A program made the position numbers and the translations under genes. Shown here in pieces: positions 1 through 64,000 of a stretch of 64,000 nt of DNA (within the stretch, counting starts at the first letter, position 1; every line of letters starts with the position of its first letter). The notes under the pieces are model-generated. The model was not told the DNA's origin. It did not search any database and was given only the letters and a program-made list of their open reading frames with translations. The stretch comes from Candidatus Competibacteraceae bacterium (GTDB lineage Bacteria; Pseudomonadota; Gammaproteobacteria; Competibacterales; Competibacteraceae), in assembly GCA_027492875.1 (NCBI GenBank), contig JAPUDV010000055.1, positions 1 to 64,000 of the forward strand, written 5' to 3'.

Positions 1-746
1 GTGATCGAGTCGCCGGTATGCACGCCCATCGGATCGAGGTTCTCGATCGAGCAGATGATGATGCAGTTATCGGCGTGGTCGCGAACCACCTCCATCTCAA
101 ATTCCTTCCAGCCCAATACCGATTCCTCCAGCAAAACTTCGCTGGTCGGCGATAAATCCAGGCCGCGTTCGAGAATCTCAACCAGTTCCTCACGGTTGTA
201 GGCGATGCCGCCGCCACTGCCGCCCAAAGTAAAGGAAGGACGGAGGATCGTTGGGAAGCCGATTTCGTGATGCTGGGCCAGTGCCTCCTCCAGAGTATGG
301 GCGACCACCGAACGTGGGGTGGCCAGTCCGATTTCGTGCATCGCCTGGCGGAAGTGCTCGCGGTCCTCGGCCATGTCGATGGCGTCGGGAGAGGCGCCAA
401 TCATTTCCACGCCATATTGTTCCAACACGCCGTGGCGAACCAGGTCGAGCGCGCAATTCAGCGCGGTTTGGCCGCCCATGGTCGGTAGCACGGCGTCCGG
501 ATGCTCGCGGGCGATGATATGGCTGACCGTCCGCCAATGAATCGGCTCGATGTACACGGCGTCGGCCATGTTGGGGTCGGTCATGATGGTGGCGGGGTTG
601 GAGTTGACCAGGATGACCCGGTAACCTTCCTCCCGCAGCGCCTTGCAGGCTTGGGCGCCCGAGTAATCGAACTCGCAGGCTTGACCGATCACGATGGGAC
701 CGGCGCCGATGATCAGGATGCTGTGCAAATCGGTGCGCTTGGGCAT
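1..746 (-). CDS. carB: Carbamoyl-phosphate synthase large subunit, N-terminal part (cut by window edge)
   Basis: The minus strand reads an uninterrupted protein from an ATG at 746 down to the window edge. It opens [20 protein letters not shown] and continues with the ATP-grasp signatures of CarB, including [13 protein letters not shown] and [15 protein letters not shown]. CarB makes carbamoyl phosphate from bicarbonate, ATP and ammonia supplied by CarA, feeding arginine and pyrimidine synthesis. Only about 248 of roughly 1070 residues are inside the window, so this is a truncation by the window and not by mutation. It lies 79 bases after carA on the same strand and is probably co-transcribed with it. 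Confidence 0.95.
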
Positions 747-825
747 GGCTCAGGTATCGGGTGTCGGGTGTTGGACGCGGACAACGAGGTACGGGCAGTA
801 GCGGGAGAGCGTTTGGCGCTTCGGC

Positions 826-1965
<1,140 letters not shown>

Positions 1966-2124
1966 GGGAGCCTCCAGAATGGACACACAGAAAGGGAGCG
2001 GCGCGGGGACCGCTCCCATGATACGATGCAAGAAGGGTTGGTTGTCTAGGTGGGTGTGGAGTCTACCAAATCATGCCGCGCGGCTCTAGAGAAGAGAGCG
2101 GGCTGCCGGCGGTCGGCGGCTTCA

Positions 2125-2952
<828 letters not shown>

Positions 2953-3070
2953 TCAGACGCTACCGACAACGGATCGAAGACGGCCTTGAGGCATTACCGC
3001 GATGGAATATCCGCAGAAGCCCCAATAATTAAGGAAAAGGGTTACGCGTTGCGACGTAACCCTGTGATTT

Positions 3071-3144
3071 TGGAGCGGGTGATGGGAATCGAACCCACAC
3101 CATCAGCTTGGGAAGCTGAGGTTCTACCATTGAACTACACCCGC
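3071..3144 (-). tRNA. tRNA-Gly (anticodon CCC)
   Basis: The reverse strand folds as a 74-base tRNA with the 7-bp acceptor stem GCGGGTG/CACCCGC, a D-arm with AATGGTAGA, and a T-arm with GGTTCGATTCC. CCA is encoded. The anticodon stem TCAGC/GCTGA encloses the loop TTCCCAA, so the anticodon is CCC, reading GGG. It closely resembles bacterial tRNA-Gly(UCC) apart from the anticodon base. Confidence 0.95.
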
Positions 3145-3268
3145 CGCATGATCTCGCCTTTTCCTGCCCGCACCCAGCCAAGCTGATGGCTCGAAAATCA
3201 TAGAGACAAAGTGGATGGCTTGCAAGAGGGATAAAGCCCAACCACTCGTCGGGCGCTATCTGCGAAAG

Positions 3269-3589
3269 CTATTCAGGGATTCGGAAAACTTCGATATCAT
3301 CCAACTGTTTCAGCCAGCCCGGCCTTTTACCACGCCCGGTCCAAGTTTGCTCGGGGTTGTTGGGATTGCGGTATTTAGGTTTACCCGGCGATCTCTTCCG
3401 ACGGCCCGAATAGTTGATCACTTCTTCCGGCGTCATATCGTATTGATCGGCCATCTTGAACATTTGATCGCGAAGGGCCTCGATTTCACCGTCCTTTTTT
3501 TGTTCGATGGTATCCTCGGCTGTCTGGATCAACTGCTTGAGTTGCTCGACGGAATAGGAATGAATGAGGTTTTCGATGTTGTCGCTCAT
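3269..3589 (-). CDS. H-NS family nucleoid protein, small
   Basis: This 106-residue protein has the two-part build of H-NS family proteins. An N-terminal helical, probably coiled-coil, region covers roughly residues 5-55 (SVEQLKQLIQTAEDTIEQKK). A C-terminal DNA-binding domain holds the hallmark KYRNPNNPEQTWTGRGKRPGWL-like block around 75-97. H-NS proteins bind curved AT-rich DNA and often silence acquired genes. A longer reading frame opens at 4072, but the upstream part lacks family similarity, so I start at the ATG at 3589. The upstream region to 3800 is notably AT-rich and contains a run of nine T, fitting an autoregulated promoter. It sits beside a tRNA gene. Confidence 0.85.
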   Translation of the reverse strand: MSDNIENLIHSYSVEQLKQLIQTAEDTIEQKKDGEIEALRDQMFKMADQYDMTPEEVINYSGRRKRSPGKPKYRNPNNPEQTWTGRGKRPGWLKQLDDIEVFRIPE

Positions 3590-3800
3590 GGGTTCTCGTT
3601 TACCGTTGTCGATGTTTGCTGTTATGGAGTCCTTGATTTCGGACCGTGTGATTATTGTAAAGCATTTTTTTTTATGACTGCAATGACTTTGATTCTTTGA
3701 TATACGGTTTGGCAAGGCAATGCAAGGTAATCTTTCAGATAATTGGCCACTCTCGTGATTAAAGGTTCCGAATACCGCCATAGCGTGGATCGAAAGCCCA

Positions 3801-4556
3801 ATGAGTTCTGACGATACCGCAAAGTTTTTTTCGTCGATCATCCCCGCCATGGGTGATTTGAATGCCCGCGAATCTGTCGTGCCACAGCGGATTCGCAGCT
3901 TTGTCCGGCGCGAGGGCCGGATGACGCGCGCCCAGCGACGGGCGCTGGCGGAATGCTGGGCGCGGTTCGGGGTTGATGCTGGCACGGTGCTGGAACCGGA
4001 ACAGCTGTTTGACCGCCGCGCGCCGTTGGTGTTGGAGATTGGTTTCGGCGATGGCGAGTCCTTGGTCGCCATGGCGACAACCCATCCCGAAATGGACTAT
4101 CTCGGGGTCGAGGTTCATCGTCCGGGTATCGGACATGCGTTGCTGCGCGCCGAGACGCTGGACCTGAGCAATCTTCGGATCGCGTGCGCCGACGCTGTCG
4201 AGGTGTTGCGGCAACTGCCGGATGAAAGCCTGGAGCGCATTCAAATTTTCTTTCCCGATCCATGGCCCAAGACGCGGCACCACAAGCGTCGTCTAATCCA
4301 GCCGCCGTTCATTACACTGCTGGTCCCCAAGCTCGCGCGGGCCGGGCAACTGCATGTGGCCACTGATTGCGAGGACTATGCCCGTTCGATTCTGAATGTG
4401 TTGCGCGCCGCTCCAGAATTGGTAAATGCGGCGGATGGCAATGAGTTTGCACCGCGCCCGGCATACCGGCCCTTGACTCGATTCGAACAGCGCGGCCGGC
4501 GTTTGGGGCATGAGGTTTGGGAGGTGCTGTTTGCTCGGTCCCAGCCAAGACCATAA
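3801..4556 (+). CDS. trmB: tRNA (guanine-N7)-methyltransferase
   Basis: TrmB methylates G46 in the variable loop of tRNAs using S-adenosylmethionine. The 251-residue protein shows the TrmB pattern: IRSFVRREGRMT near residue 32, the SAM-binding block LEIGFGDGESL near 78-88, DYLGVEVHRPGIG near 100, and the catalytic FFPDPWPKTRHHKRR near 150-165. It ends with the RFEQRG.RLGH motif. Length is typical. The ATG at 3801 is used; a second ATG at 3849 is possible because the first 16 residues are not conserved. Confidence 0.95.
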   Translation: MSSDDTAKFFSSIIPAMGDLNARESVVPQRIRSFVRREGRMTRAQRRALAECWARFGVDAGTVLEPEQLFDRRAPLVLEIGFGDGESLVAMATTHPEMDYLGVEVHRPGIGHALLRAETLDLSNLRIACADAVEVLRQLPDESLERIQIFFPDPWPKTRHHKRRLIQPPFITLLVPKLARAGQLHVATDCEDYARSILNVLRAAPELVNAADGNEFAPRPAYRPLTRFEQRGRRLGHEVWEVLFARSQPRP

Positions 4557-4780
4557 ACCGGCGCGGCTGCCGGGTGGCGGCAACAGTGGCTTGTGCTCGG
4601 GTTTCGTCGCCGGCCGAGCCCGACCCCGCCGAGAATTTCCAGCCAAGCTCTAGCCGGTTGTCCGATCTTTGCCCAAAATACAAGTAGGGTGCTGCTAAAC
4701 GCAAACTTGGTGATGGAATTTTGCCGCTGGAAGCCTCGGGCGGCCTGGCCCAAACTCAAAATAGAAATGGAGTTAACTAC

Positions 4781-6028
4781 ATGGTTTTAGAATTAATTTT
4801 TAATGTGTTTTGGGTTTGGCGACCGCGTTTCTGGATACTGGGCGCCGCCTTGTGGGTGGTGGGACCGCTGTCGGCTCAGGAAGCCTCATTCTCTTCGTCC
4901 GCTCCCGAGGTGGCTGCGCGGGCGGCGGTGCTGATGAACCCCGTGACCGGTGAAGTGCTGTTCGCTAAGGAGCCGCACCTGCGTCTGCCGCCAGCTAGCA
5001 CCACCAAGGTGTTGACCGCGCTGGTGGCGTTGGATCGGCTCGATCCGAACGCGCGGCTTCCCGTCAGCGCCCAGGCTGCCAGCACCGCGCCGAGTCGCAT
5101 CGGCCTGCGGGCCGGCGAAGTGGTCTCGACGCAGGATCTGATGTATGGCTTACTGCTGAAATCGGGCAACGACGCCGCCGAGACCCTGGCCGAGGCGGTG
5201 GGGGGTTCGGTCTACCAGTTTGCCGGCTTGATGAATGCCAAGGCCGGGCAGATCGGGGCGCGCGACAGTCATTTCACGAATCCGCACGGGTTACCCGACG
5301 ACGATCACTACACCACCGTATATGACTTGGCGTTGATTTTCCGTCAAGCGATGCACTATCCGATGTTTGCGGACATCGTGCGCACTCGCAGCGCCGCCTT
5401 GCGCATCGAGTCGGGGCAAGAAGGCCTGCGCGGCGACTGGCGGATGGTGCCGGTACACAACACTAACCGCCTGCTGGCGTCTTACGAGGGCGTGCGTGGT
5501 GGTAAGACCGGCTTTACTTTCAAAGCCCGGCATTGCTTTGTCGGCGAGGCGGATCGGGGCGGCATCCCGTTGATTGTGGCGATTTTCAACAGCCCTAGCC
5601 GGGGCACGCTGTGGCAGGATGCCCGCAACCTGCTTGATTATGGGTTTGCCCGGTATGGTTTGGCGCCGCCGCCGCCCGTGCAGGCGGAGCCGCCGGTCAT
5701 GATCCGCCATATGCCGGCGATTACGCCGGTGGTGGCTCACGCGGCGGTGGTTCGGCCGGCGCTGGCGGGCAAGCGGGGGCATGCGGCCACCCGTCACAAG
5801 GTGGCGGCGTCCAAGGCCACGTCCGCCCGGACGCAAGCCGCTAGGGCGAAACCGGCCGCGAAGGTGGCGGCCAGGCCGGTATCCGGCAAGGCGCTGGCCC
5901 GGGGGAATCCAGGGAAAAAACCGGCGACCGCTGTCGCGGTCAAGCCCGACAAGCGGGTCACCAAGGTGGCCACCGTTCCTGCCGAATCCGGCAGCAAGCC
6001 GCAGAAGAACGCCAAGCGGCGGATTTGA
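4781..6028 (+). CDS. D-alanyl-D-alanine carboxypeptidase (S11 family) with basic Ala/Lys-rich tail
   Basis: This is an exported low-molecular-weight penicillin-binding protein that trims the terminal D-Ala of peptidoglycan stem peptides. After a signal peptide (hydrophobic to about residue 32, cleavage near LSAQEA), the three S11 active-site motifs follow in order: STTK, SGN and GGKTGFT. I start at the ATG at 4781, which has GGAG twelve bases upstream; the frame stays open to 4721. The total is 415 residues. The last 110 or so are an unstructured, strongly basic, Ala/Lys/Arg/Pro-rich extension absent from standard DacA proteins. It may bind nucleic acid or wall polymer, but that is speculation. 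Confidence 0.9.
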   Translation: MVLELIFNVFWVWRPRFWILGAALWVVGPLSAQEASFSSSAPEVAARAAVLMNPVTGEVLFAKEPHLRLPPASTTKVLTALVALDRLDPNARLPVSAQAASTAPSRIGLRAGEVVSTQDLMYGLLLKSGNDAAETLAEAVGGSVYQFAGLMNAKAGQIGARDSHFTNPHGLPDDDHYTTVYDLALIFRQAMHYPMFADIVRTRSAALRIESGQEGLRGDWRMVPVHNTNRLLASYEGVRGGKTGFTFKARHCFVGEADRGGIPLIVAIFNSPSRGTLWQDARNLLDYGFARYGLAPPPPVQAEPPVMIRHMPAITPVVAHAAVVRPALAGKRGHAATRHKVAASKATSARTQAARAKPAAKVAARPVSGKALARGNPGKKPATAVAVKPDKRVTKVATVPAESGSKPQKNAKRRI

Positions 6029-6071
6029 AGCGGATTTTTTCCATCGGTGGCCGGGCGACGGGCAGGCTGAT

Positions 6072-6101
6072 AAAAAAGGCGATTCGAAGATCGCCTTTTT
6101 T
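6072..6101. terminator. Bidirectional rho-independent terminator
   Basis: A 12-bp perfect stem (AAAAAAGGCGAT / ATCGCCTTTTTT) with a 6-base loop has T-runs on both strands. It lies between the convergent carboxypeptidase and citrate synthase genes, so it can end transcription from both sides. Confidence 0.9.
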
Positions 6102-6125
6102 GATTCGAGCTTTTGAGGATTTAGC

Positions 6126-7412
6126 TTACTGACGCTTTTGCAACGGTATCACGTCGCGGCGGGTTTCTCCGACATACAACTGCCGCGGCCGGCCAATCTT
6201 CTGGTCCTTTTCGGTGATCATTTCCATCCAGTGGGTGATCCAGCCGGCGGTGCGAGCGATGGCGAACATCACCGTGAACATCTCGACCGGGATCTGCAGT
6301 GCGCTGTAAATGATGCCGGAATAGAAATCGACGTTCGGGTACAGCTTGCGTTCGACAAAGTAATCGTCGTTGAGGGCGATCTCTTCCAGTCGCATCGCCA
6401 GATCCAAGCGTGGATCGTGGCCGTAGGATTCCAGGGTCTGGTGGCAGATTTCCTTGATGATCTTGGCGCGCGGGTCGAAATTTTTATAAACGCGATGGCC
6501 AAAGCCCATCAAGCGCACGTTGGAGTTCTTGTCCTTGACCTTGGCTATAAAGCTATCGACGTTCTTGATATCGCCGATCTGCTCCAGCATCCGGAGCACG
6601 GCTTCGTTGGCGCCGCCGTGCGCCGGTCCCCACAGACAGCTAATGCCGGCGGCGATCGCCGCATAGGGGTTGGTGCCCGAAGATCCGGCTAGCCGCACGG
6701 TCGAGGTGGAGGCGTTCTGCTCGTGGTCGGCGTGCAGGGTGAACAGGACGTCCAGCGCCCGTTCGGCGACGGGATCGACTTCGTAGCGTTTGCCGGGAAG
6801 GCTGAACATCATGTACAGCAGATTACCGGTATAGCTCAGATCGTCACGAGGGTAAATCGTGGGATCGCCGATGCTGTGCTTGTAGCAGGCGGCGGCGATG
6901 GTCGGCATTTTGGCGATCAGCCGGCGGGCGGTGACCATGCGATGCTCGTAGTCGCGGATGTCGAGCCGGTCGTGGAAGAAGGCCGACAGCGAGCTGACCA
7001 CCGCCGCCATCATCGCCATCGGGTGGGCATCGTGGTTGAATCCGTGTAAGAATCGCCGCAGGTTTTCGCGAATCCGATTGTGTCGGGCGATGCTGGTTTC
7101 AAAAATCTGCTTCTTTTCGGTGTTGGGCAACTCTCCGTAAATCAGTAGGTAGCAGACTTCCAGGAAATTGCACTGCTCGGCCAGTTGCTCGATGGGAAAG
7201 CCGCGATACAGTAGTTCGCCCTTGTCACCGTCCAGGTAGGTGATCGCGCTCTGGCAACTGGCGGTGGACATGAAGCCGGGGTCGTAAGTGAAGTAACCGA
7301 ATTCCTTGGCCAGCTTGCCGATATCCACCACGGGATGGCCGTAGACCGGTTCCAGTACTGGCATTTGTGCGGCTTTTCCAGTGATATCATCCTTCAAGGT
7401 GATCGTTGCCAT
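6126..7412 (-). CDS. gltA: Citrate synthase, type II (Gram-negative hexameric type)
   Basis: GltA condenses acetyl-CoA and oxaloacetate at the entry of the TCA cycle. The 428-residue protein has the length and long N-terminal domain ([19 protein letters not shown]) of the large, typically NADH-sensitive Gram-negative enzyme. Catalytic residues are visible in the GPAHGGANE (His), FGHRVYK (His) and NVDFYSG (Asp) motifs. It is a single gene with its own promoter region and shares the terminator at 6072-6101. Confidence 0.97.
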
Positions 7413-7603
7413 TCATAACCTCCAGAGTGGGGTGATGGGCCAGAACCGGCTGGCCATTCGTTGTCGCGTTCTGGTTAAGCTGGCGGTAATCCGACAGTGA
7501 TTCAGCGTGTTACGCACCTTTTTCGAAGCGATGACAATGATAACCCAAGCTATGCTGCTTTGCCGAAAAATCCGCTCGACCCGAGGAAGTGGCTGGTGGC
7601 GAA

Positions 7604-7633
7604 CAAAATAAAAGGCATCCTGGGGATGCCTTT
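7604..7633 (-). terminator. Terminator of the L31 gene
   Basis: A 10-bp perfect stem (AAAGGCATCC / GGATGCCTTT, arms 7611-7620 and 7624-7633) with a 3-base loop is followed on the minus strand by a T-rich stretch (TTTTATTTTG). It lies just past the stop of the L31 gene. Confidence 0.85.
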
Positions 7634-7653
7634 CGCGGGTTGAGTCAGAACCT

Positions 7654-7902
7654 TTATGACGACAATCCGTACTTGCGGCGGAAGCGATCCACCCGACCGG
7701 CGGTATCCACGATTTTCTGTTTGCCGGTGTAGAAGGGGTGTGACTGGCTGGAGACCTCCACCTTCACCAGCGGATATTCCTTGCCATCGGTCCATTGAAT
7801 GGTTTCCTTGGCGGTGATGGTGGAACGAGTGAGAAAGACGAAATCGGTGGAGATGTCCTGAAACACCACCTCGCGGTACTGGGGATGAATATCTTTTTTC
7901 AT
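7654..7902 (-). CDS. rpmE2: 50S ribosomal protein L31, type B (zinc-free paralogue)
   Basis: The 82-residue protein begins [16 protein letters not shown] and contains [13 protein letters not shown], the signature of L31. The Cys residues that bind zinc in type A L31 are absent, and the chain is longer, as in type B forms (E. coli YkgM). In many bacteria the zinc-free copy replaces the zinc form under zinc limitation and is controlled by Zur. Whether a type A copy exists elsewhere cannot be judged here. The start at 7902 gives the family N-terminus; an in-frame start at 7959 would add 19 residues that do not fit. Confidence 0.93.
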
Positions 7903-7981
7903 GGCTGCTGAAACCTTAAGGATGCTGTTGGCCGATCCAAGACGCACCATCGCCGACACGCGGGTAGCGATGCTCCAATGG

Positions 7982-8000
7982 ATTATTAAAGCTTTATAAT
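7982..8000. promoter_or_regulatory. AT-rich palindrome in divergent rpmE2-rimO promoter region
   Basis: The sequence ATTATTAAAGCTTTATAAT is close to a perfect palindrome centred on AAGCTT and contains TATAAT. It sits about 80 bases upstream of the L31 start and 100 bases upstream of rimO. It may be a promoter core or a repressor site. It does not closely match the Zur consensus I know, so the role is open. Confidence 0.3.
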
Positions 8001-8100
8001 ATAGCTATTTTCCAGCTTGACTCGCAAGAGCACATCGCTTCAAATTTCCAGGTTTTCGGCCGATGGCCCGACGCCACCGTTTCATTTCGAGCCCACTCGC

Positions 8101-9435
8101 ATGCATGATCCCATGAACCATCCCCCTCGAATCGGTTTTGTCAGTCTTGGTTGCCCCAAGGCGCTGGTGGATTCCGAACAAATCCTGACTCGTTTGCAAG
8201 CCGAGGGCTACGACTTGGCGCCCACCTATCAAACCGCCGATCTGGTGGTGGTGAATACCTGTGGTTTTATCGATGCGGCGGTGGCGGAATCGCTGGAGGC
8301 CATCGGCGAGGCGCTGGCCGAAAACGGCAAGGTGATCGTGACCGGCTGTCTGGGCGCAAAGGGGAACGTAGTGCGCGACCTGCATCCAAGCGTGTTGGCG
8401 GTGACCGGGCCGCACGCCTGCGAGGAAGTGATGGCGGCGGTTCACGTCCACTTGCCTCGGCCGCACGATCCGTTTGTGGATCTAGTGCCGCCGCAGGGTA
8501 TCAAGCTGACCCCTCGGCACTATGCGTATCTGAAGATTTCCGAGGGCTGCAACCATCGCTGTACCTTCTGTATTATCCCCCAATTACGCGGCGATCTGGT
8601 CAGCCGACCGGTCGGCGAGGTGCTACGCGAGGCGGAGAATCTGGTTCGGGCCGGGGTCAGGGAATTGCTGGTGGTGTCCCAGGATACCAGCGCCTATGGC
8701 GTGGACCTGCGCTACCGCACCGGTTTCTGGAACGGCCGGCCGCTCAAGACTCATCTGACAGGCCTCGCCGCCGCTCTGGGCGAACTGGGCGTTTGGGCGC
8801 GACTGCATTATGTTTATCCCTATCCACATGTCGATGAGATCGTGCCACTGATGGCGGAAGGCAAGGTGCTACCCTACCTGGACGTGCCGTTGCAGCATGC
8901 CAGTCCGCGCGTGCTTAAGGCTATGAAGCGGCCCGCCAACACCGGCGACACTTTAGGGCGGATTCGCCGCTGGCGGGAAATCTGCCCGGATCTCACCCTG
9001 CGCAGCACCTTTATCGTCGGTTTCCCCGGTGAGACCGAAGACGATTTCGAGCGCCTGCTGGAGTTTCTGACGGAGGCGGAGCTGGATCGGGTCGGGTGCT
9101 TTAGCTACTCGCCGGTGGAGGGCGCCGCCGCCAACCAGTTACCAGACCCGGTGCCAGAGGAGGTCAAACAGGAACGGCAAGCCCGGCTGATGGAGTTGCA
9201 GGCAACGATCAGCGCCGGCCGGCTGCGGCGGAAAATCGGCCGTACCTTGACCGTTTTGGTGGATGCCATCGACGAAGAAGGAACGGCCATCGCCCGCTCC
9301 AGTGCCGATGCGCCGGAGATCGATGGGGTCGTCTATATCGAAAATGGCGAGGATCTGCCGGTTGGCGAGTTTGTCCCGGTGCGAATCGTGGAGTCTGACG
9401 AACATGATTTGTATGGAAAACGCATAGACTGCTGA
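8101..9435 (+). CDS. rimO: Ribosomal protein S12 methylthiotransferase
   Basis: RimO is a radical-SAM enzyme that adds a methylthio group to an aspartate of ribosomal protein S12. The N-terminal UPF0004 domain ([32 protein letters not shown]) supplies the auxiliary-cluster cysteines. The radical-SAM motif is CNHRCTFC, followed by RGDLVSRP and the RimO-typical [13 protein letters not shown]-terminal TRAM domain follows. The protein is 444 residues from ATG 8101; ATG 8113 is an equally plausible start. [11 protein letters not shown] and HRCTFCIIP distinguish it from MiaB. Confidence 0.95.
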
Positions 9436-9630
9436 CGACACGGCGGTGAAATTTTCTGTCGCTACGGGAGACGGCCATGGTTTTGATCCTCAATTCGCCA
9501 GAAGTCGTGCTAAGCGCCATTGAACTTTCTCGAATCGTCCCTATCTCAGGAAGTAAGCGTAAGCCCTTACGCCTGTCCGCTTCCCTCCCTGAGCGGGCTA
9601 TGTCCGGTTAGCTAAACCGGATATCAATTC

Positions 9631-9672
9631 GCCCCGGTTCCATTCCCCCTTGTAACCGGGGCTTCTTTTTTT
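9631..9672 (+). terminator. Rho-independent terminator after rimO
   Basis: A 9-bp stem GCCCCGGTT / AACCGGGGC with a 14-base loop is followed by TTCTTTTTTT. It separates rimO from hslV. Two further small inverted repeats lie just upstream (9556-9571 and 9602-9621) with no T-run. Confidence 0.88.
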
Positions 9673-9759
9673 GTTTTACAGCGGTCGGGACAGGCTTGGT
9701 TCCCCCTGCCGTATCCCGGATATCGTGTACAATCCCGCAAATAGTCAAGAGGCACTTGC

Positions 9760-10302
9760 ATGGAATCATTGCATGGCACCACGGTGCTGGCCGTGCGCCG
9801 CAACGGCCGGGTTGTGATTGGCGGTGACGGCCAGGTGACGTTGGGCAACACCGTGATGAAGGGTAACGCCCGCAAAGTGCGGCGTTTGTATCAGAACAAG
9901 GTAATCGCGGGGTTCGCGGGCGGTACCGCGGATGCCTTCACGCTCTTTGAGCGTTTCGAAGGCAAGCTGGAAAAGCATGGCGGTAACCTGACCCGTGCTG
10001 CCGTGGAATTGGCCAAGGACTGGCGTACCGACCGTTTGTTGCGGCGTTTGGAGGCGCTGCTCATCGTCGCCGATCCCCACGCTACTCTGATCCTTTCCGG
10101 TAACGGCGACGTGATCGAGCCGGAAAACGATCTGGCGGCGATCGGTTCTGGCGGTGCTTACGCCCAGGCCGCCGCCCAAGCGCTGCTGGAGCATACCGAA
10201 CTGGACGCGCGAACCATCGTCGAACGGGCCTTGAAAATCGCCGCAGGCATCTGCATATACACCAACGAGAATCAGACCCTCGAAGAACTGGCGGCCGCGT
10301 GA
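9760..10302 (+). CDS. hslV: ATP-dependent protease HslV peptidase subunit
   Basis: HslV is the proteasome-like peptidase of the HslUV (ClpYQ) protease. The 180-residue precursor has the short propeptide MESLHG before TTVLAVRR. The Thr at position 7 becomes the N-terminal nucleophile after processing. [14 protein letters not shown] and [16 protein letters not shown] are classic family blocks. It is followed by hslU, its ATPase partner, after 67 bases, and the two are probably co-transcribed. Confidence 0.97.
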
Positions 10303-10369
10303 TGCGCGGTTCGGGATCGGTGCGTCCGCCGGTTTATCTTTACCTCACACGTCCAAACGGTAGCCCAGC

Positions 10370-11704
10370 ATGTCGGAGATGACCCCCCGAGAAATCGCCC
10401 AGGAACTGGACAAGCATATTATCGGGCAGGATGCCGCCAAGCGGGCGGTGGCCATCGCCTTGCGCAACCGTTGGCGGCGGATGCGGGTCGAGCCGGTGCT
10501 GGGCAGCGAAATCACCCCGAAAAATATTCTGATGATCGGTCCGACCGGGGTGGGCAAGACTGAAATCGCCCGGCGGCTGGCCAAACTGGCCAGCGCGCCC
10601 TTCATCAAGGTCGAGGCCACCAAGTTCACCGAGGTCGGCTACGTGGGCCGGGACGTGGAGTCCATTATCCGCGATCTGATGGATGGGGCGGTCAAGATGG
10701 TGCGCGAGGAGGAGATGCACAAGGTTCGTCACCGCGCCGAGGAAGCCGCCTACGAGCGGGTGCTGGATACGCTGTTGCCGAAGCCACGCAGCGTTGGCTT
10801 CGCCAATGAGCCGCAGCAGGCGGATCATTCCACGACCCGGCAAAAGATGCGCGAGCGCCTGCTCAAAGGCGATCTGGACGACCGTGAAATTGAAATCGAG
10901 GTTACGGCCCGGCCGGTGGGCGTGGAGATCATGGCGCCGCCCGGCATGGAGGAAATGACCAGCCAGTTGCAAAGCCTGTTTCAGAACCTGAACAGCGGCC
11001 GTACCCGCACGCGCAAGCTCAAGGTGCAGGACGCCCTCAAGCTGTTGCAGGAAGAGGAAGCGGCCAAGATGATCAACGAGGATGAACTCAAGCTCAGGGC
11101 GTTGGCGGCGGTGGAGCAGAACGGTATCGTCTTCATCGACGAAATCGACAAGGTCGCCAAGCGTGGCGAGTACGGTGGCCCGGATGTCTCGCGTGAGGGT
11201 GTGCAGCGCGATCTGCTGCCGCTGGTGGAAGGCTGTACTGTTTCCACCAAGTACGGCATGGTGCGTACCGATCACATTCTTTTTATCGCTTCCGGAGCCT
11301 TTCATCTGGCCAAACCGTCCGATCTGATTCCCGAATTGCAGGGTCGCTTGCCGATCCGGGTGGAACTTAGCGCCCTGAGCACCGAGGATTTCGTGCGGAT
11401 TCTGACTGAACCGGATGCCTCCCTTACCGAGCAGTACACGGCGTTGCTGAACACCGAAGGCGTCGAGCTGAAGTTTGTGGCGGATGGGGTGCGCCGCTTG
11501 GCCGAGGTTGCCTGCCAGGTCAACGAACGCACCGAAAATATCGGCGCCCGTCGGTTACATACCGTCATGGAGCGGCTGCTGGAAACGATTTCCTTCGAAG
11601 CGCCCGACCGTTCCGGTCAAGCAGTGACCGTCGACCTGGCCTATGTCGACGCCCACTTGGGCGAACTGATCAAGCACGAAGATCTGACCCGTTACATTCT
11701 GTGA
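10370..11704 (+). CDS. hslU: HslU ATPase/unfoldase
   Basis: HslU is the AAA+ unfoldase that feeds substrates to HslV. The 444-residue protein starts with [17 protein letters not shown] and carries Walker [10 protein letters not shown] near residue 62 and Walker [10 protein letters not shown] near 257. An inserted I-domain lies between roughly residues 110 and 240. The sensor/arginine region includes [13 protein letters not shown], and the end LTRYIL is the C-terminal tail that docks into HslV. Confidence 0.97.
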
Positions 11705-11714
11705 AGCCCGACCA

Positions 11715-12071
11715 ATGAGCACTCATCCCACCGAAATCAAACTGCATCAGGCGTCCCGTGTTCTGGAAGTCGCCTTCGAGGACGGCTCGCGCTTTCAGTT
11801 GCCCTGCGAGTACCTGCGGGTATTTTCACCCTCGGCCGAAGTGCGCGGTCACGGACCCGGCAGCGCCACCCTGGTCACCGACAAGGAGATGGTCAACATC
11901 AGCGCCATCGAACCGGTGGGTCACTACGCGGTTAAGCTGGTGTTCGACGACGGCCACTCGACCGGCCTGTATTCCTGGAACATCCTGTACGATCTGGGAG
12001 TGAGTCAGGAGCGCAACTGGCAGGATTATCTGCGGCGGTTGGCCGAGGCCGGCCACCAGCGCCCGATCTGA
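11715..12071 (+). CDS. DUF971 / gamma-butyrobetaine hydroxylase-like N-terminal domain protein
   Basis: This 118-residue protein begins [20 protein letters not shown] and has [19 protein letters not shown], the pattern of the small DUF971 (GBH-like N-terminal) family. In many gammaproteobacteria a DUF971 gene sits exactly here, between hslU and ubiE. Its biochemical function is not settled; related domains bind metal. It starts ten bases after the hslU stop and is almost certainly in the same transcript. Confidence 0.85.
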
Positions 12072-12097
12072 ACTGGTATCCCTACCCGGAACCCGCA

Positions 12098-12847
12098 ATG
12101 GAACACCCTGAAACGACTCATTTCGGCTACCAGAAAGTGGCCGCCGCCGAAAAGGCCCGCAAGGTGGCGGGCGTGTTCGATTCCGTCGCCGGCAAGTACG
12201 ATCTGATGAACGATCTGATGTCTCTCGGCGTGCATCGCCTGTGGAAGCGGTTCGCGGTGAGCGTCAGCGGCGTGCGGCCGGGCGAGCGAGTGCTGGATCT
12301 GGCGGGCGGCACCGGTGATTTAACCGGTAGGCTGCTGCCGCTGGTGGGGCCGAAAGGGCTGGTGGTGCTGTCCGACATCAACGCCCGCATGTTGGGCGAA
12401 GGCCGCAAGCGGCTGATCGATGAGGGCGTGGTCGGCAATATCACCTACGCCCAGATCGACGCGGAACAACTGCCGTTTCCCGATCATACCTTCGATTGCA
12501 TCACCATCGGTTTCGGGCTGCGCAACGTGACCCGCAAGGAGCGGGCGCTGGCGGATATGTATCGGGTGCTCAGGCCGGGGGGGCGAGCGGTCATCCTGGA
12601 GTTTTCCCACCCCGTCGCGCCGGGCATGAAGCCAGCCTACGATCTGTATTCCTTCGCGGTGCTGCCCGTTCTGGGCCAGTGGGTGGCAGGCGATGCCGCC
12701 AGCTACCGTTATCTGGCCGAATCCATCCGCGTGCATCCGGATCAGGAAACCCTGCTACGGTCGATGGAAGCGGCGGGTTTCGAGCGCTGCCAGTACTTCA
12801 ACTTGACCGGCGGCATTGTTGCGGTACATCGCGGCTACAAGTTTTGA
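12098..12847 (+). CDS. ubiE: Ubiquinone/menaquinone biosynthesis C-methyltransferase
   Basis: UbiE transfers a methyl group from SAM to the quinone ring in ubiquinone (and, where present, menaquinone) synthesis. The 249-residue protein has [26 protein letters not shown], the SAM site [12 protein letters not shown] near residue 66, DAEQLPFPD near 125, [11 protein letters not shown] near 138 and a C-terminal [12 protein letters not shown]. All are diagnostic. It leads a ubiE-ubiJ-ubiB group of quinone genes. Confidence 0.97.
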
Positions 12848-12896
12848 TCCCTCCTCATCCCTTCTCCCACTACTCCATCTTATCCAGGAGCCTCGC

Positions 12897-13508
12897 GTGA
12901 CGCCCGCTGTGATCGCCGCCAGTTTGGAGACCGCGCTCAACCTGGTTCTACGTCTGGACCCCGGGATGCTCCCCCATTTGGGTACGCTGAGCGGCCATGT
13001 GATCGCGATCGAGCCGAGTGGCATGGCGATGACCTTTTATCTGTTGCCCGAGTCTGGCGGGATTCAGGTGACGGATCGCTGCGAGGTCGAACCCAGCGTG
13101 CGGATTCGCGCGACGCCTGCGGCGTTGTTCCGGCGATGGGGTGGGCGACGTGCGGGCGGTGACGAGATCACCATCGAAGGTGATGCCGGAGTGGGGAGGG
13201 AGTTCCAGGCCATACTGGCGCGGTTGGACATCGACTGGGAAGAGCAAGCGTCGCGGGCCGTCGGGGATGTGGTCGCCCGCCAACTCGGTGGCCTGTGGCG
13301 CGGCTGGCGCGGCTGGCGCCAGCGAACTAGCGATGTCTTGCTACGCGATGGTGGCGAGTACTTGCAACAGGAATTGCGGTTGTTGCCGCCACGCCAGGTG
13401 ATCGAGCAGTTTTTGAACGCCGTGGACCTCCTGCGCGAAGACGCCGACCGGCTGGCCGCGCGGGTCGAACGTCTGCGTCGGCGGTCGGTGACTGGCGAAC
13501 CGGCTTAG
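12897..13508 (+). CDS. ubiJ: Ubiquinone biosynthesis accessory factor UbiJ (SCP2 domain)
   Basis: This 203-residue protein occupies the conserved slot between ubiE and ubiB and has the UbiJ layout. An N-terminal SCP2-like lipid-binding domain covers about residues 15-110, with VTDRCEVEPSVRIRATPAAL. A C-terminal helical part runs to LREDADRLAARVERL. In E. coli UbiJ with UbiK helps organise the soluble Ubi complex around the hydrophobic intermediates. I chose the GTG at 12897 because AGGAG precedes it by six bases; an upstream in-frame ATG overlaps ubiE. Confidence 0.88.
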   Translation: MTPAVIAASLETALNLVLRLDPGMLPHLGTLSGHVIAIEPSGMAMTFYLLPESGGIQVTDRCEVEPSVRIRATPAALFRRWGGRRAGGDEITIEGDAGVGREFQAILARLDIDWEEQASRAVGDVVARQLGGLWRGWRGWRQRTSDVLLRDGGEYLQQELRLLPPRQVIEQFLNAVDLLREDADRLAARVERLRRRSVTGEPA

Positions 13509-13524
13509 GGCTCCTCTCTATACA

Positions 13525-15213
13525 ATGCGCGAACTTCGTATGTTCGGTCCCGCCCAACTGCTGCGCTTGCTGCATATCAATCGGGTGTTGGTGCGCCACG
13601 GTCTGGACGACATCGTGCTGGCGACCCATCTGTTTCGGCCCGTCGGCTTTCTGCGGCACCTGTTGCCGTGGAACTGGGTACCTCGCCAGCAACTGGATCT
13701 GCCGCGCGGCGCCCGCATCCGCCTGACGTTAGAAGATTTGGGGCCGATCTTTGTCAAGTTCGGACAGATGCTGTCCACTCGTCGCGACCTGCTGCCGGAC
13801 GACATCGCTCTGGAATTGGCCAAGCTGCAAGACCGGGTGCCACCCTTTCCCGGCGAGCAGGCGCGGGCCATCGTCGAGAAAGCCTATGGCCAGCCGCTGG
13901 AGGCGTTTTTCGAAGAATTCAGTTTTCAACCGCTGGCTTCCGCCTCGATCGCCCAAGTGCATACCGCCCGTTTGCACAGCGGTCGGCAGGTGGTGGTTAA
14001 AGTGGTGCGGCCCGGCATCGAAAAGACCATCCGTCGCGATGTGGAGCTGCTGTACATCATCGCCGGTCTGGCACAGCGCTACTGGCGAGAGGGTCGCCGC
14101 TTGCGGCCGGTCGAAGTCGTGACCGAGTATGAAAAGACCATTTTCGATGAGTTGGATCTGGTCCGCGAGGCCGCCAACGCCAGCCAACTGCGGCGCAATT
14201 TCCAAAATTCACCGATCCTGTACGTGCCCGAGGTGTTCTGGCCGGAAACCCGCCGCGAGGTGCTGGTGATGGAGCGGATCCACGGTATCCCCGTGGGGGA
14301 TATTGCCGAGTTGCGGCGGCGTGGGGTGGACTTGAAGAAGCTGTCGGAACGGGGGGTGGAAGTCTTCTTTACCCAGGTGTTCCGCGACAGTTTCTTTCAC
14401 GCCGACATGCATCCCGGCAATATCTTCGTCAACGCCGAACACCCGGATAACCCCAGCTACATCGCCGTGGACTTCGGTATCATCGGCACGTTGAGCCCCA
14501 CCGACCAGCATTATCTGGCGGAAAATTTTCTGGCGTTCTTCCACCGCGACTATCGGCGGGTGGCGGAACTGCATATCGAGTCCGGCTGGGTGCCGGCGGA
14601 AACCCGGATAGACGAATTTGAGTCGGCCATCCGCACCGTGTCGGAACCGATCTTTGATCGCCCGCTCAAGGATATTTCCTTCGGCGTTTTTCTGTTGACG
14701 TTGTTCCAGACCGCCCGCCGCTTCAACATGGAGGTGCAGCCGCAGCTCATGCTGCTGCAAAAGACTCTGCTCAATATTGAGGGCTTGGGGCGGCAACTCG
14801 ATCCCGAACTGGATCTGTGGAAGACCGCCAAACCGTTCCTGGAAAGCTGGATGCGCGACCGGGTCGGTCCGCGTTCCTTCATCAGGCGCATCAAAAATCA
14901 CATACCGCGCTGGATCGAGCAGACGCCGGATCTTCCAAACCTGGTGTATTACCTGCTCCAGCAGGCGAACGCCGGCGGGTTGACGGTGCAACTGAACAAA
15001 CAAGAAACGGAATATTTGCGCCGCGATCTGCGCCGCGCCAACCGGCGCAATTTTCATTCCGTGGTGGGCGCCGCGCTGATTGTCTGTGCTGCGGTGCTGC
15101 TGGGATTCAACGCTCAAAACAGCATCGATATTTGGCGGACACCGCTGCTGATCTGGTTGTTGGGTGGCGTCGGCGTCGGCTTGTTGCTCGGCGCTTGGCC
15201 GACGGATGCCTGA
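13525..15213 (+). CDS. ubiB: UbiB, ABC1/ADCK-family protein for ubiquinone biosynthesis
   Basis: UbiB is an atypical protein-kinase-like ATPase needed for ubiquinone synthesis, probably by making intermediates accessible at the membrane. The 562-residue protein has the ADCK KxGQ-type motif (FVKFGQMLSTRRDLLP), the Ala-rich nucleotide loop ASASIAQVHTA, VVVKVVRPGI, the HADMHPGN catalytic loop, and AVDFGIIG. Two hydrophobic segments near the C-terminus (about 510-560) anchor it. It lies 16 bases after ubiJ. Confidence 0.96.
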   Translation: MRELRMFGPAQLLRLLHINRVLVRHGLDDIVLATHLFRPVGFLRHLLPWNWVPRQQLDLPRGARIRLTLEDLGPIFVKFGQMLSTRRDLLPDDIALELAKLQDRVPPFPGEQARAIVEKAYGQPLEAFFEEFSFQPLASASIAQVHTARLHSGRQVVVKVVRPGIEKTIRRDVELLYIIAGLAQRYWREGRRLRPVEVVTEYEKTIFDELDLVREAANASQLRRNFQNSPILYVPEVFWPETRREVLVMERIHGIPVGDIAELRRRGVDLKKLSERGVEVFFTQVFRDSFFHADMHPGNIFVNAEHPDNPSYIAVDFGIIGTLSPTDQHYLAENFLAFFHRDYRRVAELHIESGWVPAETRIDEFESAIRTVSEPIFDRPLKDISFGVFLLTLFQTARRFNMEVQPQLMLLQKTLLNIEGLGRQLDPELDLWKTAKPFLESWMRDRVGPRSFIRRIKNHIPRWIEQTPDLPNLVYYLLQQANAGGLTVQLNKQETEYLRRDLRRANRRNFHSVVGAALIVCAAVLLGFNAQNSIDIWRTPLLIWLLGGVGVGLLLGAWPTDA

Positions 15214-15219
15214 AGACCT

Positions 15220-15765
15220 TCAGGAGCGTTGCAACGCGGCTTCGACCGTGTCGCGCTGGCCGCGCCCGCACAAAATTTCAATCAGGGTCAGGGCGAAGTC
15301 CATGGCGGTGCCGGGACCGCGCGAGGTGATGAAGGTGCCGTCGCGCACCACGGCCGCGCTGCTTGTCTTGATGCTGGGCTGGTCATCGAGAATGCCCGGA
15401 TAGGCGGTGGCTTCGCGATTATCCAGCAGACCCGCGCCAGCCAGCACCTGCGGCGCGGCGCAAATGGCGGCGACGTAGCGGCCTTGTTCGGCCATCCGTC
15501 GCAGCAGCGCCGCGATCCGCCGGTCGGCTTCCAGCCGCTGTGCGCCGCCCAGACCGCCGGGCAGCACTACCATGTCGAAATCCCGATCCAGAACCTCGGC
15601 TAGCGTGGTTTCGGGCAGCAGCATGACCCCGCGCGAAGCAGTCACCGTTCCAGCTTCCAGCCCGGCGACCACCACGGTGACGTTGGCGCGGCGCAGCAGG
15701 TCGATGATGGTGACGGCTTCCAGTTCTTCACAACCTTGGGCGAGCGGGACGAGCACGGTGACCAT
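15220..15765 (-). CDS. DJ-1/ThiJ/PfpI superfamily protein (YajL-like)
   Basis: The 181-residue protein shows the DJ-1 fold pattern: VTVLVPLAQGCEELEAVTI at the N-terminus, MVVLPGGLGGAQRL near residue 70, and the nucleophilic elbow AAICAAPQVLA with the conserved Cys. The Glu that pairs with this Cys lies in GCEELE. Family members act as deglycases, chaperones or redox sensors, and the exact role here is unknown. The ATG at 15765 gives the family N-terminus. It converges on ubiB with only six bases between stops. Confidence 0.88.
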   Translation of the reverse strand: MVTVLVPLAQGCEELEAVTIIDLLRRANVTVVVAGLEAGTVTASRGVMLLPETTLAEVLDRDFDMVVLPGGLGGAQRLEADRRIAALLRRMAEQGRYVAAICAAPQVLAGAGLLDNREATAYPGILDDQPSIKTSSAAVVRDGTFITSRGPGTAMDFALTLIEILCGRGQRDTVEAALQRS

Positions 15766-15814
15766 GGGCAAAGGTTTCTCCTGGGGATGCGGGTTCGGGA
15801 GCGACGGGCCAGAT

Positions 15815-17149
15815 TCAGCCATTGTTGCGATTTTTCAGCAAGGACATGCCCCTGAGCAGGTTTAGGGCTTCGTAGAGCGCGTAATCATTTTGGGTGGAAT
15901 CGGTTTCGCCGTCAGTGGCTTTGGAGCCAGCGTCGTCCGGCGGCGTACCGTCGGTCCGGCCGTTGCGGTCGTTGCTCAGGTGGCCCGACAAATCGGATTC
16001 CTTGATGAAATTGGTGTCGGCATCGGCGGCGATCTTCAGCGACTTGAGCTTGATATCGGGCTCGATGCCCTCGGCCTGAATGGAGCGGCCGTTCGGGGTG
16101 TAGTAGCGCGCCGTGGTCAGTTTGACCGCCGTGCCGTTGCCCAGGGGCAGAATGGTTTGCACCGAGCCCTTGCCGAAGGTGCGTTCGCCCAGAATCAGCG
16201 CGCGGCGGTGATCCTGTAGCGCGCCCGCGACGATTTCCGAGGCCGATGCGGAGCCGCCGTTGACCAGCACCACCAGCGGCGCGCCTTTTAGCCAATCACC
16301 CGGCGTGGCCTTGAAGCTTTGGTCGGAGCCGTTGCCGCGCCCCTTGGTCTGGACAATGATGCCGTCCTCAAGAAAACCGTCCGCCACGTCCACCGCGCCG
16401 TTCAGTACCCCGCCCGGGTTGTTGCGCAGGTCCAGCACCAGGCCCCGCAGCGGGTTTTTGTTCTGTTGTTCCAGTTCCTGCAGCGCCTGTTCCAGATTCT
16501 GCGCGGTCTTGGATTGGAACTGCGTGATCCGCAGATAGCCGAAACCTGGCTCCAGCAGGCGGCTTTTGACGCTTCTGACCTGAATGACTTCCCGGACCAG
16601 CTTGACCTTGAACGGTTTTTGCGAACCTTCCCGGACGATGGTCAGGATGATCGGGGTATTGGGCTTGCCACGCATCCGCTGGATCGCATCGGACAACGGC
16701 ATGCCCTTGACCGAGGTGTCGTCCAGACGGATGATCAGATCGCCGGCGCGCAAGCCGGCCCGTTGTGCGGGCGTATCGTCGATCGGGGCGATGACCTTGA
16801 TAAAACCGTCCTCCTGCCCGACTTCGATGCCCAAGCCGCCGAATTCGCCGGATGTGCCGATCTGCAAATCCTGGAACGCTTCGGTGTCCAGGTAGGCGGA
16901 ATGGGGGTCGAGGTTGCTCAACATGCCGCGAATCGCGTTTTCCAGCAGATCCTTGTCCTTGACCGGCTCCACATAATCTTGCTTGACGGCGTCGAGCACG
17001 CCGGTGAAGGTGCGCAATTCATCCAGGGGCAGTTTGCTATTTTCAGTCGCCGTTTCCTTCTCCGCCCAGACGGCGTGTACCGTCGTCAGCGAAACGCCCG
17101 CCAAAAAGCTCAATGCCAGCGCCAGACCGTGTCGGGTTGCAGCACTCAT
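15815..17149 (-). CDS. C-terminal processing peptidase, S41 family (CtpA-like)
   Basis: This is an exported serine protease of the tail-specific/CtpA type. From the ATG at 17149 (TTGGAGTGAAA just upstream) the 444-residue protein has a signal peptide (residues 1-28), an N-terminal helical region, and a PDZ domain around 85-165 (GEFGGLGIEVG, AGLRAGDLI). The S41 catalytic core follows, with Ser in GGSASASEIVAGAL and Lys in GERTFGKGSVQ. The acidic C-terminal tail is probably flexible. Substrates in related bacteria include periplasmic lipoproteins and murein enzymes. It is downstream of gpmA, as often seen in this class. Confidence 0.92.
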   Translation of the reverse strand: MSAATRHGLALALSFLAGVSLTTVHAVWAEKETATENSKLPLDELRTFTGVLDAVKQDYVEPVKDKDLLENAIRGMLSNLDPHSAYLDTEAFQDLQIGTSGEFGGLGIEVGQEDGFIKVIAPIDDTPAQRAGLRAGDLIIRLDDTSVKGMPLSDAIQRMRGKPNTPIILTIVREGSQKPFKVKLVREVIQVRSVKSRLLEPGFGYLRITQFQSKTAQNLEQALQELEQQNKNPLRGLVLDLRNNPGGVLNGAVDVADGFLEDGIIVQTKGRGNGSDQSFKATPGDWLKGAPLVVLVNGGSASASEIVAGALQDHRRALILGERTFGKGSVQTILPLGNGTAVKLTTARYYTPNGRSIQAEGIEPDIKLKSLKIAADADTNFIKESDLSGHLSNDRNGRTDGTPPDDAGSKATDGETDSTQNDYALYEALNLLRGMSLLKNRNNG

Positions 17150-17352
17150 TTTCACTCCAAAATTCTTCATGCACTGGGAAAAGACCAATAAATTAATTCG
17201 ATGGCTGCCATGAGACAACCGAACAGGCCTAAATAATGCGGGGTTGGGCTGGAAAAATTTACCGGGGGGCTCAATGAGGGTGGATCAGACCACCCCGACA
17301 CCGACCGTCAAGGTCCGTGTCGAGAGTGATTGCAGCGAAGAGATGGCGAAGT

Positions 17353-18099
17353 TTACTTGGCCTTGCCCTGGTTGGCGACGGCGTCCATCAGTTTCTTGAG
17401 TTCCTCGGGGTCGGCGAGGTAGTAGCTCTTGGTGGGCCGCAGCTTGGCGTCGAGTTCGTAGACCAGCGGTACGCCGGTTGGAATATTGAGGGCGATGATC
17501 GCCTCGTCGGACATATCGTCGAGATACTTGACCAGTGCCCGCAAGCTGTTGCCATGAGCGGCAATCACCACGCGCTTGCCGGCGCGGATGGCGGGCACGA
17601 TGCTGTCATGCCAGTAGGGCAGCACGCGCTCGATGGTGGTCTTAAGGCTCTCGGTGGCCGGCAGCACGCGCGGATCGAGATCGGCGTAGCGCGGGTCGTT
17701 GGTGGGGAAACGCGGGTCGGCCGGGTCCAGCGCCGGAGGTGGGATGTCGAAGCTGCGCCGCCAGATTTTGACCTGTTCCTCGCCGTGCTGGATGGCGGTT
17801 TCCGCCTTGTTCAATCCGGTTAGGCCACCGTAGTGGCGTTCGTTGAGTCGCCAAGTCCGATGCACCGGGATCCACATCAGGTCCATTTCGTCCAGCACGG
17901 TCGATAGCGTGCGGATGGCGCGCTTGAGCACCGAGGTGAAGGCAACATCGAAGACGTAGCCTTCCTTTTTCAGGGCTTGCCCACCTTTCCGGGCTTCCTC
18001 GCGGCCCTTGTCGGACAGATCGACGTCATGCCAACCGGTGAAACGGTTTTCCTTGTTCCATTGGCTTTCACCATGGCGGATGAGCACGATTTTGTACAT
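17353..18099 (-). CDS. gpmA: 2,3-bisphosphoglycerate-dependent phosphoglycerate mutase
   Basis: The enzyme interconverts 3- and 2-phosphoglycerate in glycolysis and gluconeogenesis. The 248-residue protein starts [15 protein letters not shown], with the phosphorylated His in RHGE. It contains [30 protein letters not shown] and the second active-site His in [14 protein letters not shown]. The chosen start at 18099 matches the family; the open frame continues upstream to 18282 without similarity. The last residues (ANQGKAK) are typical of the longer bacterial enzymes. Confidence 0.96.
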
Positions 18100-18320
18100 G
18101 AAAGAATGCCTCCTTGGTTCAGGGCGGTCGTGGTCGTCATCGGATGGGGTGTATCGGCCAGCGTTTGGAATGCGCCGGTCTCGGATGGCGGCGGCACCGT
18201 GGGTTAGCAGCGCGCCGATCCCTTGAAGCAATGTGCGAAATTTTCCTGGAGGATCATACGCCGGGCCGGTCGGTTTCGCCACCCGACGTTTGTGCCGCCA
18301 GCCGTGGAGTGGCTTCTCAA

Positions 18321-18342
18321 TATCGCTATATCAAGCTATGCT
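18321..18342. promoter_or_regulatory. Candidate operator upstream of the ArsR-type repressor
   Basis: An AT-rich stretch 40-60 bases before the repressor start contains GCTAT twice (18325 and 18335), one helical turn apart, embedded in TATCGCTATATCAAGCTATG. BigR/YgaV-type repressors bind AT-rich sites at their own promoter. This site is inferred from position and repeat only. Confidence 0.25.
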
Positions 18343-18379
18343 AATACACCGAATTCCCGGATAAGGCGTTGTCGGATTT

Positions 18380-18742
18380 ATGGTGCGTGATGGGTTTGCG
18401 GGTCTTGCGCGGGACGGCGGTGGCGTCGGCGGTTTGGCGCCGGAGTTGCTGATAACCCGCGACGAGGATATCGAGCGAGCCTCGCGTTCGCTCAAGGCGA
18501 TGTCGCATCCATTGCGACTTAAGATTCTTTGTACCTTGGGCGATCAGGAAGTCAGTGTCCAGGAAATCGTCGAGCGCGTGGGCACCTCTCAAAGCAATAT
18601 TTCCCAGCATTTGGCGATCCTGCGCGGCAAGGGCATCCTCACCTGCCGCAAGGATGCCAACCGGGTCTATTACCGGGTGGGAGACGCCCGCACCTTGCGC
18701 CTGATCGGCATGATGCGGGACGTTTTCTGTGCGCGGGCTTGA
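18380..18742 (+). CDS. ArsR/SmtB-family repressor with the Cys pair of sulfide sensors (BigR/YgaV/SqrR-like)
   Basis: This is a 120-residue winged-helix repressor. The core reads SLKAMSHPLRLKILCTLGD, the recognition helix is TSQSNISQHLAIL, and the wing is DANRVYYRV. Cys51 (LCTL) and Cys117 (FCAR) fall where BigR, YgaV and SqrR carry the two cysteines that form a disulfide or polysulfide bridge with sulfane sulfur. A third Cys is at 89. The downstream DUF2892 and rhodanese genes match the partners of such sensors. The inferred role is to derepress the sulfur-handling genes when sulfide or persulfide rises. The first 27 residues are not conserved, so a later start is possible. Confidence 0.85.
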   Translation: MVRDGFAGLARDGGGVGGLAPELLITRDEDIERASRSLKAMSHPLRLKILCTLGDQEVSVQEIVERVGTSQSNISQHLAILRGKGILTCRKDANRVYYRVGDARTLRLIGMMRDVFCARA

Positions 18743-18833
18743 ATCGCCGGAGCGGTTCGATGGTCTCCCGTTGTTACCGTCCGGCGAACCTAGCGTCACA
18801 ATAGTCTTCAGAGGTTATCAATTGAGGTCAAAC

Positions 18834-19064
18834 ATGAGTAGCGAACGGATTATTCGGATCATGGCCGGTTCCTTTATCCTGCTGTCGTTGTTGCTGGGGG
18901 CTTCGGCCAGCCCGCTCTATCACAGCAGCTACTGGCTCTGGTTCACCACCTTCGTCGGGTTTAACCTGTTCCAGAGCGGCTTCACCTGCTTCTGCCCGGC
19001 CGAGCAGATTCTGTGGAAGCTGGGTGTTAAAAAGGCTGGTGCTCCGGTCAGTTGTTCGAACTAA
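18834..19064 (+). CDS. DUF2892 (YgaP-like) small membrane protein
   Basis: This 76-residue protein has two hydrophobic helices (about 8-25 and 33-50) and the GFTCFCPAEQILWKLG tail typical of DUF2892. In E. coli this module is the C-terminal membrane part of YgaP, fused to a rhodanese domain; here it is a separate gene followed by a rhodanese. GAGG precedes the ATG at 18834. The cysteines FTCFCP face the same end as the downstream rhodanese would, suggesting sulfane-sulfur transfer across or at the membrane (inference). Confidence 0.85.
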   Translation: MSSERIIRIMAGSFILLSLLLGASASPLYHSSYWLWFTTFVGFNLFQSGFTCFCPAEQILWKLGVKKAGAPVSCSN

Positions 19065-19085
19065 CGGAACCTCGGGAAATCATTG

Positions 19086-19517
19086 ATGAGCGATTTCATC
19101 GAATTTTCCACACAGAACTGGCTGTTATTTTTGGCCCTGTTCGCCATCGCGGGGATGCTGATCGGTGGCGAGATCCTGCGCAAAATGCGCGGGGTCAACA
19201 GCCTCAGCGCCGCCGAAGCCCTGCGCCTGATTAACGATCAGGATGCCCTGATTTTGGATATCCGCGACAGTGGCGAGTACAAAGAGAGCCACATTCCGCA
19301 GGCGCGCCATATCCCGTTTGGCGCCCTGCGCGACAGGCTGAGCGAACTGACCAAGGCCAAGGACAAACCCATCATCGTTTATTGCCGCAACGGCGCCACC
19401 TCGCAGGCGGCTTGCGCGCAGCTCAAAAAGAATGGAATTGCCAACGTCCACAGCCTGAGCGGCGGGTTGTCGGCCTGGCTGGACGCCCACTTGCCGGTCA
19501 GTCGCAAAAAGCCCTGA
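19086..19517 (+). CDS. Membrane-anchored rhodanese (YibN-like sulfurtransferase)
   Basis: The 143-residue protein has one N-terminal membrane helix (residues 11-29) and a cytoplasmic rhodanese domain. Motifs are LILDIRDSGEYKESHIPQA, HIPFGALRD and the active-site loop VYCRNGATS with Cys100. In E. coli the homologue yibN also precedes grxC-secB-gpsA, so the position is conserved. Its sulfur role fits the repressor and DUF2892 genes just upstream. The ATG at 19086 follows an overlapping TTG that is a poorer choice. Its stop codon overlaps the grxC start (TGATG). Confidence 0.92.
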   Translation: MSDFIEFSTQNWLLFLALFAIAGMLIGGEILRKMRGVNSLSAAEALRLINDQDALILDIRDSGEYKESHIPQARHIPFGALRDRLSELTKAKDKPIIVYCRNGATSQAACAQLKKNGIANVHSLSGGLSAWLDAHLPVSRKKP

Positions 19518-19792
19518 TGCCCGTGCCAGACCCGGCGGCGGCGAACGTCGTGATATACGCCTCTGAGTATTGTCCATACTGCCGGCGCGCGCGGGCATTG
19601 CTGGACGGTAAGGGCGCGGCTTATGCCCTGTTGGATGTGAACCGCAACCCGCGGTTGTGGGAGGAGATCGCCAAACGCACCGGGCGTCACACCGTGCCGC
19701 AAATCTTCATCGGCGACCGGCATGTCGGTGGCTGCGACGATTTGTTCGAGTTGGAGCGGCTCGGTGAGTTGACTCCGTTGTTGCGCGGTTGA
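19517..19792 (+). CDS. grxC: Glutaredoxin 3
   Basis: This 91-residue thioredoxin-fold protein has the dithiol active site CPYC (Cys19, Cys22), the TVPQIFIGD cis-Pro loop and the GGCDDLFELE motif, all standard for GrxC. It reduces disulfides and mixed disulfides with glutathione. The start overlaps the rhodanese stop by one base, so the two are translationally coupled. It is the second gene of the conserved yibN-grxC-secB-gpsA order. Confidence 0.95.
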   Translation: MPVPDPAAANVVIYASEYCPYCRRARALLDGKGAAYALLDVNRNPRLWEEIAKRTGRHTVPQIFIGDRHVGGCDDLFELERLGELTPLLRG

Positions 19793-19975
19793 AGCCGGAC
19801 GCACGCATTGTCCGCCGGTTCGGGTGGCAAGCCGATGCTTCAGGGGATGCCTGGTGGATTGGCCGTCGCCGTTCGATCCGCGCGACGCGACCGGGTCCGA
19901 GTGGATTGTTGGGCTGTATGGCGCCGACCCTGTAGAATGACGGATATCATTCACCCACAAGACAAGGCATTGCGC

Positions 19976-20461
19976 ATGAGCGATCAGCAACAGGTTCCCC
20001 AGCATTTCGAAATTCAGAAGGTTTATCTGAAAGATGTATCGCTGGAGACCCCGAATTCTCCAATGATTTTCACCGAGCAATGGCAACCGCAAACCGAGGT
20101 GCGCCTGGAAACCGGCGCCAAGCCGCTGACCGAGGACTTGTTTGAAGTGTCGCTGACCGTGACCATCACCGCCAAGCTCGATGATCGCACCGCTTATCTG
20201 GTTGAGGTGCAGCAGGGTGGTTTGTTCACGCTGCGGGGTTTCGACGATGGACAAATGGGTCACATGCTGCATGCGTATTGCCCGAACCTTCTGTTCCCCT
20301 TCGCCCGCGAGGAGCTGGCCTCGTTGATCGGCAAGGGCGGGTTTCCGGCATTGCTGCTCAATCCGATCAATTTTGACAGCCTCTACCTGCAACGCTTGCA
20401 GCAGCAGCAGACCCAGGCCGCAGCCTCTTCTTCGCCTTCCGCCCCCCCGACCGCCTCCTGA
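19976..20461 (+). CDS. secB: Protein-export chaperone SecB
   Basis: SecB is the tetrameric chaperone that keeps precursors unfolded and hands them to SecA. From ATG 19976 the 161-residue protein reads FEIQKVYLKDVSLETPNSP, WQPQTEVRLETGAK, LVEVQQGGLFTLRGF and CPNLLFPFAREELASLIGKGGFPALLLNPINF, all SecB hallmarks. The frame is open further upstream, but earlier residues do not match the family. It ends four bases before gpsA. Confidence 0.96.
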   Translation: MSDQQQVPQHFEIQKVYLKDVSLETPNSPMIFTEQWQPQTEVRLETGAKPLTEDLFEVSLTVTITAKLDDRTAYLVEVQQGGLFTLRGFDDGQMGHMLHAYCPNLLFPFAREELASLIGKGGFPALLLNPINFDSLYLQRLQQQQTQAAASSSPSAPPTAS

Positions 20462-20464
20462 CCG

Positions 20465-21472
20465 ATGTTCGCCGCCGTGCGGGTCGCCGTTCTCGGAGCG
20501 GGGAGCTGGGGCACCGCGCTGGCGTTGCTGCTGGCGCGCAACGGGCATGACGTTCGCTTGTGGGGCCACGATCCGGAGGAAGTTGCGCCATTGTGTCAGG
20601 AGCGGGAAAACCGCCGCTACTTACCCGGTATTCCGTTCCCGTCCCGTTTGAACGCGGGCGCCGATCTGGCCGAAGCGCTTGCTGGCGTCGATCTGGCGCT
20701 GGTGACGGTGCCGAGCCATGCCTATGGGGCAACCTTGGCCCGATTGCGGCCGCTGTTGCCGGCGACCGCCGGTTTCTCCTGGGCCACTAAAGGCTTGGAG
20801 CGCGGCAGCGGCCGGTTTTTGCATGAGGTTACGCTGGAGGCGCTCGGCCGCGACCGGCCGGCGGCGGTGATTTCCGGCCCCAGTTTCGCGGCGGAAGTGG
20901 CCCGCGGCCTGCCGACCGCCGTCACGGTCGCCGCTTGGGATGCGGCGCATGCTCGCCGGGTGGCGGCCATGCTGCATGGCTCCAACCTGCGCGCCTACAC
21001 CAGTACTGATGTGATCGGCGTCGAACTGGGTGGCGCGGTCAAGAACGTGCTGGCCATCGCCGCAGGTATCGCCGACGGTCTGGGTTTCGGGGCCAACGCC
21101 CGAGCGGCGTTGATCACGCGCGGACTGGCGGAGATGGTGCGGCTGGGCGTGGCGGCGGGTGGCCAGCGCGAAACCTTCATGGGGTTGGCCGGTATCGGCG
21201 ATTTGGTGTTGACCTGTACCGACGACCAGTCGCGCAACCGGCGGTTTGGCTTGGCGATTGGCCGGGGCGACAGCGCTGGGGCGGCCTGCTCGGCCATCGG
21301 TCAGGTGGTGGAAGGCGCCGCGACGGTACGTGAAACTCTTCGGCTGGCGCGGCGACATGGGGTGGAGCTGCCGATCACCGAACAGGTGGATGCGGTGCTA
21401 TACCATGGCCAAAGTCCGCGCCGGGCGGTGGAAAATCTGCTGGCGCGCGACCCAAGGCCGGAAGAAGTTTGA
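20465..21472 (+). CDS. gpsA: Glycerol-3-phosphate dehydrogenase [NAD(P)+]
   Basis: GpsA makes sn-glycerol 3-phosphate for phospholipid synthesis. The 335-residue protein begins with the Rossmann motif VAVLGAGSWGTALA. It has NRRYLPGIPFPSRL, the SWATKGLERGSGRFLHEV segment, ISGPSFAAEVARG, the catalytic-lysine region GVELGGAVKNVLAIAAGI and GLAGIGDLVLTCTDDQSRNRR. Its four-base spacing after secB indicates one operon. Confidence 0.96.
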   Translation: MFAAVRVAVLGAGSWGTALALLLARNGHDVRLWGHDPEEVAPLCQERENRRYLPGIPFPSRLNAGADLAEALAGVDLALVTVPSHAYGATLARLRPLLPATAGFSWATKGLERGSGRFLHEVTLEALGRDRPAAVISGPSFAAEVARGLPTAVTVAAWDAAHARRVAAMLHGSNLRAYTSTDVIGVELGGAVKNVLAIAAGIADGLGFGANARAALITRGLAEMVRLGVAAGGQRETFMGLAGIGDLVLTCTDDQSRNRRFGLAIGRGDSAGAACSAIGQVVEGAATVRETLRLARRHGVELPITEQVDAVLYHGQSPRRAVENLLARDPRPEEV

Positions 21473-21501
21473 GGCTAAGCCACCGCTGGCTGGCCGACGG
21501 C

Positions 21502-22107
21502 TTAAGTGATGCTTTCCAGCAACGGGCGGCTGTGATCGTCCGTTTCCCGATCCCGGCCAGTGTAGGCCTGCGGCCAGCGCTTCTTGACCACCGGGCTATC
21601 GCTGGCCAGCGCATGACATGTGTTTAGTACCGGCGGCGGCTTGCGGGCGGCGGCGGGCTTGGCGTCTTCCTCGTCGTAACGCTGGCCGTAGAGGGTTTGA
21701 AAGAACGTGGTGGCTACGGGACCCAGCAGCTCGGTCATGTGCGTGCAGCCACCCACGCCACCGAACAGTTCCCTCAGCTTCAACGACCAGCCCGGTCCGA
21801 TCCGCACGCCGACCAACCCCTGGTAACGGTCGGTGATCGTCGGGCACAGGGCGAACGGTGCTCCATCAGTGTGGGCCTCGACCGCTTGAATCAGATACTG
21901 GCTGTCGACGGTCAAGCGGATCCACAAATCGTGTAGCGGTTCGCCGGCCTGAATCGCTCCGCCCCGATCTTCGTTGGGGAAGGGGTAGGTTTTGGTGTCG
22001 ACCAGCCGCCCTTCGATGTCCCATAGGCCATCCTCGCGCCGATAGCCCCAACATTGAACGACGCGCTTGTGCAGTAATTGGCGGGGAGCGGGAGCGGGCA
22101 GCGGCAT
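21502..22107 (-). CDS. DUF2889 domain protein
   Basis: This 201-residue protein of unknown function starts MPLPAPAPRQLLHKRVVQCWGYRREDG, followed by LWDIEGRLVDTKTYPFPNEDRGG. It later shows GVRIGPGWSLKLRELFGGVGGCTHMTELLGPVAT, the conserved pattern of DUF2889. That family is widespread in proteobacteria, including pollutant degraders, but has no assigned activity that I can state. The Cys-Thr-His patch could be a metal or substrate site. The ATG at 22107 is used; an upstream open frame to 22308 lacks similarity. It converges on gpsA. Confidence 0.82.
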   Translation of the reverse strand: MPLPAPAPRQLLHKRVVQCWGYRREDGLWDIEGRLVDTKTYPFPNEDRGGAIQAGEPLHDLWIRLTVDSQYLIQAVEAHTDGAPFALCPTITDRYQGLVGVRIGPGWSLKLRELFGGVGGCTHMTELLGPVATTFFQTLYGQRYDEEDAKPAAARKPPPVLNTCHALASDSPVVKKRWPQAYTGRDRETDDHSRPLLESIT

Positions 22108-22148
22108 GAAAAGTCCTCGCAGGGGCAAAGCGTTGGCGGCGAGCGCCG

Positions 22149-22364
22149 TCAGTCGAAGAACGTACCGTCCACGATCCGCGCCAGCCGTTGCTCCAATCGT
22201 GTCACCACCGCATGTTTTTGCGCGGGTGTACAGTCCCACCAGGCGGCGATTTCCTCCAGCGTACGGTAGCAGCCGTCGCACAGCTGGGTCTGCGGGTTGA
22301 TGACGCAAACTCCGATACAGGGGGACGGCGGCTCGCCGGAGGCGGCGGAAGGATTGTGGCTCAT
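22149..22364 (-). CDS. DUF1289 family protein, four-cysteine
   Basis: The protein is 71 residues with the family pattern CIGVCVINPQTQLCDGCYRTLEEIA and then W-D near residue 43. The four cysteines (CxxxC plus CxxC) look like a small metal or iron-sulfur site. DUF1289 genes are common next to unrelated housekeeping genes and have no firmly assigned role. It lies 41 bases upstream of the DUF2889 gene on the same strand and the two may be co-transcribed. Confidence 0.85.
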   Translation of the reverse strand: MSHNPSAASGEPPSPCIGVCVINPQTQLCDGCYRTLEEIAAWWDCTPAQKHAVVTRLEQRLARIVDGTFFD

Positions 22365-22439
22365 AAAGCTTCTGCTGGGGCGATAATCGCTTGCGGGCGC
22401 GGATAGAGTCGCAATGATACAGCGCCCCGGCCGCTCGAA

Positions 22440-22935
22440 TCCATGATTCGTCGGGTCCGACGGAACCTGCGGTGGGCGGGAATCGCGGGGGAGGCGGTCG
22501 GCCGCGAAGACTTGGGAGAGTATTGTTATGGGCTTATCGAGTGTGCTGGTTTGGAGCACGCGCCGTGACGCTTTGGTCGGGCGGTGGTAGCCCGGCCCTC
22601 GATCCTGTGGTGGTTGAAAAACCCCTCCGTCGTCCTCGCGGCTAACCAAGTTGAACAGGACTCTTGCATTTGACCGCTGAGCCTCAAAGACCTTAGCTAA
22701 AGCTGCAAGCGGACGTAAATAAGGATAAACCTTGGTTATATGCTGGGTATACCCCGGTGGATGGAGTGTTCGAGATCGGACGGGAGGCAATAAGTACAGC
22801 AGTTATATGGTTTGTGCTTGTCTGGACGCATCGCCGGGTTTAACCTTTAATTGACTGGTAGGGAAGGGCTGATCCGGCTTGGCGGCATGCCCTAATAAAG
22901 ATTTTAATCCGTCGAAATAATGACTCGGGAGGGAA
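22440..22935. other. Gene-free stretch, nothing identified
   Basis: About 500 bases between the divergent DUF1289 gene and the small acidic protein at 22942. No open frame here resembles a known protein. GGA trinucleotides recur between 22650 and 22790, and a GGAGG sits before the next gene. I found no recognisable tRNA, riboswitch or strong terminator. A non-coding transcript is possible but not supported. Confidence 0.4.
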
Positions 22936-22941
22936 CATACC

Positions 22942-23217
22942 ATGTTGACTTATGAAGATTGTCTGGAGTTGAGCGATCTGACCGAAGAAGAGATCGAAGC
23001 CATCGCCCAGCACGAGCATCTACCGGAAATGGCGGCTTTGGAACTGGGCAGCTATCTGGTGCATACGTCGGAAGGCATACCGGTGATCAAGCGTATCATT
23101 CTGGAAGATATCGAGGACGCGCGCCGGCGTGGGCACACCGAAAAGGCGCTGCAGTTGAAGTTGGTGCTCAAGCACTTTGTCGATACCCATCCGAACACCA
23201 CCACCAACCAGACCTGA
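22942..23217 (+). CDS. Small acidic helical protein, conserved hypothetical
   Basis: The product is 91 residues. It opens MLTYEDCLELSDLTEEEIEAI, then EHLPEMAALELGSYLVH, VIKRIILEDIEDARRRG and a final helix ending VLKHFVDTHP. It looks all-helical, acidic at the N-terminus and soluble, with no signal peptide. I recognise it as a type of small protein found in gammaproteobacteria but know no function. A strong GGAGGG lies nine bases before the ATG, suggesting high translation. The codon pattern matches the neighbours. Confidence 0.75.
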   Translation: MLTYEDCLELSDLTEEEIEAIAQHEHLPEMAALELGSYLVHTSEGIPVIKRIILEDIEDARRRGHTEKALQLKLVLKHFVDTHPNTTTNQT

Positions 23218-23235
23218 TCGGGCGGCGGATCGATG

Positions 23236-23877
23236 TCAGCGCTCGGGCGCGGTCGGCGGCGTCCACAGCCGATCTTCGGCCAGCAGATCCCGCACTTCAG
23301 CCAAGCCCGCCCGCCGCATGGGGCGGCCGCTGACCGGACTCCGTGGCGCTTCCCGTTCGGCCAGCGGCGCAAAAACAGTCAGGTCGATGCGGCTGCCGCC
23401 GGCGTCGAACCGGAAGGTGGGCAGGCCGGCCGGATCGCCGTTGCCCAGCCTGAGGCGGCGTTCTGCGTTATCGAACGGAATGCGGTGTTCCATCAGAAAC
23501 AGCAGGACGTCCGTGGGCGTATCGGCGAACAGGTGCAGGTGGATATCGGCATGCGGGCCGGCGGCGCCGCTCAGCACCGGGCCGACCAGCCTGGGCCGAA
23601 AGCGCGCCAGAAAACGCATGGCTTCCACGGCGGTTTCACGCAGGCCGCGCAGGTGGAGCGCTTGGCGGCTGGCATGAAACAGCCTCTGGTAGTCGAGCAG
23701 GGCTCGCTCGATTTCCGCGTTGTCCGGCAGCGCGGCCTTATCGGTCAGCGCCAGGCGCAGCGCGGCCTTGCGCTTGGCGCTGCGGAAATCCTGAACTCCT
23801 TCCTCGACCATGATCCGGGCGCATTCCTGCGCCATGAGGGTCTTGAGTCGCGGAGTGTCGTGGCGGCATCGGGCCAT
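23236..23877 (-). CDS. Conserved hypothetical protein, possibly nucleotidyltransferase-like
   Basis: This 213-residue cytoplasmic protein has no membrane segment. The N-terminal half is helical (RLKTLMAQECARIMVEEGVQD, LLDYQRLF). The second half contains GPVLSGAAGPHADIHLHLFAD and, further on, GSRIDLTVF. The G-S/x...D-x-H spacing is faintly like the nucleotidyltransferase fold, but the full catalytic triad is not clear, so this is only a suggestion. It converges with the small acidic gene upstream and diverges from pilM. Confidence 0.6.
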   Translation of the reverse strand: MARCRHDTPRLKTLMAQECARIMVEEGVQDFRSAKRKAALRLALTDKAALPDNAEIERALLDYQRLFHASRQALHLRGLRETAVEAMRFLARFRPRLVGPVLSGAAGPHADIHLHLFADTPTDVLLFLMEHRIPFDNAERRLRLGNGDPAGLPTFRFDAGGSRIDLTVFAPLAEREAPRSPVSGRPMRRAGLAEVRDLLAEDRLWTPPTAPER

Positions 23878-24003
23878 GGGCGGACTCCGGGTGGGGCGAT
23901 GGTTGCGGGCTGCGGAATTTTCCGACGTTTCGGGCAGGGTTGTTTGCTATATTCCGGGGTGCGGGTTTGATTCGTTCACTCCGATCAGTGGAGGAAGCGT
24001 AAC

Positions 24004-25107
24004 TTGGCTCTGTTCAAGCGTAAAGAATCTATTTTGGGCATCGACATCAGTCCCTCGGCGATCAAGCTGATCGAGCTGAGCCGTTCCGGACCGCGGTTCC
24101 GGGTCGAAGCCTTCGCCGTCGAACCGCTGGGCGAGGGGATGATGGAGGACCGCAATCCCGCCGACCCCGATGCAATGGGTGAGGTAATCAAGCGGGCCTG
24201 CCGCAAGTCGGGCACTCGCGTGCGCCGCGCGGCCGTCGCCGTGCCCACCTCCAGCGTGATCACGCGCACCATACCGATGCCGGCGGAATTTAAGGAAAGC
24301 GATATCGAGGTCAACCTCTCGATTGAGGCGGCTCAGTATATCCCGTACCCCATCGAAGAAATTTATCTGGATTTTGAGATGAAGGGTCCGTCCCAAGCCA
24401 GCAGCGAAATGCAGGATGTCATGCTGGTGGCCACCCGCAAGGAAAACGTGGACACTCGGGAAGCCGCGCTAAAAAATGCGGGTCTGGTTCCGGTGATCGT
24501 GGATATCGAGGCCTACGCCCTGGAGAACTCGTTTCGCTTGCTGATGGAGAGTCTGCCCAAGGCCGGCGGTGGCGGATCGCTCAGTCTGGACAAACCGCGA
24601 GACGGACTGACAGCGCTGGTTGATATCGGCGCGACCATCACTAACCTGTATATCCTGCAACAGGATCGCGTTATTTTTACCCGCGAGCAGGGTTTTGGCT
24701 GCGATCAACTCACCCTCCGGATCGCCGAGACCTATGGTTTGTCCCGGGAGCAGGCCGAACAGGCCAAGCGCTCCGCCGATTCGGTGGCCGAAGATTTTGC
24801 CACGGCCGTGCTGGAGCCTTTCAAGCACATGTTGGCCGAACAGATCGGGCACGGCTTGCAATTCTTCTTTTCCTCCGATCAGTATGCTTCGGGCCGCTAT
24901 AATGTGGATACGATCACCTTGGTGGGGGGCGGCGCCATGATCGTGGGTTTGGATCGAGTGGTGGCGGACGTACTGGGCATCGCCACGGTAGTCGCGAACC
25001 CCTTCAAAAACATGGGGAGCGCCGCCAAAGTGAACAGCAGCGCCTTATTGCGCGACGCGCCCATGCTGGTGGTCGCCGGTGGGCTGGCCCTGAGGAGTTT
25101 CGATTGA
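24004..25107 (+). CDS. pilM: Type IV pilus assembly protein PilM
   Basis: PilM is the actin-like cytoplasmic protein that binds the N-terminus of PilN and links the inner-membrane alignment complex to the motor. The 367-residue product has LGIDISPSAIKLIEL (phosphate-1 region) at the start, VPTSSVITRTIPMPA, the EAAQYIPYPIEEIYLDFE block, DIGATITNLYI (phosphate 2) and LVGGGAMIVGLD. Translation starts at a TTG at 24004, supported by GTGGAGGAAG upstream. It is the first gene of pilMNOPQ. Confidence 0.95.
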   Translation: MALFKRKESILGIDISPSAIKLIELSRSGPRFRVEAFAVEPLGEGMMEDRNPADPDAMGEVIKRACRKSGTRVRRAAVAVPTSSVITRTIPMPAEFKESDIEVNLSIEAAQYIPYPIEEIYLDFEMKGPSQASSEMQDVMLVATRKENVDTREAALKNAGLVPVIVDIEAYALENSFRLLMESLPKAGGGGSLSLDKPRDGLTALVDIGATITNLYILQQDRVIFTREQGFGCDQLTLRIAETYGLSREQAEQAKRSADSVAEDFATAVLEPFKHMLAEQIGHGLQFFFSSDQYASGRYNVDTITLVGGGAMIVGLDRVVADVLGIATVVANPFKNMGSAAKVNSSALLRDAPMLVVAGGLALRSFD

Positions 25108-25108
25108 C

Positions 25109-25681
25109 ATGACGCGCATCAATTTGCTGCCTTGGCGTGAAGCGCGCCGTACCCAGCGACAGCGCGAATTGGGTGCACTGCTGGTTGTGGTGGCGTTGAT
25201 CGCCGCCGGTATCGTGGTGCTGGTGCAGGCTGAAATCGGCAACCGCATTGGTTACCAGCAGGAGCGTAACAATTATTTGCGCGGTGAACTGGCCCGGCTC
25301 AAGAAAGCCGCCGAGGAGATCCAGTCGTTGCGGCAAACCCGGAACCGGTTGGTGGAGCGCCTCAACGTCATTCAGAAATTGCAGGCCAGCCGCCCCGGCA
25401 TGGTGCGGATGCTGGACGAACTGGTCCGGCTGGTGCCCCAGGATATCTACCTGACCGCTTTCAAAACCACCAGCAATCAAGTGACGCTCAACGGCATCGC
25501 CCGATCGGACCTGATTATTGCCGAATTCATGCGCAGCATTCGGGACACCAAGTTGTTTGGCGAACCGGTCTTGCAGGTGATTCAGACCAAAAATTTAAAT
25601 AACGTGCAGGCGCGAGTGTTCGAACTGGTCGTTCCGCTGAAACTGGATGTCGAGAAAGCGGGCGGGGAGGGTAGGACATGA
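25109..25681 (+). CDS. pilN: Type IV pilus assembly protein PilN
   Basis: PilN is a bitopic inner-membrane protein. The 190-residue product begins MTRINLLPWREARR, the conserved cytoplasmic motif (INLLPWR) that binds PilM. One membrane helix (about 22-42), a periplasmic coiled coil and a ferredoxin-like domain follow. It heterodimerises with PilO. Only one base separates it from pilM, and its end overlaps pilO (ATGA). Confidence 0.94.
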   Translation: MTRINLLPWREARRTQRQRELGALLVVVALIAAGIVVLVQAEIGNRIGYQQERNNYLRGELARLKKAAEEIQSLRQTRNRLVERLNVIQKLQASRPGMVRMLDELVRLVPQDIYLTAFKTTSNQVTLNGIARSDLIIAEFMRSIRDTKLFGEPVLQVIQTKNLNNVQARVFELVVPLKLDVEKAGGEGRT

Positions 25682-26346
25682 ATCTGTCGGAGATCAACCT
25701 CAGCAACTTTGACTTGCGGGAAGCTGGTGACTGGCCTTGGGTCGCCAAGATCGTGCTGGCCGCTCTAGTCATTGCCGCCGTGCTGGGAGCGGGTTACTAC
25801 TTCTTTACCAGCGACCGCCTGGAGGAATTGGATCGGATAACCCGCGAGGAGCAGCAACTACGGCAGGAATTTATTGAAAAGCAGCGGGTCGCGGCCAATT
25901 TGGAATCGTTTCGGGCGCAGCTCAAGCAGATGGAGTCCGAGCTGGAAGTTATGTTGCGGCAGTTGCCGACCGGTACGGAGATGCCCGATCTGCTGGATGA
26001 CGTGTCCAACACCGGCAAGAGAAACGGTCTGGACTTCGAGCTGTTCAAACCCGAGGCCGAGCAGCCTCGGGATTTTTACGCCGCCAAGCCGATCACCATC
26101 AAGGCGCAGGGAACCTACCATCAGTTCGGCGCATTCGTCAGCGGGGTTGCGGCGCTGCCGCGGATTGTGACCTTGGAGAGCGCGACGCTAACCGGCGCTG
26201 GCGACAAAGCGGTGAAAGGTGGCAAGAAGGCGGGCGATGCGGAATCCCTCAGCATCCAGGCCACCTTGCAGACGTATCGCTACATGGATGAAGCCAGTGC
26301 GCCGGCTGCAGGCCAGCAAAAAGGCAAGGGGGCCGGCAAAAAATGA
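25678..26346 (+). CDS. pilO: Type IV pilus assembly protein PilO
   Basis: This 222-residue bitopic inner-membrane protein pairs with PilN. It has a short cytoplasmic start (MNLSEINLSNFDLREAGDWP), a membrane helix (about 22-42), a periplasmic coiled coil (residues 45-90) and a C-terminal domain with YHQFGAFVSGVAALPRIVTL, as in PilO. A Lys/Gly-rich tail closes it. The start overlaps the pilN stop and its stop overlaps pilP, indicating translational coupling. Confidence 0.93.
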   Translation: MNLSEINLSNFDLREAGDWPWVAKIVLAALVIAAVLGAGYYFFTSDRLEELDRITREEQQLRQEFIEKQRVAANLESFRAQLKQMESELEVMLRQLPTGTEMPDLLDDVSNTGKRNGLDFELFKPEAEQPRDFYAAKPITIKAQGTYHQFGAFVSGVAALPRIVTLESATLTGAGDKAVKGGKKAGDAESLSIQATLQTYRYMDEASAPAAGQQKGKGAGKK

Positions 26347-26933
26347 ACGTGCGCTATCGTTCGAGTGTCGCCGCGCCCGTCCGCGCCGTTCTGCTGTTGG
26401 GTGTGATGCTGGCCGCGCTGGCGGGATGCACGCAGCGCGATATGACCGACCTGCAGCAGTTTGTCGAGACCACCAAGCGCACCACGCCGGTGAAGAAGCC
26501 GGACCCGCCGCCAGAGATCAAGCCCTACACGCCGTTTTCCTACACCGCGCAGGGCATTAAGGATCCATTCATCGTGGCGCCGTTCGCGGAACCGGATCAA
26601 ATAGACGATATAGTGCGGCCGACGGGCCAGCAGAGCGGCAGCTATACCGGGGTGCGGCCCGACCCCAATCGGGTGCGGGAAGAACTGGAGAAGTACTCGC
26701 TGGCTTCGCTCAAGATGATGGGTACTTTTCGCATGGGGAGTAACAGCGAGTTGTGGGCGCTGATTCTAGCGCCTGATAGTGTGGTGCACCGGGTGCAAAA
26801 GAATAATTACCTGGGGACCAACCACGGCAAGATTGTCGATATTACGGAGCAGCGGGTTGATTTGCGGGAGATCGTTCCGGATGGACCCGGGCGCTGGCAG
26901 GAACGGGATGCGTTTCTGTCGCTTACCCAATGA
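26343..26933 (+). CDS. pilP: Type IV pilus assembly lipoprotein PilP
   Basis: PilP bridges PilN/PilO to the secretin PilQ. The 196-residue precursor has a lipoprotein signal with the lipobox LAGC (Cys29) and a flexible Pro-rich linker (KKPDPPPEIKPYTPF). The C-terminal beta domain contains YSLASLKMMGTF, VVHRVQKNNYLGTNHGKI and ITEQRVDLREIVPDG, standard for PilP. Confidence 0.94.
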   Translation: MNVRYRSSVAAPVRAVLLLGVMLAALAGCTQRDMTDLQQFVETTKRTTPVKKPDPPPEIKPYTPFSYTAQGIKDPFIVAPFAEPDQIDDIVRPTGQQSGSYTGVRPDPNRVREELEKYSLASLKMMGTFRMGSNSELWALILAPDSVVHRVQKNNYLGTNHGKIVDITEQRVDLREIVPDGPGRWQERDAFLSLTQ

Positions 26934-26949
26934 TCGAGGGGGAAGTATC

Positions 26950-29190
26950 ATGACGAGCAGGTCCACGAGCGAAGGCCAGCATGACCGGCGACCGGGCGGG
27001 GCATTGCTGCCGCCAGCGCTGGCGGTTACGGCTTTTTTGATTTGGGGGATGCTGTTGGGAGGCGGATGGATCGGGGCGGCGCTGGCAGCTAACCCCGAGC
27101 GGGAGCCGGTGTTGCAGTCGGTGGATATCAGCCCGCTGGCCGGCAACCGCCTGCAACTCCGTTTCCAGCTTTCGGAGGCGCCCGCGCGGCCGCCGAGCAC
27201 GTTCACCATCAACGAGCCGGCGCGCATCGTACTGGATTTCCTGAACACGCGTAATGGTCTGAACACGCGACAGCAATCCATCAATGTCGGCGTGGCCGAC
27301 CGGATCAGTGTGCTGGAGGGTTCCGACCGAACCCGGGCTTCGCTGAATCTGGCGCGGCTGGTGCCGTACAAAGTGCAGGTGCAGGGTAATACGGTATTGC
27401 TGACTCTGGAGAACGCGGGCGCAGGCGCGGCGAAGACCCCAGCGCCAACCTCGACGGCGTCGGTGGCGGCGGCGGCGGCATCGCGGCGTGGCGAAGTGCC
27501 GGTCGCGGCTCCACGCAATGTCAGCGATGTCAGCTTCCGGCGCGGTCCGGGCGGGCAGGGTGTGATCACGGTCAAGCTGTCAAATTCGGGTATCCCGGTG
27601 GATGTCCGGCAGGAAGGCAATCAGATCCTTGCCGATTTCCAGGGGGCGAACTTGCCGAAAGGCCAGCAGCGGCGCTTGGACGTGACCGACTTTGCCACGC
27701 CGGTCACGACCGTGGAGGCGCTGAACCGTGGCAATAACGCCCGCTTGAGCATTTTGCCCAGCCCACCGTTCGAGTATCTCGCCTATCAGGCCAATGATCT
27801 GTACGTGATCGAGGTGCGCCCGCCGCAGAAATCCGTGGAGGAAGAAGAAAAGGAGGCGATGCTCGACCCATCCAAGAAGAAATACAAGGGCGACCTGCTG
27901 TCGCTGAATTTCCAGGATATCGAGGTGCGGGCGATCCTGCAGATTCTGGCGGATTTCACCGGCCTGAACATCGTGGTCAGCGACAGCGTGAAGGGCAATC
28001 TGACGTTGCGCTTGCAGAACGTGCCCTGGGATCAGGCGCTGGACATCATTTTGCGCACCAAGGGCTTGGCCATGCGCCAGAACGGCAACGTGGTTTTCAT
28101 CGCCCCGACCGAGGAGGTCGCGGCCCGCGAAAAGCTGGATCTGGAATCGCGCAAGACGGTGCAGGAATTGATCCCGCTGCGGACCGAGATCATTCAGGTG
28201 AATTACGCCAAGGCGGCGGGATTGGCGGATCTGCTCAAGAAAGCCGGCGAGAAGGGACAAACGATGCTATCGGCGCGTGGAGACGTGGTGTTTGATGATC
28301 GCACCAATTCCCTGATCGTCAAGGATGTGCCCGATAAGATCGGAGAGATCCGCGATCTGGTGACCAAACTGGACGTGCCGACCCGGCAGGTGATGATCGA
28401 TTCGCGCGTGGTGATCGCCAGCGATGACTTTAGTCGCGACTTGGGCGTTCGCTTTGGCGTGACGGGCGTCAATCAAACCGGTAGTGGCGTCAACGCGCTG
28501 AGCGGCAGCCTGCAGGGAACCAACACTATCGTCAACAGTGCCGTGAATAATTTGATCAGCACCGGCCAGCCTTTCCCGGTAACGGTTCCAGATCTCGACC
28601 AGCGCTTGGGGGTAAACTTCCCCGCGGCCGGACCACGGTTGGCGCTTGCGATTCTGGGCGCGGATTATCTGGTGGATTTGGAGCTTTCGGCGCTGCAGAT
28701 CGAAGGCAAGGGTGAAATCATTTCCAATCCTCGGGTCGTGACCGCTGATCTGAAAAAGGCGACTGTTTTGCAAGGCCGGCAAATTCCTTACGCGACGGTC
28801 AGCCAGCAGGGAACCAATGTGGAATTCAAGGACGCCTTCCTAAAATTGGAAGTGACTCCTCAAATCACGCCGGATGATCGCATCAGCATGGATCTCAAGG
28901 TTTCCAAGGACGAGCAGGGCGCCACCGTGGCGACCGCGACTGGGCCGCAGGTCAGCATCGACAAGCGCGAAATCGAAACCCGAGTCATGGTGAACAATGG
29001 TGAAACTGTGGTGTTGGGCGGTGTTTTCGAGCAAACCAAGCGGAATGATGTCGACAAGGTGCCTTTGTTGGGAGATATCCCTTTGCTGGGGTACTTGTTC
29101 CGGCATACGACCAAGAGCGATACCAAGCGTGAATTGCTGATCTTCGTGACGCCACAGATTTTGAAGAACGGTGTGGTGGCCGAGCGTTAA
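26950..29190 (+). CDS. pilQ: Type IV pilus secretin PilQ
   Basis: PilQ forms the outer-membrane pore for the pilus. From the ATG at 26950 (GGGGGAAG upstream) the 746-residue protein has a signal peptide ending near ALAA. Two AMIN domains follow (about 55-140 and 185-270; ARIVLDFLNTRN, PPFEYLAYQANDLY). Next come the STN/N0 domain (LSLNFQDIEVRAILQILADFTGLNIVVSD), an N1 domain, and the secretin domain with VPLLGDIPLLGYLFRHTTKSDTKRELLIFVTPQIL. Size and order are typical. The preceding four genes supply its inner-membrane partners. Confidence 0.96.
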   Translation: MTSRSTSEGQHDRRPGGALLPPALAVTAFLIWGMLLGGGWIGAALAANPEREPVLQSVDISPLAGNRLQLRFQLSEAPARPPSTFTINEPARIVLDFLNTRNGLNTRQQSINVGVADRISVLEGSDRTRASLNLARLVPYKVQVQGNTVLLTLENAGAGAAKTPAPTSTASVAAAAASRRGEVPVAAPRNVSDVSFRRGPGGQGVITVKLSNSGIPVDVRQEGNQILADFQGANLPKGQQRRLDVTDFATPVTTVEALNRGNNARLSILPSPPFEYLAYQANDLYVIEVRPPQKSVEEEEKEAMLDPSKKKYKGDLLSLNFQDIEVRAILQILADFTGLNIVVSDSVKGNLTLRLQNVPWDQALDIILRTKGLAMRQNGNVVFIAPTEEVAAREKLDLESRKTVQELIPLRTEIIQVNYAKAAGLADLLKKAGEKGQTMLSARGDVVFDDRTNSLIVKDVPDKIGEIRDLVTKLDVPTRQVMIDSRVVIASDDFSRDLGVRFGVTGVNQTGSGVNALSGSLQGTNTIVNSAVNNLISTGQPFPVTVPDLDQRLGVNFPAAGPRLALAILGADYLVDLELSALQIEGKGEIISNPRVVTADLKKATVLQGRQIPYATVSQQGTNVEFKDAFLKLEVTPQITPDDRISMDLKVSKDEQGATVATATGPQVSIDKREIETRVMVNNGETVVLGGVFEQTKRNDVDKVPLLGDIPLLGYLFRHTTKSDTKRELLIFVTPQILKNGVVAER

Positions 29191-29233
29191 GGATCCAAAG
29201 AACAACATGATTTCATCGCGGGGGAGACAAGCC

Positions 29234-31711
29234 ATGCGATCACTGAGTCGGTTGACGGGACTTTTGGAACTGCTGTTGCTGGCCGTGATGTTGGTCAGTT
29301 GGGGGGGAAGTAGCGACGCCATTCGTTTTGATGGCGGCGGTGGCGGCGGTTTCACCGGAGGGTTTACCGGGCGGGTGCCGATTACCGTCGGGATGACTGC
29401 CGACAAAACCACATTGCCAGTGAATATCCTGAATACTGGGCCGTCTATTGGGGGTCCCTACACGAATACGGTGACTGTTCAGGTGATGCAGAACGGTAAA
29501 TTGTTCGCGGCGCCTGTTATTAATGTCGCCATTGCATCGGGTCTCTCCAGTGGTGCTTTGTACTATCTGGATGGCAGCTCGGAGCACGAGAAATGCCCTG
29601 CAGGGGCTACCTGTCCTCCCACTGCTAAGGTTCCCATCGCTTTTCGAAATATAACATTCAAAGATACGGCGGGTATCGTAACATTTCACTTTCATGCTTC
29701 CAGCACGCCCGGAACCGTGGTGCTGGTGGCTTCAGCACAGGATCCCCAAACCGGACAAGTGATCAGCGCCAATCTGGTTATTAACGTGACGGGTGGGGGC
29801 GGCGGCGCAGCAGGCGGTTTCCCGTCCGTGGTTAAGTTTGTTATGGATCCCGCGCTGGTTTATATCCGCGACAATCCGTTAGGGACAACCACCGTCACTC
29901 AAAATACCGTCAAGCAATTCCAGGTTTTTGTATTCGATGATTTTGGCCAGCCGATTAACCAAGGTGCAGGACATGCCCTGCGGGTCGAGTTGTTGCCTAA
30001 CCGGCCGAATGGCGGTGAATGGTTGAGCACGATCGATGCCAACGGCAACCCACAGGAGGGCACCAGCGTTCTGGCGAACTTGGTTGGTGGTGTGGCGACA
30101 TTGGTCTTGCATAGCGGAACATTACCCGGAACGGTTGTTATGTCGGCCACCGCTGATCGCCGTGATAATAATGTGGATAATGGAATCCAGATGGGGATCA
30201 CCAATTACGCCACGGTATCGATCGGAACTGGTGAGGTCAAATCACTGACGTTTACTGGGCCATTCGCCGATGCTGTATTTGTGGGCGCGAATAACCTGAT
30301 CGCCGTGACTGGTCTTTGTCCGAATCAGCAGCCATGCGATTTCGTATGGAATGGCGTGTATAACCGGATCATCTCGGTCATCGCTAGTGATTCTTTTGGG
30401 AATCCACCGCCGGAGGGAACACCCATCACATTCCGACTGATCGATTCGCCGCTGGATATGTTGGTTAATCGTTATCCCGATCAGGGGCACGGTCAGTTTG
30501 CCATTACGGGATACAACGGTGATCCCCAGGAAGGAAGCTGGGAATTCTTCGCCCCCAACCGCAAGGTGGCGCGGGTTGTCGGAGATACCCTGAATCCATT
30601 CGTGGTGCCCAACGGTGTGTCGTATGCAGTGGCTGATCCACTTTGCCTGCTGATGTTGCAGGATCCTGAAATCATCAATCCGAATCCGAGCACGATCAAC
30701 GCCCTGCCTGCGGAAGGGCGCCTGGAATACCATGTGGGTAGCCGAATCATCACCGGGCGTGTCGGGAATATGTTGACCGTTAACACGCCGTTTAACCAAG
30801 TCGGCCAGAATGTTGGCGCCAACGTCTGGTATACGGTTGGTTGCCCGCCACACAAGGGTAATGTGATGAATATCGGCAATGGAATTGTCGGGAATGAAGT
30901 CATCGTTTTGACCGATGTTACTGGCAGGGCCAGCACCGTGATGAGCTACCCGGCTAGCCAAGTGGGGCGGCGTTTCATGGTGGCGGCCGAATCGAACGGT
31001 GGAAAGGTTGGTGCGGTAATGACCCACTGGTATCTAGGCAATCCAGATAACAGTGTCTTGACTATAACGCAACCACCGCAACTGGCCCAGCAAGTAGCTG
31101 CTATAGCGCCGATTAGCTTGATTCCATGGCCAGCACTGGTGACGGTGACCCAACAGGTGCCTTCAGGGGCAACGGTTAATTTGCCAGTCACGTTGCAATT
31201 ACTGGATGGCGGCGTTACCTCTGGAGGTGTATTAGTTCGCACTCCGATTCCGGGTGTGCCGATCGCGGTGCAAATTGTCATCAACGATCCGTCCGAAGCA
31301 GCGGCGATTGCGGCGGAAGAAGCCGTGGTGAAGGCGCAAGCCGCCTTGGATGCCTTTGATGCATTAAATCCAGGCGTCTGCGATCTGATTGATGACGATG
31401 GTAATCCGGAAACCCCACCAGTGGAGAGAGACCCGGCGAAGTGTGCCGAGCGGAAAGCGCTGGTGGCCACTTTGGAGACAGCGAAGATCGCCGCCGCCCA
31501 AGCCCGCGCCATTGCCAACTTGCACACGCCCACGGCGTCGGTAGTTCCGGCAGTGCTGGCCAGCAGTGCGGGTGGATACGTCAATCTGGTGCTGCAAGTC
31601 AACGACTTGCCCACGAATGGCAGCGTGGACTTCTTTTTCTCCACTATTGGCCCCGAGATTCACAGCGAAACGCTTCAGATCACGGTAAAACCACCGCAGC
31701 CAGCACAGTGA
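29234..31711 (+). CDS. Large exported protein with Ig-like (invasin-type) domains, in the pilMNOPQ transcript
   Basis: The protein is 825 residues. An N-terminal hydrophobic segment (LLELLLLAVMLVSW) acts as an export signal, followed by a Gly-rich linker (GGGGGGFTGGFTG). The rest is mainly beta, with repeated bacterial Ig-like units: VTVQVMQNGKLFAAPVINVAI, FVFDDFGQPINQGAGHALRVEL, VIASDSFGNPPPEGTPITFRL. Near residues 690-770 an Ala/Glu-rich helical hairpin (AAAIAAEEAVVKAQAAL, then DDDGNPETPP, then KALVATLETAKIAAAQARAI) interrupts the last domain. It starts 43 bases after pilQ, so it is probably co-transcribed and may be a surface or pilus-associated factor. I do not recognise a named family. 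An alternative ATG lies at 29207. Confidence 0.8.
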   Translation: MRSLSRLTGLLELLLLAVMLVSWGGSSDAIRFDGGGGGGFTGGFTGRVPITVGMTADKTTLPVNILNTGPSIGGPYTNTVTVQVMQNGKLFAAPVINVAIASGLSSGALYYLDGSSEHEKCPAGATCPPTAKVPIAFRNITFKDTAGIVTFHFHASSTPGTVVLVASAQDPQTGQVISANLVINVTGGGGGAAGGFPSVVKFVMDPALVYIRDNPLGTTTVTQNTVKQFQVFVFDDFGQPINQGAGHALRVELLPNRPNGGEWLSTIDANGNPQEGTSVLANLVGGVATLVLHSGTLPGTVVMSATADRRDNNVDNGIQMGITNYATVSIGTGEVKSLTFTGPFADAVFVGANNLIAVTGLCPNQQPCDFVWNGVYNRIISVIASDSFGNPPPEGTPITFRLIDSPLDMLVNRYPDQGHGQFAITGYNGDPQEGSWEFFAPNRKVARVVGDTLNPFVVPNGVSYAVADPLCLLMLQDPEIINPNPSTINALPAEGRLEYHVGSRIITGRVGNMLTVNTPFNQVGQNVGANVWYTVGCPPHKGNVMNIGNGIVGNEVIVLTDVTGRASTVMSYPASQVGRRFMVAAESNGGKVGAVMTHWYLGNPDNSVLTITQPPQLAQQVAAIAPISLIPWPALVTVTQQVPSGATVNLPVTLQLLDGGVTSGGVLVRTPIPGVPIAVQIVINDPSEAAAIAAEEAVVKAQAALDAFDALNPGVCDLIDDDGNPETPPVERDPAKCAERKALVATLETAKIAAAQARAIANLHTPTASVVPAVLASSAGGYVNLVLQVNDLPTNGSVDFFFSTIGPEIHSETLQITVKPPQPAQ

Positions 31712-31760
31712 ACCTCGAAAACGGCGGGAGGTAATCTCGCTCCTCCTGTCTCGAACCCAA

Positions 31761-31788
31761 AAACCGGCGGTGATCCCGCCGGTTTTTT
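31761..31788 (+). terminator. Terminator after the Ig-like gene
   Basis: A 10-bp perfect stem AAACCGGCGG / CCGCCGGTTT with a 5-base loop runs into TTTTTT. It ends the pil and Ig-like transcript. Confidence 0.9.
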
Positions 31789-31800
31789 ATTGTCTCCAAT

Positions 31801-32224
31801 GGGGAAGGGCAAAACCCCCGCCTTTAGGCGGAAGCTTGCATCCTGTTTTGCTGCGGGTGGCTTCATGGATGACTATCGCCATGGCTCACACACGGTCTTC
31901 TCGATCCACCTCCATGTCGTGTGGATCACCTATAATACCGTCCAAAGCGTTTGCGGGGTGCGGTGGCGGAACGGGTGCGGGATATGGGCGCGGGGCTATT
32001 TTGCCGCACAGTGGCAACGTCACCGATGAGGTGATCAAAGCCTATATCGAGAATCAGTGCCATGATCACGATGCGACCTTCTCGATTGAAGGGGAGGCTT
32101 CCCCGGACGGGAGTCCCCCTTCGTCTTGAGCCTGCTTCAGCGGGGGCAAGCTCGGCTTGAGCCGAAATTGCCGGCTTGAGCCATCCCCCGAAACCACTGC
32201 CTTCAAGGTGGTGGTCGTTTATTG
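31801..32224 (+). mobile_element. Decayed IS200/IS605-family element
   Basis: A short element remnant surrounds the broken tnpA. The left side holds CCCCCGCCTTTAGGCGG (a subterminal hairpin) at about 31816-31832. The right side has several hairpin-forming stretches (CTTGAGCC repeats at 32127-32180) and CCACTGCCTTCAAGGTGGTGG at 32201-32221. Unpaired hairpin ends without terminal inverted repeats are typical of this family. The boundaries are estimated from the hairpins, not from target sequences. Confidence 0.6.
31865..32129 (+). pseudogene. tnpA: Remnant of IS200-type transposase tnpA (Y1 HUH family)
   Basis: Fragments of a Y1 transposase can be read across all three frames. MDDYRHGSHTVFSIHLHVVWIT is the N-terminus and includes the HUH-type start region (IHLHVVW). 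AVAERVRD follows in a second frame, IWARGYFAA in the first again, and SGNVTDEVIKAYIENQ with HDHDATF, the family C-terminus, in the third. An intact protein is about 140 residues; the central part with the catalytic Tyr helix is missing. The gene is dead through at least one large internal deletion and several frameshifts. Confidence 0.85.
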
Positions 32225-32264
32225 AATTGCCGACAAGCAGGCTTCTCTACGCCCCAGATACGGG

Positions 32265-32293
32265 CAAAAAAAGCCGCGACTTACATCGCGGCT
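32265..32293 (-). terminator. Terminator of the PASTA/propeller gene
   Basis: On the minus strand an 8-bp perfect stem AGCCGCGA / TCGCGGCT with a 6-base loop runs into TTTTTTT. It is 20 bases past the stop of the large exported gene. Confidence 0.9.
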
Positions 32294-32313
32294 CGAAAAG
32301 ACTACCCGATTAT

Positions 32314-34905
32314 TTATTCACCAGGACTTTTTCCACCCCCATCTGGGCCGGAACCCGGAGGATTAGCGCTCCCGCCGGGTAAAAACTGCGTGGGATCGCT
32401 GGAATAAATGGCTTCCGCAACTCCGGAATCCGCCCAGTTGTCCTTGAAGGCAATCGCCCTCAACATCACCGCAGTGCCATTCGACCCAGCCAGTGAGACG
32501 GAGCCGCCATTGCTGATCAGCGTCCCATGGGTCGGTGTGGGCGTGCTGCCATCCAGGGTGTAGCGGATTAAAGCGCCCGGCGTCGTACTGCTAATCTTGA
32601 CGGACACGGTCAGGTTCCCGCCCGGTGGGTCAAAGGTCGGCGTCGCCACTGTAGCCAGCGGCCCCACGAACCGACCGAAAGCCCACGGCGCCCATTGGCC
32701 GTTGGCATTGATCCCCGAGGCCACCGGCACTACAGCAATTACCCGGTTGCTAATCGCCTCGATAACCGAAACCGTATTCTCGTCGGTGTTGGCGACATAC
32801 ACCCGCTTGCTGTCCGGGCTGACCGCGACACCGTAGGGCTTCTTGCCGACTGGCACGATGTCCACCACGCTGTGGTTCGCGGTGGTGTCGATCACGAACA
32901 GGCGGTTGCCAGCCCCATCGGTGACGTACAGCCGGTTGCCGTCCGGACTGACCGCGACGCCGCGCGGCACCAGCGGTTGTGGCGCACCGCCGAATTCGTC
33001 CAGCGCGATCACGCCGACCACCCGGTTGAACACTGTTTCGATGACCGAAACCGTTCGATCGCCGGAATTAGCCACGTACACCAGCATACCGTCGGGATGG
33101 ACCGCCACGCCCTCCGGCGCCCAGCCGACCGACACCGAGCCGACCTGCGTCTTCAGATCCGCATCGAAGATCGACAGCGAGCCGACGCACTGGTCCGGGT
33201 TGACGTTGACCGGGGGGCGCGACACCAGCGCGTCGCACTGATCGGGATAAGGATTGGTGGCATCGTCCGAGAACGAATTGACCGTCCGATTGGTGACGTA
33301 CACCAGCGGGATGGTGGGGTTGGGATGCGTCGCCACGCCGCGCGGGTAGGGGTTGGCCGCCAGGTTGGGCACGTTCAGATCGATGAACGGTTTATTGGTG
33401 GTGGCATCGATCACCGACAGACTGAAGCTGCCTTCATTGGCCACGAACACCCGCTCGCCGGTGGGGTTGACGGCGACGCCCAGCGGCGCCACGCCAACCG
33501 GGATGATGGCGATCACCCGGCGTTCGGTCAGATCGATCACCGAGAGCGTACCCGCGCGCCGGCCGTACTGCGGGCGGTTGGCGACGTACAGCCGGGTGCC
33601 GTCCGGGCTGACCGCGATGCCGCTGGGGCCACTGTTGTTGATACCGGCCGACATGTTATCGACGACTTGATTGGTGTCGGGGTTCAGGATCGACACCGTG
33701 TTGCCGTAGTAGTTGGTGATATAGGCCGGTCCGCTGAGCAGGCCATACGCATAGGGACCGAAGGAAATCACCAAATTGACCCGGCTGTTGACCGGCACGG
33801 TCGCTTTCGGTTGCGGATTCTGGCGGATGACATGGCCGGCCGGCACGTCCGGGCTGCGCTGGTTGGAGACCACGCCGACCCGCAATCCAGCCCCGATCAG
33901 CTTGGTGGTCGCCGCTGCCAGCGTCAGGTTTGCTACTTCCGGAACCTGGGTTTGCGGGCTGGCGCCCGGATCTTCCGGCACCGGACCCAGCGAGACGATC
34001 AGGTTGACTGCCCAGCCGACCGGCGCCAGGGCGGTCATCAGCGGATTCTGGCTGATAATACGGTCTGTTTCGATGGTGTTGTTGGTCTGACGGGAGACGA
34101 AGCCTACCTTTAAGCCGACGTTTTCGAGCAGGACGGTGGCGTCGGGCAGAGTTAGCCCGACCACGCGCGGGGTGACGACCGGCGGTTGCGAGCCGGAGGA
34201 CACGATCACGTTCACCGTGGTGTTATAGCCGATCAACGAACCGGCAGCGGGGAACTGAGCGGCAATCCGACCGGCCGGTATGGTGCTGTCACGCTGCACG
34301 GTGATGGCGCCGATCCCCGACAAACAGGTCGCGAACAGGATTTCGCGGGCATTCTCGACCGCCTGACCGGTCACGTCGGGCGCGGCGCACTGCTGCGGTC
34401 CAGAAAAGCCCTCGGAGACGATTAACCCGACTGCTATACCGGCTTTGACCTGATCGCCGGCCGCCGGTGTGGTCCGAATCACATTGCCGATTGGCATAGT
34501 CACATCCGGCTGTCTCATGGTGGTGCCGATGGTGAGTCCAGTGCTTTGCAGGATGGATTGCGCCACGACCTCTGGCTGGCCGGTCACGTTGGGAACCGTC
34601 ACGACGCCGGCTGGCCCCAGGGATACGGTCAGGTTGACGGCGGTACTGGCGGCCACCTTGGTTCCGGCCGCCGGACTCTGATCGATGACGATACCGGTGG
34701 GTACCTTGTCGTCGAATTTCTGGGTTGTGGCACCGACACTGAGTCCGGTGTTGTGAATGAGAGTGCTGGCGCCGGTCTTGGTCAGGCCAACCACTTTCGG
34801 AACTTCAACATCCGCCGCTGCGCTGATTTGTGGATAAATAGCAAGAAAAAAACTTAAAAAAATCAGCAGGAACGACGTGGAAAAAAACCTGGTTTTTGAT
34901 TTCAT
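32314..34905 (-). CDS. Exported protein: five PASTA domains, YVTN beta-propeller, chitobiase-like C-terminal domain
   Basis: The protein is 863 residues from the ATG at 34905, with GTGGAG nine bases upstream. After a signal peptide (to about residue 31, ISAAADV) five tandem PASTA units cover about residues 33-365; each opens like VPKVVGLT and closes like VNLTVSLG. A beta-propeller of YVTN-type repeats spans about 375-740, with GVAVSPDGNRLYVTDGAG and VSVIEAISNRVIAVVPV. A chitobiase/hexosaminidase C-terminal-like domain follows (PGALIRYTLDGSTPT). No membrane anchor follows the signal, so it should be periplasmic or secreted. PASTA units usually bind muropeptides in kinases and PBPs; this combination without an enzyme is unusual. 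A binding role in the envelope or matrix is inferred. Confidence 0.85.
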   Translation of the reverse strand: MKSKTRFFSTSFLLIFLSFFLAIYPQISAAADVEVPKVVGLTKTGASTLIHNTGLSVGATTQKFDDKVPTGIVIDQSPAAGTKVAASTAVNLTVSLGPAGVVTVPNVTGQPEVVAQSILQSTGLTIGTTMRQPDVTMPIGNVIRTTPAAGDQVKAGIAVGLIVSEGFSGPQQCAAPDVTGQAVENAREILFATCLSGIGAITVQRDSTIPAGRIAAQFPAAGSLIGYNTTVNVIVSSGSQPPVVTPRVVGLTLPDATVLLENVGLKVGFVSRQTNNTIETDRIISQNPLMTALAPVGWAVNLIVSLGPVPEDPGASPQTQVPEVANLTLAAATTKLIGAGLRVGVVSNQRSPDVPAGHVIRQNPQPKATVPVNSRVNLVISFGPYAYGLLSGPAYITNYYGNTVSILNPDTNQVVDNMSAGINNSGPSGIAVSPDGTRLYVANRPQYGRRAGTLSVIDLTERRVIAIIPVGVAPLGVAVNPTGERVFVANEGSFSLSVIDATTNKPFIDLNVPNLAANPYPRGVATHPNPTIPLVYVTNRTVNSFSDDATNPYPDQCDALVSRPPVNVNPDQCVGSLSIFDADLKTQVGSVSVGWAPEGVAVHPDGMLVYVANSGDRTVSVIETVFNRVVGVIALDEFGGAPQPLVPRGVAVSPDGNRLYVTDGAGNRLFVIDTTANHSVVDIVPVGKKPYGVAVSPDSKRVYVANTDENTVSVIEAISNRVIAVVPVASGINANGQWAPWAFGRFVGPLATVATPTFDPPGGNLTVSVKISSTTPGALIRYTLDGSTPTPTHGTLISNGGSVSLAGSNGTAVMLRAIAFKDNWADSGVAEAIYSSDPTQFLPGGSANPPGSGPDGGGKSPGE

Positions 34906-35446
34906 GGTAAAAAGCTCCACGCTTTTAAGGCATTACAGCACAGGTGTATTCGCCCTCTTCTTAGGAAGACACCGTTTTGGAAACCGTGCCGCCCCCCTTA
35001 CAACGCTTTTCCTTAATAAATAGCAAGTATAGCCCTTTTACGACGCTGGCAAACATCGATGCACGCCCGAATTCGGGTACGGTGGCTCGAACCTTGGGTG
35101 TCCACCGGTACGCCGTGACCGACGGATGGATCGGATCGGGATGCAGGCTGGATTATGGATGCGAGAAGCCTCCTCCGGTGTTTATACTGACAAAAATTCG
35201 ACTTTAGCGAACCGTCGTGTCCATTTTGCCACGGCATCGAATCAGGAAACCGCACCATGCCCTTCAGTGTCGCCCCACTCCATAAAATGGACTGCATCCC
35301 ACTGCCGCATGCTGGACGCGGTTCGAGCGGTGGAGCCCTTGCCCTTGGCGCTGCTGCTGGTCGCCCATTTCGCCCATCCAGAACCGTTGGAACAGGCGCG
35401 GCGGGAGGGTGTGGCGATGGCGCAGAGCCTTGAGTGGGCTTGATCG
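34906..35446. other. Gene-free stretch upstream of aroK
   Basis: About 540 bases between the divergent PASTA gene and aroK. A plus-strand open frame (35126-35443, 105 codons) has no similarity I recognise, although its end (VRAVEPLPLALLLVAHFAHPE) could be a gene remnant. The first 120 bases are AT-rich and probably hold the promoter of the PASTA gene. No terminator or RNA motif was evident. Confidence 0.4.
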
Positions 35447-35989
35447 ATGCCCACCGTGATTCCCGCTATCTCCCGTCTGTTCCTGATCGGCCCGATGGGC
35501 GCCGGCAAAACCACCGTCGGCCGCCGGCTGGCGCAGGTGTTGGGCCGCGAGTTCGTGGATAGCGATCAGGAAATCGAACAGCGCGCCGGGGCCAGCATCC
35601 CGCTCATCTTCGAACTGGAAGGCGAGGCCGGTTTCCGCGCCCGCGAAAAGGCCGTCATCGCCGAACTGACCCAGCGCTCCGGCCTCATCCTCGCCACCGG
35701 CGGCGGCGCCGTGATCGACCCCGACAACCGCAACTGCCTGCGCGAACGTGGCTTTGTCGTCTACCTGTGGGTCACGGTGGACGAACAGCTTCGGCGCACC
35801 CGCCTGGACGGCAACAGGCCACTGTTGCAAACCGCCGACCCCCGCGCCCGCTTGGCGCACCTGTTCGAACAACGCGACCCGCTCTACCGCGCCACCGCCG
35901 ATCTCATGGTCCAGAGCGACGGCCAAGCGGTGAGAAAAGTGGTGGGGCGGGTTCTCGACGCCCTCAATCACCGAGGCGGCCTGCGCTGA
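35447..35989 (+). CDS. aroK: Shikimate kinase
   Basis: AroK phosphorylates shikimate in aromatic amino acid synthesis. The 180-residue protein has Walker [13 protein letters not shown], the shikimate-binding [11 protein letters not shown] and [25 protein letters not shown], and the lid [13 protein letters not shown]. It is followed by aroB at 43 bases. In most relatives pilQ lies directly upstream; here 6.2 kb separates them. Confidence 0.96.
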
Positions 35990-36032
35990 CTCCGTTCCAT
36001 CGCTCCCGCTCGATCCCCGACAGGAACACACC

Positions 36033-37109
36033 ATGAAAACCCTGCACGTCGAACTCGGCGACCGCCGCTATCCCATCCACATCGGCCCCGGCCTGCTCGG
36101 TCGGTCCGAACTGCTGCGCCCCCACATCCCCGGCCGGCAGGCGCTGGTGGTCAGCAACACCACGGTCGCGCCGCTGTATCTCGAACAAACCCGCGCCGCG
36201 CTGGCCGGGCTGCGTCACGAAGCGGTGATCCTGCCCGACGGCGAGCAGTACAAGACGCTGGCGACGCTCGATGCCGTGTTCGCCGCCCTGCTGCGGCATC
36301 GCTTCGACCGCGACTGCACGATCATGGCGCTCGGCGGCGGAGTGATCGGCGACATGGCCGGTTTCGCGGCGGCCTGTTACCAGCGCGGCGTGCATTTCAT
36401 TCAGATTCCCACCACCTTGCTGGCGCAGGTGGATTCCTCGGTGGGTGGCAAGACCGCGGTCAACCATCCGCTCGGCAAAAACATGATCGGCGCTTTCCAC
36501 CAGCCGCGCTGCGTGCTGGCCGACACCGACACGCTCGCCACCCTGCCAGACCGCGAGTTGAGCGCCGGCCTGGCCGAGGTCATCAAATACGGGCTGATCC
36601 GCGATTTGCCTTTTCTGGAGTGGCTGGAGACGAATTTGGACGCGCTGTTGGCGCGCGAGACCGGTGCCCTGAGCGAAGCCATCGAGCGTTCCTGCGCCAG
36701 CAAGGCCGAGATCGTTGCCGCCGACGAGCGCGAAACCGGCGAGCGTGCCCTGCTCAATCTCGGTCACACCTTCGGCCACGCCATCGAGACCGGCGCCGGT
36801 TACGGCGTGTGGCTGCACGGCGAGGCGGTGGCGGCAGGGATGGTGCTGGCGGCCGATCTCTCGGCGCGGCTGGGCTGGCTGAGCGGGGATCAGGTCGAAC
36901 GGATACGGGTGCTGCTGGGCCGCGCCCACCTGCCGCTGGCGCCGCCGCCGGACCTGAGCGCCGACGATTTCCTGCGGTTGATGGCGGTGGACAAGAAAGT
37001 CCAGGACGGCCGCTTGCGGCTGATCCTGCTGCGCGGGCTGGGACAGGGCGTCATCGCCGGCGATATCGATCCGATCCGCCTGCGGGAAACTCTGGAGGCG
37101 CGGCGCTAG
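36033..37109 (+). CDS. aroB: 3-dehydroquinate synthase
   Basis: AroB converts DAHP to 3-dehydroquinate using NAD+ and a divalent metal. The 358-residue protein contains [50 protein letters not shown], the [11 protein letters not shown] block and the metal-ligand region [13 protein letters not shown]. Length is normal. It is in an operon with aroK. Confidence 0.97.
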
Positions 37110-37143
37110 CGGGGCGCGGCCGGCAACGCCGGCTGCACCGGTG

Positions 37144-37770
37144 TTACGGCGGCAGGTCGGTGCTGGAGATCGGATGATCGATGCCGGCTCGCTCCAGTTG
37201 GGCGAAGGTGGTCGGCTGCTGCGCGGGATCGATGTCCAGTCCGAGCAGCAGGCCGATCTGCGACAGCGAGAAAATGCCGCGCACCGCCGGCTTGCCAGTG
37301 GCGGGATCGGTGTCCACCGCCATCGCGTGCTGGCGGTTCATCCGCCGCAGGGTGGAGATGATGTCACCCACCCGCGCCTTCAGCACATCGTCCATCATCA
37401 ATACTTCCAGCTTGGGTTTGAGGGTCATGATGTCGGCGACCCGCAGACCCTCCCAGTCGCCGCCAGCCTTGGCCAGGATGCGGCCCGGCTTCTCGCCCTC
37501 GATGTCGCGGCTGGTCACCAGCCCGACGATCCGGCCGTCGCCATCACGCACCAGCAACATGCGCACGCCGCGCTTGACCATGGTTTCCAGCGCCTTGCTG
37601 AGCGGCGTATCCAGTTCGGTGGTGTAGGCGGTCACTTGGCTGAGGTCGGTCATCACCCGTACGGCCGGGTCGTCGGCGGAGACGTGGTCGGGCAGTTGCT
37701 GCTTCGGACGGAAATAACCGGCGCCGGTTTCCAGACGGTGAAACGGGAGCGGCTGGTAGCTCGGAGTCAT
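37144..37770 (-). CDS. CBS-domain pair protein
   Basis: This 208-residue soluble protein has two CBS motifs (Bateman module). The first is around residues 60-110 (LSKALETMVKRGVRMLLVRDGDGRIVGLVTSRDI). The second is around 130-195 ([36 protein letters not shown]). Such modules bind adenine nucleotides and usually regulate partner proteins; no effector domain is present and the partner is unknown. The ATG at 37770 is preceded by GGAGG at seven bases; an upstream ATG at 37785 would place that GGAGG inside the gene. Confidence 0.85.
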   Translation of the reverse strand: MTPSYQPLPFHRLETGAGYFRPKQQLPDHVSADDPAVRVMTDLSQVTAYTTELDTPLSKALETMVKRGVRMLLVRDGDGRIVGLVTSRDIEGEKPGRILAKAGGDWEGLRVADIMTLKPKLEVLMMDDVLKARVGDIISTLRRMNRQHAMAVDTDPATGKPAVRGIFSLSQIGLLLGLDIDPAQQPTTFAQLERAGIDHPISSTDLPP

Positions 37771-37853
37771 CGGGGTGGCCTCCATGGGATTGCGCGGTTG
37801 CCTTTGCGGTGTTGGTGAAAAGTCGGGTGGTTGGAAGACCGCCGGCATGGCGC

Positions 37854-38306
37854 TCAGCGGCGCCGGCCGGATCGGGCCATGACGCCCTCGGCCCATTCCA
37901 GAATCGCCCGCACTCGCGGCGTCAGCAGGTTCCAGGCTTCGGCGCGGTCGACCCAGCGGTATTCATTATGCTCCGGCCGCCCCAACTCGGGATTGGGCAT
38001 GAGACTGACCTCGGTGCTCGCGGTTTCGGCGATGTAGTAACGGGCCACCTTGCGGCCCTGATTGTAGGGATGAGTTTCCCGGTAGAGATCGCCCCAGCGG
38101 AACCGCAGTCCGGTCAGCGTGGTTTCCTCCTCGACCTCGCGGACGGCCGCTTGTAGCGGCGATTCGGCGACTTCCACCACTCCTTTTGGAAAATCCCAAT
38201 AATTGTAGGCTCTTAGTAAAAGATAGTCGTAATGATCGCTGTTCCAGTGCACCACCACCACACCGGATGACAGAATCCGGGTATTGGCTGGTCTTGGATT
38301 CGGCAT
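37854..38306 (-). CDS. Nudix hydrolase (Ap4A-pyrophosphatase-like)
   Basis: The 150-residue protein carries a Nudix box at residues 42-64: a Gly, five residues, a Glu, seven residues, then REVEEETTL. The usual Gly near the end of the box is Thr. The N-terminal SSGVVVVHWNSDHYDYLLLRAYNYWDFPKG resembles asymmetric diadenosine-tetraphosphate hydrolases (NUDT2-like), but the substrate cannot be fixed by sequence. It starts five bases after the hemE stop on the same strand and is probably co-transcribed. Confidence 0.88.
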   Translation of the reverse strand: MPNPRPANTRILSSGVVVVHWNSDHYDYLLLRAYNYWDFPKGVVEVAESPLQAAVREVEEETTLTGLRFRWGDLYRETHPYNQGRKVARYYIAETASTEVSLMPNPELGRPEHNEYRWVDRAEAWNLLTPRVRAILEWAEGVMARSGRRR

Positions 38307-38311
38307 CGAGG

Positions 38312-39403
38312 TCACCGCGCGTCGCTCGTGGAGGCGCGCGCGTGATAGGGAGCGCTCAGACGGTGGGCCGCTTCGACCAGCACCCGGACGCGCTCCGGAT
38401 CGACCCCCGGCTGGATGCCGTGGCCGAGGTTGAAAACGTGGCCCGGTCCGGCGCCGTAATCGGCCAGCACTTGGGCCGTTTGCTGGCGGATGCGCTCGGG
38501 AGCGGCGTACAGCGCGGCCGGGTCGAGGTTGCCCTGCAGCGCCACCCGCGCCCCGATCCGGCGACGGGCGTCGCCCAAATCCACGGTCCAGTCCACCCCC
38601 ACCGCGTCGCAGCCGCTGGCGGCGATGTCTTCCAGCCAGGCGCCGCCGCCCTTGGTGAACAGGATGACCGGCACCGGCCGCCCCTCGGCCTCGCGGGTTA
38701 GTCCGGCGACGATGCGGCTCATGTAGGCCAGCGAAAATTCCCGGTAGGCGCGCGGGGCCAGGATGCCACCCCAGGTGTCGAATACCATGACCGCCTGCGC
38801 GCCGGCGGCGATCTGGGCGTTGAGGTAGGTGGTCACCGCTCGGGCGATCACGTCCAGCAGTGGGTGCAGCAGCTCCGGCCGGTCGTATAGCAGACCCTTG
38901 ATCCGGGCGTAGTCCTTGCTGGAGCCGCCCTCGACCATGTAGGTCGCCAGCGTCCACGGGCTGCCGGCAAAGCCGATCAGCGGAACCCGTCCGGCCAGCT
39001 CGCGGCGGATCAAGCGCACCGCGTCGGTCACATAGCGCAGCTCGACCTCCGGGTCGGGCACGCTCAGGCGGGCGATGTCGGCCGCCGCGCGCAGCGGCCG
39101 GGCGAACCGCGGGCCTTCCCCTTCGCTGAACGACAGCCCCAGCCCCATGGCGTCGGGCACGGTCAGGATGTCGGAGAACAGAATCGCCGCGTCCAGTGGA
39201 AACCGTTCCAGCGGTTGCAGGGCGACTTCGCAGGCCAGTTCCGGGGTCTGGCACAGCATGAGAAAGCTGCCAGCGCGGGCGCGGGCGGCGCGGTATTCCG
39301 GCAAATAGCGGCCGGCTTGGCGCATCAGCCAGACCGGGGTATGGTCCACGGGCTGTCGCAGCAGGGCGCGCAGCAGACGATCGTTATGGAGGGTGGTGGT
39401 CAT
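38312..39403 (-). CDS. hemE: Uroporphyrinogen decarboxylase
   Basis: HemE decarboxylates uroporphyrinogen III to coproporphyrinogen III in heme synthesis. The 363-residue protein has [16 protein letters not shown] near residue 22, [19 protein letters not shown] near 72, [18 protein letters not shown] near 143, [10 protein letters not shown] near 205 and [16 protein letters not shown] near the end, all diagnostic. Confidence 0.97.
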
Positions 39404-39685
39404 GCGTGGCGGGACGGCGGTCCTGGTTGCGCTTCGGAAAGGTCGGTTGCCTGAGCATGAGGCCGTTCGACACTGCCTGCGGTTCCCGGCTACATTATTT
39501 TATAGTGTGCCAAGGTTCGGCGGTGGCGTCCATGCGCTGCGCGGTTTGGCGACTGCGGTTCCTCTGCCGTCGCATCGGCGAGGTGGGCGGGATTGTGGCG
39601 TTATGGTCCGACCTGGTGCTGTTTTGACCCGGCCGCGATAAGATCGCGGCGGCACTTCATTCGCGGAATGGGATGTAGACCCGCC

Positions 39686-40759
39686 ATGCGACCAGCACCG
39701 CATCGATCTTTCCACGCGCGGGAGCCCGCCACCGGCTTCCTGCCCGACTTTTGCGCCAACCCCACCGTCTTCCTGACCATCCTGCTGGCCGAGTTGTTTG
39801 CCCTGGTGCTGGCGCTGAGCGAGGCCGACCGGCTGGGCGACTTCTGGAACCGGTTGGCGCTGATCTCGCTGTTCGTACAGTGGGTGGTGCTGGGCGCCGC
39901 CGCCGCCCTGTGTCTGTGCCGGCGCCGGCTGAACCAACTCGGCGTCACCGCAGCCACCTTGGCCGTGCTCGGCCTGACCCAACTGGTCACCCTGATTTTT
40001 TCAGCCCTCGGCTGGTGGTTCCTGGAATCGCCGCCCGAACCGAATCAGTTCGCCGTGCCGCCGGCCAGTTTGATCGCCCGCAACCTCGCGGTCGCTGGCA
40101 TCGTCACCCTGCTGGCCCTGCGCTACTTCTATGTCCGCCATCAGTGGCAGCGCAACGTCGAGGCCGAGTCCCGCGCCCGGTTGCGCGCCCTGCAAGCGCG
40201 CATTCACCCGCATTTTCTATTCAACACCCTCAATACCATCGCCGGCCTGATCCCCACCCGACCGGATCAAGCGGAACAGGCGGTGCTCGATCTGGCCGAT
40301 TTGCTGCGCTCGGCGCTGGCCCATCAGGAGCGCATCACCCTGGGGGAGGAACTCGAACTGACTCGCCGCTTCATCACCATCGAACGGCTGCGCCTCGGGG
40401 AGCGGCTGCAAGTGGAGTGGCATCTGGCCGACGGGTTGCCGCTGGCCACGCCGCTGCCGGCCCTGCTGCTGCAACCTTTGGTGGAGAATGCTATCCGTCA
40501 CGGTATCCAGACCCTGCCGGAGGGTGGCCGGCTGATCATCCGCATCGACCGGCGGCCCAGCGCCTTGCGCTTCGCCATCACCAACCCTCGACGGGTCGCG
40601 GACGGCGGGCAAACCGGCGGCGGGGCGGGCCAGCGCCTGGCTCAGGACAATATCCGCCAACGCCTGTTGCTGGCCTTCGGCGCCGCCTGCCAGTTGGAGA
40701 TCGTCGAAGCTTCCGATCGCTATCAGGTCGCGTTTTCGGTGCCGCTGGGCGGGAAGTGA
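39686..40759 (+). CDS. LytS/AlgZ-type sensor histidine kinase without adjacent regulator
   Basis: The protein is 357 residues. The N-terminal third has about four membrane helices (residues 25-145: TVFLTILLAELFALVLAL, LISLFVQWVVLGAAAAL, LAVLGLTQLVTLIF, NLAVAGIVTLLALRY). The His_kinase domain follows, with the H-box RIHPHFLFNTLNTI and N-box LLLQPLVENAIRHGIQ. The ATP-lid region GGGAGQRLAQDNIRQRL is a little degenerate. AlgZ/FimS-type kinases control alginate and type IV pilus genes through a LytTR regulator. No regulator gene follows; the next gene is convergent. The start is uncertain, with ATG 39668 also possible. Confidence 0.85.
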   Translation: MRPAPHRSFHAREPATGFLPDFCANPTVFLTILLAELFALVLALSEADRLGDFWNRLALISLFVQWVVLGAAAALCLCRRRLNQLGVTAATLAVLGLTQLVTLIFSALGWWFLESPPEPNQFAVPPASLIARNLAVAGIVTLLALRYFYVRHQWQRNVEAESRARLRALQARIHPHFLFNTLNTIAGLIPTRPDQAEQAVLDLADLLRSALAHQERITLGEELELTRRFITIERLRLGERLQVEWHLADGLPLATPLPALLLQPLVENAIRHGIQTLPEGGRLIIRIDRRPSALRFAITNPRRVADGGQTGGGAGQRLAQDNIRQRLLLAFGAACQLEIVEASDRYQVAFSVPLGGK

Positions 40760-40814
40760 GCGGTTTTCGGGCGCTGGATCTCGGCCGACATCGGGTGCGG
40801 TCCGGCGAACGCGC

Positions 40815-41840
40815 CTAATCGGCTTCGGCCGGCGGCAGTTCGTCGCGGGTGAAGCGGACCAGCGCGCCGATCCGCTGCTCGTCCAGGGAGGCCAGCTCGA
40901 TCAGGGTGATGGTTTCCCCCGGCTCCGGCGAATCCGGGTCGAGCTTGACCCCGAGCCGGTTGAGGCGCAGGGCCAGCGGATGCAGTTGCAGGTAGGTCTC
41001 TGGATGGTCGAGCACCTGCCGCACCTGCTCCAGGTAATCGTCCAGCGTGCCCAACTGCTTGCGGGCGACGATCAACTCGCCCTCGGTCTGGGACAAGCGC
41101 TGCTCCATCGCGGCCAGCCGGCGTTTGCCGGCGGACAGCAGCGGTTGCAAGCCCTGCGCGTGCCCCCGCAGCGCTTGCAGTTGCGCTTGCAGTTGCCGCC
41201 GCTGTTCTTCCAGGGTTCCGCGCCGTTCGCGCAATTCGTTGATGCGGTCCAGCGCTCGCGTGGCCAGAAACACCAGCATTCGCCGCCGCAGATCCTTGCG
41301 CAACTCGGATTCGCTGGCGGCGGGAAAGAATAACTGATGATCCGAAAAGCTGACCTGGATCTGGCGAACGTCGCGAACCATGACATCGCCTGCCAGCGCC
41401 GTCCCGAAAGTCGCGGTTTCGCGCTTGACCATCAGTAGCAGGGCGAAACACTCCGCTCGTCCGTGGTCGGTGAAGAACGTCCGCGCCTGGGGATCGAGAC
41501 CCAGGGTCGCGCGCAGGCTGTCCGCCGTGGCGAAAAAGGCGTTGACCCGCGGGTCCGTGACCCAGGCATGGCCACCGAGCGCCAGCGCCGGCGGCAAACG
41601 CCGCAGCACGCCGTCGCAATGACGCAGCCCGGTTTCCACCGAATCCAGGAGTTTTTCGGCATAGTTGCCCACCAGCCGGATTCGCGGCTCGCTGGCGTCC
41701 ACCACCTGCTCGATGGCATCCCGCAGCAACGCCAGCCGCTCCTGATTGAGGCGATGTTCGGCCAAGTGGTGCTGGGCGAAGGCGGCGATGCCGCCAAAGG
41801 CGCTGTAAACTTCGTGTAGAAAACCCTGTTCGTCGGTCAT
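40815..41840 (-). CDS. Unknown soluble protein with long coiled coil
   Basis: The protein is 341 residues with no signal or membrane segment. The N-terminal half is mixed; the middle (about 195-285) is a strong coiled coil, with RINELRERRGTLEEQRRQLQAQLQALRG and AAMEQRLSQTEGELIVARKQL. A small C-terminal domain ends ELPPAEAD. I do not recognise the family. It follows the HNH gene by 21 bases on the same strand, so the two probably share a transcript and perhaps a process. Confidence 0.7.
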   Translation of the reverse strand: MTDEQGFLHEVYSAFGGIAAFAQHHLAEHRLNQERLALLRDAIEQVVDASEPRIRLVGNYAEKLLDSVETGLRHCDGVLRRLPPALALGGHAWVTDPRVNAFFATADSLRATLGLDPQARTFFTDHGRAECFALLLMVKRETATFGTALAGDVMVRDVRQIQVSFSDHQLFFPAASESELRKDLRRRMLVFLATRALDRINELRERRGTLEEQRRQLQAQLQALRGHAQGLQPLLSAGKRRLAAMEQRLSQTEGELIVARKQLGTLDDYLEQVRQVLDHPETYLQLHPLALRLNRLGVKLDPDSPEPGETITLIELASLDEQRIGALVRFTRDELPPAEAD

Positions 41841-41861
41841 TGCACGATACCTCGCGCCGGG

Positions 41862-42461
41862 TCAGGATGGCCGCGCCAGCCGCTGGTGCAGCGGGCTGGA
41901 CCGGGGAAAGTGAGCGCGGAGAAAATCCATTTGATCGGCCAGCACCCGTTTGCCCTGCAAGTACACGTATTCCGCGTGATTGGGGGTAAAAGGAATCGCC
42001 AGCAACTGCATTCTGGCCTGTTCCGGCATTTTGCCACCCTTGCGGTGGTTGCAGGGCTTGCAGGCGGTGACCACGTTGTTCCAGTGATCCGCGCCGCCCT
42101 GCACGAGCGGTCTGACATGATCGCGGGACAGATCCCGAACCGCAAACGTCCCGCCGCAGTACAGGCAGGTGTTGCAGTCGCGGCGGAACAGCGAGGGGTT
42201 CGAGAGGGGCGGCACGTAGTCATGACGTGCGCGCAGGCGGGCGTAGGCGCCGCCCTGGGTGGCGATGATGGAGTTCACCATGATGGCGCTGCGCCGGCCG
42301 CTCAGGGCGCTGACGCCCCCGCGCACCGTGTAAAGCACCATGCCGCAGGTATAAGCGACCTGCTCGGCATGATACAAGCGCACCGCCTGCTGGTAATTAA
42401 TCCATTCCAGTGGCATACCCGTCACATCCGTGTGTAGAACCTGCTGCTCCAGTCCGTACAT
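41862..42461 (-). CDS. HNH endonuclease family protein
   Basis: This 199-residue protein has a zinc-supported HNH core near residues 98-145: CLYCGG, then DLSRDHVRPLVQGG, HWNNVVTACKPCNHRKGGK. This follows the order Cys-x2-Cys, His (DHV), Asn (NNVV), Cys-x2-Cys, His. The N-terminal part (EWINYQQAVRLYHAEQVAY) is typical of the stand-alone HNH proteins common in proteobacteria. Its target is unknown; it has no restriction-modification partner here, only the coiled-coil gene downstream. Confidence 0.85.
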   Translation of the reverse strand: MYGLEQQVLHTDVTGMPLEWINYQQAVRLYHAEQVAYTCGMVLYTVRGGVSALSGRRSAIMVNSIIATQGGAYARLRARHDYVPPLSNPSLFRRDCNTCLYCGGTFAVRDLSRDHVRPLVQGGADHWNNVVTACKPCNHRKGGKMPEQARMQLLAIPFTPNHAEYVYLQGKRVLADQMDFLRAHFPRSSPLHQRLARPS

Positions 42462-42779
42462 GCTTCACCTGTGCCTGTTTCTTGTCTCCACCCCATTGTC
42501 GCCAGTCAACCTGAACCCAGGTTGACACGCCATGGACGCAAAACCCGGCGTTGGGTTGCAGGAGCGACGCCTGGGGCATTGGACATATTTCGAGCTTTGC
42601 CCATTTGTGATGTTGAAAGTCTAGGCTACTATCTACGAGTATCGCGCGTTACCCGCTGACGGCGCGCATGCCCACCTTAAACCCTGGCACTCCAAGAGGC
42701 TTTCAAAGAAGCCTTTTTTTCGTGTCAATTTCCGGACGGGCGGGAGTCCGGTGGAAATAGCAATCAGGAGGACAACATC
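42462..42779 (+). promoter_or_regulatory. pntAA leader with an internal terminator-like hairpin
   Basis: This 318-base region separates the HNH start from pntAA. At 42696-42721 a 6-bp stem (AGGCTT / AAGCCT) with a 6-base loop runs into TTTTTTT, although no plus-strand gene lies upstream. A second inverted repeat (GCGCG...CGCGC) lies at about 42641-42664. The hairpin could end a small RNA or act as an attenuator for pntAA, whose ATG (42780) has AGGAGG ahead of it. Confidence 0.45.
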
Positions 42780-43907
42780 ATGCCTGTTCGTATGGCCGTC
42801 CCGAAGGAAACCATTTCGGGCGAACAGCGGGTCGCGCTAGACCCGACGATGGCCGAGCGTTTTGCTAAGCTCGGCGTGGAAATTCTGGTGGAAAAAGGCG
42901 CGGGTCTCAGCGCGTTCTTCACCGATGAAACCTATGGCAAAAGCAGCCGGCTGGTGGACGGCGCCCAGACGCTGTACGCCGAAGCCGACGTGGTTTTCAA
43001 GGTGCAGGGTCCCACCCTGGAGGAAGTGGAGCTGCTCAAGGACGGTTCGGTGCTGCTGGCCGTGTTGTCGCCACATCGCAACCCGGAGGTGGTCAAGCGC
43101 TTGCGCGACAAGAAAATCACCAGCTTCGCCATGGAACTGATCCCGCGCATCTCGCGCGCCCAGTCGATGGACGTGCTGTCCTCCCAGGCCGCCGTGGCCG
43201 GCTACTTCGTGGCGCTGCGCGCCGCCAGCCTGGCCAGCGGGTTCTTCCCGATGCTGACCACCGCTGCCGGCACCATCCGCCCGTCGAAGGTGGTGATCGT
43301 CGGCGCCGGCGTCGCCGGCCTGCAAGCTATCGCCACCGCCAAACGGCTGGGCGCGATGGTGGAAGCCTACGACATTCGTCCGGCGGCCCGTCAGGAGATC
43401 GAATCGCTGGGCGCCAAGATGATCGACACCGGCGTTAATGCGGCCGCCGAAGGCGGTTACGCCCGCGAGTTGACGGCGGAAGAAAGGCAGAAGCAGGCCG
43501 ACGTGCTGGCCAAGCATATCGCCGCCGCCAATGCGGTTATCACCACCGCCGCCATTCCCGGGCGAGCAGCACCGAAGATTGTGACGGTGGCTATGGTGGA
43601 GAATATGAAACGCGGCGCGGTGATTGTCGATCTGGCGGCGGAATCCGGCGGCAACTGTGACTTGACCCGCCCCGGCGAAACCTACGAGCACAACGGCGTG
43701 GTGATCGACGGTCCGCTCAATATCCCCAGCAATTTCCCGGTCCCGGCCAGCGAAATGTACGCCAAGAATCTGTACAACTTCCTGTCGCCGATGATCAAGG
43801 ACGGTGCGCTGAATCTGGATTGGGACGATGAGGTGATCGCCAAGAGCGCCTTGACCCGTGATGGGCAGGTCGTTCATGAGCCCACCCGTAAATTGCTCGA
43901 ACAATAA
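42780..43907 (+). CDS. pntAA: NAD(P) transhydrogenase subunit alpha part 1 (PntAA)
   Basis: This 375-residue soluble NAD(H)-binding domain I belongs to the proton-translocating transhydrogenase. It begins RMAVPKETISGEQRVALDP, has the ISRAQSMDVLSSQA segment, the Rossmann motif VVIVGAGVAGLQAIATAKRLGA near residue 175, AAIPGRAAPKIVT and DLAAESGGNCDLT. The three-polypeptide arrangement (PntAA, PntAB, PntB) is that of Rhodospirillum-type enzymes rather than the two-gene E. coli form. The enzyme uses the proton gradient to make NADPH from NADH. It is the first gene of the operon. Confidence 0.96.
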   Translation: MPVRMAVPKETISGEQRVALDPTMAERFAKLGVEILVEKGAGLSAFFTDETYGKSSRLVDGAQTLYAEADVVFKVQGPTLEEVELLKDGSVLLAVLSPHRNPEVVKRLRDKKITSFAMELIPRISRAQSMDVLSSQAAVAGYFVALRAASLASGFFPMLTTAAGTIRPSKVVIVGAGVAGLQAIATAKRLGAMVEAYDIRPAARQEIESLGAKMIDTGVNAAAEGGYARELTAEERQKQADVLAKHIAAANAVITTAAIPGRAAPKIVTVAMVENMKRGAVIVDLAAESGGNCDLTRPGETYEHNGVVIDGPLNIPSNFPVPASEMYAKNLYNFLSPMIKDGALNLDWDDEVIAKSALTRDGQVVHEPTRKLLEQ

Positions 43908-43921
43908 CCCGGAGAAGCACG

Positions 43922-44224
43922 ATGGAAGCAGTGGTTGCCTTTTTTTCTCCCATCTACATCCTGATGCTGGCCGGTATTCTCGGCTATGAAATCATCGGCA
44001 AGGTGCCGGTGATCCTGCACACCCCGCTGATGTCCGGCACCAACTTCGTTCACGGTATCGTGCTGGTCGGCGCGATGGTGGCCCTGGGCCAGGCGGAAAC
44101 TCCTCTGGAACAGACGATTGGCTTCCTGGGCGTACTGCTGGGCGCGGGCAATGCGGTCGGCGGCTACTTCGTCACCGAGCGGATGCTGGAAATGTTCAAG
44201 AGCAGCAAGGGCCAGGAGAAGTAA
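43922..44224 (+). CDS. pntAB: NAD(P) transhydrogenase subunit alpha part 2 (PntAB)
   Basis: This 100-residue membrane protein has three hydrophobic helices (about 8-30, 35-58 and 62-85). It contains the conserved IIGKVPVILHTPLMSGTNFVHGIVL stretch and GAGNAVGGYFVTERML. It provides part of membrane domain II, the proton channel, with PntB. It sits 14 bases after pntAA and three before pntB. Confidence 0.95.
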   Translation: MEAVVAFFSPIYILMLAGILGYEIIGKVPVILHTPLMSGTNFVHGIVLVGAMVALGQAETPLEQTIGFLGVLLGAGNAVGGYFVTERMLEMFKSSKGQEK

Positions 44225-44227
44225 GCC

Positions 44228-45643
44228 ATGGGTTATCTGATTGAAACGGTCTATTTTCTGACGGCCGCGCTGTTCATCCTCGGCCTGAAGCGGATGTCGC
44301 ATCCGACCACCGCCCGCAGCGGCATCGTCTGGGCGGGCTATGGGATGGTGCTGGCCACCGTGGTCAGCTTCGTTCACCCGCAGATCACCGCGCACATCAT
44401 TCCGGCCAACTATGTGCTGATGGTGATCGCCATTGCTATTGGCGGCGCGATTGCCTGGTACGGGGCGAAGAAAGTAGCAATGACCGCCATGCCGCAAATG
44501 ATCGCCATCTACAATGGCATGGGCGGCGGCGCGGCGGCAGCGATTGCGGCGGTGGAACTGTTAAAGAACCACGGCAGCAAGGCGTCCGGGCCGGCAACCT
44601 CGGTACTGATCATGGCGGTGGCCGGTGCGTTGATCGGCGCGGTATCGTTCTCCGGCTCGGTGGTGGCGTTCGGCAAGTTGCAGGAGCTGAAGTTTTTCAA
44701 GGATGACGCCAAATTCCGCTTCCCAGGCCAGCAGAAGGTCAATATGGTTATCTTCGCCAGCGCGGTGCTGCTGGGTTTGGTCGTTGCTGTGGGTCACAGC
44801 ACCAGCGGCGGGTTGATCTCGGTGTTCTTCCTGTTGGCCCTGGCCTTCGGCGCGATGATGGCCTTACCCATCGGCGGCGCGGATATGCCGGTGGTCATTT
44901 CCCTGTTCAATGCTTTCACCGGCTTGGCTGTGGCGCTGGAAGGCTTTGTGCTGGGCAACTCGGCAATGATCATTGCCGGTATCATCGTCGGCTCGTCCGG
45001 TACCTTGTTGACCCTGATGATGGCCAAGGCGATGAATCGCTCGGTGTCGAACGTGCTGTTCAGCAATTGGGCGGCGTTGGGCAGTGGCGAAGCGCAGGCG
45101 GTGACGGGTAGCCTCAAGCCGATGGAGCCGCCGGATGCGGCTATTCAGATGGCGTATGCGAGCAAGGTCATCATCGTTCCCGGTTATGGCATGGCGGTGG
45201 CCCAGGCGCAGCATAAGATCTGGGAAATGTGCAAGCTGCTCATGGAGCGTGATGTCGTCGTCAAGTTCGCCATTCACCCGGTTGCGGGTCGGATGCCTGG
45301 CCACATGAACGTGCTGCTGGCGGAAGCGGGCGTACCCTACGATCTGATCTTCGACATGGAAGAAATCAACGAAGAGTTCTCCACGGCTGACGTGGCGCTG
45401 GTGATCGGCGCCAACGACGTGGTGAATCCGGCGGCGCGCACCGACAAGTCCAGCCCGATCTACGGGATGCCGATTCTGAACGTGGATCACGCCAAAAACG
45501 TGCAGGTGATCAAGCGCGGCAAGGGCGTGGGCTTCGCCGGCATCGAGAATGCGCTGTTCTTCGCCGATAACACCCGGATGGTCTACGGCGACGCCCAGAA
45601 GGTGGCGGCCGGGATGATTCAGGGGATTAAGGATCTCGGCTAG
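44228..45643 (+). CDS. pntB: NAD(P) transhydrogenase subunit beta
   Basis: The protein is 471 residues. About eight to nine membrane helices occupy the first 270 residues (domain II, with GADMPVVISLFNAFTGLAVALEGFVL). The C-terminal NADP(H)-binding domain III carries VIIVPGYGMAVAQAQH, AIHPVAGRMPGHMNVLLAEA, LVIGANDVVNPAA and the KRGKGVGFAGIENALFF region. It completes the transhydrogenase with PntAA and PntAB. Confidence 0.97.
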   Translation: MGYLIETVYFLTAALFILGLKRMSHPTTARSGIVWAGYGMVLATVVSFVHPQITAHIIPANYVLMVIAIAIGGAIAWYGAKKVAMTAMPQMIAIYNGMGGGAAAAIAAVELLKNHGSKASGPATSVLIMAVAGALIGAVSFSGSVVAFGKLQELKFFKDDAKFRFPGQQKVNMVIFASAVLLGLVVAVGHSTSGGLISVFFLLALAFGAMMALPIGGADMPVVISLFNAFTGLAVALEGFVLGNSAMIIAGIIVGSSGTLLTLMMAKAMNRSVSNVLFSNWAALGSGEAQAVTGSLKPMEPPDAAIQMAYASKVIIVPGYGMAVAQAQHKIWEMCKLLMERDVVVKFAIHPVAGRMPGHMNVLLAEAGVPYDLIFDMEEINEEFSTADVALVIGANDVVNPAARTDKSSPIYGMPILNVDHAKNVQVIKRGKGVGFAGIENALFFADNTRMVYGDAQKVAAGMIQGIKDLG

Positions 45644-45670
45644 CTTTCCATCGGGTTTGCACCCAAGCCA

Positions 45671-45707
45671 GCGGGGCGGCCTTCGGGCCGCCCCGCTTTT
45701 TTTGGGA
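45671..45707 (+). terminator. Strong terminator after pntB
   Basis: An 11-bp GC-rich stem GCGGGGCGGCC / GGCCGCCCCGC closed by a TTCG tetraloop is followed by seven T. It ends the pnt operon. Confidence 0.95.
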
Positions 45708-45724
45708 TTGCGCTATGCTGTCCG

Positions 45725-45750
45725 GCGGGGCGGTCTTCGGGCCGCCCCGC
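45725..45750. repeat. Near-identical second copy of the terminator hairpin
   Basis: GCGGGGCGGTC-TTCG-GGCCGCCCCGC repeats the preceding terminator stem-loop 54 bases further on with one base changed and no T-run. It lies 26 bases before the queF start. It may have arisen by local duplication and could affect queF leader structure. Confidence 0.75.
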
Positions 45751-45775
45751 ACACCTTCACCGCCGGAAGCTTGCC

Positions 45776-46189
45776 ATGTCCGAGACCGAAAACCTGACGC
45801 TGCTGGGTCAGTCCAAGACCGAATACCCGCAAACCTACAGCCCGAACCTGCTGGAGCGGTTCCATAACCGCTATCCCCAGCAGGATTACGTGGTGGAACT
45901 GGACTGTCCCGAGTTTACCTGTCTGTGCCCGTTGACCGGGCAACCCGATTTCGCCCACATCAGCATTTCTTACAGCCCCCGCGAGTTCTTGGTGGAATCG
46001 AAATCGCTGAAGCTGTATCTGTTCAGCTTTCGCAACAAGGGCGAGTTCAGCGAGGACAGCGTCAACTGCATCGCCCGGGATCTGTTTCAGTTCCTGCAAC
46101 CGAAATGGCTGGAGGTGCGGGGAGAGTTTTGGCCCCGGGGCGGCATCGCCATCAAACCCAGCGTGCGCTTGGCCGACGCGGAGCCCTGA
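45776..46189 (+). CDS. queF: NADPH-dependent 7-cyano-7-deazaguanine reductase (short QueF)
   Basis: QueF reduces preQ0 to preQ1 in queuosine synthesis. The 137-residue protein is the short unimodular type. It has the catalytic Cys51 in CPEFTCLCPLTGQPDF and the NADPH motif ESKSLKLYLFSFRNKGEF followed by SVNCIARDLF. The downstream Glu (EVRGEFWPRGG) fits. No preQ1 riboswitch was apparent in the leader. Confidence 0.95.
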   Translation: MSETENLTLLGQSKTEYPQTYSPNLLERFHNRYPQQDYVVELDCPEFTCLCPLTGQPDFAHISISYSPREFLVESKSLKLYLFSFRNKGEFSEDSVNCIARDLFQFLQPKWLEVRGEFWPRGGIAIKPSVRLADAEP

Positions 46190-46203
46190 AGCACGATCAT
46201 GGG

Positions 46204-46474
46204 GTAGTGGACCACGCTCCAGGAACGGCGTACCGCCCGGCGGATTGCCAAAAATTGGCGAGTGGGTCGGGCGGAGGGTCTTGCCGATCTTGCGTGTTCC
46301 CGCCGCGTGGTCGTTCCGGGCAAAAATCGCTATGCCCTTCTGAAGGATTTCCAGGCGATCCATCGTTTCCTTAGAACTCAACGGGCTCTTGATGGCTATC
46401 AACCCATCGACGCTCCATGCGGGGAGCGATATTGCAAACAGCGCCACCATGCAGATCGAGTGTAGGGTTTTCAT
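46204..46474 (-). pseudogene. Truncated DUF302 protein gene
   Basis: From an ATG at 46474 the minus strand encodes a signal peptide (MKTLHSICMVALFAISLPAWS) and the first half of a DUF302 domain: DGLIAIKSPLSSKETMDRLEIL, FARNDHAAG, IFGNPPGGTP. Similarity stops near 46204, where the frame runs into the antisense of queF instead of the remaining 60 or so residues (the usual total is about 150). The 3' half has been lost. The fragment flanks the decayed ATPase operon. Confidence 0.75.
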
Positions 46475-46503
46475 CGTTAACTCCTTGATGTAGGGTTATC
46501 TAA

Positions 46504-47920
<1,417 letters not shown>

Positions 47921-47924
<4 letters not shown>

Positions 47925-48316
47925 TCCATTTGAAAGTGATGACCCCGACGCAAACGCTGGTGGACGAAACCGCGACTCAGGTTCATGCCGAAGGACTGGA
48001 AGGCGCGTTTTGCCTGCGGCCGCGCCATCGCGATTGGGTGGCGGCGCTGGCGCCGGGCATCGTCGGCTTCACCACTCCGGCCGGGCGGGAACAGTTTCTG
48101 GCGGTGGATCAGGGCGTGCTGAGCAAGCGCGGCGCCGAGGTGCTGATCGCGGTGCGGCGGGCGGTGCGGGAAGGCGATCTCCGCCGGTTGCGGCAGGTGG
48201 TGGACACCGAATTCCGCCAGCTCGACGAGCAGGAGAAAGCGGCTCGCGGCGCCTTGGCCCGACTGGAGGCCGGAATGATTCGGCGGTTTTTGCAATGGGG
48301 GGAGGGCAGGCGGTGA
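47921..48316 (+). CDS. atpC: N-ATPase epsilon subunit
   Basis: This 131-residue protein reads MIHLKVMTPTQTLVDETATQVHAEGLEGAFCLRPRHRDWVAAL, the N-ATPase form of the epsilon subunit. It ends with an alpha-helical C-terminal region. The frame is intact, with an ATGATGA overlap to the end of atpD and a GTGA overlap to atpQ. With its partners broken it is probably not used. Confidence 0.88.
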
Positions 48317-48678
48317 AACAACCCCACCCTCCCGGTTCTGCTCCTTCCCGGACAGAGGAACACGTCAGCGTCAAGAACCGGGCGGCGACCTCATCCCCGC
48401 CGTTCGATCTCCTGTCGGAACGGGTGGGGCGCAAGGCGGCGCGCAAATTGCGGGCGCGCGAGGCGGACCGACCCAGCGTCTGGTTCGGCCTGGGGCTATT
48501 TGGCATCGTTGGTTGGACGGTGGCGCTGCCGGCCGTTCTGGGCGCGCTGCTGGGGCTGTGGCTCGACCGGCATTGGCCCGGTCGGCATTCCTGGACCTTG
48601 ACGCTGCTCGTCGCGGGTCTGGTGCTTGGCTGCGCTGCGGCCTGGCACTGGCTGAAAAAACAGGAACCCCATGACTGA
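48313..48678 (+). CDS. atpQ: N-ATPase AtpQ (AtpI-like membrane protein)
   Basis: This 121-residue protein has two membrane helices (about 55-80 and 92-112). Its hydrophilic N-terminus contains FDLLSERVGRKAARKLRAREADRPSVWFGLG, followed by GWTVALPAVLGALLGLWLDRHWP, the AtpI/AtpQ pattern. It occupies the third position of the N-ATPase order. The start is a GTG overlapping the atpC stop. The frame is intact. The family is proposed to help Mg2+ uptake or c-ring assembly. Confidence 0.85.
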   Translation: MKQPHPPGSAPSRTEEHVSVKNRAATSSPPFDLLSERVGRKAARKLRAREADRPSVWFGLGLFGIVGWTVALPAVLGALLGLWLDRHWPGRHSWTLTLLVAGLVLGCAAAWHWLKKQEPHD

Positions 48679-48961
48679 GAATTGGATGGGGTCGCTGGCC
48701 GCGCTGGGTGGCCTACTCCTGGGCCTGTTTTACTTCGCCGGCCTGTGGTTCACCCTGCGACGACTGCCGGGCCATCCTCATCCCGCCTTGTGGGTGATCG
48801 GTAGTTTCGTTGTGCGGCTGGCCGTCAGCCTGAGCGGGTTCTATTTGATTCTCGGCCCGGATCGCAACCTGATCCGGCTGGGGATCGCGCTGCTGACTTT
48901 CATGGCGGCGCGGGTCGTGCTGACGCGCTATTTGCGACCGACGCCGGAGCCGCGAGCATGA
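48671..48961 (+). CDS. atpR: N-ATPase AtpR membrane protein
   Basis: This 96-residue protein has three hydrophobic helices (about 7-28, 40-60 and 66-84) and the AtpR features GLLLGLFYFAGLWFTLRRLP and SFVVRLAVSLSGFYLI. AtpR is found only in N-ATPase operons, so it supports the operon identification strongly. The frame is intact and its stop overlaps the ATG of atpB. Confidence 0.85.
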   Translation: MTENWMGSLAALGGLLLGLFYFAGLWFTLRRLPGHPHPALWVIGSFVVRLAVSLSGFYLILGPDRNLIRLGIALLTFMAARVVLTRYLRPTPEPRA

Positions 48962-49694
48962 CCATCAGTCCCGATTAAACCGTCTGTTTCGAATTTGGCT
49001 TCATCCGCATCAGCGCCACCCTGCTGTTCACTTGGCTGGTCATGGCGCTGCTGGTGGCCTTGGCTCGGCGGATCACTCGCCGCCTGGTCAGCGATGCCGC
49101 GCTGTCGCCTTGGCAAAACCTGCTGGAAGTACTGGTCGAGGGTATCCAGGAACAAATCCGCGATATCGCCCGGCAAGGACCCCGCACCCTATCTGCCCTT
49201 CGTCGGCACACTGTCCGTTTTCATCGCCGCCAGCAACCTTGCTGGCCATCGTCCCCGGTTTCGAGCCGCCCACCGGCTCGCTGTCCACCACCACCGCGCT
49301 GGCGCTATGCGTCTTGGTCGCGGCGCCGCTGTTCGGCGTCCAGCGGCGGGGCTGGCGCGCTTATCTCAAGGATTATGTGGAACCAACCCCGATCATGTTG
49401 CCGCTCAACATCATCGGCGAGCTAGCCCGCACTCTGGCGCTGGCGGTTCGGCTCTACGGCAACGTGATGAGCGGCACCGCGGTCGGGGCGATTCTGCTGA
49501 TCGTCACTCCGCTGTTGTTCCCGGTGCTGATGCACGCGCTGGAATTGCTGACCGGGATCATCCGAGCCTATATCTTTGCGGTGCTCGCCACGGTCTATCT
49601 CGCTGCGGCCACGGCGGCGCATGAGAATCCACCTCGCACTCCCTCATCCTCATCCTCGTCCTCGGAGGATGAGGGGCGAGTTCACGAACCCTGA
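48958..49694 (+). pseudogene. atpB: N-ATPase a subunit, nonsense plus two frameshifts
   Basis: After MTISPD the seventh codon is TAA (48976-48978). The same frame goes on with SATLLFTWLVMALLVALARR and SPWQNLLEVLVEGI. At GG 49177-49178 an extra G shifts to DPAPYLPFVGTLSVFIAASNL, and at TT 49239-49240 an extra T shifts again to LLAIVPGFEPPTGSLSTT and the functional helix LARTLALAVRLYGNVMSG (with the essential Arg). Three separate lesions rule out a working a subunit. The final SSSSSSSEDEG tail is read from a short CTC/ATC repeat. Confidence 0.9.
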
Positions 49695-49710
49695 CGGAGG
49701 ATCTCTCCCC

Positions 49711-49986
49711 ATGGATGCTGCGCTTCTCATCGGCCTGGCCTCGATCATCACCGCCGGCTTCACCATCGCCATCGGCACCATCGGTCCGGCTCTGGCGGAA
49801 GGCCGGGCGGTGGCCCAGGCTCTGGCCGCCATCGCCCAGCAACCGGACGAAGCAGCGACCTTGAGCCGCAGCCTGTTCGTCGGTCTGGCGATGATCGAAT
49901 CCACCGCCATCTATTGCTTCGTGGTGTCGATGATCCTGATTTTCGCCAATCCGTTCTGGGATCATTTCATCGCCGCCGGCCGGTAG
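49711..49986 (+). CDS. atpE: N-ATPase c subunit with Na+-type ligand pattern
   Basis: The protein is 91 residues: two membrane helices joined by the AQQPDEA loop. It keeps the ligand set of Na+-binding c subunits: Glu30 in TIGPALAEG, at the place of the Gln of Ilyobacter-type rings, and Glu63-Ser64-Thr65 in MIESTAIY. The frame is intact. The GGAGG before ATG 49711 is well placed. Its neighbours atpB and atpF are broken, so the ring has no stator channel. Confidence 0.93.
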   Translation: MDAALLIGLASIITAGFTIAIGTIGPALAEGRAVAQALAAIAQQPDEAATLSRSLFVGLAMIESTAIYCFVVSMILIFANPFWDHFIAAGR

Positions 49987-49988
49987 CC

Positions 49989-50772
49989 ATGCAGATCGAC
50001 TGGTTCACCGTCGTCGCCCAGATCGTCAATTTTCTGCTGCTGGTGTGGCTGCTGAAACGGTTTCTATATCGTCCGATGCTCGACGCCATGGCCGCCCGCC
50101 AGCAGAAAATCGCGGCGGCGCTGGAAGAGGCCCGAACCAAGGCCCAGCACGCCGAAATCGTGGCGCAAGCCGGTCGGGAACAGCAGGCCGGACTGGAAGC
50201 CCGGCGCGAGGCGTGGCTGGCTCAGGCCCACCAGGAGGTCGCGGAGCGGCGCGAGGAATGGCTGTCAGCGGCTCGAAGGGAGGTGGAGGCCCAGCGCGCC
50301 GACTGGTTGGCGACCTGGCGGCGGGAGCAGGCGGAAGGCCAGCGCGCACTGCAATGGGAAGCCGTCCGCCGGTTGACCGAGGCGCTCCGCCACGCCTTGC
50401 GCGAACTGGCCGACGCCGACCTGGAGCGGCAGATGCTCGAACCGCTGCTGGCGCGACTGCACGGCCCTGGGCGCGGGCGAACGCGCGGCGCTGGCTCAGG
50501 CCGCATTGGGTGGCTGTACCGTCACCACCGCCTTCCCCCTGGATGCGACGCTGCAACAAGACTGGCAAACGGCGCTGAACCCACTGCTGGGTATCGAGAC
50601 GCCACTTCGTTTTCATCACGATCCGAACGCCGCTTGCGGCATCATGCTGGAAATGCCCGGTCACCGTCTGGCCTGGACCCTGGACAGCTATCTCGACGGT
50701 TTCGGCGAAGCGCTCGCCCAAGTGTTGAATTCCCAAGCAGCCGTCGTGGCCGACGACCATGCCCGACCCTGA
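49989..50772 (+). pseudogene. atpF: N-ATPase b subunit, frameshifted
   Basis: The membrane anchor QIDWFTVVAQIVNFLLLVWLLKRFLYRPM and the long basic/acidic helix (AARREVEAQRADWLATW) read in one frame to 50462. An extra G at GG 50463-50464 then shifts the frame. The normal C-terminal part (CTVTTAFPLDATLQQDWQTALNPLLG ... [20 protein letters not shown]), the delta-like domain fused in N-ATPase b subunits, continues in another frame to the stop at 50772. It overlaps the atpA start. Confidence 0.88.
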
Positions 50773-52219
50773 GCTGTTCGCGCCTTTTGACCGGGCGCTG
50801 GCCGCCTATCGGCCCGTGGTCAAGGTGGTGGAAACCGGCGTGGTGGAGCGGCTCGGTCAGGGCATCGCCCAGGTAAATGGCTTGCCGGGCGTCGAGGCCA
50901 TGGAACTGGTGCGTTTTCCCAACGGCATTCTCGGTATCGCCTTCAATCTGGACCCCGATGAGATCGGGGTAGTACTGCGCAACGACAGCAGCGGCCTCAA
51001 GGCCGGCGATCCGGTCGAGCGCACCGGACGGGTGGTGGATACGCCGGTCGGTTCCGCCTTGCTGGGGCGGGTGGTCAATGCCTTGGGCGAACCGCTGGAC
51101 AAAGCCAGCCCGCTGGTCGCCGCCGACCGCTGGCCGCTGGAACGGCCGGCGCCGCTGATCATGCACCGGGCGCCGGTCAGCGTGCCGCTGGCCACCGGTA
51201 TCAAGGTGATCGACGCCGCCATTCCGGTCGGCCGGGGCCAGCGGGAATTGATCCTGGGGGACCGGCAGACCGGAAAAACCGCGCTCGCCGTGGATGCCAT
51301 CCTCAATCAGGCCGATCAGAACGTGATCTACGTCTACTGCTGCATCGGCCAGCGCGGCGCGATGCGCCATACCTTCCTGGTGGTGGCCGCCGGCGAGGAA
51401 CCGCCCGGCCTGCAAGTGCTCACGCCCTATGCCGCCACCACCATGGCCGAATGGTTCATGGCCCAGGGTCGCGACGTGCTGATCGTCTACGACGATCTGA
51501 CCCGGCACGCCCAGGCATACCGGGAACTGTCGTTGCTGCTGCGCCGTCCGCCGGGGCTGGAAGCCTATCCCGGTGACGTGTTCTATCTGCATTCCCGGCT
51601 GCTGGAACGAGCCACCCGGCTGCGCCCGGAGCAGGGCGGCGGTTCGCTGTCGGCGCTGCCGATCGTCGAGACCGAGGCGCAAAACGTCGCCGCCTACATT
51701 CCAACCAACCTGATCTCGATCAGCGACGGCCAGATTGTGCTGTCCCCGGACTTGGCCCGAAAGGGCATCCTGCCGGCGGTCGATGTCGGTCAGTCGGTGT
51801 CGTGGGTGGGCGGCAAAACCCAATTGCCGGCCTATCGCGCCATCGCCGCCGAACTGCGGTTGGCCTATTCCCAGTTCGAGGAGTTGGAAAGCTTCGCCCG
51901 TTTCGGTACCCGCTTGGATGCGGCCACCCGCCGGACCCTCGAACGCGGCCATCGGGTGCGCGAAGTGCTGAAACAGCCGCAGTACCAACCGCTGCCGGTC
52001 GCCGCCCAGATCGCGGCGCTGCTGGCGGTGACCGAGGGCGTGTTCGACCGGGTGCCGCTGGAACGGGTAGAGGCGGCGGAGCGGGCGGTGCGGGAGCAGT
52101 TCGCCACCCGCCGTCTCGATATCGGTGAGCGGATCAGCGTCGGGGCACCGCTGAGCGACACCGACCGGGAGGCGCTGCTGACGGCGGCGCGGCTGGTGGT
52201 CGGCGGTCTCGCCGGGTGA
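50759..52219 (+). CDS. atpA: N-ATPase alpha subunit, internally deleted and lacking the arginine finger
   Basis: The frame is open for 486 residues and has Walker [37 protein letters not shown] and [14 protein letters not shown]. Two defects are visible. After CIGQR (codon at 51353) about 14 residues of a conserved helix are missing before GAMRHT, an in-frame deletion. The arginine finger of SVSRVGG is Trp349 in SVSWVGG (TGG at 51803, one C-to-T step from CGG). In F-type ATPases this Arg is needed for catalysis, so the product is probably non-functional even though it is translatable. Confidence 0.88.
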
Positions 52220-52653
52220 CCCAGGTGCTGCTGTTCCACAACCACCATCGGGGCGGCGAAAGCCATGAACCCACCAGCACCCGTCTGTTGCCGCTCGACC
52301 CGGATGCCCTGTGCCGCGAGTCGCCCGCGCCGTCGCGTTCCCTGCCCGGTTACGCCGTGGGTCGCGCCGAGCTGCTGGCCGCGTTGCTGCGAGAATGGTT
52401 GTTCGTGGAGCTGTTCCGCGCTTGCGCCGAGTCGCTGGCCAGCGAGCACGCTAGCCGCTTGCTGGCGATGCAGGCCGCCGAGCGCAATATTACGGACCGT
52501 TTGGCGGAATTGAACACCGCCTACCGCCAGCAGCGCCAAGAGGCGATCACCGCCGAATTGCTGGATGTGGTCGCCGGGTTTGAGGTGCTGGTGACGGCCG
52601 GCAGCCCCCGTGAAAAACTGCGCCGGGACGAGATGGGAAGAAGCGAAAGTTGA
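52216..52653 (+). pseudogene. atpG: N-ATPase gamma subunit, 5' half deleted
   Basis: Only the C-terminal 145 residues of gamma remain: [25 protein letters not shown], then the final helix ASRLLAMQAAERNITDRLAEL and AITAELLDVVAGFEVL. A full N-ATPase gamma is about 290 residues; the N-terminal coiled-coil helix and half of the Rossmann domain are absent. The junction lies exactly at the atpA stop (GTGA), so the ORF looks like a small gene but is a remnant. It converges on pyrF. Confidence 0.85.
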
Positions 52654-52660
52654 ACGGCGC

Positions 52661-53368
52661 CTACAGCGCGGCGGCGATCTCGTCTTGCAGGGCCTTGACG
52701 ACGCTAATCGGATCTTTGGCATTACGAATGGGGCGCCCCACCACCACGTAATCGGCCCCATTCCTGATGGCGGCATGGGCGGACGCGACCCGTTTCTGGT
52801 CGTCGTCCTGAATCGCGTCGTTGGTTCCTGGGCGGATGCCGGGCGTCACGATCAGAAACTTTTCGCCCAGCCCGTCCCGCAGGCGAGGGACTTCCAGGCC
52901 GGAAGAAACCACGCCATCGCAGCCCAGATCGAGCGCTTTCCGGGCCCGGAGGTAAACCAGATCCTCGATGGTGCCGGTCATGCCCATCTCCCGCATGTCG
53001 GATTCGTCGAAGCTGGTGAGCACGGTCACGGCCAAGATTTGGGCGCTGCCCCGTTCCTGCACGGCCGCGCGCAGAATCGGTTCGTTGCCATGCACGGTGA
53101 TGAAGGTAGCGCCCTTGTTTTTCAGTTCCCGAACCGCCAGGGCCACGGTCTCGGGGATGTCGAAGAACTTCAGATCGACCATCACCTTGTGGCCGCGCTG
53201 CAAGATCATGTCGATCGCGGGGAAGCCGCCCGCCAGGAACAGTTGCAGGCCGACTTTGTAGAACCTGACCTGATCGTCCAGGCGATCCAGCCAGCGTTCG
53301 GCTTCATCCTTTGAATCGACGTCCAGCGCGAAGATGATGCGCTCGTTGAGAGGGATCTGTTTTGTCAT
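52661..53368 (-). CDS. pyrF: Orotidine 5'-phosphate decarboxylase
   Basis: PyrF makes UMP. The 235-residue protein has RIIFALDVDSKDEAERWLDRL, the catalytic DLKFFDIPETV (Lys and Asp), FITVHGNEPILRAA, VVSSGLE and the phosphate-binding ends TPGIRPG and DYVVVGRPI. The ATG at 53368 matches the family; an open upstream frame overlaps the tRNA gene. Confidence 0.97.
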   Translation of the reverse strand: MTKQIPLNERIIFALDVDSKDEAERWLDRLDDQVRFYKVGLQLFLAGGFPAIDMILQRGHKVMVDLKFFDIPETVALAVRELKNKGATFITVHGNEPILRAAVQERGSAQILAVTVLTSFDESDMREMGMTGTIEDLVYLRARKALDLGCDGVVSSGLEVPRLRDGLGEKFLIVTPGIRPGTNDAIQDDDQKRVASAHAAIRNGADYVVVGRPIRNAKDPISVVKALQDEIAAAL

Positions 53369-53548
53369 GTCTCGACTCTTGGGGATGGAGTTGCAAGGAC
53401 TGTGGCCGCAACACGAACAGCGCGCGTGGGTACGGAGGCCGCGCGTCTTGCCGCCCGTCCATAGGGTAGCGTTGAAAAAGCACGACGGGCAACGCCTCAA
53501 GACCCAAAAACGAAAACGCCCCGCAGGATGGCAGGGCGTCGTTTGATC

Positions 53549-53624
53549 TGGCTCCCCAGCGCGGACTCGAACCACGGACCCGGTGATTAACAGTCACCTG
53601 CTCTACCGACTGAGCTACTGGGGA
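53549..53624 (-). tRNA. tRNA-Asn (anticodon GTT)
   Basis: The minus strand folds as a 76-base tRNA with acceptor stem TCCCCAG/CTGGGGA, D-arm AGCTCAGTCGGTAGAGC, and anticodon loop CTGTTAA flanked by GTGA/TCAC. The T-arm is GGTTCGAGTCC and CCA is encoded. Confidence 0.97.
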
Positions 53625-53856
53625 ATTGAAAGGACGAAGATGATATTGATCCTTGGCCGTACTGTCAATCCCTGCTCAGCGGGTGATCGGAGCAGCCGTG
53701 CGACTGGCCCTGGGTCAGAGAAGAGCGGTTTGGATGAGTCGGACCTTGGGAGCAGGATGTGAATTGTCGGCGAGGAGCGGAGCAGCGTCGGCTATATTTT
53801 GAGGGCAAGAACCTGCCCGATGTTGCCGCCCCTTCCAATCCAATCCGGTTTTATCC

Positions 53857-54312
53857 ATGGCCGCCTGTTGTCCGTTTTGCAACCTGCCGCGAGAACGCAT
53901 CGTCGCCGCTTCCGAGCGCATGCGCGCGATCCGCGACGCCTTTCCGGCATCGCTGGGACATACCCTGCTGCTGCCGCGCCGGCATGTGGTCTCGCTGTTC
54001 GATTTGACCGTGGTGGAGTGGGTGGAACTGGGCCAGTTGCTGGCCCGAATCCGTAAGGCCTTGCACGCTGAATTCCAACCAGACGGCTTTAACATCGGGA
54101 TCAACGAGGGTGCCGCCGCCGGCCAGACGGTCATGCATCTGCACGTGCATCTGATTCCCCGCTATCGGGGCGATCAGCCCGACCCGCGCGGTGGAGTGTA
54201 TCTTCCCGGACAAGACGCGCTACGAGCCACCGTGAACAAGGAGTGGAGGCAGGATCTGGAAGAACGGGGCGAAGGTGCCAAGCGCCGGGATGAATCGCTG
54301 GAGAGAGTTTGA
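53857..54312 (+). CDS. HIT family hydrolase
   Basis: This 151-residue histidine-triad protein has the active site HLHVHLIP (residues 92-99), an N-terminal CCPFCNLP zinc-like pair, LPRRHVVSLFDL and GFNIGINEGAAAGQTV. It is similar to FHIT/HinT-type nucleotide hydrolases that cleave dinucleoside polyphosphates or AMP-lysine-like adducts. The C-terminal tail after residue 110 is longer and charged. It stands alone between tRNA-Asn and a convergent hydrolase. Confidence 0.92.
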   Translation: MAACCPFCNLPRERIVAASERMRAIRDAFPASLGHTLLLPRRHVVSLFDLTVVEWVELGQLLARIRKALHAEFQPDGFNIGINEGAAAGQTVMHLHVHLIPRYRGDQPDPRGGVYLPGQDALRATVNKEWRQDLEERGEGAKRRDESLERV

Positions 54313-54351
54313 CTGATCGTTACCGATCAGGTGATTGCTTTTTACGGATGT

Positions 54352-55197
54352 TCAGCTTGCAACGAAGAATGGCGCCAGTGAGCGGGCGCAAGATTCCGGA
54401 TCTTCCAGATGGGGATGATGCCCGCCGGGCAGGATTTTCACCGTCAGATCGTTGATGCGGGCGTAGCGCTCCCGCATGTAGGCCCGCTTGACCAGATAGC
54501 CGTCCGCGCCGCAGAGCAGCAGCGCCGGTGCCGCGATGCGCTCCATGTAGGCCAGGATTTGCGGTTCGCTCAGGTACAGCGGCGAGACGAAGCGCAACCG
54601 GGGGTCAGTGCGCCAGCCGAGGCCGCCGTCGACCGGTTGGATGCCGCGCTCGACCAGAATCGCCGCCGCTTTCCACGACAAGCCGCCAGCCTCGCAGCGC
54701 GCCTGAATCGCCGCTTCCAGATTCGCATAAACCGGTGGGCGCTTGCGCGGCAGGGCGTCCATCTGCTCGATAGTTTTGCGCAAGTCGTCCGGACCGTCGG
54801 CGGGATGGCTGGTCGGCGGCCCTAAACCTTCGATCATCGCTACCCGGCTGATCCGTTCCGGTAGGGTGGCGGCAACGAAGCTGGCGATGCCGCCACCCAG
54901 AGAGTGGCCGAGCAAGGCGAAGCGGTCCCAGCTCAGCGCATCGGCGGCGGCGACCACATCGGGGATAAAATCGACGAAATGGTAATGGATGCCCGGCGGT
55001 CGGTGGTCGGAGCGGCCGTGCCCGATCAGGTCCAGCGCCGCCAGCCGCACGCCGGGCAACAGCGGCGCCAGGGCATCGAAGCTGGCGGCGTTGTCGAGCC
55101 AGCCGTGCAGCGCCAGTACCGGAACACCGTCCGGCGGACCCCAGACCCGCGCCGCCAGTCGTAGATAGGGGGTTTGCAGCTCCAGTTCCTCCGGCAT
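54352..55197 (-). CDS. Alpha/beta-fold hydrolase
   Basis: The 281-residue protein has the alpha/beta hydrolase order: VLALHGWLDNAASFDALAPLL (oxyanion loop), DLIGHGRSDHRPP, the nucleophile elbow LLGHSLGGGIA with Ser near 107, an Asp near LLLCGADGYLV and the catalytic His in GGHHPHLEDP. It could be an esterase or C-C hydrolase; the substrate is unknown. The ABM gene lies 13 bases upstream on the same strand, suggesting a two-gene unit. Confidence 0.9.
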   Translation of the reverse strand: MPEELELQTPYLRLAARVWGPPDGVPVLALHGWLDNAASFDALAPLLPGVRLAALDLIGHGRSDHRPPGIHYHFVDFIPDVVAAADALSWDRFALLGHSLGGGIASFVAATLPERISRVAMIEGLGPPTSHPADGPDDLRKTIEQMDALPRKRPPVYANLEAAIQARCEAGGLSWKAAAILVERGIQPVDGGLGWRTDPRLRFVSPLYLSEPQILAYMERIAAPALLLCGADGYLVKRAYMRERYARINDLTVKILPGGHHPHLEDPESCARSLAPFFVAS

Positions 55198-55210
55198 CGA
55201 CGGGTGGCTC

Positions 55211-55534
55211 TCAAACGCCGTGCGGGTAATCCCAACCTGGATCGGTCGGGAACAGAGTGGCGTATTTCACGCTGCTGCGCGGTTCCGCCATCAGCTCGGC
55301 CACGGCGTCGCGCCAACGGGCGTAGTGAGCGGTTTCCTTGTGTTGGGCCGTAGCCTCGACCGTGCGATAGACCTCGACCAGCACGAAGCGGGTCGGGTCG
55401 TCGGCCTGCTGGATCAGGTCGAAGCGGGCGATCCCCGCTTCCCGGACACTGTGGCGGGCGTTGTCCAGCGAGGCTGCCTTGAACGCCTCGACGCATTCCG
55501 GTTTGACGTGGACGAAGACATGGACGATCAGCAT
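55211..55534 (-). CDS. Antibiotic biosynthesis monooxygenase (ABM) domain protein
   Basis: This 107-residue ferredoxin-like ABM protein reads [47 protein letters not shown] and [10 protein letters not shown], the pattern of small LsrG/YgiN-like proteins. Members act on quinols or autoinducers. The ATG at 55534 follows GAGGAAAACACC; the longer open frame to 55570 is not needed. It precedes the alpha/beta hydrolase. Confidence 0.9.
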
Positions 55535-55618
55535 GGTGTTTTCCTCGCTTGACGGAATTCCCCCGATCAATGGGCGGGGGAATGGGATTGAGGGTGTCAG
55601 GATGTGTCCCTGTCTGTT

Positions 55619-56500
55619 TCAGGCGGCGCCCGCCGGCAGATAATCCAGCAGCAGCCCGCAGAAAATCACCAGCCCGAAACTGTTGTTGTTGAGAAACGCC
55701 TTGAAGCATTCGGCTGGTTCGCGGTTGCGAATCAGGTATTGCTGGTACAGGGCAAACCACGCTGCTACGAATAGCCCCAAATAATAGATCCAGCCGCGTT
55801 CGGCCAGCGGGCCCACCACGACCAGCACCCCCAGCAACGCCAGTTGCAGGTAGCCGATGATGTGCCTGTCCCGCGCGCCGAACAGGATGGCGGTGGATTT
55901 CACGCCGATCCGGCGGTCGTCTTCCCGGTCCACCATGGCGTACTGGGTATCGTAGATCGCCGACCAGAGCACATTGCCGAGGAACAGCAGCCAGGCCACC
56001 GGCGGCAGGTTGTCGCTCACCGCCGCGTAGGCCATCGGAATGGCCCAGCCGAAGGCCGCGCCGAGATGAAGCTGCGGTAGGGGATGCAGCCGCTTCATGA
56101 ATGGATAGCTGGCGGTCAGCGCTAGGCCGACGAAGGACAGCTTGACGGTCAGCGCATTCTGGGTCAGCACCAGAGCGAAGGCCAGCAGGCTCAGCACGGC
56201 GGCAAGGACCAGCGCTTCGCCCGGTTTGACCCGGCCAGCAGCCAGCGGCCGGTCTCGGGTACGGGCGACATGCGGGTCGAAATCGCGGTCGGCGAGGTCG
56301 TTCATGACGCAACCGGCCGAGCGCATCAACACCACGCCCAGCACGAACACGAGCACGACGCCGCGCGGCGGCTGGCCGCCGGCCGCCAGCCACAGTGCCC
56401 ACAGGGTCGGCCACAACAGCAGATAAATGCCGATGGGTCGGTGCAGGCGCATCAGCAGGGCGTATTCGCGCAGGCGGTCTTCGAGGCGTTCGATAGTCAT
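55619..56500 (-). CDS. ubiA: 4-hydroxybenzoate octaprenyltransferase
   Basis: UbiA attaches the polyprenyl tail to 4-hydroxybenzoate, the first membrane step of ubiquinone synthesis. The 293-residue protein has eight or nine membrane helices and the two Asp-rich motifs NDLADRDFD (near 66) and DTQYAMVDREDD (near 190), plus RPIGIYLLLWPTLWALW near the start. Its start overlaps the ubiC stop by four bases, which supports the pair. Confidence 0.96.
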   Translation of the reverse strand: MTIERLEDRLREYALLMRLHRPIGIYLLLWPTLWALWLAAGGQPPRGVVLVFVLGVVLMRSAGCVMNDLADRDFDPHVARTRDRPLAAGRVKPGEALVLAAVLSLLAFALVLTQNALTVKLSFVGLALTASYPFMKRLHPLPQLHLGAAFGWAIPMAYAAVSDNLPPVAWLLFLGNVLWSAIYDTQYAMVDREDDRRIGVKSTAILFGARDRHIIGYLQLALLGVLVVVGPLAERGWIYYLGLFVAAWFALYQQYLIRNREPAECFKAFLNNNSFGLVIFCGLLLDYLPAGAA

Positions 56501-57102
56501 GGGAGGAATCCAGTCCGGTCGACAAGAGCCGGGGATACCGGCAAGGCGGGCAGGAAAATCTCGCACACCAACAGCGGGTGGCGACCGTCGATCCAGAACA
56601 CCGAACGGCGTCCCCAAATCGCGTCCGGCGGCTCGGCGAAGCCGGCGAAGGCGCGCTGGTGCAGGCGCTGGCCGGCGACGATGCGAGCGATTTCCACCGG
56701 GCTGCGGTGGACCTTGGGGTCGGCGAACAGCACCTGCCCCAGGGGTCGGCTACCCAGGCGGGTCAGCCGGCGGCCGCGGCCGCGCAGGGTGATGGTCGGG
56801 ATCAGGGTTCGGGCGAACACCCAGGGCCGCTCGCCGCACAGCAACTGCACCTCGCGGGTCCAGGTCCAGGCATCCAGCCGTAGCCCCAAGGCGCGGGTTT
56901 CGTCGCGGCCGGGCCGCGTCCAGCCCTGACGCAGCACGCGCACGCGAAAGCGGTCCGGACAGCTCCGGCGCAGCCGCTGGGTCAGGGAGCCGGGGTCGAA
57001 CAGCCAGTCGGCCAGCCCGACCGGCAGGGCGGGCGAACGGGCGCGCGCGCGGGAAGACCAGGAGGGTGGATGGTGGGGAAGGTCGGGGCAATCGGCGTGC
57101 AA
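56497..57102 (-). CDS. ubiC: Chorismate pyruvate-lyase
   Basis: UbiC releases pyruvate from chorismate to give 4-hydroxybenzoate, the UbiA substrate. The fold is shown by WLFDPGSLTQRLRR, RVRVLRQGW, REVQLLCGERPWVFARTLIP, RPLGQVLFADP, AIWGRRSVFWIDGRHPLLVCEIFLPALP (with the catalytic Glu). No ATG precedes the conserved part in frame before 57312, so I used a TTG at about 57102 (201 residues). The true start is uncertain by a few codons either way. It is translationally coupled to ubiA. Confidence 0.85.
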   Translation of the reverse strand: MHADCPDLPHHPPSWSSRARARSPALPVGLADWLFDPGSLTQRLRRSCPDRFRVRVLRQGWTRPGRDETRALGLRLDAWTWTREVQLLCGERPWVFARTLIPTITLRGRGRRLTRLGSRPLGQVLFADPKVHRSPVEIARIVAGQRLHQRAFAGFAEPPDAIWGRRSVFWIDGRHPLLVCEIFLPALPVSPALVDRTGFLP

Positions 57103-57306
57103 GGCGGTTATTTCGTGAGTTCGGCGATTTTCGCAGCGGACAATTATGGCACGGTTGCCAGGCGTCGGGGGAATAACCCTGCGGGTTTGAGCGTGCCACG
57201 CGTCTGCGCCATGGCGGGATCGCTGGTATAGTGATACGGCTTTGCCGGCCTGTTCGGGATAAAGAACTGCCGGCTCACGGCCAGGATCGCTGATAAGTTG
57301 AGAACA

Positions 57307-58482
57307 ATGCATGTAGCCCAGGATTCCATCGTCTTTTCCCTGTTTCTGATTTTTACCGGTGCGGCGCTATTTGCGACGTTGGCGCTGTACGCGCGCCAGG
57401 CGCTACCGATCGCCTATATCGTGTTGGGTATCTGCATCGGACCCTACGGCTTCAAACTAATCGACAACGCTGCGGCTATCGAAGAGATGGCCCAGATCGG
57501 CATCATGTTCCTGCTGTTCCTGTTGGGCTTGGATCTGTCGCCGCAGCGGCTGCTGCAGATGTTGCGCAAGGCCACCCTGATCACGCTCGGCACCTCGCTG
57601 GTATTCGCGCTGCTGGGTGGGGGGGTTGCTTGGCTGTTTGGCTATACGCTCGGCGAGAGCCTGCTGGTCGGGACGGCGATGACGTTTTCCAGCACCATCA
57701 TCGGCCTCAAGTTGCTGCCGACCCGCGCCCTGCACCACCAGCACACCGGCGAAATCATCATCAGTATCCTGCTGCTGCAAGATCTGCTGGCGATCGCCGT
57801 ACTGCTGCTGCTGGAGGGGCTGGGTGGGCGCGGTTCCTCGTTGCAAGGGTTGAGCCTGCTGATCATCACCCTGCCGATGTTGTTGGGGTTCGCCTACCTA
57901 AGCTCGCGTTACGTGCTGATCCCGTTGATTCGCAAGTTCGACAAGATCCGCGAATACATTTTCCTGACCGCCATCGGCTGGTGTCTGTGTATCTCGCAGG
58001 TGGCGGCCTTGTTGGGCTTGTCCTACGCCATCGGCGCCTTCATCGGCGGGGTGGCTCTGGCCACCAGTCCGATCTCGCTGTATATCGCCGACAGCCTCAG
58101 ACCCTTGCGTGATTTCTTTCTGGTGCTGTTCTTTTTCTCGCTGGGCGCCGGCTTCGATCTGGGGATGCTGGGCGCGGTGTTCCTGCCCACCCTGCTGCTG
58201 GGTGCGCTGCTGCTTGCGGTCAAGCCGTGGGTGTTTCGTGGTTTTTTGCAATGGGCCGGCGAGCGGCCGCGTATCGCCATGGAAGTCGGCGTGCGACTGG
58301 GCCAGGTCAGCGAGTTTTCCCTGCTGATCGCGGTGCTGGCCCAACAGAACCAGTTGGTCGGCCGGGAGGCGTCGTATCTGGTGCAGGCGACCACGCTGTT
58401 GACCTTCATTGCCTCCACCTATTATCTGGTGCTGACCTATCCGACGCCGGTGGCGATTTCCGATAGCCTGCGGCGGGATTGA
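57307..58482 (+). CDS. CPA2 family cation/proton antiporter (Kef-type, no RCK domain)
   Basis: This 391-residue integral membrane protein has about 11-12 helices. It contains YIVLGICIGPYGFKLID, MFLLFLLGLDLSPQRL, the TFSSTIIGLKLL substrate-path motif, LLLQDLLAIAVLLLL (Gln-Asp of Kef proteins) and YAIGAFIGGVALATSP. There is no C-terminal NAD-binding RCK (TrkA-N) domain, unlike KefB and KefC. Its ions (K+ or Na+ for H+) cannot be told by sequence. It diverges from ubiC. Confidence 0.92.
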   Translation: MHVAQDSIVFSLFLIFTGAALFATLALYARQALPIAYIVLGICIGPYGFKLIDNAAAIEEMAQIGIMFLLFLLGLDLSPQRLLQMLRKATLITLGTSLVFALLGGGVAWLFGYTLGESLLVGTAMTFSSTIIGLKLLPTRALHHQHTGEIIISILLLQDLLAIAVLLLLEGLGGRGSSLQGLSLLIITLPMLLGFAYLSSRYVLIPLIRKFDKIREYIFLTAIGWCLCISQVAALLGLSYAIGAFIGGVALATSPISLYIADSLRPLRDFFLVLFFFSLGAGFDLGMLGAVFLPTLLLGALLLAVKPWVFRGFLQWAGERPRIAMEVGVRLGQVSEFSLLIAVLAQQNQLVGREASYLVQATTLLTFIASTYYLVLTYPTPVAISDSLRRD

Positions 58483-58504
58483 AAAGAAGATAGTGCATAA
58501 ATCA

Positions 58505-58533
58505 TTGGCGTTTACCCTGATTTTTCCTATAAT
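58505..58533 (+). promoter_or_regulatory. Sigma-70 promoter of the tkt-gap-pgk region
   Basis: TTGGCG at 58505-58510 and a perfect TATAAT at 58528-58533 are spaced by exactly 17 bases, about 190 bases before the transketolase start. The -10 box is consensus and the -35 differs at two positions. Confidence 0.8.
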
Positions 58534-58723
58534 CGCCGCCATTTTTCGGCCGAACCGAACCCAAAGGGGCTTTGGCGCGACCGGACATCCTTAGTGATCT
58601 CTCCGGTGAACGTCCCAGCAAGAGTGACGCGCGCGGCGGGGTTGTGGAGCCTGACGGTTGGTTTCCACACGTACCCGGTTCCTTCATTTTTCGTTGCTGA
58701 GTACTGTTATGGAGAGAGAGTTC

Positions 58724-60811
58724 ATGCCCTCGCGTAGTGAATTGGCCGCCCGCCCTGTGGTGGATGCGACGACCGCGCCGCTCGCCGCCACCGGTTCCCC
58801 TGTTCGAGAAACCGCCGCCCCTTCGCGCCGGGAACTGGCGAACGCCATTCGCGCCCTCAGCATGGATGCCGTGCAGCGAGCGGAATCCGGTCACCCCGGC
58901 GCTCCCATGGGCATGGCCGACTTTGGCGCTGTCCTGTGGAATGATTTCCTGCGCCACAATCCAGCCAACCCTAAATGGTTGAATCGCGACCGGGTGATCC
59001 TGTCCAACGGTCATGGTTCGATGTTGCTGTATTCCCTACTGCACCTGAGCGGCTATGACCTGAGCATCGAAGATCTGCGCGGTTTCCGGCGACTGGGTTC
59101 ACGGACCCCTGGACATCCCGAATACGGCCTCACCCCAGGCGTGGAAACCACCACCGGGCCACTCGGGCAGGGTCTGGCCAACGGCGTCGGCATGGCGCTG
59201 GCCGAACGGGCGCTGGCCACTCGCTTCAACCGCCCCGGTTTTCCCATCGTCGATCACTACACCTACGTCATCCTCGGCGACGGTTGTCTGATGGAAGGCA
59301 TCTCCTCCGAAGCCTGCTCGCTGGCGGGTACCTGGGGACTGGGTAAGCTGATTTGCCTGTATGACAGCAATGGCATCTCCATCGACGGGCCGGTACAGGG
59401 CTGGTTCAGCGAGAATGTTGCCAAACGCTTCGAAGGGTTCGGTTGGCATGTCATTCCCAATGTGGATGGCCACGATGCCGACGCGGTCCACCGGGCCATT
59501 AAGCAGGCTCGCGCTTTCGCCGGTAGCCCGACCCTGATCTGTTGCAAGACGACTATCGCTTGCGGTTCGCCCAACAAGGGTGGCAGCGAAAAGTCGCACG
59601 GTGCGCCGTTGGGCGTCGCCGAGGTCGCCGCAACCCGCGAGAATATCGGCTGGTGCCACGAACCGTTTGTCATCCCCCCTGAGTATTATCGCGCCTTCGA
59701 CGCCCGCGCCAAGGGCGCTGACTGGGAAGGCGAGTGGAACGAACTATTTTCCCGCTACCGGGCCGAGTACCCGGAAGCCGCAGCGGAACTCGATCGGCGG
59801 TTGGCCTGCGGTTTTCCCCCGGACTGGCAGAAGCTGGCCTGGAGCTTCATCCAAGCTACCCAGGAACGGCGTGAGGATATCGCCACCCGGGTTGCCTCCC
59901 AGCGCGCGCTCGAAGCGTACAATCCCCACTTCCCCAGCCTGGTCGGTGGTTCCGCCGATCTCACCGAATCCACGGGCATCCCCTGGATTGGCTGCCGACC
60001 GGTGGACTTCGAGCATCCCGATGGCAACCTGATTTATTACGGCGCCCGCGAGTTCGCGATGAACGCCATCATGAACGGCCTGGCGCTGCATGGCGGCTAT
60101 GTACCCTTCGGCGGTACGTTCCTGATGTTCGCTGACTACGGTCGCAGCGCTATTCGCATGGCGGCGCTGATGAAACTGCGCTGCATGTTCGTGCTGACCC
60201 ACGACTCCATCGGCGTCGGCGGCGATGGCCCGACCCACCAGCCGATTGAACACGTCGCCAGCCTGCGGCTCATTCCCGATCTGTCGGTGTGGCGGACTTG
60301 CGACACCACGGAAACCGCAGTCGCCTGGAAAGCAGCGCTGGAGCGCACCAACGGCCCGACTGCGCTGATTTTCACCCGCCAGAAGCTGCCCCACCAGGAG
60401 CGCACGCCGGAACAGGTGCGGGCCATTGCCCGGGGTGGCTACGTGCTGTTGGACTGTGGGAATGATCCAGAAGCGATCCTCATCGCCACCGGTTCCGAGG
60501 TCCAACTGGCGGTCGAAGCGGCCCAACAGTTGAACGGCCAGGGCCGGCGAGTGCGCGTGGTCTCCATGCCATCGGTGAATGTATTCGATGTCCAGGATGC
60601 CGCGTGGCGCGAGTCCGTGTTGCCGGCGGCGGTGACCCGGCGCGTGGTGGTCGAGGCGGGCGTCACCGCGCCCTGGTACAAGTACGCCGGTTCGCAAGGT
60701 ATAGTGATCGGTATTGATCGCTTCGGCGAGTGCGGTCCACCGGAAATTATTTTCCAGCATTTCGGCTTTACTGCCGAACGGGTGGCCGCTACCGTGCAGG
60801 CGCTGTTCTAG
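58724..60811 (+). CDS. tkt: Transketolase
   Basis: Transketolase is the thiamine-diphosphate enzyme of the pentose phosphate (and Calvin) pathway. The 695-residue protein has [43 protein letters not shown], the TPP motif [57 protein letters not shown], and [22 protein letters not shown] use the ATG at 58724 after GGAGAGAGAG; in-frame starts further up add no conserved residues. An N-terminal extension of about 40 residues, rich in Ala, Thr and Pro, is longer than usual. Confidence 0.96.
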
Positions 60812-60857
60812 CAAATGCTGTTTTTTAATGAATCCGGTCTACACTTGATCGTGTTGA

Positions 60858-60884
60858 GTGGGCGGCGTTGTTCGCCCGTCTTTT
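60858..60884 (+). terminator. Weak terminator-like hairpin after tkt
   Basis: GGGCG / CGCCC with an 8-base loop is followed by GTCTTTT. It is weak, so read-through to gap is likely. Confidence 0.4.
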
Positions 60885-60900
60885 GATGAAATCACTCTGA

Positions 60901-61911
<1,011 letters not shown>

Positions 61912-62012
61912 GCGGTCGCCACACTGTGGCGGTTCGCAACTGAGTTCAACTCACCCCCGCCGTCTCGCGCCCAGCGCCCAGCCGGACGGGGGTTTTGTTT
62001 GGAGGGATTGAC

Positions 62013-63194
62013 ATGAATTTCAAGCGTCTGACCGATCTGGATGTCGCTGGAAAGCGGGTGTTTATCCGCGCCGACCTGAATGTTCCCGTCAAGAACGGTA
62101 AAGTCACATCCGACGCCCGCATCACCGCCTCGATGCCCACCATCGAATTCGCGATGAAAGCCGGGGCCAAGGTCATGGTCACATCCCATTTGGGTCGTCC
62201 GACCGAAGGGGAATTCTCCGAGGAAAACTCGCTCCAGCCGGTGGCCGACGTGATGTCCGCCAAGCTGGGCAAGCCGGTGCGGGTGATCCGCGATTGGGTC
62301 AACGGCGGCTTTGAGGTCGGCAACGGCGAAGTCGTGTTGCTGGAAAACTGCCGCATCAACAAGGGTGAAAAGAAAAACGTCGAGGAAACCGCGAAGAAGT
62401 ACGCCGCGCTGTGCGATGTGTTCGTCATGGATGCGTTCGGCACCGCCCATCGCGCGGAAGCCTCGACCCACGGCGTCGCCAAGTTCGCCCCGGTGGCCTG
62501 CGCCGGCATCCTGCTGACCGAAGAGCTCGAAGCACTGACCAAGGCATTGGCGACTCCAGCCCGGCCAATGGTCGCCATCGTCGGCGGCTCCAAGGTGTCG
62601 ACCAAACTGACCGTGCTGGAAAGCTTGTCCGAGAAGGTCGATCAGCTGGTGGTCGGCGGCGGCATCGCCAATACCTTCCTCGAGGCGGTCGGCAAGAACG
62701 TCGGCAAATCGCTATCCGAGCATGATCTGGTGCCCACCGCCCAGGCATTGATGAAAAAGATGACCGCGCGTGGCGCAACCATCCCGATTGCCGTCGACGT
62801 GGTCTGCGGCAAGAAATTCGACGCCGCCGAACCGGCGGTGCTGAAGGATGCCGGCACGGTCAGCGACGACGACATGATCTTCGACATCGGCCCGAAGAGC
62901 GCCCAGGAACTGGCCGATATCATCATGAAGGCCGGTACGGTGGTGTGGAATGGCCCGGTCGGCGTGTTCGAGTTCGACCAATTCGGCGAGGGCACCAAGA
63001 CGGTCGCCATGGCGATCGCGAATACGAAAGCCTTCACTCTGGCTGGCGGCGGCGACACCATCGCCGCAATCCAAAAGTACGATATCTACGACAAGGTGTC
63101 CTATATCTCCACCGCCGGCGGCGCGTTCCTGGAATTCCTGGAAGGCAAAGTGCTACCCGCCGTCGCAATGCTGGAGTCGCGGGCGAACGGCTAA
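62013..63194 (+). CDS. pgk: Phosphoglycerate kinase
   Basis: Pgk interconverts 1,3-bisphosphoglycerate/ADP and 3-phosphoglycerate/ATP. The 393-residue protein has [56 protein letters not shown], the [15 protein letters not shown] hinge region and the ATP-site end [20 protein letters not shown] plus [10 protein letters not shown] leaderless-looking CG-rich inverted repeat lies upstream (61953-61959 with 61987-61993) and GGAGGGATTGAC precedes the ATG. Confidence 0.97.
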
Positions 63195-63218
63195 GGCTCG
63201 AAGGTTTTTTAAAACAAG

Positions 63219-63245
63219 CGGGTGGCCGAACGGCTACCCGTTTTT
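63219..63245 (+). terminator. Terminator after pgk
   Basis: A 9-bp stem CGGGTGGCC / GGCTACCCG (one G-T pair) with a 4-base loop is followed by TTTTT. Confidence 0.85.
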
Positions 63246-63478
63246 CGTTGCGGGGCGTGTGGGGCGGCGATGCTCGCAACCAGCGGTGTCGCTCTACTGC
63301 GGAGGGGTCTAAAGCAGGATCGATAAGGTGATTTCCGACAAAGACCTTACCCGGCTTGGCGTTGCGTCCCCCCTTGCCAAAGAGGGAAATCCAGCGACGT
63401 CCAGGCATCATCATTTCTGGAAATTGCCCAAGAGGTGTTTTTGTACAGCCTCTTGGGGCTTAAGGCGTTTAAAAAACC

Positions 63479-63515
63479 CTCACCCCAGCCCCTCTCCTAC
63501 AGGGAGAGGGGCGTC
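63479..63515. repeat. REP-like palindromic element
   Basis: The stretch begins CCTCACCCCAGCCCCTCTCC and closes with GGGAGAGGGG, forming an 8-bp hairpin (CCCTCTCC / GGGAGAGG). Such REP units recur in intergenic DNA of proteobacteria. Two related TTTGTACAGC(C/T)TCT(T/A)GG stretches flank it (63438 and 63514). The rest of 63246-63712 shows no gene. Confidence 0.6.
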
Positions 63516-63712
63516 TTTGTACAGCTTCTAGGACTGATGGCGGGTTTTGCCAAAGCAGCGCCGGCGGGAGACCGGCGCGAACTATTGAACCGAAAACCTA
63601 GAAAACGGCTTGCAAGCCGCTGATGTTCCGATGCGTCCTGTTGAATGCACTGTTGGTCGCGGCGACCCGCATGATGAGGAAGCTTCCAATTGGGACGTAC
63701 GGGATCTGATCG

Positions 63713-64000
63713 TTAGTACCGGCGACCGCCACCGCCACCGCCACCGCCACCGCCATACCCTCCACGTTTTCCACCACCGCCACCGCCGTAGCCGCCGCCA
63801 CCGCCGTAGCCGCCGCCACCGCCGCCGCTACTTTGCTGCGGGCGCGCTTCGTTGACGGTCAGGCCGCGGCCATCAACCTCCTTGCCATTGAGTGCGGCGA
63901 TAGCTGCTTGCGCTTCCTGGTCGCTGCCCATCTCCACAAAGCCGAAACCCTTGGATCGCCCGGTGTCGCGATCCGTGATAACTTGGGCCGAACGCACCGC
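63713..64000 (-). CDS. Glycine-rich RRM RNA-binding protein (N-terminus outside window)
   Basis: The minus-strand frame is open at the window edge ([24 protein letters not shown]...), so the N-terminal part of the RNA-recognition motif lies beyond position 64000. RNP1 is KGFGFVEM; the segment [29 protein letters not shown] completes the RRM. The C-terminus is a Gly/Tyr-rich tail ([15 protein letters not shown], then KRGGYGGG, ending RRY), as in cold-inducible RNA-binding proteins of bacteria and cyanobacteria. The internal GTG at 63997 is not the real start. Confidence 0.92.

Follow-up and report, generated by a model that had tools for sequence, protein, structure and literature searches.

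A putative sulfane-sulfur-responsive ArsR repressor at the head of a yibN-grxC-secB-gpsA operon in Competibacteraceae and other Gammaproteobacteria

Described persulfide sensors and the organization of the locus

The RSS-sensing cluster of ArsR repressors is defined by the positions of a cysteine in helix 2 and another in helix 5 (PMC10509353; PMC12423496), and the known persulfide sensors have a rhodanese as a neighbour (PMC10509353). BigR of Xylella and Agrobacterium, whose pair is Cys42/Cys108, and YgaV of E. coli bind at their own promoters (PMC5823870 and PMC9774250, respectively), BigR acting at the −10 region of an operon for a sulfurtransferase-persulfide dioxygenase and a sulfite exporter (PMC5823870). 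In the E. coli ygaVP operon the repressor precedes YgaP, a single protein with its rhodanese domain first and its membrane hairpin last. SqrR of Rhodobacter, SoxR/sHdrR of Hyphomicrobium, and HlyU of Vibrio have cysteines at the same positions and target sulfide or thiosulfate oxidation or hemolysin. The E. coli yibN-grxC-secB-gpsA cluster, beside a divergent phosphoglycerate mutase gene (gpmM), has no ArsR gene, and its YibN, for which an interaction with YidC has been reported (PMC12282094), lacks a catalytic cysteine at the canonical position. Thioredoxins and glutaredoxins of E. coli reduce sulfane sulfur, and for that removal OxyR, a LysR-type activator with a scattered regulon (trxC, grxA, katG), induces trxC and grxA (PMC6831875).

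The stretch of DNA analysed here (the window, 64,000 nucleotides) lies on contig 55 of the 3.83-Mb, 146-contig genome of a Candidatus Competibacteraceae bacterium, and the nearest named relatives of its ArsR protein, 90% identical, are in Candidatus Competibacteraceae MAGs. ORF and family searches bore out the coordinates and gene calls of a first-pass annotation, including the order of the repressor, a DUF2892 protein, a membrane rhodanese, grxC, and secB, with gpsA next. The arsR gene (18380..18742, plus strand; PF01022) encodes a 120-residue repressor with Cys51 and Cys117. It is followed on the same strand by genes for a 76-residue DUF2892/YgaP-like transmembrane protein (18834..19064; YgaP-like_TM PF11127, E = 4.5e-13) and a YibN-type membrane-anchored rhodanese with the canonical active-site loop CRNGATS (19086..19517; PF00581), and then by grxC, for a glutaredoxin 3 with a CPYC motif (19517..19792; TIGR02181, 104.8 bits, above the cut-off of 90; 55% to E. 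coli GrxC), secB, for the export chaperone (19976..20461; NF004393, 211.8 bits), and gpsA, for glycerol-3-phosphate dehydrogenase (20465..21472; NF000940, 454.7 bits). The gaps from arsR through DUF2892, rhodanese, and grxC to secB are 91, 21, −1, and 183 bp, grxC overlapping the rhodanese stop codon. As in E. coli, a phosphoglycerate mutase gene diverges from the cluster: here it is gpmA (2,3-bisphosphoglycerate-dependent; 17353..18099, minus strand; PRK14115, 429 bits), which adjoins arsR throughout the family Competibacteraceae and is probably outside the ArsR regulon. A candidate gpmA promoter, TGGCGA-17-TATGAT (18253..18281, minus strand), was read by eye in a block kept in nearly all Competibacteraceae and was not called by a sigma-70 consensus scan. 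Elsewhere in this genome, two near-identical arsenic-type ArsR genes on separate contigs (L002 and L003) suggest a duplicated arsenic resistance unit.

The repressor, its cysteine pair, and a predicted operator

The first-pass annotation had placed Cys51 and Cys117 at the sensor positions of BigR, YgaV, and SqrR, and our alignment agrees, matching them to the pairs of BigR (3pqj) and HlyU and to Cys31/Cys98 of YgaV. A profile of nine ArsR relatives run against the PDB returned BigR as the best match, then HlyU, YgaV, NolR, and SqrR, in that order and followed by a gap. AlphaFold2 modelled the protein at a mean pLDDT of 76 (about 90 in the core, with low confidence over the first 22 residues), and the model places Cys51 within helix 44-53 (helix 2) and Cys117 at the end of helix 103-117 (helix 5), the positions of BigR Cys42 and Cys108 that characterize the RSS-sensing subfamily; the linked sulfurtransferase gene of that subfamily is likewise present, as the rhodanese directly downstream, across the class. 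The nearest folds to the model in Foldseek were HlyU, NolR, BigR, SqrR, and YgaV, which, with PF01022 and the modelled core, identifies a winged-helix ArsR protein. Because NolR shares this fold and has an aspartate at the position of the first YgaV cysteine, fold alone is no proof of a sulfur sensor; the diagnosis rests on the cysteine pair (PMC10509353; PMC12423496), which is absent from the three other PF01022 ArsR genes of the window's genome. The protein falls below the cut-off of the NCBIfam BigR equivalog NF040642 (78.5 versus 155 bits). Membership in the BigR/SqrR/YgaV-type group would make the window's ArsR a sulfane-sulfur sensor, a role that we infer from sequence.

Both cysteines were kept in 126 of 126 orthologues in a first comparison, a set collected partly through conserved peptides, and in nearly all members of a second, independent, weaker set. 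Because this conservation is accompanied by a conserved gene order in the family and the class, the pair is not a chance occurrence. The exception in the second set is an ArsR that stands in synteny before rhodanese-secB-gpsA and has lost the helix 5 cysteine, Cys117 (L171). A third cysteine in the wing hairpin, Cys89, is present in almost every Competibacteraceae orthologue, is nearly confined to that family (36 of 126 orthologues), and is replaced by Ser or Ala elsewhere. In a tree with YgaV, BigR, HlyU, and NolR (SqrR, SoxR, and sHdrR not included), all 31 ArsR relatives including that of the window lay beyond one long branch with support of 98/99; several long branches make the inner placements unsure, and on these sequences the clade is separate from BigR, YgaV (40% identical to the window's ArsR), and HlyU. 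Across 36 operon-bearing genomes, median pairwise identity was highest for ArsR (70%), followed by Grx (52%), SecB (47%), GpsA (44%), and the rhodanese (39%), and ArsR identity exceeded SecB identity in 601 of 630 genome pairs; selection of these genomes from a ranking by ArsR score inflates the ArsR value somewhat. Among the records listed in a plasmid search, the relatives reached only about 40% identity. In one genome of the same family (G001, L031), only the C-terminal part of ArsR is recognizable beside the rhodanese, through either gene decay or an error of assembly. Of 17 loci from another class of the phylum (L235-L251), most have a rhodanese gene downstream of a related ArsR; where the residue can be read, Cys51 is replaced, a helix 1 cysteine occurs in (A/S)RCMKAL, and the C-terminal cysteine is kept, so that the sensor pair looks as if it had been re-sited.

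Comparison of relatives by phylogenetic footprinting yielded a predicted promoter/operator box upstream of arsR, CTTCTCAATATCGCTATATCAAGCTATGCTAATA (18313..18346, plus strand), whose Competibacteraceae form is CTTCTCAATATCGCTATATTCnGCTATGCTAATA and whose form in other lineages is cTTCTCAAAcGGtagaTTATTGTATAATGTTTTAnTAATAaAgGGCA. The box overlaps a likely promoter, because TTCTCA-17-TATGCT lies inside it, the −10 element reading TATAAT in other lineages, a position comparable to the −10 site of BigR action. The box is an imperfect dyad, and its sequence differs between Competibacteraceae and other lineages though the recognition helix is almost invariant. Many boxes of the family read ATTC-N8-TAAT, comparable to ATTC-N8-GAAT, the published SqrR and YgaV motif (PMC9774250), but that of the window does not. 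A sigma-70 consensus scan of 17300-21600 called no promoter, and an inverted-repeat search of 18100-18400 found none. The box is nearly unique: allowing at most 3 mismatches in 20 genomes, 18 had one match, G082 had two, and G159 had none, and the window's genome has a single match, with more divergent sites possible. The second match in G082 (L197; 3 mismatches), between a DUF2007 gene and ttcA, is a probable chance match. ArsR would bind at 18313-18346.

Conservation of the operon and its association with sulfur oxidation

About 24 Competibacteraceae relatives share the order arsR-(DUF2892)-rhodanese-(grxC)-secB-gpsA, which extends across the Gammaproteobacteria, including 1.0-1.1-Mb genomes carrying dsrA. 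More broadly, ArsR heads yibN-(grxC)-(trxC)-secB-gpsA across the class, and in many lineages a TrxC-type thioredoxin 2, read from sequence by its CPHC and WCGPC motifs, stands between grxC and secB. Terminators within the operon were found in none of 23 arsR-DUF2892 gaps and none of 13 DUF2892-rhodanese gaps of the family. The first-pass annotation had held that a strong promoter and terminator between repressor and rhodanese would count against its reading; none was found in the window, whose intergenic gaps contain no terminator-like hairpin, and within-operon hairpins are rare among relatives. At three loci of Sedimenticola-like genomes (L103, L110, and L111), a terminator-like hairpin separates arsR from the rhodanese gene, and coupling may be broken there.

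Rhodaneses linked to ArsR retain the catalytic cysteine in 150 of 152 cases and the membrane helix in all 152. The two that have lost the cysteine (L153 and L155) come from 1.0-1.1-Mb genomes in which the ArsR pair and the operon are kept. In genomes without the repressor, the rhodanese loop is often degenerate: a CR loop was present in 98 of 129 rhodaneses with ArsR versus 1 of 31 without it (Fisher, 2e-14). Because only 2 independent pairs are supported on a SecB tree, this association is not phylogenetically independent, and we do not take it as proof.

Among 369 gammaproteobacterial genomes, a strong ArsR match was present in 116 of 120 with dsrA versus 70 of 249 without it (p = 1.7e-40) and in 139 of 155 with soxB versus 47 of 214 without it; the counts are taken genome by genome, so shared descent inflates the p-values. 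Both dsrA and soxB are missing from the window's genome, which has retained the operon without that metabolism. The recurrence of the ArsR switch and the gene order across the class, and their presence in nearly all sampled dsrA-bearing species, suggest that responding to sulfur stress in this way is standard, though undescribed. Within a library of open-access papers, a search found none combining ArsR, secB, and rhodanese, and none with any four from the set ArsR, rhodanese, secB, glutaredoxin, and gpsA. We suggest, at somewhat less than even odds, that these repressors form an undescribed, class-wide, near single-target orthologue group, separate from BigR, YgaV, and HlyU, that ties thiol reductases and SecB to intracellular sulfane sulfur in nearly all Dsr-type sulfur-oxidizing Gammaproteobacteria.

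A proposed circuit and its alternatives

We propose, with a probability of roughly 0.7, that the window's ArsR is a sulfane-sulfur-released autorepressor of a persulfide-handling operon. Reduced ArsR would bind the predicted box and block transcription of its own operon; as intracellular sulfane sulfur (persulfide or polysulfide) rises, Cys51 and Cys117 would become bridged via at least one sulfur atom, as in SqrR, BigR, and YgaV, and the bridged protein would let the DNA go, derepressing the operon. At the membrane, the YibN rhodanese would then move sulfane sulfur; GrxC, with TrxC in many relatives, would reduce persulfides to H2S and so complete a negative loop. The distal products SecB and GpsA would be raised with the operon where gaps are short, and in the window's genome are probably only partly coupled. 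Several observations speak against this proposal: dsrA and soxB are lacking in the window's genome, the score for the BigR equivalog is below its cut-off, the box is an imperfect dyad that varies by lineage beside a near-constant recognition helix, the sensor persists at L153 and L155 beside a rhodanese without its catalytic cysteine, the syntenic ArsR of L171 is without Cys117, and the association of the sensor with an intact rhodanese loop is not independent of phylogeny. Such a circuit resembles ygaVP in its ArsR cysteine pair, predicted autorepression, downstream membrane rhodanese, and DUF2892-type domain, but differs in having grxC-secB-gpsA downstream. Unlike the bigR operon it contains no dioxygenase, and its YibN-Grx-SecB genes are not the targets of SqrR, SoxR/sHdrR, or HlyU. 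Induction of glutaredoxin and thioredoxin for sulfane sulfur removal, as we infer it here, recalls OxyR, whereas the regulator is an ArsR repressor heading one operon.

The same cysteine pair could serve a general thiol-redox sensor, forming a plain Cys51-Cys117 disulfide upon peroxide, disulfide stress, or glutathione loss, in which case the operon would be a thiol-repair unit. The classical disulfide-reducing genes grxC and trxC and the absence of dsrA and soxB from the window's genome fit this reading, and RexT, an ArsR protein that senses H2O2, has been described (PMC8960804). We nonetheless consider it unlikely, since ArsR sensors of RSS and of H2O2 cluster apart and HlyU is unreactive to H2O2 or GSSG (PMC10509353), the neighbouring genes encode rhodaneses rather than oxidoreductases, and co-occurrence with dsrA and soxB is strong. 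Sensing of a metal or metalloid in the manner of classical ArsR/SmtB proteins is scarcely credible: the protein matches the broad metalloregulator subfamily model NF033788 at 84 bits, but the CxC motif expected in helix 3 of a metal sensor is absent from its whole sequence, the operon includes no metal transporter or arsenic gene, and profile and fold both group it with BigR, HlyU, YgaV, and SqrR, so that we rejected metal sensing.

Two further questions concern what sulfane-sulfur-released ArsR would control. The first-pass annotation had equated the DUF2892 protein and the rhodanese, taken together, with YgaP, and it is true that the former is 30% identical to the YgaP C-terminal membrane domain and that DUF2892 genes also lie beside BigR-type ArsR genes at two other loci (L176 and L177). 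The equation fails as homology for the rhodanese. This protein carries an N-terminal membrane helix of its own, and its alignment with E. coli YibN runs over the full length (residues 1-142 with 1-143, helix included; E = 1e-20), whereas its match to YgaP is limited to the rhodanese domain (E = 1e-10). Its helix, collinear rhodanese domain, and place in a yibN-grxC-secB-gpsA order make it a full-length YibN orthologue; only the DUF2892 protein resembles YgaP, as the product of a separate, added gene restricted to some lineages. Since the rhodanese occurs without DUF2892 in most operons, joint replacement of YgaP by the two proteins is very improbable. The DUF2892 protein probably partners the rhodanese in the membrane. 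As to extent, ArsR control of yibN and grxC is likely, and the chances are about even that the sensor governs only arsR, DUF2892, yibN, and grxC, secB and gpsA being housekeeping genes with their own promoter and an ancient synteny. This narrower regulon concerns extent rather than sensing and is compatible with the rest of the proposed circuit. It is favoured by the occurrence of yibN-grxC-secB-gpsA without ArsR in E. coli and at most of 30 ArsR-less loci, by the 183-bp gap with a weak promoter-like element, TTGGGC-18-TAGAAT (19909..19938, plus strand), found by alignment, kept in the window's genus only and not called by the sigma-70 scan, and by terminator-like hairpins before secB in 3 of 25 family members. 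Against it, the window itself has no terminator, and 46 other operons without a recognized grxC have no terminator-like site in the rhodanese-secB gap, which is often just 30-100 bp. Because of the gap, the genus-conserved element, and the hairpins in some relatives, ArsR control of secB-gpsA in the window's genome is uncertain.

The defined box, the two cysteines, and cultured hosts (for example Thiohalophilus, Sedimenticola, and Ectothiorhodospira) make the proposed sulfane-sulfur switch testable. If it is correct, sulfur-oxidizing Gammaproteobacteria would have one ancestral, strongly conserved sensor of metabolically made sulfane sulfur, coupled to enzymes that reduce persulfides and perhaps also to the export of proteins. 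The operon would thus give the little-understood YibN rhodanese a likely context, and would be a counterpart of the OxyR route in E. coli.
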